DNA from: Ditibartonella choladocola
GTDB taxonomy: Bacteria > Pseudomonadota > Alphaproteobacteria > Rhizobiales > Rhizobiaceae
Direction of reading: 5' to 3'
Assembly (NCBI RefSeq): GCF_002007565.1
Contig: NZ_CP015625.1
Location: 248,001 to 312,000 of the forward strand
DNA: 64,000 nt
Part shown: piece by piece, positions 1 to 64,000 of the stretch
Layout: each line of letters opens with the position of its first letter
How positions within the stretch are numbered: the stretch's first letter is position 1
Position numbers and translations under genes: made by a program
The notes under the pieces: generated by a model
Told to the model about the DNA's origin: nothing
Database searches by the model: none
The model's input: the letters and a program-made list of their open reading frames with translations, nothing else

Positions 1-1228
1 TATTCCTGAAACGCAAAAGCGCACCGGATCTTTCGAGAAGTGTTTTGGCAATAAACAATCCAAGTCCCAATCCCCCGCCCTGACTGTCGGCATGGCGGCT
101 TGTCGTATAAGGCTCGCCGATGCGATCAAGAATTGACGGGTCATAACCATGTCCATCATCAATAATAGTCAAGGCAACATATTTTTCATTCCATTTATAC
201 TGGATAATGATTTTGCTGCGCGCAAAATCGACTGCATTTTCCAAAAGATTGCCGAGGCCATACAAAATACCGGGATTGCGCGGAAAAACCGGTTCGTCAC
301 CGACCGTTTCGCCCTTTTCGATAATAATGTCGATACCGAATTCACGTAACGGTTCGGAAACTTCCTGAAGAAGCTCCAGAAGGCTCAAATGTGAAAGATG
401 GTCTTCACCCTGGCTTGAAAGTGTCGTCAAACGTTTCAATATGTTTCTGCAACGTTCTGTCTGGCTTAAAAGAAGGCTTAAATCGTCGCCGATTGCAGGA
501 TCATCCTTCAATCCGTTGTACATTTCTTTGACAACAAGCTGGATTGTTGCAAGCGGTGTTCCAAGTTCATGCGCCGCGGCGGCAGCCAGACCATCGAGTT
601 CGGACAGGTGTTTTTCATGCTGCATGATGAGTTCGGTGGCACTGAGCGCATCGGCCAGACTTCTGGTTTCTTCCGCCACTCTGTAACCATAGGCTGTCGT
701 GAAGATGAGGAACGAAACAATTGCCGTCCATATACCGTCGACAAGAAGCCGTGGTGTCTCGATTGTCCGCCCCGGATACCAGGGCAAAGGTTCCGAATAG
801 GTTGAAAGAATGCTGGCAAAAATGATAACCAGAAGATTGAGAAAAATGATATGTTTGCGCGGAAGAGACGTTGCAGATATTACGGCGGGTGCAATTAACA
901 AAACCGAAAACGGATTTTGCAAACCGCCTGTCAAATAAAGCAAAGCCGCATATTGCAGAATATCGACGCCCAGTATTGTAGTTGCAACATTGGATGACAA
1001 GCGGTCATTGATGGAATAAAAAAAGGTCAGAAAAATATTGAGCCAGATGGATGCGGCAATCAATATTGTGCATGGAATGATGGGAAACTTAAATCCGAGA
1101 TAAACAGAAACAAAAGCAATTGTAATTGTCTGGCTGAAAATCGCAAGCCAACGGATACGCACAAGTGTCGTCGAACGCAAACGGCGCGAATAGGTGGAGG
1201 TGCGTTGAAAAAATTCCTTTTCCATCAT
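1..1228 (-). CDS. actS: RegB/ActS/PrrB-type redox sensor histidine kinase (C-terminus cut off by window edge)
   Basis: Membrane sensor kinase that in this family phosphorylates the response regulator RegA/ActR to control redox- and energy-related genes. Reading the minus strand from ATG at 1228 (AAAGG five bases upstream; a second ATG follows directly) gives about 409 codons before the window ends. Seen: several hydrophobic segments in residues 25-185; the GGLQNPF heptad at about 101-107, the family's quinone-binding signature; an H-box with His about 220 in AHELGTPLATI; a Cys at about 260 in ERCRNIL, matching the redox-active cysteine of RegB; an N-box (NLLENAVDFA); and a G-box GGGLGLGLF. 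The last residues lie outside the window. It follows hrpB on the same strand after 92 bases, so they may be cotranscribed. The partner regulator gene is not in the window. The family call is firm; the symbol is by homology only. Confidence 0.88.
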   Translation of the reverse strand, partial: MMEKEFFQRTSTYSRRLRSTTLVRIRWLAIFSQTITIAFVSVYLGFKFPIIPCTILIAASIWLNIFLTFFYSINDRLSSNVATTILGVDILQYAALLYLTGGLQNPFSVLLIAPAVISATSLPRKHIIFLNLLVIIFASILSTYSEPLPWYPGRTIETPRLLVDGIWTAIVSFLIFTTAYGYRVAEETRSLADALSATELIMQHEKHLSELDGLAAAAAHELGTPLATIQLVVKEMYNGLKDDPAIGDDLSLLLSQTERCRNILKRLTTLSSQGEDHLSHLSLLELLQEVSEPLREFGIDIIIEKGETVGDEPVFPRNPGILYGLGNLLENAVDFARSKIIIQYKWNEKYVALTIIDDGHGYDPSILDRIGEPYTTSRHADSQGGGLGLGLFIAKTLLERSGALLRFRN

Positions 1229-1320
1229 TTTACCTTTGCGACGTTACCCGCATTTTATTCAAGGGAAGTTCGACGGGCTAATCCCGTATGATGTGTTTAA
1301 AGCCGATTATTGTCCGGATT

Positions 1321-3804
1321 TCAACCGGTTCGAGGTTTTGCCCGTCGCGTCGGGAGTGCGGAAAGCGGATCTTCCGGCCACGGGTGTTTGGGATAACGGC
1401 CGCGCATGTCGGCTCTTACATCGTTCCATGAACCACGCCAGAAGCCCGGCAAATCCCGCGTGATCTGTATTGGCCGGTGCGAGGGGGAAAGGAGTTCCAG
1501 AACAAGTGGTATATGCCCGTCGGCAATGGAAGGATGTTGACTTAGCCCGAATAATTCCTGAACACGAACAGAGATGAGAGGTGCTTCCCCTTCATAATTG
1601 ATCGCAATATCAGAGCCGGTCGGTACTGTAAAATGCGTTGGCGCTTTTTTATCTATTTCATTTTGCAGTTGATAAGGAACAAGCGAAACAAGACCGTTAT
1701 AAATGCTATTGTCTCTTATTCTATCAAGCTGCGGTTCGCCTGTCAGGAAGGGTAAAAGCCAGTCATCGAGCTTCTCTAAAAGTTCTTTATCCGACATTTC
1801 GGGCCACGGTTCTCCAAGCCCCTGATGCAACCACTGAAGCCGTTGTCTTAAAGCAATGGTCTCTTTTGTCCACGGGAGAATGTTCAGCCCATAACGGCGG
1901 ATAGCCATAATAACAGCCTGATCGGCTTTTTCACCTTTTGGCAGCGGAAGTGTTTTTTCACCAAGAACAACCGCCCCGATTTTTTGAATTTCTCGCGCAC
2001 GCAAGGAATGCGATTGCGCGTCAAAAGAAATTTCTGTGCGGCCTTCTATCTCGGCGTTCAAAACAGTGCGGATTGTTTCTTCGTCGATTTTTGTGGCTGT
2101 AATGATACGCGCCTCTTCGGCTTTTCCCATCATATCGGCAACCACGAGATAATCTGTTTTGAAAAACGGCGATAATTCGTCGGCGACAACGCCTCTTCCA
2201 TTGGCTGTTAAAAAACGCCCGTTATTGCCTCTTGCTTTGGCAACACGGTCAGGCCAAGCAAAAAGCAGAAGCCGCCCCGCCTGGTCGGCGGAAAGGAGGG
2301 GTAAATTATCAATATCATCACTGCTATCAGGATATTGTTGTTTGACAAGACGCTTGACCAGTAAACGCGCTTTTTTTGCTCTGTCCGATTTGTCTACACG
2401 GAAATTTTCAATTCTGCGTTCAATATCATCGTCGTTGCCGCCAAGTCCGCGCTCTGTCAAAATAACTGCAATTTCGCTTGCCAAATGCATTTCTTCAATG
2501 GTTTTTGTTTTGATAAGCATGGCGGATAAGCGTACCGGCAATGCGGTTTTGCGCATTTTTTCGCCTATGGCGGTGATGCGTCCATTTTTATCAATGGCAT
2601 CGAGATTTTTTAACAGTTCGCGTGCTTCATTCAATTGCGGTTTTGACGGCGGGTCAAGAAAAACAAGTTGCGATATATCGGTGATGCCAAAGGCTGCGCT
2701 ATCAAGCAAAAGGCCGGAAAGATCGGCGGTCAATATTTCTGGGGTTTGATAATCGGGAAGTGAAGATGTTTGCCCTTCATGCCAAAGACGCACGGCAATG
2801 CCATGCGAAGTTCTTCCGGCGCGGCCGGCGCGCTGGTCAACGGAAGCACGCGAAGCCCGAACCGTTTCCAGCCTTGTTATTCCGGTTGCAGGCTCAAAAA
2901 GCGGAACCCGCGAAAGCCCGCTATCAATAACAACGCCGACGCCCTCGATTGTCAGCGAGCTTTCGGCAATGGAGGTTGCAAGAACAATTTTACGCTTGCC
3001 CCGTTCCGCCGGTTTGATTGCCAAATCCTGTTCTTTACTATCCATTGCACCGTAAAGAGGAGCAATAATGGTATTTTTATCAACCATATCGGCAAGCAAA
3101 CGTGCAGTTTTGTTTATTTCCCTTTGTCCGGGCAAAAAGGCCAGAATATTTTCCGGTTGTGACGACAACCAGTGATAGATGGTTTTTGCCATAGATTCTT
3201 CGAGATTGTCCCCGACCTTTCGGGGTTGGTAGACGATGTCGACAGGAAAGCTCCGCCCCTTGGATTCTATCAAAGGAGCCGATTGAAGAATTTTGGAAAT
3301 TCTCGCCCCGTCAAGTGTTGCCGACATCACAAGAATTCTCAAATCGGGCCTTAACCCGCCCTGAATATCAAGCGTCAGTGCCAAGCCGAAATCGGCATCA
3401 AGACTGCGTTCATGAAATTCGTCGAATAAAACTGCTGCTACCTCCGATAATTCCGGATCGTCAAGAACCATGCGCGAATAAACCCCCTCGGTCACCACAA
3501 CAATGCGCGTGCTTTTGGAAATTTTTTTATCAAAGCGCATGATATAGCCGACAGTTTCACCGACTTTTTCTCCTAGTCGCATTGCCATTTGGCGGGCAGC
3601 CGCACGAGCCGCAAGGCGCCTCGGTTCGAGCAGAATGAATTTTTTATCCCTGCACCAATCCTGTTTTAGCAAATGGAGCGGCACAAGGGTGGTTTTTCCG
3701 GCACCCGGCGGGGCAACAAGAATGGCTTTATTATTGTTTTGAAGCGCTTGATCGAGCGCAGGAAGTGCTTCGTTAACAGGAAGATTTTGTTTGTCTTGGT
3801 TCAT
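1321..3804 (-). CDS. hrpB: ATP-dependent helicase HrpB (DEAH/RHA family)
   Basis: Predicted RNA-dependent NTPase/helicase of the DExH HrpB family; its cellular role is poorly defined. The protein is about 827 residues from the ATG at 3804, close to the usual 800-840. Seen in order: Walker A APPGAGKTT near residue 32; the DEFH box followed by ERSLDADFG; motif III SAT (VMSATLDG); motif VI QRAGRAGR; then the long HrpB-specific C-terminal region. The reading frame extends 25 codons upstream to a TTG at 3879, but the ATG gives the typical N-terminus leading straight into the helicase core. No strong ribosome site is seen at either start. The gene is divergent from the RidA-family gene and lies upstream of the sensor kinase gene on the same strand. 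Confidence 0.93.
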   Translation of the reverse strand: MNQDKQNLPVNEALPALDQALQNNNKAILVAPPGAGKTTLVPLHLLKQDWCRDKKFILLEPRRLAARAAARQMAMRLGEKVGETVGYIMRFDKKISKSTRIVVVTEGVYSRMVLDDPELSEVAAVLFDEFHERSLDADFGLALTLDIQGGLRPDLRILVMSATLDGARISKILQSAPLIESKGRSFPVDIVYQPRKVGDNLEESMAKTIYHWLSSQPENILAFLPGQREINKTARLLADMVDKNTIIAPLYGAMDSKEQDLAIKPAERGKRKIVLATSIAESSLTIEGVGVVIDSGLSRVPLFEPATGITRLETVRASRASVDQRAGRAGRTSHGIAVRLWHEGQTSSLPDYQTPEILTADLSGLLLDSAAFGITDISQLVFLDPPSKPQLNEARELLKNLDAIDKNGRITAIGEKMRKTALPVRLSAMLIKTKTIEEMHLASEIAVILTERGLGGNDDDIERRIENFRVDKSDRAKKARLLVKRLVKQQYPDSSDDIDNLPLLSADQAGRLLLFAWPDRVAKARGNNGRFLTANGRGVVADELSPFFKTDYLVVADMMGKAEEARIITATKIDEETIRTVLNAEIEGRTEISFDAQSHSLRAREIQKIGAVVLGEKTLPLPKGEKADQAVIMAIRRYGLNILPWTKETIALRQRLQWLHQGLGEPWPEMSDKELLEKLDDWLLPFLTGEPQLDRIRDNSIYNGLVSLVPYQLQNEIDKKAPTHFTVPTGSDIAINYEGEAPLISVRVQELFGLSQHPSIADGHIPLVLELLSPSHRPIQITRDLPGFWRGSWNDVRADMRGRYPKHPWPEDPLSALPTRRAKPRTG

Positions 3805-3924
3805 ACAGGCTTTGTGAATAACTATTGGAACATCTTTATGGCACGCAAAAGAAATAGACTTTCGCCCGTCAAATGCCAATAAATAAACAGCCTGACAATG
3901 CAGGATTAATCAAGGGAAAATATT

Positions 3925-4269
3925 ATGACGATAAAACGTATTGATGCCAATAAACGGATGAGTGAAGCCGTTATTTATAATGGTATGGTTTTTCTTTCAG
4001 GGCAAGTTGGCAGCCCCGGAAAAACCACCAAAGAACAAACAGTAGAAGCACTTGCTGCAATCGACCGCCTCTTGAAACAGGCAGGAACCGATAAATCGCG
4101 CATTTTATCAGCAACAATCTGGCTTGCCGATATGGTTGATTTTGACGTTATGAACGAGGTTTGGGAAGCGTGGCTTGAAAAAGATTCAGCTCCCGCACGT
4201 GCAACTTGTGAAGCGCAGCTCGCCTCTCCTCTTTATCGGGTAGAAATCATTGTAACAGCCGCTCTCTAA
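3925..4269 (+). CDS. RidA/YjgF-family protein (Rid superfamily)
   Basis: Small 114-residue protein of the Rid superfamily. Archetypal RidA hydrolyses reactive enamine/imine intermediates from PLP enzymes, protecting the cell from 2-aminoacrylate damage, but many subfamilies have unknown substrates. Seen: the SGQVG strand-turn near residue 26 and the C-terminal block APARATCEAQLASPLYRVEI, where RidA proteins place the substrate-binding arginine and the VEI strand. It is more like the YoaB-type short relatives than canonical RidA, so deaminase activity should not be assumed. AAGGGAAAATATT precedes the ATG and gives a good ribosome site. It is a single gene, divergent from hrpB, 471 bases before gyrB. 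Confidence 0.85.
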   Translation: MTIKRIDANKRMSEAVIYNGMVFLSGQVGSPGKTTKEQTVEALAAIDRLLKQAGTDKSRILSATIWLADMVDFDVMNEVWEAWLEKDSAPARATCEAQLASPLYRVEIIVTAAL

Positions 4270-7170
<2,901 letters not shown>

Positions 7171-7229
7171 CGGAATTTCATTGTGCCGGATGATACAAAT
7201 GTTTGCGGAAAACATCCGGCGCAGAAGCT

Positions 7230-7274
7230 GTGTTCGTTAAAGCCGTGTTCTTTAAATCAGTGTTCTTTAAATCC
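7230..7274 (+). repeat. 15-bp tandem repeat, three units, in the gyrB 3' region
   Basis: GTGTTC recurs at 7230, 7245 and 7260, exactly 15 bases apart. The units read approximately GTGTTCGTTAAAGCC, GTGTTCTTTAAATCA and GTGTTCTTTAAATCC. The array lies between the gyrB stop and its terminator, in transcribed but untranslated sequence. No function is known. Confidence 0.75.
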
Positions 7275-7312
7275 GGCACGGCTCTTTTATCCTTCCCGCT
7301 TTATTTGAACAG

Positions 7313-7339
7313 ACCGGCCTTGTTTAAAGGCCGGTTTTT
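7313..7339 (+). terminator. Rho-independent terminator of gyrB
   Basis: Perfect 9-bp stem ACCGGCCTT/AAGGCCGGT with a five-base loop (GTTTA), followed by a run of T. It lies 140 bases after the gyrB stop. Confidence 0.9.
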
Positions 7340-8234
7340 ATCAGGCTTTTGATCTCCCGAAATTTGTTTAACAAAGCCGATTTTTTTAAGACAGATTTTT
7401 CCACGTGTGACGGGATGTGTTCTAACAATCATTCGTCAATTCAAGATTTACGATGTCAGGCGTTTCTGCGACGGGTTAATAAACATAGTGCAATTGTCTT
7501 GCACTATTTTGCAAAAGTCCGACTATGACACTTTGAATTTATAGCCTGTCGATTTCAATTATATGCGACTGCGAATTTATATCCCGATGAGCTTTTCGCT
7601 CTTCTGTTTACCCCTGTCGCTTCCCGGCAAAAATGGCAAAGATGGATAATGCTGCCGGTTTTCAATAATAAAATTCCGGTTTTCCGGATGAACAACACCA
7701 CTCTATCCGGAGTCCCGCCAGAAATCGGTTCGGCGAAACCGGATAAATCCAACCATGATAAAATTGGCATTTTTTAAATCAGGATGGAAATTGACCTTCA
7801 GGAAAGGCATATCAAATCTTGAAAACAATTGCGGTTTTTTCCGAATTTCCTTTCCCGTGGGGCAAAGATAATGTGTTTTCAGCGATATTGATGCCAACAA
7901 TAAGAAAATTGGCAGCCTATGGCAGAGAGAAACAAAATCGACGTAATAAAACAGGCTATAGGATAAAACAGGTTAAATGGACTTTTACGACAAAATATTG
8001 GCGAACGAAAACTGTTCACCCCGATAAGCTATGAGATGTCGGGAACATAATTATATCGGGAATTTTGAAATTGTTTTAGTCGAAACGGCAAATGAAAGGC
8101 CGGTTCCCGCCAAGACAATTACCAATAACAGATAAAAGTTGACGGCAGGCAAGCGGTTTGAAATTCGCGCTAGTTAAAACACGAAGCCCATCAAATGCAC
8201 TGATAACGGTGTGATTAACTCTAAACTGAAAATT
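7340..8234. other. Gene-free stretch between gyrB and pncB
   Basis: About 0.9 kb after the gyrB terminator holds no credible coding sequence. The short open frames (for example 7819-8034 plus and 7703-7900 minus) lack recognisable motifs and good ribosome sites. No tRNA, rRNA or known riboswitch was recognised. It may hold an unrecognised small RNA or decayed gene remnants. Confidence 0.4.
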
Positions 8235-8279
8235 ATTGGCGGCCAATAAAGCTTTATCTGAACGTTATTGGCCGCCAAT
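8235..8279 (-). terminator. Long hairpin downstream of pncB, probable terminator
   Basis: A perfect 15-bp inverted repeat pairs 8235-8249 (ATTGGCGGCCAATAA) with 8265-8279, with a 15-base spacer. Each arm is itself nearly palindromic (TTGGC..GCCAA). It sits 51 bases past the pncB stop on the minus strand and is followed in that direction by AATTTTCAG, a weak T-run. It is most simply a pncB terminator; a double operator is possible. Confidence 0.55.
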
Positions 8280-8330
8280 GGAACATAGAGGTAAATCCTG
8301 AGAACAGGCTAAACCGGAAACGGAATGCTC

Positions 8331-9635
8331 TTACACCCTTACCGGCTTTGCCACGCGCTCTTCATTGCCGAAAAATTGCAAGTACCGGCGAATTTCACTT
8401 GGCTCGCCAATAGCTTTTTCAGGATTATCCGAAAGTTTCACAGCCGGTCTGCCATTGGCATGGGTAACCTTGCAAACAAGTGAAATTGCATCAAGTTCTT
8501 TGATGTCTTTGGGAGCACAACCGACAAAATCATTGGTCAGATTTGTTCCCCAACCGAAGCTCATGCGAACACGCCCTTGAAAATGCTTGTAGGTTTCCTC
8601 GATTGTATCGACATCCAATGCATCGGAAAAAACAATAAGTTTTTCACGCGGGTCCTTGCCGTGGTCTTTCCACCACTTGATAATGCGTTCGCCCCCTTCG
8701 ATCGGCGGTGCACTATCCGGACGGAAGCCTGTCCAGTCTGCCACCCATTGAGGTGCATTGCGTAAAAATGCCGCCGTACCGAAAGCGTCAGGCAGTGCAA
8801 CCAGAAGATTACCGCCATAATAACGGTTCCAATCCTGCATAATCCGGTAAGGAGCTGTGCGCAATTCCTCGTCATTATTGGCAAGGGCCGCAACAACCAT
8901 CGGCAGTTCATGTGCATTGGTGCCGATTGCTTCCAAATCGTTGTTCATGGCAAGAAGAACATTGGAAGTACCGGTAAATGAATTCCCGATTCCCTCTTTT
9001 AAAGCCTCGACACACCAGCGTTGCCACAAAAACGAATGGCGCCGGCGTGTACCGAAATCGGAAATACGAATATCCGGATATTTTTTAAGCCGCTCGACCT
9101 TGCTCCACATTTTCGCTTTTGCGCGCGCATAGAGAATATCGAGTGCGAACCGTCCGAGATTGCGCATTGCCGCGCGCGAACGCAATTCATTGATAATCGA
9201 GAGTGCAGGTATTTCCCACATTGTGGTGTGTGTCCACGGCCCCTCGAAATTCAAAATATATTGCCCGTCTTTACGTGTCAGCTCGTAATCAGGCAATTGG
9301 AAACCCTGAAGCCAATGGAGAAAATCCGGTGTAAAAATTTGCTTGCGGCCATAAAATGTATTACCGGCAAGCCAAATCATTTCCTTTTTGGTGAATTTCA
9401 AAGTACGGGCATGATCGAGCTGTGCCCGTAATTCCGATTCATCAATTTCATCTGCCAGCCGAACCGTTTTTGTCCGGTTAATCAGTGAAAAAGTCACATC
9501 GACATCCGAATAAAGTCCCCAAATCATCTGTAACATCAGGAACTTATAGAAATCGGTATCAAGCAGCGATCTTATAATAGGATCAAGCTTCCATGTGTGA
9601 TTATATACACGTTCTGCAATATCGGTTTGCGCCAT
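8331..9635 (-). CDS. pncB: Nicotinate phosphoribosyltransferase
   Basis: Catalyses nicotinate + PRPP (+ ATP) to nicotinate mononucleotide in the Preiss-Handler NAD salvage pathway, in the cytosol. The product is 434 residues, the expected length for the bacterial PncB1-like family. Seen: the N-terminal [13 protein letters not shown], the central [20 protein letters not shown], the [10 protein letters not shown] block (residue about 240) holding the histidine phosphorylated during catalysis, and the C-terminal [12 protein letters not shown]. The start is ATG at 9635. Single gene on the minus strand. The upstream region around 9665-9690 holds the small dyad AAGGTTACCTT, which may be an operator; the regulator is unknown. 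Confidence 0.97.
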
Positions 9636-9723
9636 AACACTTTCAATCTGTTTGTTGACTCTACCTTACAAGAAAAGGTTACCTTGATAAAAGAACAAAG
9701 GAAAGTAAAGCCTTCGCGAGGTG

Positions 9724-9751
9724 CTTCAAGGAGTCTTTAGACTCCTTGAAG
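9724..9751 (-). terminator. 12-bp hairpin directly after the glucan synthase stop codon
   Basis: Perfect 12-bp stem CTTCAAGGAGTC/GACTCCTTGAAG with a four-base loop, adjacent to the stop codon at 9752-9754. There is no T-run behind it on the minus strand, so it may terminate weakly or protect the mRNA 3' end. Confidence 0.6.
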
Positions 9752-12700
9752 TCATTTATCGATCGTCAGATTGATTTCATGATGTCCTGTCTTTTTCAGA
9801 CCGATGCCGTTTTCAGGTTTATCGACCGTCTTCTCATCAACGGTCAAAGCGGGCGTTTTACCGCGATTAACCTTGATAACATAGGTTGCATTATCAAATT
9901 TGACAGTCGCTTCGTAACCCGGCCAATCTTTTGGCAGACATGGTTCGAGATAAAGTTTGGAACCCTTGCGGTTAATGCCGAGAATAGTTTCTGTCGCCGC
10001 ACGATAGAACCAGCCGGCCGAACCCGTATACCAGGTCCATCCGCCCTGACCGCGCCGTGGCTCGACAGAGTATATATCGGCAGAAATCACATAAGGTTCG
10101 ACACGATAGACATGAGGATTTTTCCCGTGCGAAATCGGGTTAATCATCGAAAAGACCTGATAAGCCTTATCGTTCTCCTCAAGTTTGGCAAGTGCCAGAA
10201 TGCTCCAGATTGCGCCATGGGTATATTGACCGCCATTTTCGCGAATACCCGCCGGATAGCCCTTGATATATCCGGGTTCAAGCTCGGTCTTGTCGAATGG
10301 TGGCCAGAACAGGCGTATAAGTTGACCTTTCTCGTCCAGCAATTGGTCAAGCATGGATTGCATGGCTTGTTTTTGGTGTTCTTCCGTTCCCATGCCGGAA
10401 ATAACACTCCATGATTGGGCAATTGTATCAATCTGGCATTCATCATTGGTGTGTGAACCCAAAGGTTCTCCATTATCGAAATAACCACGACGATACCATT
10501 TTCCATCCCACCCGCTGGTTTCAAGTGCTTTGGTCAGTGTTTCGAGGTGATGCGTCCATGTCTTGACGCGCTTTTCATCCTTGCGTTCTTCGGCAATCGG
10601 AATGAAAGCTTGTAAAGCCGTGCCAAGGAACCAGCCGAGCCAGACACTTTCGCCTTTCCCTTCTATGCCGACAAGATTCATTCCGTCATTCCAGTCACCG
10701 CCCAGCATTAACGGCAAGCCGTGTTCGCCGGTACGTTTGACTGCAAGGTCAAGGGCGAGTGCGCAATGCTCGTAAAGTGTTGCGGTTTTTGGCGAAACGG
10801 CTGGCTGGAAATAGCTGTCATGCTGACCTTCCTTGAGCTTGTCGCCATCAATAAAAGCAATGTCTGTATCAAGAAACGCATGATCGCCCGTGCTATTGAC
10901 ATAAAGCGCAGTACCATAACCGAGCCATGCCACGTCATCGGAAATCAATGTTCTGACACCGGCGCCGCTATCGGGCAGCCACCAATGTTGTACATCGCCT
11001 TCCGGAAACTGGCGTGATGCGGCATTGATGATCTGTTCGCGGGCGAGTTCCGGCTTGAGCAGCAAGAGTGACAAAGTATCCTGCAACTGGTCGCGGAAAC
11101 CGAACGCCCCGCTTGCCTGATAGAATGCAGCGCGCGCCATGATGCGGCATGCATAGGTTTGATAGGGAAGCCAGTTGTTGACCATGAGATCGAATGAACG
11201 GTCATTTGTTTTGACCTGTAGGCCGGAAACAAAATCGGTCCATTGTTTTTTCTCTTTTTCAAGAACAGAGGTGAAAGTCTCTTTGCGTATGCTATCAAGC
11301 AATTTTTCGGCTTCAACTCTATTCCGTGCATTACCGAGATAGAAGATGATCTCTTTCTTTTCACCGGCTTTCAATTCAATATCAAAAGCAAGTGCGGAGC
11401 ATGGATCACGTCCGGCTTCAACCGTGTTGGAAAGCGCCTCTCCTTGACGGATTGCTTGCGGATGTTTGACAGTGCCGATCGAGCCGATGAACTCCGTTCT
11501 GTCGGCTGTGTAACTTGAAGGTGTGCTGTTAGCCGCAATGAAGCTGACTTCTTCGGACTTTTCCGTATGATAAGGATTGCGAACAAAAAGCGCACCGCGT
11601 TTTTTGTCATAATCGGGAATGATGAAGGGAGCAGCTTTTGCCCTGACTGTGCCCAATACCCATTCGACATAATCGTAAAGTCTCAGACTTCTTGAACTCT
11701 TGTCATCGTTTTTGATAACAAGACGCGAAAGCCTGATCGGGCGTTTATTATCGACGGTATGGGTCAATTCCAGACTTATCGCTCCGTGTTTCGACGTGAA
11801 TGTCGAATAGCCAAGGCCGTGGCGCGCTTCGTAAAGTGCCGTGTCATCACATTCGACAACCGATACCGGCGAGAAACGTTTTAACGAGTGGCGGTCAACG
11901 ATATAAAGAGCCTCACCCGGACGATTGACAACAGGGTCGTTCGCCCACGGTGTCAATTGGTAATCGCGGCTATTGCCCGACCAGGTAAAGCTCGACCCTT
12001 CTGCCGAAACATGGAAACCGAAATGTTCGTTTGAAATAACGTTAATCCATGGATTTGGCGTTGCATTTCTTCCCGAAAGACGAATAACGTAGCTATTATC
12101 CTTGTCGAAGCCGCCATAGCCATTCCAATAAGCAAGGTCTTTGCCATCAGGAAGCGGGCAGGATTTATGCTGGTCGCCAATGATACCGATAGATGTAAAT
12201 TGGCCTTGTTCAAGTGGCATAACGATCTCTTCGTGTTTGCCGCTTTTGCGTTGGGCAGCTTTCCCATTGGTATGCGTCTTGGCAGATTGGGCAGCCTCGT
12301 CCTCCTTGTTGCGGTGGGAAAGGTCGGAATCAATATTTTCCATGCGCTGCATCTGTTCGGACAAGGAACCGTTTTGGGCTTGCAAAACAATGCGGGCGCT
12401 TGCAAGCAAAGTTTTAAAACTCTGCTCGTTCATCTGGTCACGACGGATGGTGAAAATATGTTGGCGTCCGTCTGCTTCAGCGGTGCGGTTGCGATAACCT
12501 TCGCACATCCATTCGATCGCGCGTTGGGTATCTTGCGCATAAGAAAATGCCCGTTCATTCAAAATGACAACATCGACAGTCAGTCCGCGCATCCGCCAAT
12601 ATTCATGGGCTTTCAAAAGCCCGCGCAAGACTTCCAGATCGGCTTCATTATCAAGTCTGAGAAGGAAGATCGGAAAGTCGCCCGATATTGACATCGGCCA

Positions 12701-15700
12701 TAAATCCGATTGTTTGCCGAGGTTTTCAGCGAGTGCCTCCGAAGGCAAACGCCAAGTGCGGTCGGGATAGATAAGCGAGGTCGCGTATTTCTGGTAAACG
12801 ACCGATTCTTTCGGCTTGATACCAAGCTGATAAAGCGACACTTGCGAACGGGTCCAGGCGAGCGAAAACTCGCGCTCGAAGACATTCGGTTGACGGTAAT
12901 ATTCAACTTGTGAGGCGAGCTTTTCTTTTGAATTTGCCGCAAATGTCCAGAATATCAAAGCCGCCTTTTTGCGTGCCGGAACCCGCACACGACATCTTAT
13001 TGCTGCGATAGGATCAAGCACACATCCCTCTGTTCCGGTCAATGTCGCACCACGGTCAAAAGCGGCCGGACGGCGGATAGAACGACCGCGACCGATAAAG
13101 ACGCGCCGGTCGGTTTCTGCTTCTGCATCACGAATGGCACCGGATGTATCGGTGACAAAATGGGCCACATGGACTTCCGGATCTTTCGGGTCGCGTTTAC
13201 GACGTTTGGCATAAATTGTTCCGCCCTGATCGGCAATTTCTGTTTCCACAAACATGCGTGAAAAGATAGTATGCGCCGCATCCGTTTCGGGTGTTGTCAA
13301 TACCAGCTCGGCATAGGAAGTAATTTCAAGAATGCGGTCTTTCGAGGTGGTGTTGATAAGCTCGATACGTCGTCCTTCACCATCACCTTCGGATGCAACA
13401 ATACATTCCACAGTCGATTTTATACCATCGACGGTTTTTGTGTATTCTGCCTTTTCATCGGTGAAAACGGTTGAAGCTTCTTCATCGGCAACGCGCGTTG
13501 GTTCACCCGTTGCCGACCACCAGCGGCCGGAAGCAGGGTCACGTAAAAAGATGAAAGTACCTTGCTGGTCTTCGGCTGCATCGGGCATGAAACGGGTAAC
13601 AGCAATATTGTTCCAGCGGCTATAACCCGAACCTTTACCGGTCAACATCACTGAATAGCTGCCATTTGACAAAAGCACTGTCGAACGCGGCTTGGTGAGC
13701 GGAGTTTTGATGACGCGAACCGGGGCATCTTCAAAACCGCCGGCATCACTGCGCATCGGATTTGCCGTTTTTGCATGAACCATAGGAATTTCGCGGGGTG
13801 CTTTTTCCTGCAACAGAAGCTGTGCAGCTTCGATCACCGGATCGCTATGGAAACGATCCCGCATGCGACCATCGAAAATGACATTGTCAATTGCAAGAAT
13901 AGACATGCCGTGGTGGTGCGCATAATAATTCTTGACGACGGCGTATTTTTCACCTTCACGCACACGCGCCGGTGTGAAATCGACCGAGTCATGAAAACCG
14001 TATTCGCCAAGCGCACCGAGTTTGCGCAAGCGTGCAAGATTGGCAACCGCCTCTGTCGGCATATATTGGGAAGCCAGAATGCTTGCATAAGGCGCAATAA
14101 CAGCATTGCGCGAAAGCCCGCGTTGAAGGCCGAGACTGGGAACACCAAAGTTGGAATATTGGTAGTTCATCTGTTGGTCACGGGCATTAAAGGCTGCTTC
14201 CGAAATACCCCATGGCAATCCGCGTTCATTGGCATATTGGATTTGTCTACGAACGACAAGCCGGTTTGTCTGGTCAAGGAGTGACCCCAAAGGCTCACGC
14301 ATGACAAGCGGTGGCATTAAATATTCGAACATCGAACCCGACCAGGAAAGCAGAGCACCTTTCCAGCCGACCGGAACCAGCATACGACCGAGACGGAACC
14401 AATGCTCGACCTTGACATCGCCTTTGGCAATGGCAAACAGGCTCGAAAGACGGGCTTCCGAAGCAAGCAGATCATAGCAACTTTCGTCAAGCTCGTTTTC
14501 CTGAACACGATAGCCGATTGACATCAACCGCCGTTCCTGACGTTCGAGGAAATCGAACTTCATATCGAAAGCAAACTGGCGGGCTTTCGCCGAAAGATCA
14601 TTCAAAGTTTTCCGGAGAGCTTCTGTGTCATGATCGGCTGTGGCATCATGGGTATGGGCTTCGCAGGTCTCGATCAGGCATTCGGCCCACGAAACAGCAT
14701 GACGTGATTCATCGCTGCCGATTTCGCCGTCAAGCTCGCTCGTAAGGCGTCCTATGTCATTTGCCGCAGTTGTCAGATTTGCTGTGCGGAATGTTGCCGT
14801 TTCCGGTTCATCCATAATCGAGCGGACGGCTCTCCGGAAATTGGCGATGCGCTCTTCAATTCTTCTGCGAAGCGGGCGCAGAATGCGACGGTCATCGGGG
14901 ATGAGGTTTAATGTTTCCTGCAAAATGTCATTGACATCAAGAAGGCCTGCAAGATCACCTTGTAAGAATACCGATGGTGCTTCACCCCATTCTTTCAAGG
15001 CGGCGGCCAGTGTTACAAGATGGCCGGCAAGATTGCCCGAGTCGACAGTCGAGACATAACTCGGTACCAATGGCCGCAATGTATCTGTTTCATACCAGTT
15101 GAAAAAGTGGCCGCGGAATCTTTCCATCTTATCCATTGTATCGAGTGTGCGTTCGATACGCTGGATAGCGTCATCAAAACTGACCCAGCCGAAATCACGT
15201 GCTGCGACTGTTGATAGCAGATAAACGCCGATATTGGTTGGAGAGGTTCTGCGTGCCAGAACCGGTACGGGATCTTCCTGATAATTGTCGGGAGGAAGAA
15301 AGTGGTTATCGGCATTGGCGAATGTTTCGTAATAATGCCAGGTGCGGCGCGCAATACGGCGCAATTCATTTTTGTCGGATGGCCGGATTTCAAGTGAGTC
15401 CTGAAAGGCTGCCGAACGGCTCACAATCCACGCAATAAGCGGTGAAAAAAACCAGGCAAGGCCAAAAGGAAGAGCCACAAAAACTGCCGAATTATGAAGT
15501 GCGGCAGGTAACGCAATGGAAACGATGCCAATTAACGAAGCCGGCCACATTGTTGTGATGTAATAGGAAAGCGTGTTGGGAGACGAACGCGTTGCTGCCG
15601 ATGTTTTCCATTCAAGCAGATGTTTATGTGAAACAAACATGCGATAGAGCGTGCGAATAATTGCATCAACCATATAGAATGCCGAATAGGCTAGGAAGGT

Positions 15701-18346
15701 CGTGCGCAATGCTACATCTGCCGTGCTTGTCGCAATATTCGTCAACACCGACTGGAAGTGGCCGCGCAAGGAATTATCCATGCTTGTCGGCATAATATTG
15801 CGCAGAACACCAAGTGTGGGGGCAATAAACATGCCCAAAAGCAAGAATAATTGCCAGAACACAGCCGTATGAAGCGGCAATATGCACCAACCGAAAAGCG
15901 AGGCAATAATCCACATGAGCGGTGTCAGAGAACGCCGCAAATTATCCTGCATTTTCCAGCGGGTAATAAGGTTGATGTTGTGTCGGGTGAAAAGATAGGG
16001 CAGCAATTGCCAGTCGCCACGGATCCAGCGATGATGACGGGCAACATCGACATTATAAGCCGTCGGATAATCTTCAACCACTTCGACATCGCTCACAAAG
16101 CCGACACGTGCATAACCGCCTTCAAGAAGGTCGTGGCTCAAGACGCTGTTTTCGCGCACTTTGTCGGCAAGCGCTATTTCAAACGCATCAATGTCATAAA
16201 GGCCTTTGCCGGTATAGGTTCCTTCGCCCAAAAGGTCCTGATAGGTATCGGAGACGGCAAAAACATAAGGGTCAATGCCGCGATTGACCGAAAAAACACG
16301 CTGCAGGAATGATGCATCATCACCGGTGGTAAGCGAGGGGGTCACACGCGGCTGAAGAATACCATAGCCGCTTTTAACCGTATGTGTTTTAGGATCGATA
16401 ACGGGGCGGTTTAACGGATGATTGAGTTTACCGACAAGGCGGGTGACCGCTTCGGGGGTGAGCTTGGTGTCGGAATCAAGTGTCATGACAAACCGGCAAT
16501 CCATTGGCAGACGTGGGTCTGTCGGGAAGAAACTTGTGTCACGATCGCCGCGCAAAAGCAGGTTCAACTCGTGCAGCTTGCCGCGTTTGCGCTCCCAGCC
16601 CATATAGCAATCTTCACTAGGATTGAACAAACGGTGGCGATGTAAAATGAAAAATAACGGCTGCCCGTCACCGCGATAATAACGGTTGAGATCGGCAATA
16701 CCTTTTTGCGCATATTCGAGGAGATCGCGATCGTCTGCCGTTTCTTCCTTTTTCGAGTCGGCCCAGTCAGTCACCAATGCAAAATAAATGGCTCCTTGCG
16801 GGTTCGAGAGATAGTGAACTTCGAGATTTCTTATCTGCTCGTCAATAGAATCGCGCGAGGTTATCATTGTCGGAACGACGACAAGTGTTTTGGCTTCTTC
16901 CGGAATACCGTCCTTATATTCATAACCGATCAGTCGCCGCGGTTCGACAGTCCAGGCAACCAGAGTATTGAAGAGCGCAAAAGCAGTATCCATTGTCGGG
17001 AAAAGTGCCAGTGCTGTGAAAGTTAGCGACAAAGCATGGCTCAAACCGGTTTCCCGCAGCAATGCATAAACTGCAATGAGAATGAGAATGGTCAGGACAG
17101 AAACCGGAACCGCAATGCTGAAAATTTTCATAGCGCGGAAGGCACGCATGAAACGCGTCGAGAACGGGCAATCATAATTGCAAGCCTGTTCAAAGGCTTC
17201 GCGTCCAGGCCCCACAAGATACCAGGCAACCGATGCACCAGTTGCGACACCGTCTTTTTTTGCATTCTCGACCATGTCGATTGCTTTTTTTGTCACTTCC
17301 AGTTCGGTTAACGGCGAGCGGCGGGCAATTTTTTCGATGATGACGCGATAGGTATTGCGTGATGGAAAATCGATTTCGCCGAAATCGCTGTTTTCGCGCA
17401 ACAGAAAATCGACATGGCTGACCGTTTCAAACCAATATGTCCAATCAACGTCATCAATGGCTTTCAGGCCACGAATGATATTGCCCATTGTCACACCGCC
17501 GGTTGATTGGCGCGAATGTTCTTCGGCAGTTGCCGTTTCAGGGTCGCTGCCATGACGATGTAACTGCTCTTCAAGCCAGTTCAAGGCAGTCGTTGAATCA
17601 ACAGAAGCGCCACGCAAACGATAGAGAAGATGGGCAGCGAAAGTCGGGTCGGCAACAAGTGCCTCGTAAGTTGAAAAAATGCTTTGAAGTGCATTGTCAT
17701 TTTCAGCCAGAGCCATTTGGTCAGCGGCCTGATTTGCAAATCGCCGCATCCGGCGGGCTTTTTCGATGCGCATGGAAAGCCGGCGCGCGTTTTCGATGAG
17801 AACCATACGGACAGCCGAAGGCAAAGCCCATAATTCGCCAATCTGGAAGTCGGCAACCTGTTGGTAGCCGTTGACCATAGCCGTTAAAGTTTTAAGCGAA
17901 AAACTGCTGTCGGTATGGGCAACATAAAGCCAGGCTAGAGCGAAAATTCTCGGCAGTTCATTTTCGCCTTTATAAGGGGGAAGCTGTTTGACAAATGCAC
18001 GCGGAAAGTCACGCCGCGCCTGCTGGATGGTTTTATCAATCGTATAATGGTTATCGAGCAGCCATTGGGCAGCCGGTGTAATGGTTTCATTATTGCGAGC
18101 GGCAGCATCGGTCGAACGGAAGGTATGCAAAATGAGCTTGGAATTTTCGGTGAGACGTTCTCTGAAATCGAATGGCGTATATTCCGGCAAAACAATTTTT
18201 TTACCTTCGGCCATTTCATGCGCAAGTTGCTGCAACTCGTCTTCCGATTTGAAGGTCGAGCGGATTGGAAAAGCTGTATCAGGAAGGTAGCGTATTTCCG
18301 TTTGTTGAGAAAGAAGCCATTTAATTGATGATGCAGTTTCCGCCAT
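9752..18346 (-). CDS. ndvB: Cyclic beta-1,2-glucan synthase (NdvB/ChvB/Cgs family)
   Basis: Very large inner-membrane enzyme (2864 residues, the normal size for Brucella/Rhizobium homologues) that makes cyclic beta-1,2-glucans, periplasmic osmoregulatory glucans needed for host interaction in relatives. It initiates, elongates, sets chain length and cyclises using UDP-glucose. Seen: an N-terminal region; membrane segments near residue 415 and between about 810 and 970; a GT84 glycosyltransferase region with TLDSDTKLT near 624 and HHRWIRGDW near 774; and a C-terminal GH94-like phosphorylase region with GGDWNDGMN near 2550. AAGGA lies nine bases before the ATG at 18346. No frameshift or stop interrupts the frame. 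Export would need an ABC transporter (NdvA/ChvA), not in this window. Confidence 0.96.
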   Translation of the reverse strand: MAETASSIKWLLSQQTEIRYLPDTAFPIRSTFKSEDELQQLAHEMAEGKKIVLPEYTPFDFRERLTENSKLILHTFRSTDAAARNNETITPAAQWLLDNHYTIDKTIQQARRDFPRAFVKQLPPYKGENELPRIFALAWLYVAHTDSSFSLKTLTAMVNGYQQVADFQIGELWALPSAVRMVLIENARRLSMRIEKARRMRRFANQAADQMALAENDNALQSIFSTYEALVADPTFAAHLLYRLRGASVDSTTALNWLEEQLHRHGSDPETATAEEHSRQSTGGVTMGNIIRGLKAIDDVDWTYWFETVSHVDFLLRENSDFGEIDFPSRNTYRVIIEKIARRSPLTELEVTKKAIDMVENAKKDGVATGASVAWYLVGPGREAFEQACNYDCPFSTRFMRAFRAMKIFSIAVPVSVLTILILIAVYALLRETGLSHALSLTFTALALFPTMDTAFALFNTLVAWTVEPRRLIGYEYKDGIPEEAKTLVVVPTMITSRDSIDEQIRNLEVHYLSNPQGAIYFALVTDWADSKKEETADDRDLLEYAQKGIADLNRYYRGDGQPLFFILHRHRLFNPSEDCYMGWERKRGKLHELNLLLRGDRDTSFFPTDPRLPMDCRFVMTLDSDTKLTPEAVTRLVGKLNHPLNRPVIDPKTHTVKSGYGILQPRVTPSLTTGDDASFLQRVFSVNRGIDPYVFAVSDTYQDLLGEGTYTGKGLYDIDAFEIALADKVRENSVLSHDLLEGGYARVGFVSDVEVVEDYPTAYNVDVARHHRWIRGDWQLLPYLFTRHNINLITRWKMQDNLRRSLTPLMWIIASLFGWCILPLHTAVFWQLFLLLGMFIAPTLGVLRNIMPTSMDNSLRGHFQSVLTNIATSTADVALRTTFLAYSAFYMVDAIIRTLYRMFVSHKHLLEWKTSAATRSSPNTLSYYITTMWPASLIGIVSIALPAALHNSAVFVALPFGLAWFFSPLIAWIVSRSAAFQDSLEIRPSDKNELRRIARRTWHYYETFANADNHFLPPDNYQEDPVPVLARRTSPTNIGVYLLSTVAARDFGWVSFDDAIQRIERTLDTMDKMERFRGHFFNWYETDTLRPLVPSYVSTVDSGNLAGHLVTLAAALKEWGEAPSVFLQGDLAGLLDVNDILQETLNLIPDDRRILRPLRRRIEERIANFRRAVRSIMDEPETATFRTANLTTAANDIGRLTSELDGEIGSDESRHAVSWAECLIETCEAHTHDATADHDTEALRKTLNDLSAKARQFAFDMKFDFLERQERRLMSIGYRVQENELDESCYDLLASEARLSSLFAIAKGDVKVEHWFRLGRMLVPVGWKGALLSWSGSMFEYLMPPLVMREPLGSLLDQTNRLVVRRQIQYANERGLPWGISEAAFNARDQQMNYQYSNFGVPSLGLQRGLSRNAVIAPYASILASQYMPTEAVANLARLRKLGALGEYGFHDSVDFTPARVREGEKYAVVKNYYAHHHGMSILAIDNVIFDGRMRDRFHSDPVIEAAQLLLQEKAPREIPMVHAKTANPMRSDAGGFEDAPVRVIKTPLTKPRSTVLLSNGSYSVMLTGKGSGYSRWNNIAVTRFMPDAAEDQQGTFIFLRDPASGRWWSATGEPTRVADEEASTVFTDEKAEYTKTVDGIKSTVECIVASEGDGEGRRIELINTTSKDRILEITSYAELVLTTPETDAAHTIFSRMFVETEIADQGGTIYAKRRKRDPKDPEVHVAHFVTDTSGAIRDAEAETDRRVFIGRGRSIRRPAAFDRGATLTGTEGCVLDPIAAIRCRVRVPARKKAALIFWTFAANSKEKLASQVEYYRQPNVFEREFSLAWTRSQVSLYQLGIKPKESVVYQKYATSLIYPDRTWRLPSEALAENLGKQSDLWPMSISGDFPIFLLRLDNEADLEVLRGLLKAHEYWRMRGLTVDVVILNERAFSYAQDTQRAIEWMCEGYRNRTAEADGRQHIFTIRRDQMNEQSFKTLLASARIVLQAQNGSLSEQMQRMENIDSDLSHRNKEDEAAQSAKTHTNGKAAQRKSGKHEEIVMPLEQGQFTSIGIIGDQHKSCPLPDGKDLAYWNGYGGFDKDNSYVIRLSGRNATPNPWINVISNEHFGFHVSAEGSSFTWSGNSRDYQLTPWANDPVVNRPGEALYIVDRHSLKRFSPVSVVECDDTALYEARHGLGYSTFTSKHGAISLELTHTVDNKRPIRLSRLVIKNDDKSSRSLRLYDYVEWVLGTVRAKAAPFIIPDYDKKRGALFVRNPYHTEKSEEVSFIAANSTPSSYTADRTEFIGSIGTVKHPQAIRQGEALSNTVEAGRDPCSALAFDIELKAGEKKEIIFYLGNARNRVEAEKLLDSIRKETFTSVLEKEKKQWTDFVSGLQVKTNDRSFDLMVNNWLPYQTYACRIMARAAFYQASGAFGFRDQLQDTLSLLLLKPELAREQIINAASRQFPEGDVQHWWLPDSGAGVRTLISDDVAWLGYGTALYVNSTGDHAFLDTDIAFIDGDKLKEGQHDSYFQPAVSPKTATLYEHCALALDLAVKRTGEHGLPLMLGGDWNDGMNLVGIEGKGESVWLGWFLGTALQAFIPIAEERKDEKRVKTWTHHLETLTKALETSGWDGKWYRRGYFDNGEPLGSHTNDECQIDTIAQSWSVISGMGTEEHQKQAMQSMLDQLLDEKGQLIRLFWPPFDKTELEPGYIKGYPAGIRENGGQYTHGAIWSILALAKLEENDKAYQVFSMINPISHGKNPHVYRVEPYVISADIYSVEPRRGQGGWTWYTGSAGWFYRAATETILGINRKGSKLYLEPCLPKDWPGYEATVKFDNATYVIKVNRGKTPALTVDEKTVDKPENGIGLKKTGHHEINLTIDK

Positions 18347-18636
18347 ATTATTTGATCCTTGCCTTTAAAAAGCTCATGCGACAGAATTTAGCCTGTTTTT
18401 TAAAAGATAAACTATATCTTTTTTATTAAACTCGAATTTCGATTTTTTTGGTAAACGCCAAACACTTTATATTACACGTCGATAAAAATAGGACATAGTG
18501 TTAAAAATTGCATTAAATAGCGCTGCTACAAGGGGAAAAATTCAGCAAATCAGGGCATTTATTTAATAAAACAGTTCCCCGACATATTCGTTAAACAGCT
18601 ATCAAGTTCAAGAATTTATTTATAAAGCAATCAACT
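18347..18636. promoter_or_regulatory. AT-rich leader/promoter region of the glucan synthase gene
   Basis: About 290 bases between the maeB terminator and the glucan synthase ATG. No coding sequence is seen. It must carry the promoter and leader of the 8.6-kb gene. The sequence is AT-rich with T and A runs; no convincing -35/-10 pair or named operator was assigned. Confidence 0.4.
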
Positions 18637-18664
18637 AAAGCCCCGTTAGAGAAAACGGGGCTTT
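18637..18664 (-). terminator. Rho-independent terminator of maeB
   Basis: Perfect 11-bp stem AAAGCCCCGTT/AACGGGGCTTT with a six-base loop, 16 bases beyond the maeB stop on the minus strand. The A/T flanks make it able to act on both strands. Confidence 0.85.
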
Positions 18665-18679
18665 AAAATCCGGATGGGT

Positions 18680-20974
18680 CTATTTTGTCGAATTATAGGC
18701 AGCCAGAGCTGCCATTGTGACAATGTCGGAATCGCGCGCCCCCAGTGGCACAATCTGGGCCGATTTTTCGAGTCCTAAAAGAATTGGCCCGATCAGTGTT
18801 GCGCCCCCAAGTTCTTGCAACATTTTACTGGCAATCGAGGCCGAATGATAGCCCGGCATAACCAGAACATTGGCCGGTTCGCTCAATCCCATAAACGGAT
18901 ATTGCTGCATCATTTTGGCGTTAAGTGCAACGTCGGCACTCATTTCACCGTCAAACTCGAAATCGACATTGCGCGCGCGAAGCAATTTGACCGCTTCCTG
19001 AATGCGTTGGGCGCCTTCACCCTTCATGTGACCGAAAGTAGAATATGCCAGAAGTGCAACGCGTGGCTTGTAACTCATATCTTGGGCAAAATTTGCCGCT
19101 TGTTCGGCAATATCGGCCAATTCTTCCGGATTCGGGTGTTCGGAAATAGCCGTGTCGGCAATAAAAACGGTGCGACCGCGGCAAATTGCCATTGAAACAC
19201 CGACAACCCGTTCATCGGCCTTTACGTCGATAACGCGCAGGACATCTGCAAGTCCGGTTTCATAATTACGTGTTACGCCGGTAATCATCGCATCGGCGTC
19301 GCCCAATGCCAACATGCAAGCAGCAAAATGGTTGCGATCATTATTGATATAACGGTGGCAATCTCTCAACAACCAACCTTTGCGTTGCATTTTGCTATAG
19401 AGGTAATCTGCATAGGCATCTTTCCGATCGGACAGGCGGGCATTGGCAATTTTTATTCCGGATCTGTTAAGGTCGATACCGGCGGCCTTCGCTCTTTTCT
19501 CGATAACATCTTCATGTCCAACCAGAATGGCACTACCGAGCTTTTGATTGACGTAAGAAACGGCTGCCCGCATGACCTGTTCTTCTTCACCTTCGGCAAA
19601 GACAATCCGTTTCGGATTCTGGCGCACACGGTTGTAAACGCCGCGCATTGTTGCGGCTATCGGGTCACGCCGCGCAGCCAAATCCCGCGCATAGGCTTCA
19701 AGATCGGCAATCGGCTTGCCGGCAACGCCGCTTTCCATTGCTGCTTTTGCAACAGCAGTCGGAATAGCCGACAATAAGCGCGAGTCAAACGGTACCGGAA
19801 TAATATATTGCGGCCCGAATTTAAGTCTGCTGCCGCGATAGGCATCCGCCACATCATCGGGTACTTCTTCGCGGGCAAGCTGGGCTATGGCTTTGGCCGC
19901 AGCAATTGTCATTGCCTCATTGATCGTGCTGGCACGCACATCAAGTGCGCCACGGAAAATATAAGGGAAGCATAAAACATTGTTTATCTGGTTAGGGTAA
20001 TCCGAACGCCCTGTTGCCATAATGGCATCGTCGCGTACTTTGGCAACTTCTTCCGGTGTAATTTCAGGGTCGGGATTGGCCATAGCAAAGATGATCGGCT
20101 TTGGTGCCATGGATTTCACCATTTCAGGTGTCAAAACCCCTTTGGCCGAAACGCCGAAGAAAACATCTGCCCCCTCAAGAGCTTCCGCAAGCGTGCGTTT
20201 GTCGGTCTTGACGGCATGGGCAGCCTTCCACTGGTTCATATTTTCCTGACGGCCTTCATAAACGACGCCTTTGGTGTCGCACAATATGACATTTTCCGAC
20301 TTGAAACCCATGGCTTTTATGAGTTCAATGCAGGCAATACCGGCAGAACCGGCACCGTTGCACACAAGGCGTGTGTGCTTCATATCACGTCCGGTAAGAT
20401 AAAGCGCATTGATAAGACCGGCTGTAGCAATAATGGCGGTTCCATGTTGATCGTCATGAAAAACCGGAATGTTCATCAATTCTTTCAATCGGCTTTCAAT
20501 GATAAAACAGTCGGGAGCTTTGATGTCTTCAAGGTTGATGCCGCCGAAGGAAGGCCCCAGATAGCGAACCGCATTGATAAAAGCTTCAACATCGGTGGTA
20601 TCAACTTCCAGATCAATCGAATCAACATCGGCAAAGCGTTTGAACAATACGGCCTTGCCTTCCATCACAGGTTTGGAGGCGAGAGCGCCAAGATGTCCGA
20701 GGCCTAAAATGGCTGTACCGTTTGAAATAACAGCAACGAGATTGCCTTTATCTGTGTAATCAAAGGCTAAAGCGGGATCTTTTGCGATTGCTTTTACCGG
20801 AACGGCCACGCCGGGCGAATAAGCCAAAGCCAAATCATGCTGTGTTGACATCGGTTTTGTTGGGACAATTTCCAGTTTTCCGGGGCGTCCGCGACTGTGA
20901 AAATCCAGTGCTTCCTGTTCTAAAGAACTGTAAGTTTTTGTTTTATCTGTGTTTTCTTTATTTTTTTTGCTCAT
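18680..20974 (-). CDS. maeB: NADP-dependent malic enzyme, MaeB type with C-terminal phosphotransacetylase-like domain
   Basis: Oxidatively decarboxylates malate to pyruvate with NADP, supplying pyruvate and NADPH during growth on C4 acids. The 764-residue product is the hybrid MaeB form: an N-terminal malic enzyme domain (LAYSPGVA near residue 50, DDQHGTA, GAGSAGIA nucleotide-binding loop) followed from about residue 425 by a phosphate acetyl/butyryltransferase-like domain (FAEGEEEQVMRAA), which in studied relatives is regulatory rather than catalytic. ATG at 20974 gives the usual short charged N-terminus; an in-frame TTG 15 codons upstream (21019) is less likely. Divergent from mutS; followed by a strong terminator. 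Confidence 0.96.
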   Translation of the reverse strand: MSKKNKENTDKTKTYSSLEQEALDFHSRGRPGKLEIVPTKPMSTQHDLALAYSPGVAVPVKAIAKDPALAFDYTDKGNLVAVISNGTAILGLGHLGALASKPVMEGKAVLFKRFADVDSIDLEVDTTDVEAFINAVRYLGPSFGGINLEDIKAPDCFIIESRLKELMNIPVFHDDQHGTAIIATAGLINALYLTGRDMKHTRLVCNGAGSAGIACIELIKAMGFKSENVILCDTKGVVYEGRQENMNQWKAAHAVKTDKRTLAEALEGADVFFGVSAKGVLTPEMVKSMAPKPIIFAMANPDPEITPEEVAKVRDDAIMATGRSDYPNQINNVLCFPYIFRGALDVRASTINEAMTIAAAKAIAQLAREEVPDDVADAYRGSRLKFGPQYIIPVPFDSRLLSAIPTAVAKAAMESGVAGKPIADLEAYARDLAARRDPIAATMRGVYNRVRQNPKRIVFAEGEEEQVMRAAVSYVNQKLGSAILVGHEDVIEKRAKAAGIDLNRSGIKIANARLSDRKDAYADYLYSKMQRKGWLLRDCHRYINNDRNHFAACMLALGDADAMITGVTRNYETGLADVLRVIDVKADERVVGVSMAICRGRTVFIADTAISEHPNPEELADIAEQAANFAQDMSYKPRVALLAYSTFGHMKGEGAQRIQEAVKLLRARNVDFEFDGEMSADVALNAKMMQQYPFMGLSEPANVLVMPGYHSASIASKMLQELGGATLIGPILLGLEKSAQIVPLGARDSDIVTMAALAAYNSTK

Positions 20975-21275
20975 TTTTCTATCATTTTCTGGTGTAGCGA
21001 ATATGATCGCTGCATTCAAGCCGGTCTAAATGCGATAATAATTCAAAATTATGGATTATCTTTAAACAATAGTCCAAGTTTTTTTCTCGTTTCCAAATAT
21101 ATTGTTCGGGAGTTTTCGGCAATAAATTGTAAAATTGCATTGGTCGGAAAGAGTTCTGTATGAAACCGGATTTTGAATGGTACGGCGTTCAAATTGAATG
21201 TAGCTTATGGAACCTCATAGAACATAAAATGAAAGGCTGTTTGGTGGCGAGCCAAAAGGCAAGGGTAGAAAAAGT

Positions 21276-23987
21276 ATGACAGAAGGCGCAACCGGAGAAA
21301 AGCAGAATAGCTCGCAAGAGCGTATCACGCCGATGATGGAACAATATATCGAAATAAAAGCGGCAAATAGCGATTATTTGCTGTTTTACCGTATGGGCGA
21401 TTTTTACGAGCTTTTTTTTGACGACGCAATCGAAGCTTCCAAGGCATTGGGTATTGCTCTTACCAAACGTGGCAAACATCTGGGGGAAGATATACCAATG
21501 TGCGGCGTTCCGGTTCACGCCGCTGATGATTATTTGCAAAAACTCATAGCCTGCGGTTATCGCGTGGCTGTTTGCGAGCAGATGGAAGACCCCGCTGAAG
21601 CCAGAAAACGGGGTGGCAAATCGGTTGTGCGACGCAATGTTATCCGCCTTGTCACACCGGGAACTCTGACAGAAGATAAACTGCTTGATCCGGCGCGAGC
21701 CAATTATCTTATGGCGCTTTCACGCATCAAGTCGGGCAAGGATCAGGAATTTGCGATTGCATGGATTGATATTTCAACCGGAATTTTCAAAGTAAGCCGT
21801 GCCCATGCCGACCGGTTGCTTGCCGATATTATGCGCATCGACCCGCAAGAGCTGATTGTTGCCGATAGTGTTTTCCATGACGAGGCATTGAAACCGTTAT
21901 TCAACATTCTAGGTCGTATCGTTACACCACAAGCGGCAAGCCTCTTTGATAGCAATATGGCCGAACGCAATATTTGCGACTATTTCAAACTGGCAACGTT
22001 GGAAGGGCTGGGGCACTATGATCGAGCTGAACTTTCGGCAATTTCTGCGGCCATCGGCTATGTTGAAAAAACACAAATCAATGAACGTCCGCCCCTCATG
22101 CGTCCTCAAAGGGAAGACGAAAATGCCTCTTTGTTTATTGATCCGGCAACCCGCAACAATCTGGAATTGACACGAACACTTTCAGGTCAGCGCGATGGCA
22201 GCTTGATGAAAGCGATTGACCGGACAGTGACGGGCGGCGGTGCAAGACTTTTGAGCGAACGCCTGATGGCACCGTTGATTGCACCGGTTGCAATCAACGA
22301 GAGGCTTGATTCGGTTGCCTATTTTCTTAATGATATGCGGCTTGCCGAAGGCTTGCAGGCTATTTTGAAAAGCGCGCCGGATATGCCACGGGCACTTTCA
22401 CGCCTTGTTCTTGGTCGCGGTGGCCCGCGTGATATGGCTGCAATCCAGCGTGGCTTTGCTGTTATTTGCGATGTGAAAAACCTGTTTGCGGGTCAACTTC
22501 TGCCGCAAGAATTGGGCGATGCTTTTGCAATCCTTGAAAAATTACCCGTTGATTTGCACAGTCACCTTGATCGCATTCTCGCCGATGATCTGCCCTTGTT
22601 GAAGCGGGACGGGGGATTTGTTCGCGAAAATTATAATCAGGAACTTGATGAACTGAGAACCCTAAGGGACGAATCGCGCCGCTTCATTGCCGAATTGCAA
22701 AGCCGTTATGCCGAAGAAACGGGCGTTAAAGCACTTAAAATCCGCCATAACAATATTCTTGGTTATTATATCGAAGTCACCTCGCTTCAGGCACCGGCAT
22801 TGACGGAAACGGATGAAGCAAAAAGTCGTTTCATCCATCGCCAGACAATGGCGAATGCCATGCGTTTTACCACAACAGAACTTGCCGATCTTGAAAGCCG
22901 CATTGCCAATGCAGCCGATCGCGCTTTGACAATAGAGCTTGAATTGTTTGACAAGCTGGTTGAAGAAATTACAGACCAAGCCGATTTCATCCGGCAAGCT
23001 GCTATGGCACTTGCTGTTTTTGATGTTTCGGCCTCCAATGCTTTTCTCGCCGAAGAGCAAGGCTATTGTCGCCCGATTGTCGACCAGTCGCTTGATTTCG
23101 AGATTGTAGCGGGGCGCCATCCGGTGGTTGAACAGGCATTGAGAAAGCAGGCCAAAGAACCGTTTGTTGCCAATAATTGTGATCTTTCTCCTAAAAATGG
23201 TGCGAAATATGGTGCGATTTGGCTACTGACCGGCCCCAATATGGGCGGTAAATCAACGTTTTTGCGTCAAAACGCCCTGATTGCCATTATGGCGCAAATG
23301 GGGTCGTTTGTTCCTGCCGGTTCTGCCCATATCGGTGTTGTCGACAGGCTTTTCAGCCGCGTTGGTGCAGCCGATGATCTTGCCCATGGGAGGTCAACCT
23401 TTATGGTTGAAATGGTGGAAACAGCAACAATTCTCAATCAGGCAGGCGAGCGTTCATTGGTTATTCTTGATGAAATCGGCCGCGGAACCTCGACATTTGA
23501 CGGGCTTTCGATTGCCTGGGCAGCCATTGAATATCTTCATGAGGTCAATCATTGTCGTGCAATTTTTGCGACCCATTTCCATGAAATGACAGCACTCACC
23601 GAAAAACTTGATCGCCTTCATAATGTGACGATGAAAGTCAAAGAATGGAATGGCGATGTTGTTTTTCTTCACGAGGTGGGAAATGGCGCGGCAGACCGTT
23701 CCTATGGGGTGCAGGTGGCAAAACTTGCAGGCCTTCCGGCGGCCGTTTTGTCGCGGGCGAAAGATGTTCTCCATCAGTTGGAAAAAGGCGAAGTCGCCGG
23801 TAAAGCCACAAAATTGATAGATGATCTTCCACTTTTTTCCGTTGCTTTGGCGCGCGAAGCTGAAAACAGCCATCACACGTCAAAAATCGAAGAAGCCCTG
23901 AAGGCAATCAATCCTGACGAGCTTTCTCCTAAGCAAGCCTTGGAAGAACTCTATCGTTTGAAACAGCTTTCTTTGGCTGAAAATTAA
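21276..23987 (+). CDS. mutS: DNA mismatch repair protein MutS
   Basis: Recognises mismatches and small loops and starts methyl-independent or MutL-dependent repair. 903 residues, normal for alphaproteobacteria. Seen: the mismatch-binding Phe-X-Glu in [11 protein letters not shown] near residue 50; the connector, lever and clamp domains; Walker [11 protein letters not shown] near 652; Walker [17 protein letters not shown] near 728; ATHFHEM; and a C-terminal helical tail. All key residues are intact, so there is no sign of a mutator lesion. Single gene, divergent from maeB. Confidence 0.98.
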
Positions 23988-24310
23988 CGGCAAGGTTGAA
24001 GACTTGACGCCCCCGATTGAAAAAACCAATTGGCGGGAATGCGTGTTTTTTAAAGCACTTGAAGAGCGGGCAAGGCTTGTCTTTGTTTAATAAGAACGGG
24101 ATGGTTCAACAGGAACGGGATGATGTTAAACGGAGATATATCTAACAACCATCCGGAGGCTTTCAATTCACATTGACCAATGCTGTTATTGATCGCATTG
24201 GTTTTGTATTATTCGCGCCTTTGCTGACGAAAAAAGAAGGCCGGTATGTTAAACAAGCCGGTTTTCGCGAGAAATATTACAATTTTGCTTCCGCTCAAGA
24301 GAATTGATGT
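23988..24310. other. Convergent intergenic region with weak terminator and a two-unit repeat
   Basis: No gene is seen. An imperfect hairpin (CCGATTG/CAATTGG with one G-U pair, 24012-24033) followed by a six-T run at 24046-24051 may end mutS. GAACGGGATG occurs at 24094 and again 19 bases later at 24113, a two-unit version of the post-stop tandem repeats seen elsewhere in the window. Confidence 0.4.
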
Positions 24311-25483
24311 TTAGCCGTTATGGTAAGGTCGGAATGCTGCACTTATTCCCATCCCTCCGCCAATTCCCATTGTCGCAAGACCGAGCGCATTATCTGCCAG
24401 ATTTTTCATTTGGGAAAAAAGCCGTATCGTCAGAAAAGTGCCCGACGCGCCGAAAGGATGTCCAAGGGCGATTGCGCCACCTTCACGGTTGATTTGTTCC
24501 GCCGATATATTTAACTCGTCAATGGCGGCAAGCACTTGTGCGGCAAAGGCTTCATTGAATTCGATGACTTTGAAATCCGAACAATTGTCGAGCTTCATTC
24601 TTTGTAACAATTTCTTTGTCGAGGGGACTGGCCCCATACCGGCAAGATTGGGGTCAACACCGCTTACAGCACTATCAATAAAAATAATTCCGTATTGAAT
24701 GCCCAATTGTTTGGCTTTTTCGAGAGATGTCACCAGAACCAGAGCTGCCCCGTCATTCAAAGGGCAGGAATTTCCGGCAGTGACTGTTCCATTTTGTTCA
24801 AAAACCGGTCGCAAATGAGCCAAAGTTTCCACGGTCAAACCCGATCTTGGGCAATCGTCAGCGGAAAATAGACCTTTTGCAGTTTGAAGGGGTATGATTT
24901 CATCGTCAAAACGATGGTCAGCTTGAGCTTTCAAAGCTCGTTGATGGCTTTGAAGCGCAAAATGATCTTGCCTTTCTCTCGATATACCAAAATGTCGGGC
25001 AATATTTTCAGCCATGTTTCCCATATCGGGGTCACCGATGCCATCCGGCGAAAAACGGGCACGAGAAAAAAATTGCGGCAATTCGCGCGGCGTTTTCGGG
25101 CGTTTTATGCGCCACGGCGCAGTTGATACGCTCTCTGCACCACCGGCGAGATAAATTTCACCCGCACCCGCTTCAACAAGTCTGCATGCCATAACAACAG
25201 CTTCAAGTCCCGAGCCGCATTGCCGATCAAGCGTTACACCCGGAATTTCGACCGGCAGTCCGGCAGTCAAAGCGGCAAGGCGTGCGAGATTACCCCCGCC
25301 GCCCGCGGCATTGCCGATCATAACATCGTCAATTCCGGTTTTTTCGATCTTTGTGCGTTCGACGAGTGCCTGAATGAGCGGGCTTAGAAGATATTCCACG
25401 TCAATGGATGAAAGTGCACCATTTGCACGCGCTATAGCTGTTCTTGCTGCCGCAATAATAACAGGTGTTCTACTCTCTTCCAT
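24311..25483 (-). CDS. Thiolase-family protein lacking the second catalytic cysteine
   Basis: Thiolase fold (acetyl-CoA acetyltransferase/3-ketoacyl-CoA thiolase family), 390 residues. Seen: the nucleophile Cys89 in DRQCGSGLE; the NEAFA motif; and His342 in GGAIALGHPFGASG. The C-terminal CxG motif, whose cysteine acts as acid/base (Cys378 in Zoogloea thiolase), reads GIG at about residue 373 (ATMGIGGGMG), so this cysteine is replaced by glycine. Reversible thiolysis may be weak or absent; the protein may do another acyl-transfer reaction. It starts two bases after the stop of the acyl-CoA ligase gene, so the two form an operon and probably act on the same acyl-CoA. The substrate cannot be named. 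Confidence 0.85.
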   Translation of the reverse strand: MEESRTPVIIAAARTAIARANGALSSIDVEYLLSPLIQALVERTKIEKTGIDDVMIGNAAGGGGNLARLAALTAGLPVEIPGVTLDRQCGSGLEAVVMACRLVEAGAGEIYLAGGAESVSTAPWRIKRPKTPRELPQFFSRARFSPDGIGDPDMGNMAENIARHFGISRERQDHFALQSHQRALKAQADHRFDDEIIPLQTAKGLFSADDCPRSGLTVETLAHLRPVFEQNGTVTAGNSCPLNDGAALVLVTSLEKAKQLGIQYGIIFIDSAVSGVDPNLAGMGPVPSTKKLLQRMKLDNCSDFKVIEFNEAFAAQVLAAIDELNISAEQINREGGAIALGHPFGASGTFLTIRLFSQMKNLADNALGLATMGIGGGMGISAAFRPYHNG

Positions 25484-25485
25484 TT

Positions 25486-27081
25486 TTAAAGCCTTGTTAC
25501 TTCGGGGGCACCCTCTTCAACCATTCTTTTGACTATCACGCGCGCAATTTTTCCGCTCCACGTCATTGGCCAGTGATTGATTAAATAGAAATCTTTCGGA
25601 ATTTTGAATTTTTCCATTAACGGGCGGCAAAATTCACGCAATTCATCTGCGGTTAACGAGGAATCTTTGAATGAAACAACGCTGACAAGACGGTCTCCAT
25701 AAACGTCATCAGCAATGCCGAAAGCAATTGCTTCACCGACATTCGGGATGGTTTTCAATGCCGTTTCTATTTCGGCAAGATAAATATTGTTGCCGCCCGA
25801 AATAATCATGCCACCGGCACGTCCCATCACATAAAGTTCGCCATTTTTGTCCATCATGCCGAGGTCGCCAACAGTAGCGCCATATTGGTTACGGACAAAT
25901 GATTTGCCATTGTCACCCCATAAATATCCATCCGAGATCAAATCGCTTTCGACAAAAATAGTACCGATTTTATCCGGCGCGAGTGGTAACAAATTTTCAT
26001 CCCGAATTGTGACTTTGACACCGGGAAACGGTTTTCCCACCGGTGACATGGAGGTTTCATGTGAAAGCGTTCGGGGTGTCATTTTGTTGACTGCAACAAA
26101 ACTTAATTCCGATGCACCATAATATTGTAAAATTTCCGCATTCGGAAAAAGCGCGCGGGCGTCGTTATAATGCTGACGATCGAATTTTGAAGCTCCGGTA
26201 ACAAGTTGCTTCATTTCTTTAAAAACCAACTGTTTCTCACCCGCCCGTTGTCTCAATTCGTTGAGCATGGTTGGCACGCCGACAAAACGATCGGCGGTCT
26301 TCAGAAGCTCCAATACTTCGTCGACATTGAATTTTCGGACACTTTCAAATGTCTGGCCGCTATCCAAGGTTTCGATAAGCGCATAAAGGCTCACGCCGTG
26401 CGCCATGGGACCGGGAGCAACCGCTTTATGTAATTTGTCGAGGCCGAAGAACTTTCGTCCGGTCACAAGCGAGTTTCGCCAACTTTGGCGGTTTCTGATA
26501 AAAGCTTTTGGAAGCCCCGTTGTGCCGGACGTAAAACCGATGAAAAACGGCCCAAGCGGTAGATCGTCTATCTTTTTATTGGGAACAATTCCTTCCAGAA
26601 AACGGTCATTAGTTGCCAGAAAATGGTCATTAGTTGCCAGAAAACGGTCATAAGTTAATTGAGTGTCGGTATCTTTTTCAACATAAAGTGCGGGCAAATC
26701 AAGAGTGCGGGCAATTTCTGCAATGATGCAATCTTTGTTCTCGCAAATAACAATGTCGGGATTAAGCCGACGCATGATTTCTTCAATCTGTTTTGGGGGC
26801 GTGGCAACAGAAAGAACTGCAACGCAATGCGGACTTGCCGAACCGCCGACAAAAATTTCACCAAAGCGGAAATGGTTTGGAAGTGCGAGCAGAACCAGCC
26901 GACCTTCATCCGGTAAACCGAAATGATCGGGGTGGCGTTTTTCAAATTTAAAAAGATTGCGCCTGAAAGCTTCAGCTCGTTGGTAGAGTGTTTTATAGGT
27001 GATTTCATTTCCGGCGATCGAAATCGCAATTCTGTCAGGTGTCAAACTGGCAAGTTTTGCCAATACATCAATAACCGGCAT
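25486..27081 (-). CDS. AMP-dependent acyl-CoA synthetase/ligase (ANL superfamily)
   Basis: Adenylate-forming enzyme of 531 residues, expected to activate a carboxylic acid with ATP and transfer it to CoA. Seen: the phosphate-binding loop FTSGTTGLPKA near residue 178; the YGASE adenine motif; the GDLGMMDKNGELYVMGR hinge region; and the C-terminal catalytic lysine in WSGKIAR. Between about residues 141 and 162 an in-frame 21-bp repeat encodes DRFLATN/DHFLATN/DRFLEG, just before the P-loop domain, probably on a surface loop. The gene heads an operon with the thiolase-like gene. Chain-length or aryl specificity cannot be read from the sequence. Confidence 0.85.
   Translation of the reverse strand: MPVIDVLAKLASLTPDRIAISIAGNEITYKTLYQRAEAFRRNLFKFEKRHPDHFGLPDEGRLVLLALPNHFRFGEIFVGGSASPHCVAVLSVATPPKQIEEIMRRLNPDIVICENKDCIIAEIARTLDLPALYVEKDTDTQLTYDRFLATNDHFLATNDRFLEGIVPNKKIDDLPLGPFFIGFTSGTTGLPKAFIRNRQSWRNSLVTGRKFFGLDKLHKAVAPGPMAHGVSLYALIETLDSGQTFESVRKFNVDEVLELLKTADRFVGVPTMLNELRQRAGEKQLVFKEMKQLVTGASKFDRQHYNDARALFPNAEILQYYGASELSFVAVNKMTPRTLSHETSMSPVGKPFPGVKVTIRDENLLPLAPDKIGTIFVESDLISDGYLWGDNGKSFVRNQYGATVGDLGMMDKNGELYVMGRAGGMIISGGNNIYLAEIETALKTIPNVGEAIAFGIADDVYGDRLVSVVSFKDSSLTADELREFCRPLMEKFKIPKDFYLINHWPMTWSGKIARVIVKRMVEEGAPEVTRL
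26595..26657 (-). repeat. In-frame 21-bp tandem repeat inside the acyl-CoA ligase gene
   Basis: Three units starting at 26595, 26616 and 26637 (CCAGAAAACGGTCATTAGTT and near-copies), exactly 21 bases apart, coding for heptads around RFLATND. Because the period is a multiple of three, gain or loss of a unit would keep the frame. Confidence 0.85.
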
Positions 27082-27178
27082 TCGTTCCCCTAACGGTTCG
27101 GAAATAATTTCAGGCCGACTTCATGTTTCAAAGTCGCGGTATATTAAAAAATGACAATATATTTTTAAAAACGATCAT

Positions 27179-27218
27179 AAAACTCTCCCGTTACAATTTA
27201 CCAATCATAACGGGAGAG
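27179..27218 (-). terminator. Rho-independent terminator of ilvD
   Basis: Perfect 11-bp stem CTCTCCCGTTA/TAACGGGAGAG (27183-27193 with 27208-27218), 14-base loop, then TTTT on the minus strand. It separates ilvD from the downstream ligase/thiolase operon. Confidence 0.85.
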
Positions 27219-27230
27219 AAAATTTTAAAA

Positions 27231-29069
27231 TCAGATTTGGCGAACAGCACCCTTGGCTGCCGATGTTGTCATGGCTGCATAAGCGCGTAAAGCTTTGGAA
27301 ACTTTGCGTTTGCGAACCTCTTCCGGCTTCCAGGCTTTGTCGCCTTTCTGTTCCATCTCCTTGTGACGTTTGGCAAGTGTAGCGTCATCGACATCAAGAT
27401 GGATTTTGCGATTTGGTATGTCGATTTCGATTGTATCGCCTTCTTCAACAAGACCGATTGTGCCACCTTCGGCAGCTTCCGGTGAAACATGGCCGATGGA
27501 AAGCCCCGACGAACCACCGGAAAAACGGCCATCGGTGATGAGAGCACAGGCTTTTCCCAAACCTTTCGATTTCAGATAGCTTGTCGGATAAAGCATTTCC
27601 TGCATTCCGGGGCCACCGCGCGGACCTTCATAACGGATAAGCACAATGTCTCCCGGTTTGATTTTGCCGTTCAAAATAGCAACCACGGCCGAATCCTGAC
27701 TTTCAAAAATCCGTGCCGGACCTTTGAATTTCAAAATCGAGTCGTCAACACCGGCGGTTTTGACAATGCACCCATCCTTGGCAAGGTTGCCGTAAAGAAC
27801 GGCAAGGCCGCCATCCTTGGAATAGGCATGGTCGACATCGCGAATGACGCCTTTTTCTCGGTCAAGGTCGACTGTTTCATACCGCCGTGACTGGCTGAAC
27901 GGTGTTTGGGTCGGAATGCCGCCCGGAGCAGCACGATAAAATTCGTGGACTTCCGGATTATTTGTCTGTTTGACATCCCACTTGCGCAAAGCATCCTTCA
28001 ATGTCGGTTCATGAACAGTTGCAACTTCGCTGTGAATAAGACCTGCATGGTCAAGTTCGCCAAGAATTGCCATAACGCCACCGGCACGATGGACATCTTC
28101 CATATGCACATTGGCAACGGCAGGTGCAACTTTACAAATAACCGGAACGTGGCGTGAAAGCCGGTCGATGTCGGACATTGTAAAATCAACTTCGCCTTCT
28201 TGCGCGGCGGCTAATAAATGAAGAACCGTATTGGTTGAACCGCCCATTGAAATATCAAGCGTCATTGCATTTTCAAAAGATTTGAATGTTGCAATCGAGC
28301 GGGGAAGAACACTGTCATCATTCTGTTCATAATAACGCTTGGCCAGTTCAACAATAAGGTGGCCGGCTTTCTCGAAAAGATGTTTGCGGTCGGCATGGGT
28401 TGCAAGCATCGAACCGTTACCGGGAAGCGAAAGCCCCAGGGCTTCCGTCAGGCAGTTCATCGAATTTGCTGTAAACATGCCCGAACATGAACCGCATGTC
28501 GGGCAAGCTGCCCGTTCCATATTGGCAATTTCGGAATCGCTGTTATGGTCATCGGCTGCTGCAACCATGGCATCAATAAGGTCGACAGCAAGCTCTTTGC
28601 CTTTCCATTTGATTTTTCCTGCTTCCATCGGACCGCCGGAAACAAAAACCGTTGGAATATTGAGCCGTAAAGCCGCCATCAGCATTCCCGGTGTAATTTT
28701 ATCGCAATTGGAAATACAGACCAGAGCATCCGCACAATGGGCATTGACCATATATTCGACCGAATCGGCAATGATCTCGCGAGAGGGAAGGGAATAGAGC
28801 ATACCATCATGCCCCATTGCGATACCGTCATCGACGGCAATTGTATTGAACTCTTTTGCAACACCGCCCGCCTTTTCCACTTCGCGCGCCACAAGTTGTC
28901 CCAAATCTTTAAGATGTACGTGACCGGGCACAAATTGTGTAAAGGAATTGGCAATCGCAATAATCGGCTTACCAAAATCTCCGTCTTTCATTCCGGTGGC
29001 ACGCCATAAGCCACGGGCACCGGCCATGTTGCGGCCATGAGTAGAAGTTCTTGAGCGATAGGGAGGCAT
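27231..29069 (-). CDS. ilvD: Dihydroxy-acid dehydratase
   Basis: Fe-S enzyme that converts 2,3-dihydroxy-isovalerate (or -3-methylvalerate) to the 2-keto acids in valine, isoleucine and pantothenate synthesis. The product is 612 residues from ATG 29069, which has AAGGA at good distance and the usual N-terminus [20 protein letters not shown]; the frame runs 18 codons further upstream without a better start. Seen: [30 protein letters not shown] with the cluster cysteines, and [10 protein letters not shown] near the C-terminus. Single gene, 143 bases after bluB on the same strand, with its own terminator. Confidence 0.97.
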
Positions 29070-29212
29070 TTTGAATTTCCTTGAATAATTCCAATGTAGC
29101 AACGGTTGTGCCGCACAGATCATATAAACGCAAGGATTTTAAGCGCATTTTGCACCAATGCTCAATCACAATTAGATTAGAATTAAAAAAAATTCGGTAT
29201 TATTGCGCAATA

Positions 29213-29848
29213 TTATTGCGCGTTCTTGGGCCACTCTTCGTGGTAAACAAGGCTTTCGAGCGGTACGCGTTTACGCCATCCTTTTTGTTCGAGTTCGGGG
29301 CTGTCGTAAAAGTGGCTGACATAGCCGATACACAAATAGGCAATAATGTCTATTTCGGGAGGAATCTTCAGCAATTCCTTCAGCTCGTCATCATGATAGA
29401 TCGAAACCCAGCCGACGCCGATATTTTCAGCCCGTGCTGCAAGCCACAAATTTTCGACCGCACAAACGCAACTATAGGCCGACATTTGCGGATGATGAAA
29501 ACGCCCAAGGCCGGTGCGGCCATCGCGCGAGCGGTCACATGTGACAACCAGATTAAGAGGTGCTTTGACAATACCCTGTAATTTCAGGCGGTTATAAAGT
29601 TCTCGCCTTTCGTCGTTAAAAATTTTTGCTTCTTCGGCGCTCGCACGGTCAAAAATTTCTTTGACCTGTGTTTTGCGCTTTTTGTCGCGGATAAGGAGGA
29701 AATTCCATGGCTGCTGGAAGCCCACCGAAGGCGCTGAATGAGCCGCTTCAAGAAGCCTTGTGATAACAGCCTCATCAAGCGGTTGAGGTAAAAATTCGTC
29801 GCGCACATCGCGCCGTTCATGGATAACTTTATAGATATCTTCCAACAT
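29213..29848 (-). CDS. bluB: 5,6-dimethylbenzimidazole synthase BluB (nitroreductase fold)
   Basis: Flavin-destroying enzyme that makes 5,6-dimethylbenzimidazole, the lower ligand of cobalamin, from FMNH2 and O2. The product is 211 residues from ATG 29848, giving the typical N-terminus MLEDIYKVIHERRDVRDEF; the open frame continues 28 codons upstream without family similarity. Seen: RRDVRDEFLP, LLEAAHSAPSVGFQQPWNF, and GVGWVSIYHDDELKELLKIP, all characteristic of BluB rather than of generic nitroreductases. No other cobalamin genes are in the window and no cobalamin riboswitch was found upstream. Its role here depends on whether cob genes or salvage exist elsewhere. Confidence 0.88.
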   Translation of the reverse strand: MLEDIYKVIHERRDVRDEFLPQPLDEAVITRLLEAAHSAPSVGFQQPWNFLLIRDKKRKTQVKEIFDRASAEEAKIFNDERRELYNRLKLQGIVKAPLNLVVTCDRSRDGRTGLGRFHHPQMSAYSCVCAVENLWLAARAENIGVGWVSIYHDDELKELLKIPPEIDIIAYLCIGYVSHFYDSPELEQKGWRKRVPLESLVYHEEWPKNAQ

Positions 29849-30106
29849 AAGATTCAGTGTTTGGCTCCCGACTATTATAAGTATTAAAACGAAAATTGTC
29901 CTATTAATGGCATAAGGCCGCCATGTGATCACGTCGATACCAATTTATGTGTCAATTAAACAAATGTTGGATTTAACTAGTGAATGCGGAAGATAATTAA
30001 AAATTTTTGATTCAATACGAATATTAAATATAATTAAATAATTTTAATTTATTGTTTATTATTTTTTATATAAAAATATAAATATATATTATTTGCTAAA
30101 ATAGAA
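29849..30106. other. Very AT-rich boundary between bluB and the restriction island
   Basis: The stretch 29985-30106 is almost entirely A and T, ending at the stop of the restriction endonuclease gene. No gene or intact mobile element is seen. It marks the left edge of sequence with different base composition. Confidence 0.6.
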
Positions 30107-31072
30107 CTAAATATTTATAAGCCAATTACATATTGATACAATATGTTCTTCTTTTGTTAAATTTGCTACATTGTCTAAAATGCCACTTTGCAAATATTGA
30201 TACATTTCCTCTGCCATTGACAATTCAATCGCAGCTCCAACGAAAAAAATGTACGGTGAAAAACCACCTTTAGTAAATGCATTTCGGATTCTGTTTAGTG
30301 CGGATACTGCTGTCTTCCAGTGTTCATCTGCTCCAGCAGGATCTATTCCTCCTTTAAGCTCACCCAAAGCTAAAAAGTTTTCAGGACAATACTGGCATGA
30401 CGATGATGAATAATTATACATATTATAGTTATTATCAAAAAGACATAAATCAACATTTTTCTTTACAATTGGAACATTAAGATTATAAAGTAAAGTTCTT
30501 GATCTACCGTCAGTTAACCAGTGAAGGCCTTTCATATTCAACTCAATATCTGAATCATCTGGACTTTGCTCGATCCATTTTCTTGACTTTGAATGGAGCC
30601 ATTCATAATTTCGCCCTTCTAATGTCAAAGCTGATAATATACCACGGCTTAATTTTCTTTCACCTAAAGATCCAGCAAGATTTCTCATGCTTCCACCCAG
30701 TGTATCACCGCGAGTGAGAAGGAAACGGAACACAAGTTCGTCAACGAAATTTGTTCCTGCAGGTTCGAGAAAATTATCAATTAAACCTTTGATCGCTTCA
30801 ATCCTATCGGTTTCATTGAGATGCTTAGCAGCTTTATCGGAAATGCCTGCCGCCGTTAATAAAGAGTTTCGTATGCTATTAACACCTAGTAGATCAGATG
30901 GCTTATTGGCCTTCAAAGCCGTTATCTTTAAAAATTTCGCTTCTTCTATGAAAGGTGTCGCTTTACGATTTTTTTCCAACGCTAATGATATAAAACCAGC
31001 GCGTGTAGCTTCATGTGATGTAATGAGACTTTTGGCTCCATCTATATGATCTGTGTATTGATATGCATTCAT
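30107..31072 (-). CDS. Type II restriction endonuclease, AvaI/BsoBI family
   Basis: Predicted to cut unmodified DNA; AvaI and BsoBI recognise CYCGRG, so that is the expected site. The 321-residue product matches the family length. Seen: ATRAGFISLALEKN near residues 22-35; Asp208 in VDLCL; Glu238 and Lys240 in GELKG; then GGIDPAGADEHWKTA with His251. This spacing matches the PD-(D/E)xK residues and the active-site histidine described for BsoBI. I chose ATG 31072, which overlaps the methyltransferase stop as TGATG and so suggests translational coupling; a TTG at 31087 is in frame but less likely. The gene is clearly AT-richer than the neighbouring housekeeping genes, consistent with horizontal acquisition. 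Confidence 0.85.
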   Translation of the reverse strand: MNAYQYTDHIDGAKSLITSHEATRAGFISLALEKNRKATPFIEEAKFLKITALKANKPSDLLGVNSIRNSLLTAAGISDKAAKHLNETDRIEAIKGLIDNFLEPAGTNFVDELVFRFLLTRGDTLGGSMRNLAGSLGERKLSRGILSALTLEGRNYEWLHSKSRKWIEQSPDDSDIELNMKGLHWLTDGRSRTLLYNLNVPIVKKNVDLCLFDNNYNMYNYSSSSCQYCPENFLALGELKGGIDPAGADEHWKTAVSALNRIRNAFTKGGFSPYIFFVGAAIELSMAEEMYQYLQSGILDNVANLTKEEHIVSICNWLINI

Positions 31073-32520
31073 CAATGCTTTTCCCAAATATATACGCCTT
31101 TTCTTAAATCCTCTTTACCATGCTGTGCCATTTGCTGACTACTGTTCCCCTTATGCTGAGGAAGCACCAATATTTGGCTTACGGTAAATCCTAATTCTTC
31201 TGCTATTTTCGATAAAATTAAATCCACTGAAATGCACGTACCCGCGTATCTTACATTATCATTCACCATTATAAAACGGCCATTAGTTTTCAAAACTCGA
31301 TAGCATTCTTGAATAACGCAAGCCATTTCATAAAAATACCCCTTAACCATCCGTGATATGCCATTATTGTTGAGCTGTCTTAATTTTTTTTTCTCTTCGA
31401 GCTGTTCAATTATCGCTTGCAATAATTGTAGATTATCGCATACGCCTATTGCTTTCTTCCATTCCGGGCTAAACGAAAGAAGTTCTTTGGCTCTGTTTTC
31501 CACCGTACAGCTTAGCATATTTTGACGTAAGTCAACTAATTGACGTTCATCGACACCGAGCATTGCAAGCTCCAAGGCATAAGTGCGGGTATAGTCATAC
31601 CGATTACAATAAGGGGGTGATGTTATTATTGCTTCAAAATTTTCATTAGGCAACGATGGAAGTATATTTAAACAAGACTCATTAATTATATCAATAGAAC
31701 CTGGATGATTAGAATTTCTATTACTAAATAAATCGTTGTTATGAAATTCATCGTCAATATCTTCAATAATATCGCTAAATTTTTTCAATATAGCGGTATC
31801 AAAATCTAAAATATTGCCTTTGTTAAATTCATTTTTACCTTTCCGTCTATTGGAACGATAATCCCATCTCAGGTATTGCCCATCTTTTCTAGTAAAACTT
31901 ATAGATTCCAAAATACATAATAGGACGAATTTTAAGAATGTTTGTATATCCTCATCTTCTTTCGATACACATTTCAAATATTTTTGAATACTATTTAAAG
32001 TTTCGTCTGAATAAGCACCCTGTGTTATTCGTAAAACATTAAATGGGATTCTTTCAGTAACACGTTTCCACGGTTTCGTTTCTTTCCACGTGCGTAATAA
32101 ATTTAATATATCATATTTATTTGGTCCATAACCGATTAGTTTTGAAATTGTAATTTCATAGCCAATCGGGAGTAATTCAATTCCAACCGCGTTAAATCCC
32201 ATTTCTGACGCTTTAAATAACGTGGTACCTGCTCCAGAAAAAGGATCTAGCACTTTCCCAGTCTTTACATTTAAATCGCTCAAAAATCGTTTGACTAAAG
32301 TAGACGAAAAAGCTTCTTTATACTTATACCACCTATAGGTAGGCTTAACTTTATTTGCCTGAAAACTAACCATCTGGCGTGTCAGGCTGCTGTCTACGCG
32401 CATCGCAGCTTTAAAATGATTTTTTAGTGTCTCATCTAAAACAGCAACTGTATCTTTTTCAGGAAGACAACTCAGAGATTCGCAGTCATTGGCAGTTATC
32501 TTTCGGACGGAAAAAACCAA
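31072..32520 (-). CDS. Type II DNA methyltransferase, M.AvaI-like (N4-cytosine type)
   Basis: Partner methylase of the AvaI/BsoBI-like endonuclease, 482 residues. Seen: AdoMet motif I VLDPFSGAGTT near residues 90-100; a roughly 200-residue intervening region that probably holds the target-recognition domain; catalytic motif IV TSPPY near 300-304, the form typical of N4-cytosine (and some N6-adenine) methylases; and a C-terminal GRFIMVNDNVRYAG segment. The start is probably TTG 32520, preceded by GAGG at five bases; the first in-frame ATG lies 39 codons later, too close to conserved sequence. It lies upstream of and just overlaps the endonuclease gene, an order that lets methylation precede cutting. 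AT-rich like its partner. Confidence 0.85.
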   Translation of the reverse strand: MVFSVRKITANDCESLSCLPEKDTVAVLDETLKNHFKAAMRVDSSLTRQMVSFQANKVKPTYRWYKYKEAFSSTLVKRFLSDLNVKTGKVLDPFSGAGTTLFKASEMGFNAVGIELLPIGYEITISKLIGYGPNKYDILNLLRTWKETKPWKRVTERIPFNVLRITQGAYSDETLNSIQKYLKCVSKEDEDIQTFLKFVLLCILESISFTRKDGQYLRWDYRSNRRKGKNEFNKGNILDFDTAILKKFSDIIEDIDDEFHNNDLFSNRNSNHPGSIDIINESCLNILPSLPNENFEAIITSPPYCNRYDYTRTYALELAMLGVDERQLVDLRQNMLSCTVENRAKELLSFSPEWKKAIGVCDNLQLLQAIIEQLEEKKKLRQLNNNGISRMVKGYFYEMACVIQECYRVLKTNGRFIMVNDNVRYAGTCISVDLILSKIAEELGFTVSQILVLPQHKGNSSQQMAQHGKEDLRKGVYIWEKH

Positions 32521-32707
32521 ATAAACCTCGCTACGAAAACATCAGACACAATTCTAGCATAAGCTGCATAATCTGTTTTATGCCATATTATTTCATATTT
32601 ATGCCCATGTTTCAGTTATCGACTTCTTTGTGGCCAGTATATAAAAATCTAACATAGAAGTAAAAAATCTTCCCAATTTTTTTATAATAGTTAGATAAAG
32701 TTTTTAT

Positions 32708-32783
<76 letters not shown>

Positions 32784-32794
32784 ATTCAGGATGG

Positions 32795-32815
32795 GAAGGT
32801 CACGTTGTGACCTTC
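32795..32815. other. 9-bp hairpin between the FYDLN-acid gene and tRNA-Ala
   Basis: Perfect stem GAAGGTCAC/GTGACCTTC with loop GTT, 12 bases upstream of the tRNA 5' end. It has no T-run. It may be a processing signal or the 3' end of the upstream transcript. Confidence 0.5.
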
Positions 32816-32921
32816 AGGGATCAAGACAAAATGTCTGAGCGGCTTCTTAAATTGACTGGCGCCAAAGATCAAGAGGGAAATTGCAAACTTTATAAAAGAA
32901 AACAATTTCCCTTTGTCCCCG

Positions 32922-33323
32922 TTAAATGTCGTCGTCTTTATGAACTTTATTGCCACCGGTGATAATACCGCTTACGTCGTCATCCTCGTCGTCTTCATCA
33001 TCCGGCAAGAATGCGTCGTCATCATCGTCACCAAGGTCGACATCCTCATCGTCGCCAATATCGGGTATGTCTTCGCCACCCTTTGTTTCATCATCAGCAT
33101 CTTCAAGCGAGATGAATTCAGGCTTTTCTAATGCCGTGTCAAGGTCCTCCGTCTCAGTCTCCTCTTCCTCATCCTCGCCCTTAGCGTCGGCTGTGGCGTC
33201 GAAATAGGATCTGGGGTAGGAGATCCCAGTATAAGGTGAAATAATCGGGTCACGATTAAGATCATAGAATTTCTTGCCCGTTTCCGGGTCTATTCGTTTG
33301 GTTCCAAGTTCAGGTTTTGCCAT
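32922..33323 (-). CDS. FYDLN-acid domain protein (TIGR02300 family), function unknown
   Basis: 133-residue protein of unknown function found mainly in alphaproteobacteria. Seen: the conserved N-terminus MAKPELGTKR with GKKFYDLNRDPIISPYTG (residues about 16-33), followed by a long low-complexity acidic tail rich in D and E (about residues 50-130) that ends in HKDDDI. The short N-terminal motif resembles a small zinc-ribbon-like region but has no cysteines here. The neighbourhood (tRNA-Ala on one side, aroA-cmk-rpsA on the other, divergent) is typical for the family. The acidic tail will make the protein strongly negatively charged and probably disordered. Confidence 0.88.
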   Translation of the reverse strand: MAKPELGTKRIDPETGKKFYDLNRDPIISPYTGISYPRSYFDATADAKGEDEEEETETEDLDTALEKPEFISLEDADDETKGGEDIPDIGDDEDVDLGDDDDDAFLPDDEDDEDDDVSGIITGGNKVHKDDDI

Positions 33324-35597
<2,274 letters not shown>

Positions 35598-35612
35598 AAG
35601 AGTTTAAGAGAA

Positions 35613-35729
35613 ATGTTATTTCCGGCCATGCGCCAAACTACCCCGCAAAGAACGGGCGGCAGGAAAATAACATCGTTTTAACACTAACCCGGCGCTCGTG
35701 CCTTAATTCATTATTATTTCAAAAGGCAC
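35613..35729 (+). promoter_or_regulatory. Structured leader between cmk and rpsA
   Basis: Two inverted repeats lie in the gap: ATGTTATTT (35613-35621) with AAATAACAT (35665-35673), followed by CGTTTTAAC, which could terminate cmk or attenuate; and GTGCCTT (35698-35704) with AAGGCAC (35723-35729) just before the AGGAG ribosome site of rpsA at 35736. Leader control of S1 is known in other bacteria; here it is only suggested. Confidence 0.35.
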
Positions 35730-35745
35730 TTCTTCAGGAGTTTCT

Positions 35746-37446
35746 ATGTCACAATACAATCCCACAAAAGCGGATTTTGAAGCCCTTTTGGCTGAATCCC
35801 TCCAGACCAATGATCTCGTCGAGGGTTCGGTTGTCAAAGGCCGCATCATTGCAATTGAAAAAGATATGGCAATCATTGATGCCGGTCTTAAAGTAGAAGG
35901 CCGTGTTCCGTTAAAGGAATTCGGTGCCAAGGGTAAAGACGGTTCGCTCAAGCCCGGCGATGAAGTCGAGGTTTATGTCGAGCGTATCGAAAACGCTATG
36001 GGTGAAGCTGTTCTTTCACGCGAAAAAGCCCGCCGTGAAGAGAGCTGGGTTCGTCTGGAAGAAAAATTCAACGCCGGTGAACGCGTTGAAGGCGTTATCT
36101 TCAGTCAGGTCAAAGGTGGTTTCACGGTTGATCTCGATGGAGCAGTTGCTTTCTTGCCGCGCAGTCAGGTCGATATTCGTCCGATTCGCGATGTAACGCC
36201 GTTGATGCATAATCCGCAGCCTTTTGAAATTTTGAAAATGGACCGTCGTCGTGGCAATATTGTTGTTTCACGCCGTACAGTTCTTGAAGAAAGCCGCGCC
36301 GAACAGCGTTCTGAAATCGTACAGAACCTTGAAGAAGGTCAGGTTGTTGAAGGTGTCGTCAAGAACATCACCGATTACGGTGCATTCGTCGATCTCGGCG
36401 GCATTGATGGCCTCTTGCACGTTACCGATATGGCATGGCGCCGTGTCAACCATCCGTCTGAAATCCTGTCGATCGGTCAGACTGTAAAAGTACAGATCAT
36501 CCGTATCAATCAGGATACACATCGTATTTCCTTGGGCATGAAGCAGCTCGAAAGCGACCCGTGGGAAGGCATCAGCGAGAAATATCCGGTTGGCAAGAAG
36601 ATCAAGGGCACAGTTACCAACATTACCGATTATGGTGCTTTTGTCGAAATCGAACCGGGCATCGAAGGCCTTATCCACGTTTCCGAAATGAGCTGGACAA
36701 AGAAGAATGTTCACCCCGGAAAGATTCTTTCGACATCTCAGGAAGTCGAAGTTGTTGTTCTGGAAGTGGATCCGGCAAAGCGCCGCATTTCTTTGGGGCT
36801 CAAGCAGACATTTGAAAACCCGTGGACAGCTTTTGCCAACAAATTCCCTGTTGGTTCTGTTGTTGAAGGTGAAGTCAAGAACAAAACCGAATTCGGCCTC
36901 TTCATTGGTCTTGAAGGCGATGTTGACGGTATGGTTCACCTCTCCGATCTCGACTGGAACCGTCCTGGCGAGCAGGTTATCGAGGAATACAACAAGGGCG
37001 ATGTCGTCAAGGCTGTTGTTCTTGATGTTGATGTCGACAAAGAACGTATTTCACTCGGTATCAAACAGCTTTCCGGCGACAAGGTCGGTGAAGCCGTTGC
37101 TTCCGGTGAATTGCGCAAAGGTGCTGTTGTAACTTGCGAAGTAACTGCAATCCACGACAATGGCATTGATGTAAAACTGGTCGACCATGATCTTGAAACA
37201 ACGATCCGTCGTTCGGATCTGTCGCTTGATCGTGACGAACAACGTCCGGAACGCTTTACAGTCGGCCAGAAGGTTGATGCACGCGTTACCGCATTCGACA
37301 AAAAGACCCGCAAAATCACAGTTTCAATCAAGGCTTTGGAAATTGCCGAAGAAAAAGAAGCTGTTGCACAATATGGTTCGTCGGATGCCGGTGCTTCACT
37401 CGGCGATATTCTCGGTGCTGCATTGAAAAAGCAGGAACAGGAATAA
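35746..37446 (+). CDS. rpsA: 30S ribosomal protein S1
   Basis: mRNA-binding ribosomal protein needed for initiation on structured or weak ribosome sites. 566 residues with six S1 (OB-fold) repeats: two diverged N-terminal ones, then four similar ones marked by ITDYGAFVDLGGIDGLLHVT, ITDYGAFVEIEPGIEGLIHV, KTEFGLFIGLEGDVDGMVHL and a last degenerate repeat. AGGAG lies six bases before the ATG. Codon use looks biased toward highly expressed genes. Terminator at 37501-37527. Confidence 0.98.
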   Translation: MSQYNPTKADFEALLAESLQTNDLVEGSVVKGRIIAIEKDMAIIDAGLKVEGRVPLKEFGAKGKDGSLKPGDEVEVYVERIENAMGEAVLSREKARREESWVRLEEKFNAGERVEGVIFSQVKGGFTVDLDGAVAFLPRSQVDIRPIRDVTPLMHNPQPFEILKMDRRRGNIVVSRRTVLEESRAEQRSEIVQNLEEGQVVEGVVKNITDYGAFVDLGGIDGLLHVTDMAWRRVNHPSEILSIGQTVKVQIIRINQDTHRISLGMKQLESDPWEGISEKYPVGKKIKGTVTNITDYGAFVEIEPGIEGLIHVSEMSWTKKNVHPGKILSTSQEVEVVVLEVDPAKRRISLGLKQTFENPWTAFANKFPVGSVVEGEVKNKTEFGLFIGLEGDVDGMVHLSDLDWNRPGEQVIEEYNKGDVVKAVVLDVDVDKERISLGIKQLSGDKVGEAVASGELRKGAVVTCEVTAIHDNGIDVKLVDHDLETTIRRSDLSLDRDEQRPERFTVGQKVDARVTAFDKKTRKITVSIKALEIAEEKEAVAQYGSSDAGASLGDILGAALKKQEQE

Positions 37447-37500
37447 TCATTCCGCTCCTGTTGTCGCAGGTGACTGCGATGGCTTTTAAAAAATCGGGAA

Positions 37501-37527
37501 ACCCGCCTTAAAAGGCGGGTTTTTTTA
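37501..37527 (+). terminator. Rho-independent terminator of rpsA
   Basis: Stem ACCCGCCT/AGGCGGGT with a short A-rich loop followed by seven T, 55 bases after the rpsA stop. Confidence 0.92.
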
Positions 37528-38065
37528 TATACAATAGTTTTTTCCGGTTTTTAATTGAATTGCCGTTTTTCATTCTAAAGCGGGAAAGCGCCGTTACTGA
37601 AGCTTCACCCGTGCGACAGGTAAAGCGGGCTGAATAAAGATTTCCAAAATAGCAGTATTTTTAAAAATCCATATAGGTTAAAGCAACGATCAGCTTATTT
37701 TGCGGCGATAAGAATGGGGAGGTTTCTTCCGCTTTTGAAAAAAAAGTCGGGCAGGTGCTTCTTGCCAATAATCACCTCGTATCACTCATCACTGGAGCTG
37801 GGCGCTTATAATCCGGTTTGACAAGGCGACTGCGGTTGTCCTGTCTATTCTAGAAAAGCAAGGGTGAACGGATTTTTTATGCTTTGAACAAGCAATAGAG
37901 TTCCGTTTTGCAACCGACTGGGCAGAATGCGCTTTGGTCAGTTTTTTAAACCTATTTTATTTCAAAAATTAAATAACAAAAGATGGAAGCATTCGTCGAT
38001 TTGTTTATCTTTGGCGAGCCACTTTATTCCGTTGTCAATGTCTGGCGAGGGGATAGGGAAGGGAC
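37528..38065. other. Gene-free stretch between rpsA and secB
   Basis: About 540 bases between two convergent terminators. No credible coding sequence; the 37927-38319 plus-strand frame runs antisense into secB and lacks motifs. No known RNA family was recognised. Confidence 0.4.
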
Positions 38066-38093
38066 AAAAAACTTCCCGCGAATTTCGCGGGAA
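38066..38093 (-). terminator. Rho-independent terminator of secB
   Basis: Stem TTCCCGCGAA/TTCGCGGGAA (38073-38082 with 38084-38093) with a run of six T following on the minus strand, about 30 bases beyond the secB stop. Confidence 0.88.
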
Positions 38094-38123
38094 TAATGGA
38101 ATAGTCACAGATTTTTCAAGTTT

Positions 38124-38603
38124 TTACGAAGGATTGGATTTCTGTGCTTTTGCCTGTTCTTCTGCAATGCGCTTCTGGAACAGTCCTGCAAAGTCGATCG
38201 GGTCGATCATCAAAGGAGGGAAGCCGCCATTACGTGTTGCGTCGGCAACGATCTGGCGCGCGAAAGGAAAGAGCAAACGCGGGCATTCAATGAAAACCAA
38301 TGGCATAACATGTTCTTGAGGAATGTTTTTTACACGGAAAACACCACCATAGACCAATTCGACGTTGAACAGCATATCCTTGCCTTCGCCAGCTTTGGCT
38401 GTGAGCGAAAGAACAACGTCATAATTGTCATCTTCCATCGGATTGGCATTGACGTTGATACCGATATTGATTTCGGGTGCTTTTTCGCGTGGTCTCAATG
38501 CCTGAGGAGCATTCGGGCTTTCAAATGAAAAATCCTTGAGATATTGCGTTAGAACCGTGAATACGGGAGCTTCGCCATTTTTATTTGCTTCGCCTTCGGC
38601 CAT
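38124..38603 (-). CDS. secB: Protein-export chaperone SecB
   Basis: Cytosolic tetrameric chaperone that keeps preproteins unfolded and hands them to SecA. 159 residues, normal for alphaproteobacteria. Seen: the [19 protein letters not shown] start region, [23 protein letters not shown], and the C-terminal block [20 protein letters not shown] followed by PLMIDPIDF. The start at ATG 38603 fits the family. It has its own terminator and a 125-base gap to fxsA upstream. Confidence 0.96.
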
Positions 38604-38728
38604 AATAAAAACCTTCTATTATTAGCGCCAAATTGCGCCATGAGGGGTTAGAGATAATACGGGCTAGCATGTCGCGGACATTGTTGCAATAAAAGCGAAA
38701 CCGCCTTTCACTATTTTTCGCTTTATTA

Positions 38729-39250
38729 TCAATTTAAACGCTTGTTATCGTCATCTTTACGCCATGGAGAATGTTCGGGATCGGATGAATGATAATCCTC
38801 GGCGTCAAGATCAATCGTTTGCGAATGGTTATTATCGTAACTGTTTTCTCTAAAACCGGATGAAAAACTGGCGCGGACTGTCATTTTTTTTGACACCCAC
38901 TTCCATAAGAGATCACGGATTTGCGGAATAAAGAGTAAAAGTCCGATAATATCGGTGACAAAACCCGGAATGATTAACAGAATAGCAGCCAGAATAAGCA
39001 ACGCGCCGTGAGCAAGTTCGCGGTCAGGTATGCGGCCGGCAGAAAGTTCATGCTGCATTTTGGCAAGAAGTGTAATTCCCTGAATACGCAGAAGAATAAA
39101 TCCGACAAACATAGACAGAATGATGAGCGCCAATGTTGCAAGAACACCTATCTCTTTTCCAACAATGATGAAACCTGCAATCTCGATAAAAATTGCGACA
39201 AGCAAAAATAGGCCGGCAATATTGGGTGTATTACGGTAGATATTTCTCAC
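38729..39250 (-). CDS. fxsA: FxsA-family membrane protein
   Basis: Inner-membrane protein of the FxsA family, named for suppression of F-factor exclusion of phage T7 when overproduced in E. coli; its normal role is unknown. About 173 residues with three or four hydrophobic segments (about residues 12-30, 34-53 and 80-110) and a hydrophilic Asp/Ser-rich C-terminal tail. The family segment EIGVLATLALIILSMFVGF and IPGFVTDIIGLLLFIP are visible. The start is GTG 39250 (AAAGGA eight bases upstream) or the TTG directly before it at 39253; no ATG is available. Divergent from the Tim44-like gene. Confidence 0.88.
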   Translation of the reverse strand: MRNIYRNTPNIAGLFLLVAIFIEIAGFIIVGKEIGVLATLALIILSMFVGFILLRIQGITLLAKMQHELSAGRIPDRELAHGALLILAAILLIIPGFVTDIIGLLLFIPQIRDLLWKWVSKKMTVRASFSSGFRENSYDNNHSQTIDLDAEDYHSSDPEHSPWRKDDDNKRLN

Positions 39251-39434
39251 CAATGTTGTCCTTTCCGGATTTTTTAAGGCATAATGATCGCAGCAATATA
39301 ATTCCTTCTTTAAATAGGGATTAAAAAGCCATATTTGAATGATGACTTTTGCTGTTCTATATATTTAAATCTACGATTATCATTGCATTCTTGTAGTGAT
39401 ACCCATTTTTCGAGTTTGGAGATCGGCCGCGCAG

Positions 39435-40124
39435 ATGGATTTCGACATTGTATTGGTTATTGCCCTGATTATTGCTGTAGTGGTTTTTTTGCAGCTACGG
39501 AGTGTATTGGGAAAACGCACAGGTTTTGAAAGGCCGCCTTTCGACCCTTATTCGCGGCAAGCGGAAAAAGCGGAAGAGAAGGAGTCCGATAACGTTATCG
39601 CGTTACCAAAACCGGAAGCAAGAGCAGCCGACGATTTTTCCGATATTGATAAAATTGCACCTGAAAACAGCGACCTCAACAAGGAATTGCGCGCTATCCG
39701 CAAGGAAGACCCGACATTTTCACCCAATTCGTTTCTGGATGGTGCAAGAGTGGCCTATGAAATGGTCGTAACAGCATTTGCCAAAGGGGATAAGAAAACA
39801 CTGAAATCGCTGTTATCCGACGAGGTTTATGCGGGATTTTCGGCAGCTATTGATGAACGCGATAAAAAAGGTGAAAACGTCCAGTTCACATTTGTCGGTA
39901 TTGATAAGATAGAGATAATCAATGCCGCCTGTCAGGCGGACATTGCGCAATTGACAATAGAGGTTGCCAGCGAGATTATTTCCGCGACTTACGATGACAG
40001 CCGGAAACTTATAGATGGTGACCCCCAAACAATAGCTGAAATCAAAGACATCTGGACGTTTGCACGGAATGTCAAATCGCGCGATCCGAACTGGAAAATT
40101 ATCGGCACGGAAGATGGCGAGTAA
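39435..40124 (+). CDS. Tim44/TimA-like domain protein
   Basis: Membrane-anchored protein of the bacterial Tim44-like family; in Caulobacter and mitochondria relatives bind the inner membrane and assist protein translocation or assembly. 229 residues from ATG 39435 (MDFDIVLVIALIIAVVVFLQ), with one N-terminal transmembrane helix, a polar linker (residues about 30-85) and a C-terminal Tim44 domain (about 95-229; DGARVAYEMVVTAFAKGD). The open frame starts 13 codons earlier, but this ATG begins the membrane anchor typical of the family. Fifty-seven bases before the Smr gene on the same strand. Confidence 0.88.
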   Translation: MDFDIVLVIALIIAVVVFLQLRSVLGKRTGFERPPFDPYSRQAEKAEEKESDNVIALPKPEARAADDFSDIDKIAPENSDLNKELRAIRKEDPTFSPNSFLDGARVAYEMVVTAFAKGDKKTLKSLLSDEVYAGFSAAIDERDKKGENVQFTFVGIDKIEIINAACQADIAQLTIEVASEIISATYDDSRKLIDGDPQTIAEIKDIWTFARNVKSRDPNWKIIGTEDGE

Positions 40125-40181
40125 TTTTCTTTAGAAACGCTAGGTTCAACCGATGACGTCGGTCGTATACTTGAAGGTTGA

Positions 40182-40745
40182 ATGACGATGGCTCGTGACA
40201 ATAATCGGGAAAAGATTGACCGGCTGAAACCTGAAGATCGCATTTTATGGGATCAAGTAAGAAGAACCGCAATTCCGTTAGCAAAGTCCGCGATTCTTTC
40301 AGTCGAAATGAAAGATATGCCTGCTTTTTTCTCGATGGAACTTATAAGACAGGCCAGATTAAAAAATGTGAAGGATGACAATAGCGATCGGCAAAAGACA
40401 CTGCCGAAGCTCTTTGCCTTTGATAAACCGACCTATCGTAAAATATCGCGCGGGCGCGTTGAAATCGAGGGACGCGTCGACCTTCACGGACTTTATCGCG
40501 ATGAAGCTTACTCGCTGCTTCTCAACTTCTTGCAGTCTGCACGCCATCGCGGCTTGCGCCACGTTCTTGTCATTACCGGAAAAGGTTTGTCACATGGCAG
40601 TGAAGGCGTTTTGCGGCAAGCCGTTCCTCATTGGTTGGAAACGGCTCCATTCCGCCAGATTGTATCTTCATTTGATGATGCACCGAGAAATCATGGCGGA
40701 AAAGGTGCACTCTATGTCCGGTTGCGGCGGCAAGCAAAAATCTGA
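40182..40745 (+). CDS. Smr-domain protein
   Basis: 187-residue protein with a C-terminal small MutS-related (Smr) domain. Stand-alone bacterial Smr proteins are nucleases acting on RNA or DNA or on stalled ribosomes; the substrate here is unknown. Seen: VDLHGLYRDEA near residue 100 (the LDxH-type motif) and VITGKGLSHG near 130, followed by VRQ/LRQ-type helix and a basic C-terminus. The N-terminal 90 residues are polar. GAAGG lies before ATG 40182; a second ATG (40188) is possible. It follows the Tim44-like gene; many related genomes have an mltA gene between these two, absent here. Confidence 0.9.
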   Translation: MTMARDNNREKIDRLKPEDRILWDQVRRTAIPLAKSAILSVEMKDMPAFFSMELIRQARLKNVKDDNSDRQKTLPKLFAFDKPTYRKISRGRVEIEGRVDLHGLYRDEAYSLLLNFLQSARHRGLRHVLVITGKGLSHGSEGVLRQAVPHWLETAPFRQIVSSFDDAPRNHGGKGALYVRLRRQAKI

Positions 40746-41212
40746 TTACGAAAATCTGATTATATGACAAGCGGAATAGGCAATGTAACAATTTCAACAA
40801 GCCTGTTTTAAACAATTTCCGATGATCGTAAGTCGATCGTTTTGCCTGTTTTGAAGATGAAACATAGGAAACAAAATCTTTAAACACGTTCAATCTGTGC
40901 GGGTTACCTCTCTCATATAAGTTACCCGTTCCAGATGGTTTGTGTTGCTTTTATAGCGACCTGTTGATTTTCTATTTTTCCTGTTGTTTGGGTGCGAGTT
41001 GATCTTGTGCGTTGGCAAAGAGACCGGCATATGCGCTGTTAAAATATCGCAAAGCCCGTGAAAAGGTTTTTATCACTTTCTCGGTGACATCTTAATCAAG
41101 CAATGGCGATGTTTTAAAAAGCGCATCAAGCAATCCTACGAGCCGACGATGAAAATCCGTCCGTAAGATCAAAAAAAGCGTTAGCCCCACCAATGCAGGA
41201 AAGGCCAAGCCC
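40746..41212. other. Convergent intergenic region, no gene seen
   Basis: 467 bases between the Smr gene and the DUF1402 gene. No supported coding sequence. GTTAGCCCCACCA at 41180-41192 resembles a tRNA 3' end but there is no cloverleaf before it. No clear terminator for either gene was found. Confidence 0.4.
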
Positions 41213-42178
41213 TTAAAACAGTTTCTCAAGATCGCCGATTTTGCTGTTTACAAACCAGCCATAATAATTTTCTTGTGGCAATTTCGGTTTCTCGCCGCGT
41301 GCAAGTGCGCGCTTGTTTTCTTCCGCCAATGCCCGCGCCCGCGCTTCTGCACCTCCCGTATTATAGAGTGTGGCGGTCAAACCGGGGTTTTGTGAAATGT
41401 CAAAGTCGGCAATCTGGCGGTAAGCATCAATCGATTGGCGGATTGTTGCAGCAATATAGGGAATGGTCTGGTCGGGATCCATAATGGTTTTATAGACTTG
41501 CCCGCCATTTTCCGCAGAAAGCTTGGGCAAACCGGAAATCCGGTTAACTCTGTCCGACATCATCAAAGCTGTAAGCGGATTGACCTGTCCCAGACCGAAA
41601 GTCTGGCCGGCAAAAAATGGTTGGAAAAATACCGCACTAAAACGGTTATCAGGGTATTTTTTCCCTTCAACTGTTTTGCCGCGAAAATCCTTATCCCAGA
41701 TATTTTCACGGCAAGTCCACAATCTATAACTATCCGACAAACCGTTACACGGGGAAAATTGCTCGCGTTTGACAAAATCGGTTACGTCCTCACCATTATA
41801 GGCAAATTGCACGCCCTGATTAAGATAGGACATGCCTTTCACATAATAGGTCTGTAACCGGTCATAAACGTCGACATTATAGGTATGTTCGCCGACAATT
41901 GCACCGGCGATATGGACAGGATTGATGCCGTAATCTTTTGCAACCGCGATAATGCGCGCTCTCAATTTGTTGTCATTCTTTAACAGATTATAGATTTTGG
42001 CATATTTTGCAGCATAACTTGTCGAAAGTTCGCGCGTGCGCTTTGCCGAGGCACCGGGAACCGGCGGTTGCACACTGTTACGGTTACCGGCAGGCACAAC
42101 GGTAACGGCTCCGGCTTCAACAATCAGCGATAAAGCCAAAGGTATGATAAAACACAGCTTCTTGACGATTGTTGGCAT
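41213..42178 (-). CDS. DUF1402-family secreted protein
   Basis: 321-residue protein of a rhizobial family of unknown function. Seen: an N-terminal signal peptide (residues 1-23, cut likely after VEAGA), then a domain whose segments GAIVGEHTYNVDVYDRLQTY and FGLGQVNPLTALMM resemble a lytic-transglycosylase-like helix pattern (a Glu in GEHTYN, and G-x-GQVNP), so peptidoglycan-related activity is a possible inference, not shown. AGGG lies eight bases before ATG 42178. It follows the penicillin-binding protein gene on the same strand after 128 bases; the shared envelope context fits a cell-wall role. Confidence 0.75.
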   Translation of the reverse strand: MPTIVKKLCFIIPLALSLIVEAGAVTVVPAGNRNSVQPPVPGASAKRTRELSTSYAAKYAKIYNLLKNDNKLRARIIAVAKDYGINPVHIAGAIVGEHTYNVDVYDRLQTYYVKGMSYLNQGVQFAYNGEDVTDFVKREQFSPCNGLSDSYRLWTCRENIWDKDFRGKTVEGKKYPDNRFSAVFFQPFFAGQTFGLGQVNPLTALMMSDRVNRISGLPKLSAENGGQVYKTIMDPDQTIPYIAATIRQSIDAYRQIADFDISQNPGLTATLYNTGGAEARARALAEENKRALARGEKPKLPQENYYGWFVNSKIGDLEKLF

Positions 42179-42306
42179 GTGCTTACCCTATCTGAATTTT
42201 ACAAATACCGAGTTCGTAAAAATACTTTTATCGTGTTGATGGCAAATTGCCAGAGACATAGAATATTTTTAACGCATGACTTGGCATATTTTTAACGTAT
42301 TCCTTG

Positions 42307-44379
42307 TTACCGGCCACGTAAAAAATCAAAGAATGAACGTTTTTTGGTTTGTACCGGTTGGGTCTGCGCCCCGACATCGACCGCAGGGCGGGAAGCCCAA
42401 TAATCGTCACCACTTCCCGGTTCAGGCGGCGGAGCCGGATAAGGCGTTGTCGACGGTTGTTCGCTTTCCGGCAAAATATCGTTCCCTCCTGGAACCGCAT
42501 TTTGCAGGTTGTAATTGCCCGGAAGTGGCAAAACCGGCAACGATTTTTCGGCAACCGTCATATAGGATTTCCATGCGCGCACGGGAAGCGAACCGCCAGA
42601 AATTGTTTTCATCGGATGGCCATCGTCATTCCCGAACCATATGCCCGTTACATAATCTGTTGTATAGCCGATAAACCAGGCGTCACGAAAATCCTGACTT
42701 GTACCGGTTTTTCCGGCTGCCGGCCGGTCAATCGCGGCTTTTCGTGCTGTACCATTCTCGACAGTTTGTTCAAGCATTGCATTCATCATGCCGACAATAT
42801 CCGGTTCAACAACGCGATTGGCAGTAATTTCGCCAAAATCATATATGGTTTTACCGTTTGTATCTTCTACTTTCGAGATCAGACGCAGTTGCGGCTTATA
42901 ACCGCCATTGGCAAAAGGCACAAATGCGCCGGTCAATTCAAGCAAACTTACTTCCGATGTGCCAAGTGCGATAGAGGCATTGTCCGAAAGTGCCGAATGG
43001 ATACCGAGACGGTGAGCCACTTCGATAACCTTGTCGGTACCGACTTCCATAATCAATTGGGCGGCAACCGAGTTCAGCGAATGCGATAGGGCGGTGGTTA
43101 ATGTAACCTCTCCCATATATTTGCCGCCGTAATTTCTTGGCGTCCAGTTGCCAATTCTGACTGGTGCGTCATTGCGGATTGTATTGGGAGTACGACCGGC
43201 TTCAAGTGCTGCAAGATAGACAAAAGGTTTGAACGTCGAACCGGGTTGTCTTTTTGCATCGGTCGCGCGGTTGAACTGGCTTTGTGCATAGTCGACACCG
43301 CCAACCATGGCACGGATTGCTCCGCTTTTATCAATGGATACCAGTGCCCCCTGACTGACATTACGTTTGTCTCCATTTTCGGAAATTTGTGTGCGGATTG
43401 CTTCTTCGGCAGCCCTTTCGAGAGTCATATCAAGCGTGGTTTCGACGACAATATCCTTATCTGTCTCGCCGATCAGAAATGGTAATTGTTGAACAACCTG
43501 ATCGGCGACATAATTTTCCGAACCTGTCCAATAGGATTGAGGACGTGCCATCGGCTCGGCTTCTGCCATCGCTACCTCTCTGTCATTCACCATGCCTTCT
43601 TCTTTCATGGCAGCGAGAACAAGTTTGGCGCGGTCATTGGCAGCTTTGGGGTCACGAGCGGGAGAAAGGCGCGAAGGGGCTTTTAATAGTCCCGCCAGAG
43701 TTGCTGCTTCCATCAAATCAACATCTTTTGCCGATTTTCCGAAATATCGCCTTGAGGCTGCCTCGACACCATAAGCACCCGAACCAAGATAAACGCGGTT
43801 CAAATACATCTCAAGAATCTGGTCCTTGGTGTATTTATGCTCAAGCCAGAGCGCAAGCAGCGCTTCCTGCACCTTTCTTTCCAATGTTCGATCGGGAGAA
43901 AGAAATAGATTCTTGGCCAATTGTTGGGTGAGCGTCGAGCCGCCCTGTTTGCTGCGGCTATGGATAATATTGGTTACCATTGCGCGCGCAATGCCGATAG
44001 GGTCGACACCATAATGGTCGTAAAAACGGCGGTCTTCGATTGCCACAACGGCCTTCGGTATCCACGGGCTCATTTCTTTCAGTGAAAGGGCTTCGCCACC
44101 TGTGGTTCCGCGATTGGCAATCAGAAATCCGTTACGGTCGATAATACGCACATTCGGCGGGCGTTGGGGAATGTCCCAGGTCGAGGCCTGCGGCATTCTG
44201 AGTGCGACATAACCCACATAACCGGCAACCGCAATCGCACCCCATATTGCTAAAACAAAGCACCATTTCACAAGCCGGAAAATGAAGCCGTGGCTTTTTC
44301 CGGTTTCTCTTGTTCTCCCCTTTTTGGAACGGGAACTTCGTTGCGGCGGCAATGCGCGGTCATCATCTGTCAAGCGCAT
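42307..44379 (-). CDS. Bifunctional penicillin-binding protein (class A, PBP1 type)
   Basis: Peptidoglycan synthase with glycosyltransferase (GT51) and transpeptidase domains, anchored in the inner membrane. About 690 residues. Seen: a basic cytosolic N-terminus, one membrane segment (about 40-60), GT51 motifs EDRRFYDHYGVDP near residue 115 and GGSTLTQQLAKNLFLSP, then transpeptidase motifs GSTFKPF (catalytic Ser near 384), SLN in SHSLNSVA, and GKTGTSQDF, ending in a Pro-rich tail. ATG 44379 is ten bases after GGAG; GTG 44385 is four bases after it and is the alternative. Penicillin-binding protein 1A/1B/1C subtype cannot be assigned safely. Confidence 0.93.
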   Translation of the reverse strand: MRLTDDDRALPPQRSSRSKKGRTRETGKSHGFIFRLVKWCFVLAIWGAIAVAGYVGYVALRMPQASTWDIPQRPPNVRIIDRNGFLIANRGTTGGEALSLKEMSPWIPKAVVAIEDRRFYDHYGVDPIGIARAMVTNIIHSRSKQGGSTLTQQLAKNLFLSPDRTLERKVQEALLALWLEHKYTKDQILEMYLNRVYLGSGAYGVEAASRRYFGKSAKDVDLMEAATLAGLLKAPSRLSPARDPKAANDRAKLVLAAMKEEGMVNDREVAMAEAEPMARPQSYWTGSENYVADQVVQQLPFLIGETDKDIVVETTLDMTLERAAEEAIRTQISENGDKRNVSQGALVSIDKSGAIRAMVGGVDYAQSQFNRATDAKRQPGSTFKPFVYLAALEAGRTPNTIRNDAPVRIGNWTPRNYGGKYMGEVTLTTALSHSLNSVAAQLIMEVGTDKVIEVAHRLGIHSALSDNASIALGTSEVSLLELTGAFVPFANGGYKPQLRLISKVEDTNGKTIYDFGEITANRVVEPDIVGMMNAMLEQTVENGTARKAAIDRPAAGKTGTSQDFRDAWFIGYTTDYVTGIWFGNDDGHPMKTISGGSLPVRAWKSYMTVAEKSLPVLPLPGNYNLQNAVPGGNDILPESEQPSTTPYPAPPPEPGSGDDYWASRPAVDVGAQTQPVQTKKRSFFDFLRGR

Positions 44380-44385
44380 TGGCAC

Positions 44386-44866
44386 AAAGCTCCGTTTTTT
44401 TGAAATTGGGTTTTTTATTGAATATGGGCGACATGGGGCGAATTTGAAAGATTTTAAAGAAACTGCGCATTAAATCGAAAAGCCGATGAGGCATTCCGTT
44501 TTGTTAAAATAGCAGGATGATTCCGGCAATTTTAAGAGAAATGGCCTGCTCTATCCAATGATTTTATCAGCTTCAAGCACTTCCTCACTATTATTTATGA
44601 TCTTTTATATTTTTCGCCTTCGAGAAGCAAATTATCGAGCTGCCAGAGATTTTCTCAAATCAAGAGACCGGTTTTTATATCGGATTTTTGTCTGTCCTGG
44701 TGGCTTGATTTTCGCGGGTTATCATTTTTCTCTAAAATTGTTTTTGACGAAAAGTCCGACACCCGATCAGCTTTTGATTTTGATTAAATACGATAAATCA
44801 GGTTCAAGGGATTGTAGCCGTTTGCATTCGAGGAATGAAATTCCATATGCCAATGAAGTCGAATAA
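44386..44866. other. Region between hslO and the penicillin-binding protein gene
   Basis: About 480 bases containing the penicillin-binding protein promoter. A 102-codon plus-strand open frame (44558-44866) has no family features and is not accepted as a gene. Nothing else recognised. Confidence 0.35.
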
Positions 44867-44890
44867 CAATGCAGCCGATTGGCTGCATTG
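44867..44890 (-). terminator. Hairpin terminator of hslO
   Basis: Perfect 10-bp stem CAATGCAGCC/GGCTGCATTG, loop of four, six bases past the hslO stop on the minus strand. The T-run behind it is weak (TTATT). Confidence 0.65.
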
Positions 44891-44896
44891 CATTTA

Positions 44897-45934
44897 TCAA
44901 TTTTGTTTTGCCTTCAGATCGGCAACATCGTCTTGTGTTTTCCGGAATTCATCCGGATTGAAATTATAAACCGTTGAACAAAATTCGCATTTAACGGTGA
45001 TTTTGCCATTTTCGACACTGGAATTTATTTCGTCCGCCGTGAAAGTATTCAAGACATTTTCTATTTTTTCACGCGAGCATGAACATTGATCCAGAATAGG
45101 TGTCGCATTGAAAACCCTGACACCATGTTCATGAAATAACCGGAACAATAGCCGTTCGGCCCCCACTTGCGGGTCGGTCATTTCCGAACTTTCGACAGTG
45201 TCCACAAGCGCTTTCACTTCTCTCCAGTGATCGAGACGGGCTTGTTTATCAATCTTTTGGTCTTTTTCTTCGCCGATTGAAGACTTTGGAAGATGTTGAA
45301 CAAGCACACCGCCCGCCCGCCAGCTCTCTCTTGGTTGGCCGTTTTCATCACGATCAAAAAGTGTGGCAACGCCAAGCTTGACTTCGGTCGGAATCTGTTC
45401 CGATTGTTTGAAATAGTTACGCGCTATTTCTTCAAGGCTGGAGCCGTCAAGTGCAACAATACCCTGATAGCGTTGCATATGTTCACCCTGATCGATTGTT
45501 AAAGCCAGAGTTCCTTTGCCAAGAAGTTCTTCGGGGGCATCGTGGCCGGAAGCAACAGCCTCTTCAAGTTTCTTTTCATCAAATCTTGCATAGGCGCGCA
45601 GACTGGACGGGGTTTTAAAATCGCATACCAGAAGGTTGACCGGTCCGTCAGAACTGGTCTGGACAATAAATTTCCCTTCAAATTTCAATGATGTGCCGAG
45701 TAAAACGGTCAAAACCATAGCTTCGGCCAATAACCGCGCTACCGGTTCGGGATAATGGTGGCGCGACAAAATAGTGTTGACGGCAGTTCCCAATTGTACA
45801 GCGCGGCCACGCGCATCAAGGCCGTCCACTTCAAAGGGCACAACAGCATCATCGCCAGCAAAATTGAAATCACCAAGGGTACGGCTTTTTTTACCCTGAG
45901 CCGGTTGGTCGCTTACATTCATTTCTTTCGTCAA
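44897..45934 (-). CDS. hslO: Redox-regulated chaperone Hsp33
   Basis: Cytosolic holdase activated by oxidative unfolding of its zinc centre. 345 residues (longer than the E. coli protein, usual for alphaproteobacteria). Seen: DDAVVPFEVDGLDARGRAVQLG near the N-terminus and the C-terminal zinc cysteines in QCSCSREKI (CxC) and KCEFCSTVY (CxxC), all four present, so redox switching should be intact. The start is either TTG 45934, with AAGGA nine bases upstream, or the in-frame ATG four codons later (45922); the ribosome site favours the TTG. It lies downstream of argF on the same strand with a 183-base gap. Confidence 0.95.
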   Translation of the reverse strand: MTKEMNVSDQPAQGKKSRTLGDFNFAGDDAVVPFEVDGLDARGRAVQLGTAVNTILSRHHYPEPVARLLAEAMVLTVLLGTSLKFEGKFIVQTSSDGPVNLLVCDFKTPSSLRAYARFDEKKLEEAVASGHDAPEELLGKGTLALTIDQGEHMQRYQGIVALDGSSLEEIARNYFKQSEQIPTEVKLGVATLFDRDENGQPRESWRAGGVLVQHLPKSSIGEEKDQKIDKQARLDHWREVKALVDTVESSEMTDPQVGAERLLFRLFHEHGVRVFNATPILDQCSCSREKIENVLNTFTADEINSSVENGKITVKCEFCSTVYNFNPDEFRKTQDDVADLKAKQN

Positions 45935-46117
45935 AACCGCGTTTCCTTAAAACTATGGAGCTTGTTTATCAAAACGGTTTTGACTGTTTTAGATGAATGG
46001 AAAGAAGTTTACTCCAAGCAGAATGAAGTTTTGAACAGAGTGTTCAAACAAATACTTCATAATGCCCGGAGTTGTTAAAACAGGAGAACCGTTCGTAATG
46101 AGCTTTATAGATAGGTA

Positions 46118-47041
46118 TTATTTCAAAGCCTGCAAGCACCATTCAAGAACAGCTTTTTGCGCATGTAAGCGGTTTTCTGCTTCGTCAAAGACAACAGAAT
46201 GAGGCCCGTCGATAACAGCATCGACAACTTCTTCACCACGGTGCGCAGGAAGACAATGCATAAACAAGGCATCCGGCTTTGCCAAATTCATCAATGCTTC
46301 ATTGACTTGATAGGGCTGGAAAACATTGCGCCCACGGGCACGGAATTCCTGCCCCATGGATACCCATGTGTCGGTAACAATACAGTCTGCATTTTTGGCG
46401 GCTTCTTCAGCATTATTGGTGAGAACAATGTCTGCACCATGTTGACGAGCCCAATCAACATATTTCTGTTGCGGTTCGCTGCCTTTGGGTGTCGCAATTC
46501 TCAAATTGAATTTGAATAATGCGGATGCTTCGATCAGGGAATGTAACACATTGTTCCCGTCTCCCATCCAGGCAAAAGTTTTGCCTGCAATTGGCCCACG
46601 ATGTTCTTCGTAAGTCATAATGTCGGCCAGAATCTGGCAGGGGTGGGTATCATCTGTCAATGCATTGATAACAGGTACATCGGAATGTTCGGCAAGTTCG
46701 AGCATTCTGGTATGGGCCGTCGTCCGGATCATGATGATGTCGACAAAGCGCGACAATACACGTGCTGTATCGGCAATTGTTTCGCTGTGGCCAAGCTGCA
46801 TTTCCGAACCGGTAAGCATGATGGCCTCGCCCCCCAATTGGTGCATTCCGACATCGAACGACACACGGGTGCGGGTCGAGGGTTTCTCGAAAATCATGGC
46901 AAGCGTTTTGCCGATAAAGGGTTTTTCGGACTGTCCCTTTTTAAGGAGGTTTTTAACCGCCTTTGCGTGTTCGATAATTTTACGTGCTGTTTCAGGTGAC
47001 AGAATGGAAAGATCAGTAAAGTGGCGAATATTCTTCGTCAT
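46118..47041 (-). CDS. argF: Ornithine carbamoyltransferase
   Basis: Makes citrulline from ornithine and carbamoyl phosphate in arginine synthesis. The product is 307 residues from ATG 47041 ([14 protein letters not shown]), the usual length; the frame runs 28 codons further upstream inside argD. Seen: carbamoyl-phosphate motif STRTR in [20 protein letters not shown] near residue 130, and [11 protein letters not shown] near the C-terminus, all intact. AGG lies nine bases upstream, inside the end of argD; the ten-base gap shows an argD-argF operon. Confidence 0.97.
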
Positions 47042-47051
47042 AATATCAAGC

Positions 47052-48251
47052 CTATTTTTGTTTGTGGGCATTAGAAACGAGTTGGACAGCCTTTTCAATA
47101 CGGTGAAGGCCATCACGGATTTCATCTTCGGTGACAGTCAAAGGCGGTAAAAGGCGGATAACATTATTTCCGGCTCCAACACCCAGCAATTTTTCATCCC
47201 GCATTGCGGCAATAACTTCAGTGTTTTTAACAACACATTTAAGCCCTGTTAAAAGCCCTACTCCACGAATTGACTCTACGACATCGGGAAACCGGTCAAT
47301 AATGGATGCCAATCCCTGTTTGAACAGATTGGCCATAGCATTGACATGGTCGAGAAAGCCGTCGGCCAACATGACATCGAGCACAGCATTGGCTGCGGCC
47401 ATTGCAAGAAGGTTGCCACCGAATGTCGAGCCATGGGTGCCGGGCGTCATGCCTTTTGCGGCCTCTTTGGTTGCAAGGCAGGCACCAATCGGGAAACCGC
47501 CGCCAAGACCTTTTGCAAGTGCCATAATATCGGGTTCTATGCCCGACCATTGATAGGCAAATAACTTGCCGGTACGGCCCATACCTGTTTGGACCTCGTC
47601 AACGATAAATAATAGGCCGTTTTCGTTGCAGATCTTGCGCAACAATTGCATGAATTCTTTCGGAACCGGACGCAGCCCGCTTTCACCTTGAATAGGCTCA
47701 ATGAGAAGGGCAGCCGTCTTTTCGCCGATTGCAGCACGCAATGCTTTTTCATCGTCGAACGGAACTTGCACAAAACCTTGAGCTTTCGGGCCAAAACCTT
47801 CAAGATATTTTTCCTGCCCTCCGGCGGCAAGTGTCGCCAGCGTGCGGCCATGAAAAGCACCTTCAAAGGTAATAATTTCATAGCGTTCAGGATGCCCGCT
47901 CACATATTGATAACGTCTGGCTGTTTTAATGGCGCATTCTATCGCCTCGGCACCGGAATTGCAGAAAAACACTTTATCTGCAAAACTGTTTGCACAAAGC
48001 CGTTCAGCCACTTTCTCCTGTTCGGGAGATTGAAAAAGATTTGATACATGCCAAAGCTTGTGGGCCTGTTCTTCAATGGCTTTGACAAGTTTCGGATGAT
48101 TATGTCCAAGCGCATTGACCGCAATACCGGACGTAAAATCAAGATAGCGTTCGCCATTGTCCGAGATGAGCCAGGCACCGTTTCCTCGTGTGAAGCGCAA
48201 ACCGATACGTGCAAAAGTATCATAAAGCGGTTGCGCATTGTTTTGGGTCAT
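47052..48251 (-). CDS. argD: Acetylornithine aminotransferase
   Basis: PLP-dependent class III aminotransferase that converts N-acetylglutamate semialdehyde to N-acetylornithine in arginine synthesis (often also used in lysine synthesis). 399 residues. Seen: [27 protein letters not shown], the PLP aspartate in [14 protein letters not shown], and the PLP lysine in [19 protein letters not shown] lies eight bases before ATG 48251. First gene of the argD-argF pair; divergent from gcrA. Confidence 0.96.
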
Positions 48252-48812
48252 TGCCTGGTCTCCTATCCATTATAATTTATGCCGGATGCCGAAAGCCGGT
48301 TCCGGATATAGCAAGAACGATAATATCGTTGTTTTTCTGAATGAAACGTTAGGTTTTTTGAAAAACAGCGTTTTTATCCAATATAAAACATTAACAGCGC
48401 CGTGTATCATCACGACGCTGAGAAAACTGTTGTTTTTACTATCCTGCCTGTCAGGGAAAAAGTCAATTGATGCCTTTGAAAGACCACATTCAAAAAATAT
48501 CTTGAAAAAATCGCAATTTGCGAACCGGATTTTCGAGATTTGTAAAAAAAGTGATTCGCAAGTTGGGGAAAACGTCTGAAAACACTATATATGACTATGG
48601 AGACTCTTGTCATGGAGTCACAGCGTATAGTAGTAGTTAACGTAAAACTGGAACATTTCTGGTTCTGCCGGATAATTATCATAACAAGTAAGACTGTTTT
48701 GCGCTTTTTAGCGCATTGATGGATTCCGGCAATTAACGAGATGAAAAAGGAAATGGTCGTGCCACCTGCAAGTCCGGTGGCAATGATTGAAAATAAGAAA
48801 CGGAGTGCCGGT
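48252..48812. promoter_or_regulatory. argD/gcrA divergent region with clustered GANTC sites
   Basis: About 560 bases without a supported gene. GANTC, the CcrM methylation site of alphaproteobacteria, occurs at 48553-48557, 48602-48606, 48615-48619 and 48722-48726, four times within 175 bases upstream of gcrA. GTTAAC at 48636 could be half of a CtrA-like TTAA-N7-TTAA box but the second half is not clear. The density suggests methylation-sensitive control of gcrA. Confidence 0.5.
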
Positions 48813-49376
48813 ATGAACTGGACAGATGAACGTGTTGAACTTTTGAAAAAGCTTTGGAGTGACGGGTTGAGTGCCAGCCAGATTGCTGCCCAGCTTGGCG
48901 GAGTTAGCAGGAATGCGGTCATCGGCAAAGTTCATCGATTGAAACTGTCGGGGCGCGGTAAAACCACAAAAACAACACCGCGTACGAAAAAACCGGCGGA
49001 AACCGTCGTTAATCCTGCTCCTCAGGCACCGCGTGCAACACGTACAACGCCGGTTCAGCCGGTTGCTGCCGCTGTCGCAGCTACTGCAAAGCCACAGCCT
49101 TCAAGCATCGGGGCCACAGCTTTGAAACTGGATTTCGTTGCCGACGCCGTTTCGGAAGTGGAAGAGAAACCATCAACCGATGTTGTTGTTCCGATGTCAC
49201 GGCATTTGAGCCTTTTGCAGTTGAGCGAAAACACTTGCAAGTGGCCGGTCGGTGACCCTTTGTCGGATGATTTCTATTTCTGTGGTGCCGATGCCGGTGA
49301 CTCCGGCCCCTATTGTGCTTTTCATGCAAAGCTTGCTTTCCAACCGGTGTCGGAACGCCGCCGCGTAAGAGCATAA
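48813..49376 (+). CDS. gcrA: Cell-cycle regulator GcrA
   Basis: Transcription factor of alphaproteobacteria that binds sigma-70 RNA polymerase and activates promoters with CcrM-methylated GANTC sites. 187 residues from ATG 48813 (MNWTDERVELLKKLWSDG), preceded by CGGAG at seven bases; the frame extends 24 codons upstream without similarity. Seen: the N-terminal DNA-binding segment with SASQIAAQLGGVSRNAVIGK and HRLKLSGRG, a Pro/Ala/Thr-rich linker (about 65-130), and the C-terminal domain with TCKWPVGDP, FYFCG and PYCAFHAKLAF. It ends in its own terminator; its promoter region carries clustered GANTC. Confidence 0.96.
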   Translation: MNWTDERVELLKKLWSDGLSASQIAAQLGGVSRNAVIGKVHRLKLSGRGKTTKTTPRTKKPAETVVNPAPQAPRATRTTPVQPVAAAVAATAKPQPSSIGATALKLDFVADAVSEVEEKPSTDVVVPMSRHLSLLQLSENTCKWPVGDPLSDDFYFCGADAGDSGPYCAFHAKLAFQPVSERRRVRA

Positions 49377-49416
49377 AACATTATATCAAAGAGAATAATA
49401 TTCTAATAAAATTCAA

Positions 49417-49444
49417 AACCTTGGAATGTTTATTCCAAGGTTTA
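49417..49444 (+). terminator. Hairpin terminator of gcrA
   Basis: Perfect 11-bp stem AACCTTGGAAT/ATTCCAAGGTT, loop GTTT, then a T-rich tail, about 40 bases past the gcrA stop. Confidence 0.85.
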
Positions 49445-49533
49445 TTTATTTATTAGAAAAAATAAACTGTATTTTCTTCAAATTTAATAATCGGTTTTAT
49501 AACCTCCAGATCTCTCCAAAAGGAAGATCAAAA

Positions 49534-50640
49534 GTGAATAAAATTGATTCAATCGCGAGCTATGATGCTCCGCATTCTTGCAGCCGTGAATGGCTGAAAA
49601 AAGCAATAGAAATCATCGAGGCGGAAATAAACCGCTCGGCCGATACCCATCTCATCCGTTATGATTTGCCAGCGTCATGCGGGATAACGCTTTATTTGAA
49701 AGATGAATCCTGTCATCCGACGGGTAGTTTGAAACACCGTTTGGCGCGTTCGCTTTTCCTTTACTCGCTCTGCAATGGTAAAATCGGGCCGAAGACAACG
49801 ATTGTCGAGGCTTCGAGCGGTTCAACGGCTGTTTCGGAAGCCTATTTTGCCAAACTGATCGGCGTTCCTTTTGTGACAGTTATTCCGAGGACGACATCTC
49901 CCCAAAAAGTCGCTGCCATAGAAGCTTATGGCGGCCGTGTCCATTTTATCGACGATCCGAAGTCGGTTTATGTGACAGCACAAAACCTCGCTGATGAATT
50001 GGGGGGCTATTATATCGACCAGTTCACTTTTGCCGAACGGGCAACCGATTGGCGTGGCAACAATAATATTGCCGATTCAATTTTCTGCCAGATGGCGAAA
50101 GAACCGCATCCCGTTCCGGAGTGGATAATTGCAAGTGCCGGTACCGGTGGAACATCGGCAACCTTGGGACGATATATCCGGTATCGCAAATTTTCAACGA
50201 GACTTTGCGTGGCCGATCCGGAAGCTTCGGTTTTTCACCTTCACTATGCCGATCGTTCTATAAAGGAAATAGATTGTTGCCGTTCGGTTATCGAAGGAAT
50301 TGGACGCGCACGTGTCGAGCCGTCTTTTATGCCGGATGTGATAGACCGCATGATTTCGGTTCCCGATCAGGCAAGTCTTGCAGCAATGCGTGTGATAAGT
50401 CGTCTCATCGGTCGCAGTTGCGGCGGCTCTACCGGAACAAACGTTTATGCGGCCGCAGAACTCATTTCCGATATGATTAAAAATCACCAACATGGCTCAC
50501 TCGTGACATTGATTTGCGATAGTGGTGAACGTTACCGTTCGACCTATCTTGACGATCAATGGTTGGGAAAAAGAGGATTTGATATTTCCGGTGATATGAA
50601 ACGTCTGGAGAGGCTGTTTCTGGAAGCAAAGCCTTTCTGA
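49534..50640 (+). CDS. PLP-dependent cysteine-synthase-family protein (possible L-cysteine desulfhydrase)
   Basis: Fold-type II PLP enzyme of 368 residues. Seen: PLP lysine at about 67 in HPTGSLKHRLA; the substrate/phosphate loop VEASSGSTAVSEAYFA; GTGGTSATLGRYIR, which binds the PLP phosphate; and SGERYRSTYL near the C-terminus. It resembles the Cds1/CysK2-like branch of cysteine synthase relatives, some of which degrade cysteine to pyruvate and H2S, rather than biosynthetic CysK, whose lysine motif differs. The start is GTG 49534 with AAGGAAG at the proper distance; the frame reaches an ATG at 49426 inside the gcrA terminator, which is not credible. Substrate unproven. Confidence 0.82.
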   Translation: MNKIDSIASYDAPHSCSREWLKKAIEIIEAEINRSADTHLIRYDLPASCGITLYLKDESCHPTGSLKHRLARSLFLYSLCNGKIGPKTTIVEASSGSTAVSEAYFAKLIGVPFVTVIPRTTSPQKVAAIEAYGGRVHFIDDPKSVYVTAQNLADELGGYYIDQFTFAERATDWRGNNNIADSIFCQMAKEPHPVPEWIIASAGTGGTSATLGRYIRYRKFSTRLCVADPEASVFHLHYADRSIKEIDCCRSVIEGIGRARVEPSFMPDVIDRMISVPDQASLAAMRVISRLIGRSCGGSTGTNVYAAAELISDMIKNHQHGSLVTLICDSGERYRSTYLDDQWLGKRGFDISGDMKRLERLFLEAKPF

Positions 50641-51110
50641 CAGGAAACGCCTGAAAATTGTTACACCATAAATCCCGCACATACGCTTCAATAATTGTGT
50701 CGTGAAGGTTTCTCGTGTTTTTGTGTTCAAGCCGATTATCCGGCTTGGAACATATAAATCCGGCTTGAACATATAAATTACGAGGCCAACAAAGGATTGA
50801 ACCGGAGCGCGGCACTGTCGATCTCATCGGAATGCATGATTTTTTCCGTTGGTTTTGCCGGATTTCGATCTTCACCCACCTGCCAAGACGGTTTAAATCT
50901 TATTTTGGAGATTAATCCGAAAGGGGAACTGGAGCGGGAGGGAGAATAGAACCCGAAAGTGCTGCTTTTGTCGGTCTATCGTGAAAGGCGCACATGAGTG
51001 GAAGAGACAATAAAATCCGAAAAGAACCCGAAAGTGCAGCTATTTTTTCGGGCTGCGACCATGCCTTGACCGGCTTTGTCGTTGCCGGATGTGTTGTTGA
51101 AGGTTCAGTC
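50641..51110. other. Intergenic region with short repeats, no gene
   Basis: No supported gene. CCGGCTTGGAACATATAAAT (50740) is repeated almost exactly at 50760, and TGTTCAAGCCG (from 50723) is inverted to CGGCTTGAACA (50761-50771), giving an alternative-hairpin structure after the PLP gene stop. Further on, GAACCCGAAAGTGC occurs twice about 76 bases apart (near 50948 and 51024), each followed by a T-rich GCT context. Function unknown. Confidence 0.5.
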
Positions 51111-51111
51111 G

Positions 51112-51149
51112 AAAAGCTCCGGTTTTAAAAGGTTTGAAAAGACCGGAGC
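51112..51149 (-). terminator. Terminator of the BTLCP peptidase gene
   Basis: Stem GCTCCGGT/ACCGGAGC (51116-51123 with 51142-51149) with a long loop, followed by TTTT on the minus strand, just past the stop at 51160. Confidence 0.7.
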
Positions 51150-51159
51150 AGAACAGTTT

Positions 51160-51771
51160 CTAGTTTCCGTTATTGTTGACCGAACTGACAACAATATCAT
51201 CACGCTGTTCAATGCTTACCCATTTTCCGGGCGATTGGGTCGATTGGCGCTTCAGATAAGTATATTCGGTATCTTTCCAGTTGAAGACTTCGTCATGCAG
51301 ATTATCGAGTATAAAATCGCCCCGATCGGTTCGCACGGTTAGAACCGCATGGCCTTCGCCATCAGGTTTACGCACAACAGTAATAAGCAAGCTTGCAAGC
51401 GGAATGCCTTTGTCACGCAGTTCTTTCTGCTTTTCCAGAACATAGTCTTCGCAATCACCGGCATTTACCGGATAAGTCCAATATTCTTCCTTGCCATAAA
51501 GTTCCATGTCTGTAGCAGGAGTAATGCGGGCGTTAACACTGTGGTTGACGTCAATCAACATATCCCAGACATTTTGTGTCAATTTTACCGGTTGGAGTAC
51601 AGTGTTGCGTATTTTACATTCACGGGGCAAACGCTCGCAAAATTCATAATGGCCGATAGGTTGTGAAGTCTGTCCGGTGACAATCATAAATTCGCTAGCA
51701 GCTTTTGCAGCAGTGGTCAGGCCGACGAGTGCCATAAACACCACCCCTAATATTCTGAACGCAAACACCAT
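51160..51771 (-). CDS. Bacterial transglutaminase-like cysteine peptidase (BTLCP, peptidase family C93)
   Basis: 203-residue predicted periplasmic cysteine peptidase of the BTLCP family, which is conserved in proteobacteria but poorly characterised. Seen: a signal peptide (residues 1-24, cut near AKAAS); the catalytic triad in family positions, Cys107 in AGDCEDYVLEKQ, His141 in GEGHAVLTV, and Asp156 in FILDNLHDEV; and a C-terminal WVSIEQRDD. Two further cysteines (45 and 52) could form a disulfide. It is divergent from the GNAT-C39/RimK operon across a 360-base region, so joint function is possible but unproved. Confidence 0.88.
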   Translation of the reverse strand: MVFAFRILGVVFMALVGLTTAAKAASEFMIVTGQTSQPIGHYEFCERLPRECKIRNTVLQPVKLTQNVWDMLIDVNHSVNARITPATDMELYGKEEYWTYPVNAGDCEDYVLEKQKELRDKGIPLASLLITVVRKPDGEGHAVLTVRTDRGDFILDNLHDEVFNWKDTEYTYLKRQSTQSPGKWVSIEQRDDIVVSSVNNNGN

Positions 51772-52131
51772 TTTTCTACTCGATTTAACCTGTCACGATA
51801 AAGATCGTTAACAAAAGGTTAAAGTCCAACTTTGGTTTCCAGTCAATGACCGGAATGCAACACTTGTTTAAGATTTAAATTATGGTTAAAAAATAAAAAC
51901 AATATTTTTCAATGTGTTAGCGTTTTATTATGGTTAATGCAACAAGATCGGACAGTCGCAATGACGTGATTTGTCGATTTTCAGAAAAACCATGGGGGCA
52001 CTTTGCGACATTTTTGAAAAAGCCGGAATATAACCTTATTCAAGTGCAAAAAATCACTTATATGAACTATGTTATATCTGATAGATAGAAGGCAGTTAGA
52101 TAGCAGGCATTCGGAAATCGAGAGTATGTGA
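51772..52131. promoter_or_regulatory. Divergent promoter region, BTLCP / GNAT-C39 operon
   Basis: 360 AT-rich bases without a gene. It must hold both promoters; no specific operator was recognised. Confidence 0.4.
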
Positions 52132-53232
52132 ATGGGCGAATTGATAAAACGCAAAGCAACAGTAAATGATATAGATGCGTTGGTTGCTATTGAAGAGGCA
52201 TGTTTTGACAGCGACAGAATTTCGCGGCGTTCCTTCCGTACTTTGATTGATCGTCCGACGGCCAGAACAATTGTTGCCGAACTTGATGGAACAATTATCG
52301 GCTATGCAATGATTTTGTTTCGTAAAGGCACGGCACTTGCGCGCCTTTACTCGCTTGCGGTCAAGCCGGTAGAAAAAATAAAAGGCGTCGGCTCTCAACT
52401 ATTGGATGCAGCAGAGCAGGCGGCTTTTGATGAAGGGCGCATTTATATGCGCCTTGAAGTTCGCGAAGACAATGAACGGGCAATTCGTCTTTATGAACGC
52501 TTTCACTATCGACCGATCGGCCGTTATCTTGATTATTATGCCGATCATGCACCAGCCCTGCGTTATGAAAAAACCTTGCGCGGTGATACACCGGTTGAAA
52601 CGTCTGTTCCCTATTATCAACAAACATCGGAATTTACTTGCGGTGCTGCCTGTTTGATGATGGCACTCAAATATTTCAATCCGCAATCACGCCTTGATCC
52701 TGTTTTCGAGCTTAGACTATGGCGGGGTGCGACAACGGTTTTCATGCTTTCGGGGCCGGGGGGATGCGAGCCGTTCGGGCTTGCCGTTCTTGCACATAAT
52801 TATGGTCTCAAACCCACTATCATCGTGACAAGCTACGAATTTTTGTTTATCAATTCGGTGCGGGATCGCAAGAAACGCGAGATAATGGAAATTGCACAGA
52901 CCGATTTTCGCGAGCAGGCTGATGCAGCCCACATTCCGGTGCGGATTGCTGCTTTTACTCTTGATGATATTCGTGCCGCGCTTGCACGCGGGGCGTTGGT
53001 GCTTGTGCTTATCAGTTTCTACCATATGTTCGGGGAAAAAATTCCCCATTGGGTATTGGTTCATGGTGATGACGGAAGTCATTTTCTTATTCATGACCCG
53101 TGGGTGGAGGAAGACGAAGGTGAAACAATTGCCGATTCTGCAAACCTGCCTTTGAATTATGAAGTATTCGATCATATTGCGCGCTTTGGAAAAGACGGTT
53201 TGCGCGCAGCCGTCATATTGGAGAAAAGCTAG
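52132..53232 (+). CDS. GNAT acetyltransferase fused to a C39-like papain-fold peptidase
   Basis: 366-residue two-domain protein. Residues 1-150: GNAT N-acyltransferase domain with the acetyl-CoA loop VKPVEKIKGVGSQLLDAA (about 77-94) and NERAIRLYERFHYRPIGR. Residues about 155-366: peptidase C39-like domain with Cys170 in QQTSEFTCGAACLMMALKY, His306 in IPHWVLVHG and Asp322 in LIHDPWVEED, an intact papain-type triad. This fusion is known next to RimK-type ATP-grasp ligases carrying the RLAN domain, and has been predicted to take part in synthesis or removal of peptide modifications; products are unknown. The RimK-like gene follows after six bases, so they are one operon. No signal peptide, so cytosolic. 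Confidence 0.88.
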   Translation: MGELIKRKATVNDIDALVAIEEACFDSDRISRRSFRTLIDRPTARTIVAELDGTIIGYAMILFRKGTALARLYSLAVKPVEKIKGVGSQLLDAAEQAAFDEGRIYMRLEVREDNERAIRLYERFHYRPIGRYLDYYADHAPALRYEKTLRGDTPVETSVPYYQQTSEFTCGAACLMMALKYFNPQSRLDPVFELRLWRGATTVFMLSGPGGCEPFGLAVLAHNYGLKPTIIVTSYEFLFINSVRDRKKREIMEIAQTDFREQADAAHIPVRIAAFTLDDIRAALARGALVLVLISFYHMFGEKIPHWVLVHGDDGSHFLIHDPWVEEDEGETIADSANLPLNYEVFDHIARFGKDGLRAAVILEKS

Positions 53233-53238
53233 TTTTCT

Positions 53239-54714
53239 ATGACTATTTGTGTAATTCTTGCTGGACGAGTGTCTGACGTTGATAATGGTGCGACGACGCA
53301 CAAAGTCATGACACATCGTGACTATTTGGCCAATCCTGCGCTATTTGCCGGTCAACGTCCCCGTATTATCAACCTGTCACGTTCTTACCGCTATCAAAGC
53401 CGCGCTTATTATTGTTCGCTGCTTGCCGAAGCGCGCGGCCATCGTGTGTTGCCCTCGGTCGAAACCATGATCGACCTGTCGGAACGACGGTTATATAAAA
53501 AATCCATTCCCGAACTTGAAGATTGTCTCAACAAAGCCCTGAAAGGAGACGGTACGCGCGCACCGGAAATCATCAGGGTATTTTTTGGTATTGCCGATAG
53601 TTCAGATGACATAAAGGGTGACCGTTTTGAAAAATTCGGCCACCTTTTGTTTGACTGGTATCGGGCTCCGGCATTGGAAGTTCACGTTATACCGGGTGAA
53701 TGGGCACGCATTCATAAAATATGTTTTGCCAATTGGCAAAAGCTTGAAGGTGATAGCCGCGATGCTTTCTATAAGGCGATGGAAACTTATACAACACGGG
53801 CCTGGAAAGAAGCCCGCCACAAAGTTCCGCCGCGTTGGACATTTGCAGTTTTATGCAATCCGGAAGAAGAGTTGCCGCCGACAAACGTTGCCGATTTGAA
53901 ACATTGGGCAAAAATTGCTGCCCGCCTTGGTGTGGAAGTCGAACCGATCGGTGCAAGAGACCTTGCCCGTCTTGCCAATTTTGATGCGCTTTTCATTCGC
54001 GAAACAACCAATATATCCAATCACACCTATCGTTTTGCCCGTCGCGCGGAGCAGGAAAATATGCCGGTTATCGACGACCCGATGTCGATGATCAGGTGTA
54101 CGAACAAAGTCTATCTTGACGAGTTGATGCGCGCAAACGGTGTGCCGGTTCCCCCCACCGTGATGATCGGTGGCAATGATGATCTCGTCAGAGCGGCAGA
54201 TACGCTCGGCTTCCCGATGGTGTTGAAAATTCCGGATTCGTCATTTTCACGCGGGGTGAAACGCGTTGGCTCGATGGAAGAATTGCGCCGCCTTGCCCAT
54301 GAATGGCTTAAAGATAGCGATCTTTTACTGGCACAAAAATATTTACCGACCAAATTCGATTGGCGTGTCGGTGTATTGGGTGGCAAGCCGCTTTTTGTTT
54401 GCCAATATGAAATGGCACCCCACCATTGGCAAATCATCAAACACGATCCGAACGGTGGCGAACCGCTGGAAGGTGGTTTCAAAACCTATGCTATTCCCGA
54501 TGCTCCGCCGGCAGTCGTCGAAATCGGGTTGAAGGCGGCCCGTTGTATCGGTGATGGCCTTTACGGTGTTGATATTAAAGAAACCGATGAAGGTATTGTG
54601 GTCATTGAAGTGAACGACAACCCCAATATCGAACATGGTGTCGAGGATCTGGCCGAAAAAGACGATGTCTGGATCAACCTCACACGCTGGTTTATCGAGC
54701 GCCTCGAACGTTGA
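53239..54714 (+). CDS. RimK-like ATP-grasp ligase with N-terminal RLAN domain
   Basis: 491-residue predicted amide-bond ligase. N-terminal part (about 35-190) matches the RimK-like ATP-grasp N-terminal (RLAN) domain: RPRIINLSRSYRYQSRAYYC, LLAEARGHRVLPSVETMIDL. The C-terminal ATP-grasp domain (about 285-490) shows MVLKIPDSSFSRGVKRV near 329 (ATP lysine and loop), FDWRVGVLGG, GVDIKE and IEVNDNPNIEHGVED near 460 (Mg ligands). Such enzymes join an amino acid or peptide to a carboxylate via acyl phosphate; the acceptor is unknown. It pairs with the GNAT-C39 gene. The start ATG has only a weak ribosome site, consistent with coupling to the upstream gene. Its stop codon lies inside the first unit of a 19-bp tandem repeat. 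Confidence 0.87.
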   Translation: MTICVILAGRVSDVDNGATTHKVMTHRDYLANPALFAGQRPRIINLSRSYRYQSRAYYCSLLAEARGHRVLPSVETMIDLSERRLYKKSIPELEDCLNKALKGDGTRAPEIIRVFFGIADSSDDIKGDRFEKFGHLLFDWYRAPALEVHVIPGEWARIHKICFANWQKLEGDSRDAFYKAMETYTTRAWKEARHKVPPRWTFAVLCNPEEELPPTNVADLKHWAKIAARLGVEVEPIGARDLARLANFDALFIRETTNISNHTYRFARRAEQENMPVIDDPMSMIRCTNKVYLDELMRANGVPVPPTVMIGGNDDLVRAADTLGFPMVLKIPDSSFSRGVKRVGSMEELRRLAHEWLKDSDLLLAQKYLPTKFDWRVGVLGGKPLFVCQYEMAPHHWQIIKHDPNGGEPLEGGFKTYAIPDAPPAVVEIGLKAARCIGDGLYGVDIKETDEGIVVIEVNDNPNIEHGVEDLAEKDDVWINLTRWFIERLER

Positions 54715-54838
54715 ACTAAAGGATGAACGTTGATTTGAAGGATGAACGCTGATTTGAAGGATGAACGTTGATTAAAAGTTCTAACGTTGTCTAAAAGCTC
54801 GAACGGCGATTAAAAGGCATAACGTTGATTTAAAGGCC
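54706..54838 (+). repeat. 19-bp tandem repeat, seven units, starting at the RimK-like stop codon
   Basis: Units begin at 54706, 54725, 54744, 54763, 54782, 54801 and 54820, exactly 19 bases apart, with consensus near (G/T)AACGTTGATTTAAAGGAT. The first unit contains the last codons and stop of the ligase gene (GAACGTTGA = Glu-Arg-stop). Nineteen is not a multiple of three, so the array is non-coding; each unit has the AACGTT palindrome or a close variant. No spacers, so it is not CRISPR. Confidence 0.92.
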
Positions 54839-54849
54839 TTAAAGAGAAA

Positions 54850-54875
54850 AACCGGCAATGGGTTGCCGGTTTTTT
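54850..54875 (+). terminator. Rho-independent terminator of the GNAT-C39/RimK operon
   Basis: 9-bp stem AACCGGCAA/TTGCCGGTT, loop TGGG, then T-run, directly after the tandem repeat. Confidence 0.92.
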
Positions 54876-55092
54876 CATATTTCGTCAGAATTCTGTTTAT
54901 CTCGTTACCAAGCGAAAACGGGTCTTGGGTCGTTTCCTGAAAACATCATTTTTGACAGAAGCATGAGTAGCCTTCATGTTTCCTTGTGTGTCACAAAAGC
55001 AAAAATGAAACCCCACAAAGGCCGGTGTGATTGGATTGCTGTTCTGGCACAAACGGCGCTCCTTCCATGATAAGGGAACCATGATAAAAAAG
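54876..55092. other. Convergent gap before ccmG
   Basis: 217 bases with no gene recognised and no clear terminator for ccmG. Confidence 0.35.
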
Positions 55093-55698
55093 CTACCGGG
55101 AAGAAGAATGATCGGCCGAAGAAGTGTTGCTATCCAGCGCCTTTTCAATCTGTGGCAATGTTTCATCTTTAAAGATTTGCGGCGTTAATGGCCCGATATG
55201 TTTATAAACAATAATGCCTTCGCGGTTTAAAAGAAAAGTTTCCGGTGGTCCGTAAACACCCCAATCAATGGCAGCGCGGCCGCTTTGGTCAAAGCCGACG
55301 AGCTTGAAAGGATCTCCGAAATTATCAAGAAAGCGTATGGCATTTTCCTGATTGTCTTTGTAATTGACGCCGACAAGGTCAAAGCGGTTGTCTTTGGAAA
55401 TTTCGATAAGGGTGGGGTGTTCGTCACGGCAGGGCGGGCACCATGACCCCCAGAAATTGACGAGTGTGACACGTCCCTTGAAGTCTTCAGGGTTAAAAGA
55501 ACCGGTTTGACCAAGAAGTGGCAAGCGGGTTGCAGGAGCCGGTTTGCCGGAAAGTGCATTGGGAACAAGATTGGCCGTGTCCGGATTGGTCGTTTCCATA
55601 TGGCTGAACATGATAACAACCAGAACAACAAACAGGATGAATGGCCCGAAAAGGGCAATCATCACCGGAACACTCATTTTTCTTTTAGGCGCGTCCAT
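55093..55698 (-). CDS. ccmG: Thiol:disulfide interchange protein CcmG/DsbE
   Basis: Membrane-anchored periplasmic thioredoxin-like protein that reduces apocytochrome c or CcmH before haem attachment (system I). About 201 residues. Seen: an N-terminal membrane anchor (about 8-30), VTLVNFWGSWCPPCRDEHP with the WCPPC active site near 85-90, and GVYGPPETFLLNREG, the CcmG-type cis-proline region. ATG 55698 is taken; GTG 55707 three codons earlier overlaps the ccmD stop as GTGA and is an equal alternative for coupled translation. Last gene of ccmABCDG. Confidence 0.95.
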   Translation of the reverse strand: MDAPKRKMSVPVMIALFGPFILFVVLVVIMFSHMETTNPDTANLVPNALSGKPAPATRLPLLGQTGSFNPEDFKGRVTLVNFWGSWCPPCRDEHPTLIEISKDNRFDLVGVNYKDNQENAIRFLDNFGDPFKLVGFDQSGRAAIDWGVYGPPETFLLNREGIIVYKHIGPLTPQIFKDETLPQIEKALDSNTSSADHSSSR

Positions 55699-55703
55699 GA
55701 TCG

Positions 55704-55919
55704 TCACGATTTTATTTTGTTGGCACGGATGGCGTTTGATTGTTCAAGTTTTTGCAGCCGGTTTTTTTGACGGCGGCCATCAAGGAAAATATATAAAACC
55801 AGCAGCAAAAGAATGGCAGCCGAGACAATATAGCTCAAGGTAACAATCTGGGTATGGTCGAACTGCCCCAGAAAGATGTCGATACGATCGGAAATACCGG
55901 TTGTATTTTCAATGGTCAT
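55704..55919 (-). CDS. ccmD: Haem exporter protein CcmD
   Basis: Small (71-residue) membrane protein that stabilises the CcmABC-CcmE haem-release complex. Seen: one transmembrane helix (about 26-44, TLSYIVSAAILLLLVLYIFL) preceded by a polar stretch and followed by a basic, coiled C-terminus (DGRRQKNRLQKLEQ), the classic CcmD layout. ATG 55919 overlaps the ccmC stop by four bases (ATGA). The open frame extends upstream within ccmC without a better start. Confidence 0.88.
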   Translation of the reverse strand: MTIENTTGISDRIDIFLGQFDHTQIVTLSYIVSAAILLLLVLYIFLDGRRQKNRLQKLEQSNAIRANKIKS

Positions 55920-56686
55920 TTTACATTTTCCTTCTGGCGCAGACGCCGCGCAGCCATTCTTTGCATTGTTTCCACACGCCGACGGGTAATCTCGGTACGC
56001 ATTCTGGCAAGATAGAGGGCAAAAAATGCCAGTGTGAAACCGATAGCCATGGTAAAGAGCGGCCATAACATGGCGCTATCTATGGCCGAGCCACCTTTGC
56101 GAAGAATGGAGGCGGGTTGATGAAGTGTGTTCCACCATTCGACGGAAAACTTGATAATCGGTATGTTGATAAAGCCGACAAGTGTCAGGATAGCGGCAGC
56201 TTTCGCACCTTTTGTCGGATCGTCAAAGGCTCGTGAAAGCGCAATAATAGCGAGATAGATCAAAAACAACACGAGCACAGACGTGAGCCTTGCATCCCAT
56301 TCCCACCATGTACCCCAAGTTGGCCGCCCCCAGAGAGAGCCGGTTATAAGGGCAAGTGCGGTAAAAGTCGCACCGATCGGAGCGGCACTTTTGAGTGATA
56401 CATCGGCAAGCGGATGGCGCCAGACCAGAGTTCCGAGTGCCGAAACACTCATCAAAGTGTAACAGCACATGGAAAGCCATGCAAAAGGCACATGAAGATA
56501 CATGATGCGCACCGTCATGCCTTGCTGATAATCGTCTGGCGAACGCATGACCATGAAAAGGCCACAGGCGAGAACAATAACAGCAACAAGGCCGAGCCAC
56601 GGCAAAATTATACCGCTCAACTCCATGAAACGCGTCGGGTTGGCTAATGATTGCAGCCAGTTTGTCTTTTTTTGTATCAATTCCAT
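55916..56686 (-). CDS. ccmC: Haem handling protein CcmC
   Basis: Six-helix inner-membrane protein that presents haem to CcmE in cytochrome c maturation system I. About 256 residues from ATG 56686, which has AAGGG five bases upstream; the frame extends 12 codons further. Seen: conserved haem-related histidine in MYLHVPFAW, the tryptophan-rich motif GTWWEWDARLTS, and SVEWWNTLHQPAS with a second histidine. Overlaps ccmD by ATGA. A 91-base gap separates it from ccmB. Confidence 0.96.
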   Translation of the reverse strand: MELIQKKTNWLQSLANPTRFMELSGIILPWLGLVAVIVLACGLFMVMRSPDDYQQGMTVRIMYLHVPFAWLSMCCYTLMSVSALGTLVWRHPLADVSLKSAAPIGATFTALALITGSLWGRPTWGTWWEWDARLTSVLVLFLIYLAIIALSRAFDDPTKGAKAAAILTLVGFINIPIIKFSVEWWNTLHQPASILRKGGSAIDSAMLWPLFTMAIGFTLAFFALYLARMRTEITRRRVETMQRMAARRLRQKENVK

Positions 56687-56777
56687 GATGTCCCTTATTA
56701 TCGGGTTTTGTTTTTGTCGCAATTATCTTTCTTCATAGAGACCAACATATGACACCAATCTGACAAAGATGTGATGT

Positions 56778-57443
56778 TTAGTCCGATAATGAAGCAAGTG
56801 TCAAAGCCGCAGCCAATGGGCCGAGGATCGAGAAAAACAGTGACAGTGCGATCAAAAACAATAACGGATTTATAAACGAGATTCCCGGAGCGGTGGTTGC
56901 ATAAGCTGCGGATACCCCGAAAATCATAACCGGTACAGCAAGCGGCAGAACAATAACCGATATCAAGACGCCGCCACGCGGTAGCGAGGTTGCAAGCGCT
57001 GCTCCGACTGCACCAATCAGGGTAATGGCAGGTGTTCCGCATAAAAGTGTGAGCATAAGACCGCCTATTGCTGTTCCATCAAGACCGAGCATCAATCCAA
57101 GCACAGGAGTAAAAAGAATGAGCGGCAGAATAGTTCCACACCAGTGAGCCGAACATTTGGTAAAAACAACGAGACTCAAGCTTTTTCTATGTCGCGATAA
57201 TATCAGTTGATCGAGGCTGCCATCGTCGCGGTCGGTCTGGAACATGCGGTCCAGTCCAAGAAGGATAGATAACAAGGCTCCGATCCACAGCATTCCGGGA
57301 CCAATGCGGGATAAAATTTCCTGATCGGGGCCGATCGCAAACGGAGTTATAATGATAATTGCTGCAAAAAACAGAAGTCCTGTGAGCAAGGAGCTTCCCG
57401 GACCAAAAGCAATACGCAGATCGCGCAAGAAAAGAGCCTTCAT
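56778..57443 (-). CDS. ccmB: Haem exporter permease CcmB
   Basis: 221-residue integral membrane subunit of the CcmAB ABC module, which uses ATP to release holo-CcmE. Seen: start MKALFLRDLRIAFG, six hydrophobic segments, the FQTDRDDGSLDQLILS segment near residue 70 conserved in CcmB, and FINPLLFLIALSLF at the C-terminal end. The start overlaps the ccmA stop by one base (TGATG), so translation is coupled. Confidence 0.95.
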   Translation of the reverse strand: MKALFLRDLRIAFGPGSSLLTGLLFFAAIIIITPFAIGPDQEILSRIGPGMLWIGALLSILLGLDRMFQTDRDDGSLDQLILSRHRKSLSLVVFTKCSAHWCGTILPLILFTPVLGLMLGLDGTAIGGLMLTLLCGTPAITLIGAVGAALATSLPRGGVLISVIVLPLAVPVMIFGVSAAYATTAPGISFINPLLFLIALSLFFSILGPLAAALTLASLSD

Positions 57444-58066
57444 CAGCTTTCCTCGAAATCGGGAAGATAATTATCAAGTAAGATATTATAATTTTCTTCT
57501 ATGCCAAGAGGCAAATGGGTTGCGGCAATAATCATGCCCGAACGGTTTCTATGGTCTTCCATGATTTTTGCAAAGATCGAACTTGCATGTTTATCAAGCC
57601 CCGATGTCGGCTCGTCAAGGAGCCATAAAGGCTGATGGGATAATAACAATCGCGCAATGGCAACGCGTCTTTTCTGTCCGGTTGAAAGAACACCGAAGGG
57701 AAGATGCTCGATTCCTGAAAGTTCGACCTGATCGAGTGCTTCCATCGGCGACAACAATTGCGCTGAATCGAAATTTGACCAGAATTCGAGATTTTGTAAA
57801 ACGCTCAGATGCGTTTTCATGGCGTTTTGACTGCCAAGATAATGACTGAGGAGAGCAACAGGAAAAATCTGCCCGTCTTCTTTTGCTTCTATAGTTCCTT
57901 CATTCGCTTGCAGAAAACCGGCAATGATTCGCAGCAAAGTTGACTTGCCGATGCCATTCGGGCCGGTAATCGTCATCACTTCTCTATCATGGATTGTAAA
58001 GCAGAGGTGCTGAAATAAGACCTCTTCACCCCTTTTTGCGCTGAGTTCGACTGCTTTTATTTCCAT
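57443..58066 (-). CDS. ccmA: Haem exporter ATP-binding protein CcmA
   Basis: ABC ATPase of the CcmABCD complex. 207 residues from ATG 58066 (MEIKAVELSAKRG); the open frame runs 18 codons upstream without similarity. Seen: Walker A GPNGIGKST (about 34-42), signature LSTGQKRRVAIARLLL, and Walker B LWLLDEPTSGLDKH. First gene of the ccmABCDG operon; divergent from acnA across 298 bases. The remaining system I genes (ccmE, ccmF, ccmH) are not in this window. Confidence 0.95.
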   Translation of the reverse strand: MEIKAVELSAKRGEEVLFQHLCFTIHDREVMTITGPNGIGKSTLLRIIAGFLQANEGTIEAKEDGQIFPVALLSHYLGSQNAMKTHLSVLQNLEFWSNFDSAQLLSPMEALDQVELSGIEHLPFGVLSTGQKRRVAIARLLLSHQPLWLLDEPTSGLDKHASSIFAKIMEDHRNRSGMIIAATHLPLGIEENYNILLDNYLPDFEES

Positions 58067-58148
58067 GTAACCACCGGATTTTGCTTGACCTTTCTTAGGA
58101 TGGATGGCGCGTTCAAACAAGTAAACACATTTTTTTTAATGGATTACG

Positions 58149-58165
58149 TCTGGAACAGTTCCAGA
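58149..58165. promoter_or_regulatory. 17-bp operator-like palindrome between ccmA and acnA
   Basis: TCTGGAAC, one base, GTTCCAGA: perfect 8-bp arms. The GAA-N3-TTC core resembles Irr iron-control boxes of rhizobia, and acnA is an iron-linked gene, but the flanks (GG/CC instead of A/T) differ, so the regulator is only a suggestion. Confidence 0.45.
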
Positions 58166-58364
58166 AAAGGAACTATAAAAGAATTACCATACCAGCGGTC
58201 GGTGTGGAACAATTTTTGGGCCGGTCTCCAAATCTGCTTGTTCTGGCGGTTGAGGAACGGACAGCGGAAATGACTGCACCCGCACCGTAGCTGCGATCTT
58301 GACCCGCAGTTTGTGGCGTTCGTTCCAGGAGCTAAGGCTCGCACAGATATAAGGACGAACAGTC

Positions 58365-61058
58365 GTGTCTCAAATAGATAGTTTTAAGTGCCGCAAAACG
58401 CTCCATGTGAATGGCAAGGACTATATTTATTACAGTCTGACAGAGGCTGAAAAAAATGGTCTTACCGGTATTTCCCGTTTGCCATTTTCAATGAAGGTTC
58501 TCTTGGAGAATCTGTTACGTTTTGAAGACGGTCGCACGGTCAAGAAAGACGACATTTTAAATATCGCCAAATGGCTGAACGACAAAGGAAAAGCAGGCGC
58601 TGAAATCGCCTATCGCCCTTCACGCGTTTTGATGCAGGATTTTACAGGCGTTCCGGCGGTTGTAGATCTTGCTGCCATGCGTGACGCAATGGTGAAACTT
58701 GGTGAAAACCCGGAAAAAATCAATCCGTTGGTTCCGGTTGATCTGGTCATTGACCACTCGGTCATTGTTGATGATTTCGGCAATCCGCTCGCTTTCCAAC
58801 ACAATAAAGAACTTGAATATAAGCGTAATGGCGAACGTTATCGCTTTCTGAAATGGGGCCAACAAGCCTTCAAGAATTTTCGCGTGGTTCCTCCGGGGAC
58901 AGGTATTTGCCATCAGGTCAATCTTGAATATCTTGCCCAATGTGTTTGGACAAAAGAAGAAAATGGCCACACAATAGCTTATCCCGACACTTGTGTCGGT
59001 ACCGATTCCCACACCACTATGGTCAACGGTCTCGGTGTCCTCGGCTGGGGTGTTGGCGGTATTGAAGCTGAAGCTGCCATGCTTGGCCAACCGGTTTCCA
59101 TGTTATTGCCGGAGGTTATCGGCTTCCGTCTGACAGGCAAACTCAAGGAAGGCATTACCGCAACCGATCTTGTTTTGACCGTAACGCAGATGTTGCGCAA
59201 AAAAGGCGTGGTTGGTAAATTTGTCGAATTCTTTGGCCCCGGTCTTGAGCATATGACTTTGGCCGATCGTGCGACAATCGGCAATATGAGCCCTGAATAT
59301 GGCGCGACATGCGGCTTTTTCCCGATTGATCAGGAAACCATCCGTTACCTTAACATGACAGGTCGTAAAGAAGAGCGGATTGCACTTGTCGAAGCTTATA
59401 CAAAAGCTCAGGGCATGTGGCATGATTCCCATACGGCCGATCCGGTGTTCACCGATACAATCGAACTTGATATGGGAACGGTTGTGCCCTCGATGGCCGG
59501 TCCGAAACGTCCGGAAGGGCGTTTGCCGCTTGAAGAAGTCGGTAAAAGTTTTGCGACAGCTCTTCACAACGAATATAAGAAAACAACCGGCGAAAAAACA
59601 CGTTATCAGGTTGAAGGCGAGGATTTCGACATTGGTCACGGAGATGTCGCTATTGCAGCGATTACCTCTTGCACCAACACATCCAATCCGAGTGTTCTGA
59701 TCGCGGCAGGTCTACTTGCCAGAAACGCGGTTGCCAAAGGCTTGAAATCCAAGCCGTGGGTTAAAACTTCGCTGGCTCCCGGCTCGCAGGTTGTTGAAGC
59801 CTATCTTGTCAATTCGGGACTGCAAAAAGACCTTGATGCTCTAGGTTTCAATCTTGTTGGTTTCGGTTGCACGACATGTATCGGCAATTCCGGTCCTCTG
59901 CCGCCGGCAATTTCAAAAACCATCAATGACAAGGGCTTGATTGTTGCGGCGGTGCTTTCGGGTAACCGTAACTTCGAGGGGCGTGTTTCGCCTGATGTTC
60001 AGGCTAACTACCTTGCTTCACCGCCACTTGTTGTTGCCCATGCTTTGGCTGGAACCATCACCAAGGATCTCACAAAAGAGCCTCTTGGAACCGGCAAGGA
60101 TGGAAAACCGGTCTATCTGAAGGATATCTGGCCAACTTCGCAAGAAGTTCAGGAATTCATCGAAAAGAATGTTACCCGCAAGATTTTTGAATCGAAATAT
60201 GCGGATGTCTTCAAGGGTGATGAAAACTGGCAGAAAGTTCAGGTTCCTGCAGGCGAGACTTATGCATGGGACGACAAGTCGACCTATGTTCGTAACCCGC
60301 CTTATTTTGAAAATATGCCGAAAGTACCTGCACCGCTCAAGAATATTGACGGAGCGCGTATCCTCGGACTTTTCGGGGACAAGATTACGACCGACCATAT
60401 TTCGCCTGCCGGTTCTATCAAGGTTGATTCTCCGGCCGGTAAATATTTGATCGAACACGGTGTAAAACCCGCCGATTTCAACCAGTATGGTACCCGTCGT
60501 GGCAACCATGAGGTGATGATGCGCGGCACATTTGCCAATATCCGTATCCGTAACTTCATGCTTGGTGAAAATGGACGCGAAGGTGGTTACACCATTCACT
60601 ATCCATCCAAGGAAGAAGAATCGATCTATGATGCTGCCATGCAGTATAAGAGCGAGCATGTGCCACTCGTTGTCTTTGCCGGTATCGAATATGGTAACGG
60701 CTCATCCCGCGACTGGGCGGCCAAGGGAACCAATCTTTTGGGCGTGCGTGCGGTGATAGCTCAATCTTTCGAGCGTATTCACCGTTCCAATCTCGTTGGT
60801 ATGGGAATTGTTCCGTTTGTCTTCGAGGATGGACAGAGCTGGCGCTCTTTGGGGCTGAAAGGCGATGAAGTTATCACGATTGATGGTATCAACGATCTGA
60901 AGCCGCGCCAAAAAACTGTTGCCAGAGTTCAATTCAGTGACGGCACTGTCAAGGAAGTTCCGCTTCTTTGCCGGGTCGATACGGTCGATGAACTTGATTA
61001 CCTCCATAATGGCGGCATTTTGCAGTATGTTCTGCGCAATTTGGCCAAAGAAGGCTGA
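58365..61058 (+). CDS. acnA: Aconitate hydratase A
   Basis: [4Fe-4S] enzyme of the TCA cycle interconverting citrate and isocitrate; the AcnA/IRP1 form can bind RNA when the cluster is lost. 897 residues. Seen: [35 protein letters not shown], cluster cysteines in [11 protein letters not shown] (about residue 435) and [13 protein letters not shown] (about 503), and the C-terminal swivel domain with [16 protein letters not shown]. The start is GTG 58365, with AAGGA nine bases upstream; no ATG fits. Operator-like palindrome upstream; terminator at 61080-61113. Confidence 0.97.
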
Positions 61059-61079
61059 TTGACGGTTTTAAAAATTGAT

Positions 61080-61113
61080 AAACGGGGTGTGGAATCGCAC
61101 CCCGTTTATTTTT
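61080..61113 (+). terminator. Rho-independent terminator of acnA
   Basis: 10-bp stem AAACGGGGTG/CACCCCGTTT (61080-61089 with 61098-61107), then ATTTTTA. 21 bases past the stop. Confidence 0.9.
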
Positions 61114-61137
61114 AAATGACAATTTGAGAGAATCTCA

Positions 61138-61167
61138 TTGACGCGAGCGGCTGAATTAAGCTATAAG
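61138..61167 (+). promoter_or_regulatory. Probable sigma-70 promoter of rpsT
   Basis: TTGACG at 61138 and TATAAG at 61162 with 18 bases between them, about 80 bases before the rpsT start. A GAATC (GANTC) site overlaps just upstream (61130-61134). A small GC-rich hairpin (GCGGC/GCCGC, near 61182-61196) lies in the leader. Confidence 0.6.
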
Positions 61168-61249
61168 CCCGCCAAGATTAAGCGGCTACTGGCCGCAGTT
61201 TGTGTTTCTAGGCTTTAAAGCCGTTCAATAAGAAGAGAGAGATAGACTT

Positions 61250-61516
61250 ATGGCGAATACACCTTCGTCCAGAAAAGCAGTGCGTAAGATTGCAGCACGC
61301 ACAGAAGTTAATAAATCACGCCGTACACGTGTTCGTACATTTGTGCGCAAATTTGATGATGCGGTTGCTGCCGGTAATAAAGCCGCCGCTGAAGTTGCTT
61401 TCAAGGCAGTCGAGCCTGAATTGATGCGTGCTGTGACCAAAGGTGTTCTGCATAAAAATGCAGCATCGCGCAAAGTGTCACGTCTTGCTAAAAAGTTGAA
61501 AACTATTTCGGCCTGA
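61250..61516 (+). CDS. rpsT: 30S ribosomal protein S20
   Basis: Small-subunit primary binding protein. 88 residues, the standard length. Seen: [21 protein letters not shown] start, the basic [12 protein letters not shown] helix and the C-terminal [20 protein letters not shown], all typical of S20. Strong AGAGAG-type purine ribosome site. Single gene upstream of dnaA, a common alphaproteobacterial arrangement. Confidence 0.98.
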
Positions 61517-61530
61517 TTTTAAAAACTCTG

Positions 61531-61557
61531 GCGGCCAAAATGGGCCGCGTGTGTTTT
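61531..61557 (+). terminator. Terminator of rpsT
   Basis: Stem GCGGCC/GGCCGC (61531-61536 with 61543-61548), then GTGTGTTTTATT. A second hairpin with T-run (AAACCGG/CCGGTTT, 61573-61601) follows and may act as a back-up. Confidence 0.7.
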
Positions 61558-61718
61558 ATTCGTTTTGACTTCAAACCGGTATCTTCTGGATGCCGGTTTT
61601 TTGGCATTTGATCTGTGTCAGGAAGAAAAAAATTAACTGAAAAAAATGCTATTTTTAGAATAAATTATCGTTAAATTTTTTGGTTTAAAAAACGTTTAAA
61701 AACAGATAATTACCTGTT

Positions 61719-61727
61719 TTATCCACA
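61719..61727 (+). promoter_or_regulatory. DnaA box upstream of dnaA
   Basis: TTATCCACA, the exact E. coli consensus DnaA box. It is flanked by AT-rich sequence (61620-61780). A single box this far upstream of dnaA suits autoregulation rather than an origin. Confidence 0.75.
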
Positions 61728-62411
61728 AGCTGTCGCAAGCCCCGTTCGTCATAGTTTTTGTCAAGTAATTTTTTTAATTTTTTTTTAAGGGGTTTTATCT
61801 CGATGAGACTATCCGGAACATTTGAAAAAAAGCTTATTGAATCAAAGTAATTACGCTTCATTGCTAAAAGACGGCACAGTCAGGATCGGGTGTTTGGGAC
61901 GATTTGGCACATTTTTCACCCCTTGCAATTATGGATAGCGTTTTTGTATGTTTAACGAAGGAAAGGATAGCTTTCCTAGCTGTTTCATGAGTCTTTCGCC
62001 AAATGCGGCGAAAGGGATAGACGAGAGCCGGAAGGGAATTTCTTTTGGCTGTTGTTCTGGCAAGACTGTCCGGTTCAAGCGGCTCCGTTGCTGCTTGAAT
62101 AATGATGGGACGTTCGTTCTGCCGGTGAAACAGTTGATGAGGTATCGCTTGTTTCGGAAGTTGCCTGAAATAAGACACTGCGCTGGATGGTGCGTCTTGA
62201 AGCATGTTGGCAATGTCCGATCTCGCGAACGAAAATTTGTAGGGGCTTAACAGGGTTTGTCGGATAAAGCGGAAGTGTATCGGTTCAACAAGACTGAGCG
62301 AACACGAAGTCTGTTTTGTGCGAGTTGTTTTATTTTTAATAAAGACGAAAATCGTCGGTTGGCTTGAGGGTATCGTTACCGGTCGTTTTCCTTCGGTTGT
62401 TGTCAGAGAGA
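61728..62411. other. Long dnaA leader region
   Basis: About 680 bases between the DnaA box and the dnaA start. Open frames exist on both strands (61948-62250 plus; 61864-62568 minus, overlapping dnaA), but neither shows a family motif, so no gene is called. The region probably carries the dnaA promoter and a long untranslated leader. Confidence 0.45.
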
Positions 62412-63923
62412 ATGTTGCGTAAAATGTCAAATTTGAATGGGATAGTGTCAAGTGAAACCGGAATGGGTGAAGGTGCACACCATTTGGTAACACAAGGTGA
62501 AGGTGACGAACTTTTTGATCGGGTAATGGCCCAGTTGAAAGTCCATGTTGGCAATGAAGCTTATACAAGCTGGTTCGGGCGTTTGCAGCTCGACGAGTTT
62601 AATCGAAGCCAGGTGCGCCTTTCTGTTCCGACCGCTTTTCTGCGTTCCTGGATTACCAACCATTATGCAACAATTCTAACAGAGCTTTGGCGGCAGGAAT
62701 GCCCGTCGCTCTTGCGTGTCGATGTCGTCGTGCGTGGCATGAATCGTGTAGTAAAACACGCCGCACCGCGCAAGGACGAAGAAAATCATGCACACGTTCA
62801 GCAAGAAAATTCTGTTCCGTCTTCTCTCCATAACCGGGCAGACCATTTTCCGGCCGAGGCGCAGCAAAGTGTTTTTGGCTCACCGCTCGATTCGCGTTAC
62901 ACCTTTGATACCTTTGTCGAAGGGCCATCCAATCGTGTAGCTCTCGCTGCAGCGCGGTCCATTGCGGAAAGTCATAAAAGTGCTCTGCGTTTCAATCCGC
63001 TTTTCATTCATGCCGCTGTCGGTCTGGGGAAAACTCATCTTTTACAGGCTATTGCGGCTGCAGCTTTGCAACGTCCGACGCCGGTTCGTGTCATCTATTT
63101 GACGGCAGAATATTTTATGTGGCGTTTTGCAACGGCAATTCGCGACAACAATGCATTGTCATTCAAAGAACAATTGCGTGACATTGATCTGCTCATCATT
63201 GACGATATGCAATTTTTGCAAGGCAAGTCGATTCAACACGAGTTCTGTCATTTGCTCAATATGTTGCTGGACAGTGCAAAGCAGGTTGTCGTTGCCGCCG
63301 ACAGGGCACCTGCCGAGCTTGAGTCGCTTGACGTGCGTGTCCGCTCGCGGTTGCAGGGTGGAGTTTCATTGGAAATCGAGTCGCCGGATTTTGATATGCG
63401 GCTTGAAATGTTGCGCAAGCGTTTGAAGGCTGCCCAACATGATGATCCTTCAATTGCAATTCCGGATGAAGTTTTGTCGCATATTGCCAGAACTGTTTCC
63501 GGTTCGGGGCGTGATCTTGAAGGAGCTTTTAACCAGCTTTTATTCCGCCAGTCTTTTGAACCCGATTTGTCATTGAACCGCATTGACGAATTGCTGGATC
63601 ATTTGACGCGCTCCGGTGAGCCGAAGCGGATTCGCATTGAAGAAATACAACGTGTTGTCGCCCGCCATTACAATGTTTCCAAGCAGGATTTGTTGTCGAA
63701 CCGGCGGACCCGCACAATTGTGAAACCGCGTCAGGTTGCAATGTATCTCGCCAAGATGATGACACCGCGCTCTTTGCCGGAAATTGGCCGGCGTTTCGGC
63801 GGGCGTGACCATACAACCGTTCTCCATGCTGTGCGCAAGATCGAGGATATGGTCGGAGCCGATCAGCAATTGGCCAAAGAACTGGAATTGCTGAAACGTT
63901 TGATCGACGAACAGTCAGCCTGA
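62412..63923 (+). CDS. dnaA: Chromosomal replication initiator protein DnaA
   Basis: AAA+ initiator that binds DnaA boxes and opens the origin. About 503 residues from ATG 62412. Seen: the N-terminal domain ([21 protein letters not shown]), a variable linker (about 115-165), AAA+ core with Walker A GLGKTHLL near 203 and Walker [14 protein letters not shown], arginine finger region VRSRL, and C-terminal DNA-binding domain with the signature [16 protein letters not shown]. The start could also be ATG 62424 (MSNLNG) or the upstream ATG 62364; GAGAGA precedes 62412. Complete within the window. Confidence 0.96.
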
Positions 63924-64000
63924 TGGGTTCATTTGCAAACCGAATACCGGATGTAATAATCAGGCGAAGACTTGCATTTCAGACAAGAATATTGCCATTC
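63924..64000. other. Start of the region downstream of dnaA, cut by window edge
   Basis: 77 bases with no feature recognised. Confidence 0.3.

Follow-up and report, generated by a model that had tools for sequence, protein, structure and literature searches.

An RLAN-RimK ATP-grasp ligase gene paired with a GNAT-peptidase gene, with the same domains and pairing as the genes studied here, was reportedly noted in comparative genomics by Iyer et al. in 2009, and the present pair is a member of that known, uncharacterised kind. No function for the pair was found in the openly licensed literature searched. Among described systems, the NAGGN pathway (Ngg, AsnO and a peptidase) likewise combines a GNAT, an ATP-grasp part, which is carried by Ngg, and a peptidase. 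Ngg is reported to couple N-acetylation with the formation of a peptide bond (PMC8070244). RimABK resembles the pair in having a RimK-fold ligase with a partner protease, and the ligase and its partner are reported to occur as a fusion (PMC11957791).

In the window (the whole stretch of DNA that was analysed, 64 kb), the open reading frame and Pfam checks returned the coordinates of the preliminary description for all three genes. The GNAT-DUF3335 fusion gene (52132-53232, plus strand) was followed after six bases by the gene for the RLAN-RimK ligase of 491 aa (53239-54714, plus strand), and a gene for a BTLCP peptidase (Peptidase_C93; 51160-51771, minus strand) was divergent from both. A hairpin with a T-run at 54846-54875 (plus strand), also present 3' of the ligase gene in loci L038-L040, is a likely terminator closing the two-gene unit; the scan of the window found six such signals with a mean of 5.2 in shuffled sequence, a count not above the shuffles.

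The N-terminal RLAN domain of the ligase (PF14401; 53317-53775, plus strand) scored 128.5 bits against a Pfam cut-off of 25, and the fused RimK-like ATP-grasp part scored 33 against 21. Residues N45, Y57 and R66 of the RLAN domain were invariant (n = 141 sequences). The preliminary description had named a ligase active site degenerate across the family as grounds for abandoning its proposal; instead, K290, K330, R376, D445, E457 and N459 were invariant in 141 of 141 aligned sequences. The Lys, Arg, Asp, Glu and Asn to which we presume catalytic roles were thus all intact, in columns that follow the alignment to RimK and LysX. The AlphaFold model of the ligase had a pLDDT of 82.8, and the nearest structures of the ligase module were LysX, ArgX and RimK in a whole-chain search filled by ATP-grasp domain matches. 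Although PF14243 scored 31.6 bits against 26.3, the signature reported for the R2K.3 ATP-grasp clade, whose last strand has ExGD where ExN is otherwise found (PMC4431377), was absent from the ligase, which had E457-x-N459 in 141 of 141 sequences. The RLAN domain as a duplicated pre-ATP-grasp domain of the ligase had no support (hhalign probability 0.5 percent).

The fusion protein, modelled with a pLDDT of 86.8, began with a GNAT domain (PF00583, 67.6 bits; approximately residues 1-150, 52132-52581, plus strand). Its motif columns (E109, N114, Y121 and Y135-Y136) aligned to those of the bS18-alanine N-acetyltransferase 9mto; E109 and N114 were found in 139 of 139 aligned sequences and Y121 in 137 of 139. 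By its fold and its LEVR-x-x-N...Y motif columns the domain belongs with the RimI/Ard1-type N-alpha-acetyltransferases, and the matches from a whole-chain structure search of the fusion protein all came from it. The protein missed the RimI cut-off (TIGR01575; 70.7 vs 86.4 bits), and a separate locus of the genome (C1:322099) passed it with 95.6 bits. The remainder was a papain-fold, C39-like domain (DUF3335, PF11814; residues 159-363, 52606-53220, plus strand) with 257.8 bits against a cut-off of 25; DUF3335 is described as "often fused" to GNAT domains (PMC10318531). The catalytic residues Cys170, His306 and Asp322 lay where the preliminary description had placed them. Gln164, Cys170 and His306 were kept in all 112 aligned sequences with a C39-like domain, and position 322 was Asp in 99 and Glu in 13.

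The ligase and GNAT-peptidase pair is real and widespread, and its genes lie together far more often than chance would allow. Of 349 pseudomonadotan genomes, 62 had RLAN, 52 had DUF3335 and 51 had both (Fisher p of approximately 4e-49, with genomes counted as independent despite their kinship). DUF3335 lay within 4 kb of RLAN at 49 of 55 places and was not beside it at the other six. A GNAT was encoded within 1.5 kb of RLAN in 138 of 140 RLAN loci; no GNAT lay near the ligase at locus L120, nor was there one among the annotated neighbours of a copy on a Pseudomonas plasmid (L184). The pair was also present in several Mesorhizobium strains. Among 14 control genomes, DUF3335 was present in Methanosarcina acetivorans and RLAN in none.

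The C39-like domain is optional and separable. It was fused to the GNAT in 111 of the 140 loci, and the GNAT stood alone in 27. Since the domain was thus absent beside the ligase in 27 loci, and 11 of the 62 RLAN genomes were without any DUF3335 match, the ligase and the GNAT form the core. Of the set originally proposed, the conserved pairing and the intact active sites therefore stood, but C39 as an obligatory member did not. Five GNAT-only loci (L122, L124, L126, L159 and L174) had a DUF3335 protein elsewhere in the same genome, a count over the 27 that leaves out the 11 named ones. With 139 labelled rows (L120, which has no GNAT, and L153, which is cut by a contig end, set aside), the ligase tree required at least 13 changes of the C39 state, compared with a mean of 25 and a minimum of 22 in 300 shuffles, and the GNAT tree only four; both were quick trees built without a mixture model, and the GNAT alignment was short. 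Many changes on the one tree and few on the other speak against simple in-place loss by repeated trimming, and fit better with two GNAT forms that were exchanged or differentially lost.

Ligase matches at E 1e-30 were found in only 11 of 72,556 plasmid records, seven of them from Azospirillum, and a plasmid-borne system was rejected. Anti-phage defence was also rejected, as the three proteins had no PADLOC-DB match at E 0.01 and the ligase had no match at E 1e-30 among 50,697 phage records.

We hypothesized that the two enzymes produce a short N-acetylated peptide and recycle it, a reading to which we give a probability of roughly 0.45. Its basis is adjacency, co-occurrence, domain types and invariant catalytic residues, from which we infer the chemical steps; as the pairing is conserved and the active sites are intact, a scheme of ligation, acetylation and hydrolysis is reasonable. 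By the chemistry of LysX, ArgX and RimK, the ligase would use ATP to activate a carboxylate and add an amino acid. The GNAT would cap the alpha-amine of either the product or its precursor, probably by acetylating an N-terminus, and the C39-like domain, where present, would serve as an eraser or recycling activity, probably by peptide hydrolysis. By analogy to the GNAT, ATP-grasp and peptidase trio of N-acetylglutaminylglutamine amide, the product may be a small cytoplasmic N-acetyl peptide. Because ligase lineages switch between GNAT partners that carry C39 and partners that lack it, ligation would nearly always go together with acetylation, and hydrolysis would be optional. BTLCP probably plays no part.

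The closest structural relatives of both enzymes, however, act on protein termini (RimI/Ard1 for the GNAT; RimK, and LysX/ArgX on LysW, for the ligase), so that a protein tag fits as well as a peptide or better. Also counted against the peptide were the C39-less loci, the RLAN genomes without DUF3335, L120, L184, the unpaired DUF3335 places and the DUF3335 of M. acetivorans without RLAN. The main rival is a reversible, RimABK-like tag, in which the ligase would lengthen a housekeeping protein at its C-terminus, the C39-like domain would shorten it again and the GNAT would acetylate either the tag or an N-terminus; we consider it possible, with a chance clearly below that of the short peptide. 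RimK, LysX and ArgX extend protein C-termini and RimI/Ard1 acetylate protein N-termini, and no small-molecule pathway gene recurred beside the pair in a rough clustering of neighbours. A cluster whose scanned representative was DUF155/RMND1, presumably linked to translation, was at most five genes away from the ligase in 13 of 60 phylum-survey loci, but 11 of these 13 came from a single family. The protease RimB is reported to strip the glutamates added by RimK, and a RimB-RimK hybrid exists (PMC11957791). Against a RimABK-like tag, the ligase did not reach the NCBIfam rimK_fam cut-off (76.2 vs 143.4 bits), and R211, H215 and R216, described as active-site residues of RimK (PMC10092738), were unmatched in a profile alignment that is gapped in that region.

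An acyl- or peptidyl-transferase role of the C39-like domain, transferring the peptide made by the ligase to its final acceptor, was judged improbable. The papain-like superfamily is reported to include BtrH and phytochelatin synthase (PMC10318531), and the Q, C, H and D/E positions were all retained, but the domain is dispensable and no acceptor or carrier gene recurred near the pair in the rough neighbour clustering.

The preliminary description had instead proposed a three-gene system with a periplasmic BTLCP acting on the product. Its account of the BTLCP protein (234.3 bits to Peptidase_C93) held, with Cys107, His141 and Asp156 at those positions behind a hydrophobic, signal-like N-terminus. 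The divergent gene was linked to the pair in 10 of the 140 loci, all among the 80 named ones and all in one clade of Bartonella and Brucella/Ochrobactrum; the other flanking genes of the window, when searched for, were not found in Brucella-type loci, yet BTLCP was kept. Among the places listed in the family survey, at least seven of the 98 RLAN genomes (genus codes g222, g254 and g274), besides that of the window, had BTLCP within 3.2 kb, from lists compared by eye with computed gaps, off the ligase tree. However, BTLCP was near-universal without the pair (237 of 247 genomes in the family survey vs 98 for RLAN), and its linkage was one change on the 141-row ligase tree. In four ligase-bearing relatives from the order it lay on a different contig from the ligase. 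Unlinked homologues, which the preliminary description had said would remove BTLCP from the system, were thus found in most relatives examined, but not in the Brucella/Ochrobactrum loci.

The BTLCP gene also had its own CtrA-box motifs (TTAA-N7-TTAA) at 51808-51822 and 51875-51889, approximately 37 and 104 bp upstream of its start. Five such motifs occurred in the window against 2.0 expected, and 5 of 100 shuffles reached five; this count alone is not rare enough, so the weight rests on position and conservation. All 11 loci tested from the clade or the same genus, including those of Bartonella and Brucella, had a box upstream of BTLCP, but only 3 of 19 other homologues from the order did. The second box was found in six of seven Brucella/Ochrobactrum-type loci and in none of L038-L040. 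A same-genus genome (G003) had BTLCP and its CtrA box without a ligase match. The motifs agree with the reported presence of CtrA at promoters of HvyA-like genes (PMC4241560). BTLCP was rejected as a system member on its distribution, the tree and the promoter evidence, which makes a three-gene system very improbable; judged from motifs and distribution, the gene is probably part of a different system, one under cell-cycle control.

Graspetide-like ribosomal peptide systems make use of both ATP-grasp ligases and C39 peptidases, but cyclisation of a precursor by the ligase with leader removal by the C39-like domain is equally improbable here, as the protein had no transporter domain in Pfam and, of the clusters formed by 4540 small open reading frames in the surroundings of 140 loci, the 12 widest listed looked by eye like low-complexity or shadow frames with no credible precursor peptide.

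Should the proposed mechanism hold, a metabolite or protein tag common among bacteria still awaits discovery, and the analysis narrows where to look: the minimal unit is ligase plus GNAT, the C39-like domain can be treated as a step of its own, and BTLCP can be left out. The neighbouring BTLCP resembles the HvyA type of Caulobacter in its Cys/His/Asp triad and in its upstream CtrA-box motifs, which are predicted sites, and falls below the LapG cut-off (NF045674; 47.7 vs 320 bits). From the NAGGN pathway the pair differs in the RLAN domain of its ligase and in its match to TIGR03103, which was far below the cut-off (33.1 of 569 bits) and covered the GNAT part only. In RimABK the protease RimB is an aspartic protease, whereas the pair has a C39-like cysteine domain, nearly always has a GNAT and misses the RimK cut-off. 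The GNAT shares fold and motif columns with RimI/Ard1 N-alpha-acetyltransferases and misses the RimI cut-off. A module that writes, caps and erases is possible, though less likely than not: RLAN-RimK would be nearly obligately coupled to a RimI-type acetyltransferase, the C39 eraser would be gained, lost or exchanged by ligase lineages, and the acetylated peptide or protein tag would be unlike those of NAGGN and RimABK. Beyond the earlier comparative genomics, the analysis adds that C39 is optional, that partner forms change between ligase lineages, that the GNAT is of RimI type and that BTLCP likely lies outside the system.

Gene calls and a domain search of the window recovered all three genes of the preliminary description: a GNAT gene fused to a C39 domain (DUF3335; 52132–53232), an RLAN-RimK ATP-grasp ligase gene six bases further on (53239–54714, both on the plus strand) and a transglutaminase-like cysteine peptidase (BTLCP) gene divergent from this pair (51160–51771, minus strand, 360 bases between). 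The genome is 2.9 Mb in size, and the closest named records at the locus were Bartonella, namely a MAG (L038, ligase identity 100%) and Bartonella sp. M0177 (L039, 99%). A hairpin with a T-run lies 3′ of the ligase (54846–54875), although the terminator scan overall was not above its shuffles; the same hairpin was present behind the ligase in L038–L040. A tandem repeat (54706–54836; 19-bp unit, 6.9 copies) extends from the last ligase codons up to the hairpin, and its counterparts in these three other Bartonella were shorter, as judged by eye. Among 37 same-genus genomes, the ligase was found in only 8, all ≥2.2 Mb, and BTLCP in 9; 8 others of ≥2.2 Mb had no ligase. We guess at loss in reduced lineages. 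Next to gcrA, a PALP enzyme (49426–50640) scored 550 bits with the L-cysteine desulfhydrase Cds1 model (cut-off 600).

The GNAT-DUF3335 and RLAN-RimK genes form a conserved unit. Of 349 evenly drawn pseudomonadotan genomes, 62 encoded RLAN and 52 DUF3335, and 51 encoded both. Within 4 kb of an RLAN were 49 of the 55 DUF3335 places (28 same-strand upstream, 16 divergent, 4 same-strand downstream, 1 other). Three of the six remaining places were extra copies in genomes G331 and G255; extra copies not beside any RLAN match were located at G255:C15:30144-40372 and G331:C39:240274-240885. Both domains were present but separate in G251 and G066, and G068 had DUF3335 without RLAN. The 14 control genomes contained no RLAN and one DUF3335 match (Methanosarcina acetivorans). 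Across 140 ligase loci (80 named, plus 60 of the 65 RLAN places from the survey), a GNAT domain was located ≤1.5 kb from the ligase in 138, C39-fused in 111 and alone in 27, which bears out the proposed ligase/GNAT-peptidase pairing. L120 had no GNAT within this distance, the L153 contig ends before the GNAT position, and a Pseudomonas plasmid copy beyond this set had none among its annotated neighbours. L169 encodes a GNAT-RLAN-ATP-grasp fusion protein (5065-7065) adjoining a separate GNAT-C39 gene. The pairing was reportedly noted by Iyer et al. in 2009. Frequent fusion of DUF3335 to GNAT is mentioned in PMC10318531. Our search of openly licensed literature found no report on RLAN or DUF3335 function.

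The C39 domain is a modular extra. DUF3335 had no match in 11 of the 62 RLAN genomes. On a quick ligase tree, C39 state required at least 13 changes (shuffles: mean 25, minimum 22) and GNAT-only loci formed 14 groups, versus 4 changes and 4 groups on the GNAT tree. In genus g123, each of the three genomes with matches had two ligases, of which the first was paired with GNAT-C39 and the second with a lone GNAT. The core therefore looks like ligation plus acetylation, with hydrolysis optional. Weighing against a sharp division, 5 of the 27 GNAT-only loci were in genomes holding a DUF3335 protein elsewhere.

The ligase active site was not degenerate: K290, K330, R376, D445, E457 and N459 were invariant in 141 sequences (140 loci plus the window). 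Of the C39 residues described as intact, C170 and H306 occurred in 112/112 aligned sequences, as did Q164, and position 322 carried Asp in 99 of them and Glu in the other 13. GNAT E109 and N114 were present in 139/139 sequences and Y121 in 137/139. The conserved columns, to which catalytic roles are assigned, align with RimK, LysX and RimI. Within the RLAN domain, N45, Y57 and R66 are invariant as well (141/141), which makes substrate binding by this domain likely.

BTLCP had been proposed as a third member, which was not borne out. It was encoded by 237 of 247 genomes in a family survey, versus 98 for RLAN; among 61 relatives, it was found in 32 genomes (24 of 25 genera) and strong ligase matches (E <1e-160) in 12. 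It was near the ligase in 10/140 loci, from Bartonella, Brucella/Ochrobactrum or one Rhizobiales isolate, which form a single clade (support 100; one change on the ligase tree). The family survey adds at least seven genomes from three genus codes with BTLCP ≤3.2 kb from RLAN, among the places listed and chosen by eye. In four ligase-bearing order relatives, BTLCP was on a different contig. BTLCP also has its own CtrA-box motifs (TTAA-N7-TTAA; 51808–51822 and 51875–51889, approximately 37 and 104 bases upstream); the window has only five such motifs, these two included, where chance predicts 2.0. At least one was upstream of BTLCP in 10/10 clade loci and in same-genus G003, which has no ligase match, and in 3/19 other order homologues. 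PMC4241560 describes CtrA boxes and, for Sinorhizobium, reports CtrA at the promoters of BTLCP genes of the HvyA-like type. The linkage long maintained within the Bartonella/Brucella/Ochrobactrum clade points toward membership, but BTLCP is likely best left out of the system.

The main rival for the function of the pair is the making of a protein tag. The nearest structures of its enzymes lean toward protein termini, and RimK and RimB act on RpsF, according to PMC11957791. Because the GNAT is almost always coupled to the ligase and no recurring target gene was seen among the neighbours of the pair, a small-peptide product is tentatively ranked slightly first. Neighbour clusters with DUF155 (RMND1-type; 13 loci) and DUF2817 (14 loci) as their scanned representatives were found mainly in family f54, a weak hint of translation and a further hydrolase. 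These clusters, ≤5 genes from the ligase, occurred among L137–L162 (not all), L166, L174 and L175, mainly of f54 with f55 and f56 also represented. In the small-peptide reading, the ligase would join amino acids into a short peptide, the GNAT would cap it and C39 would recycle it, by analogy with Ngg and neighbouring genes, which act in this way for NAGGN (PMC8070244).
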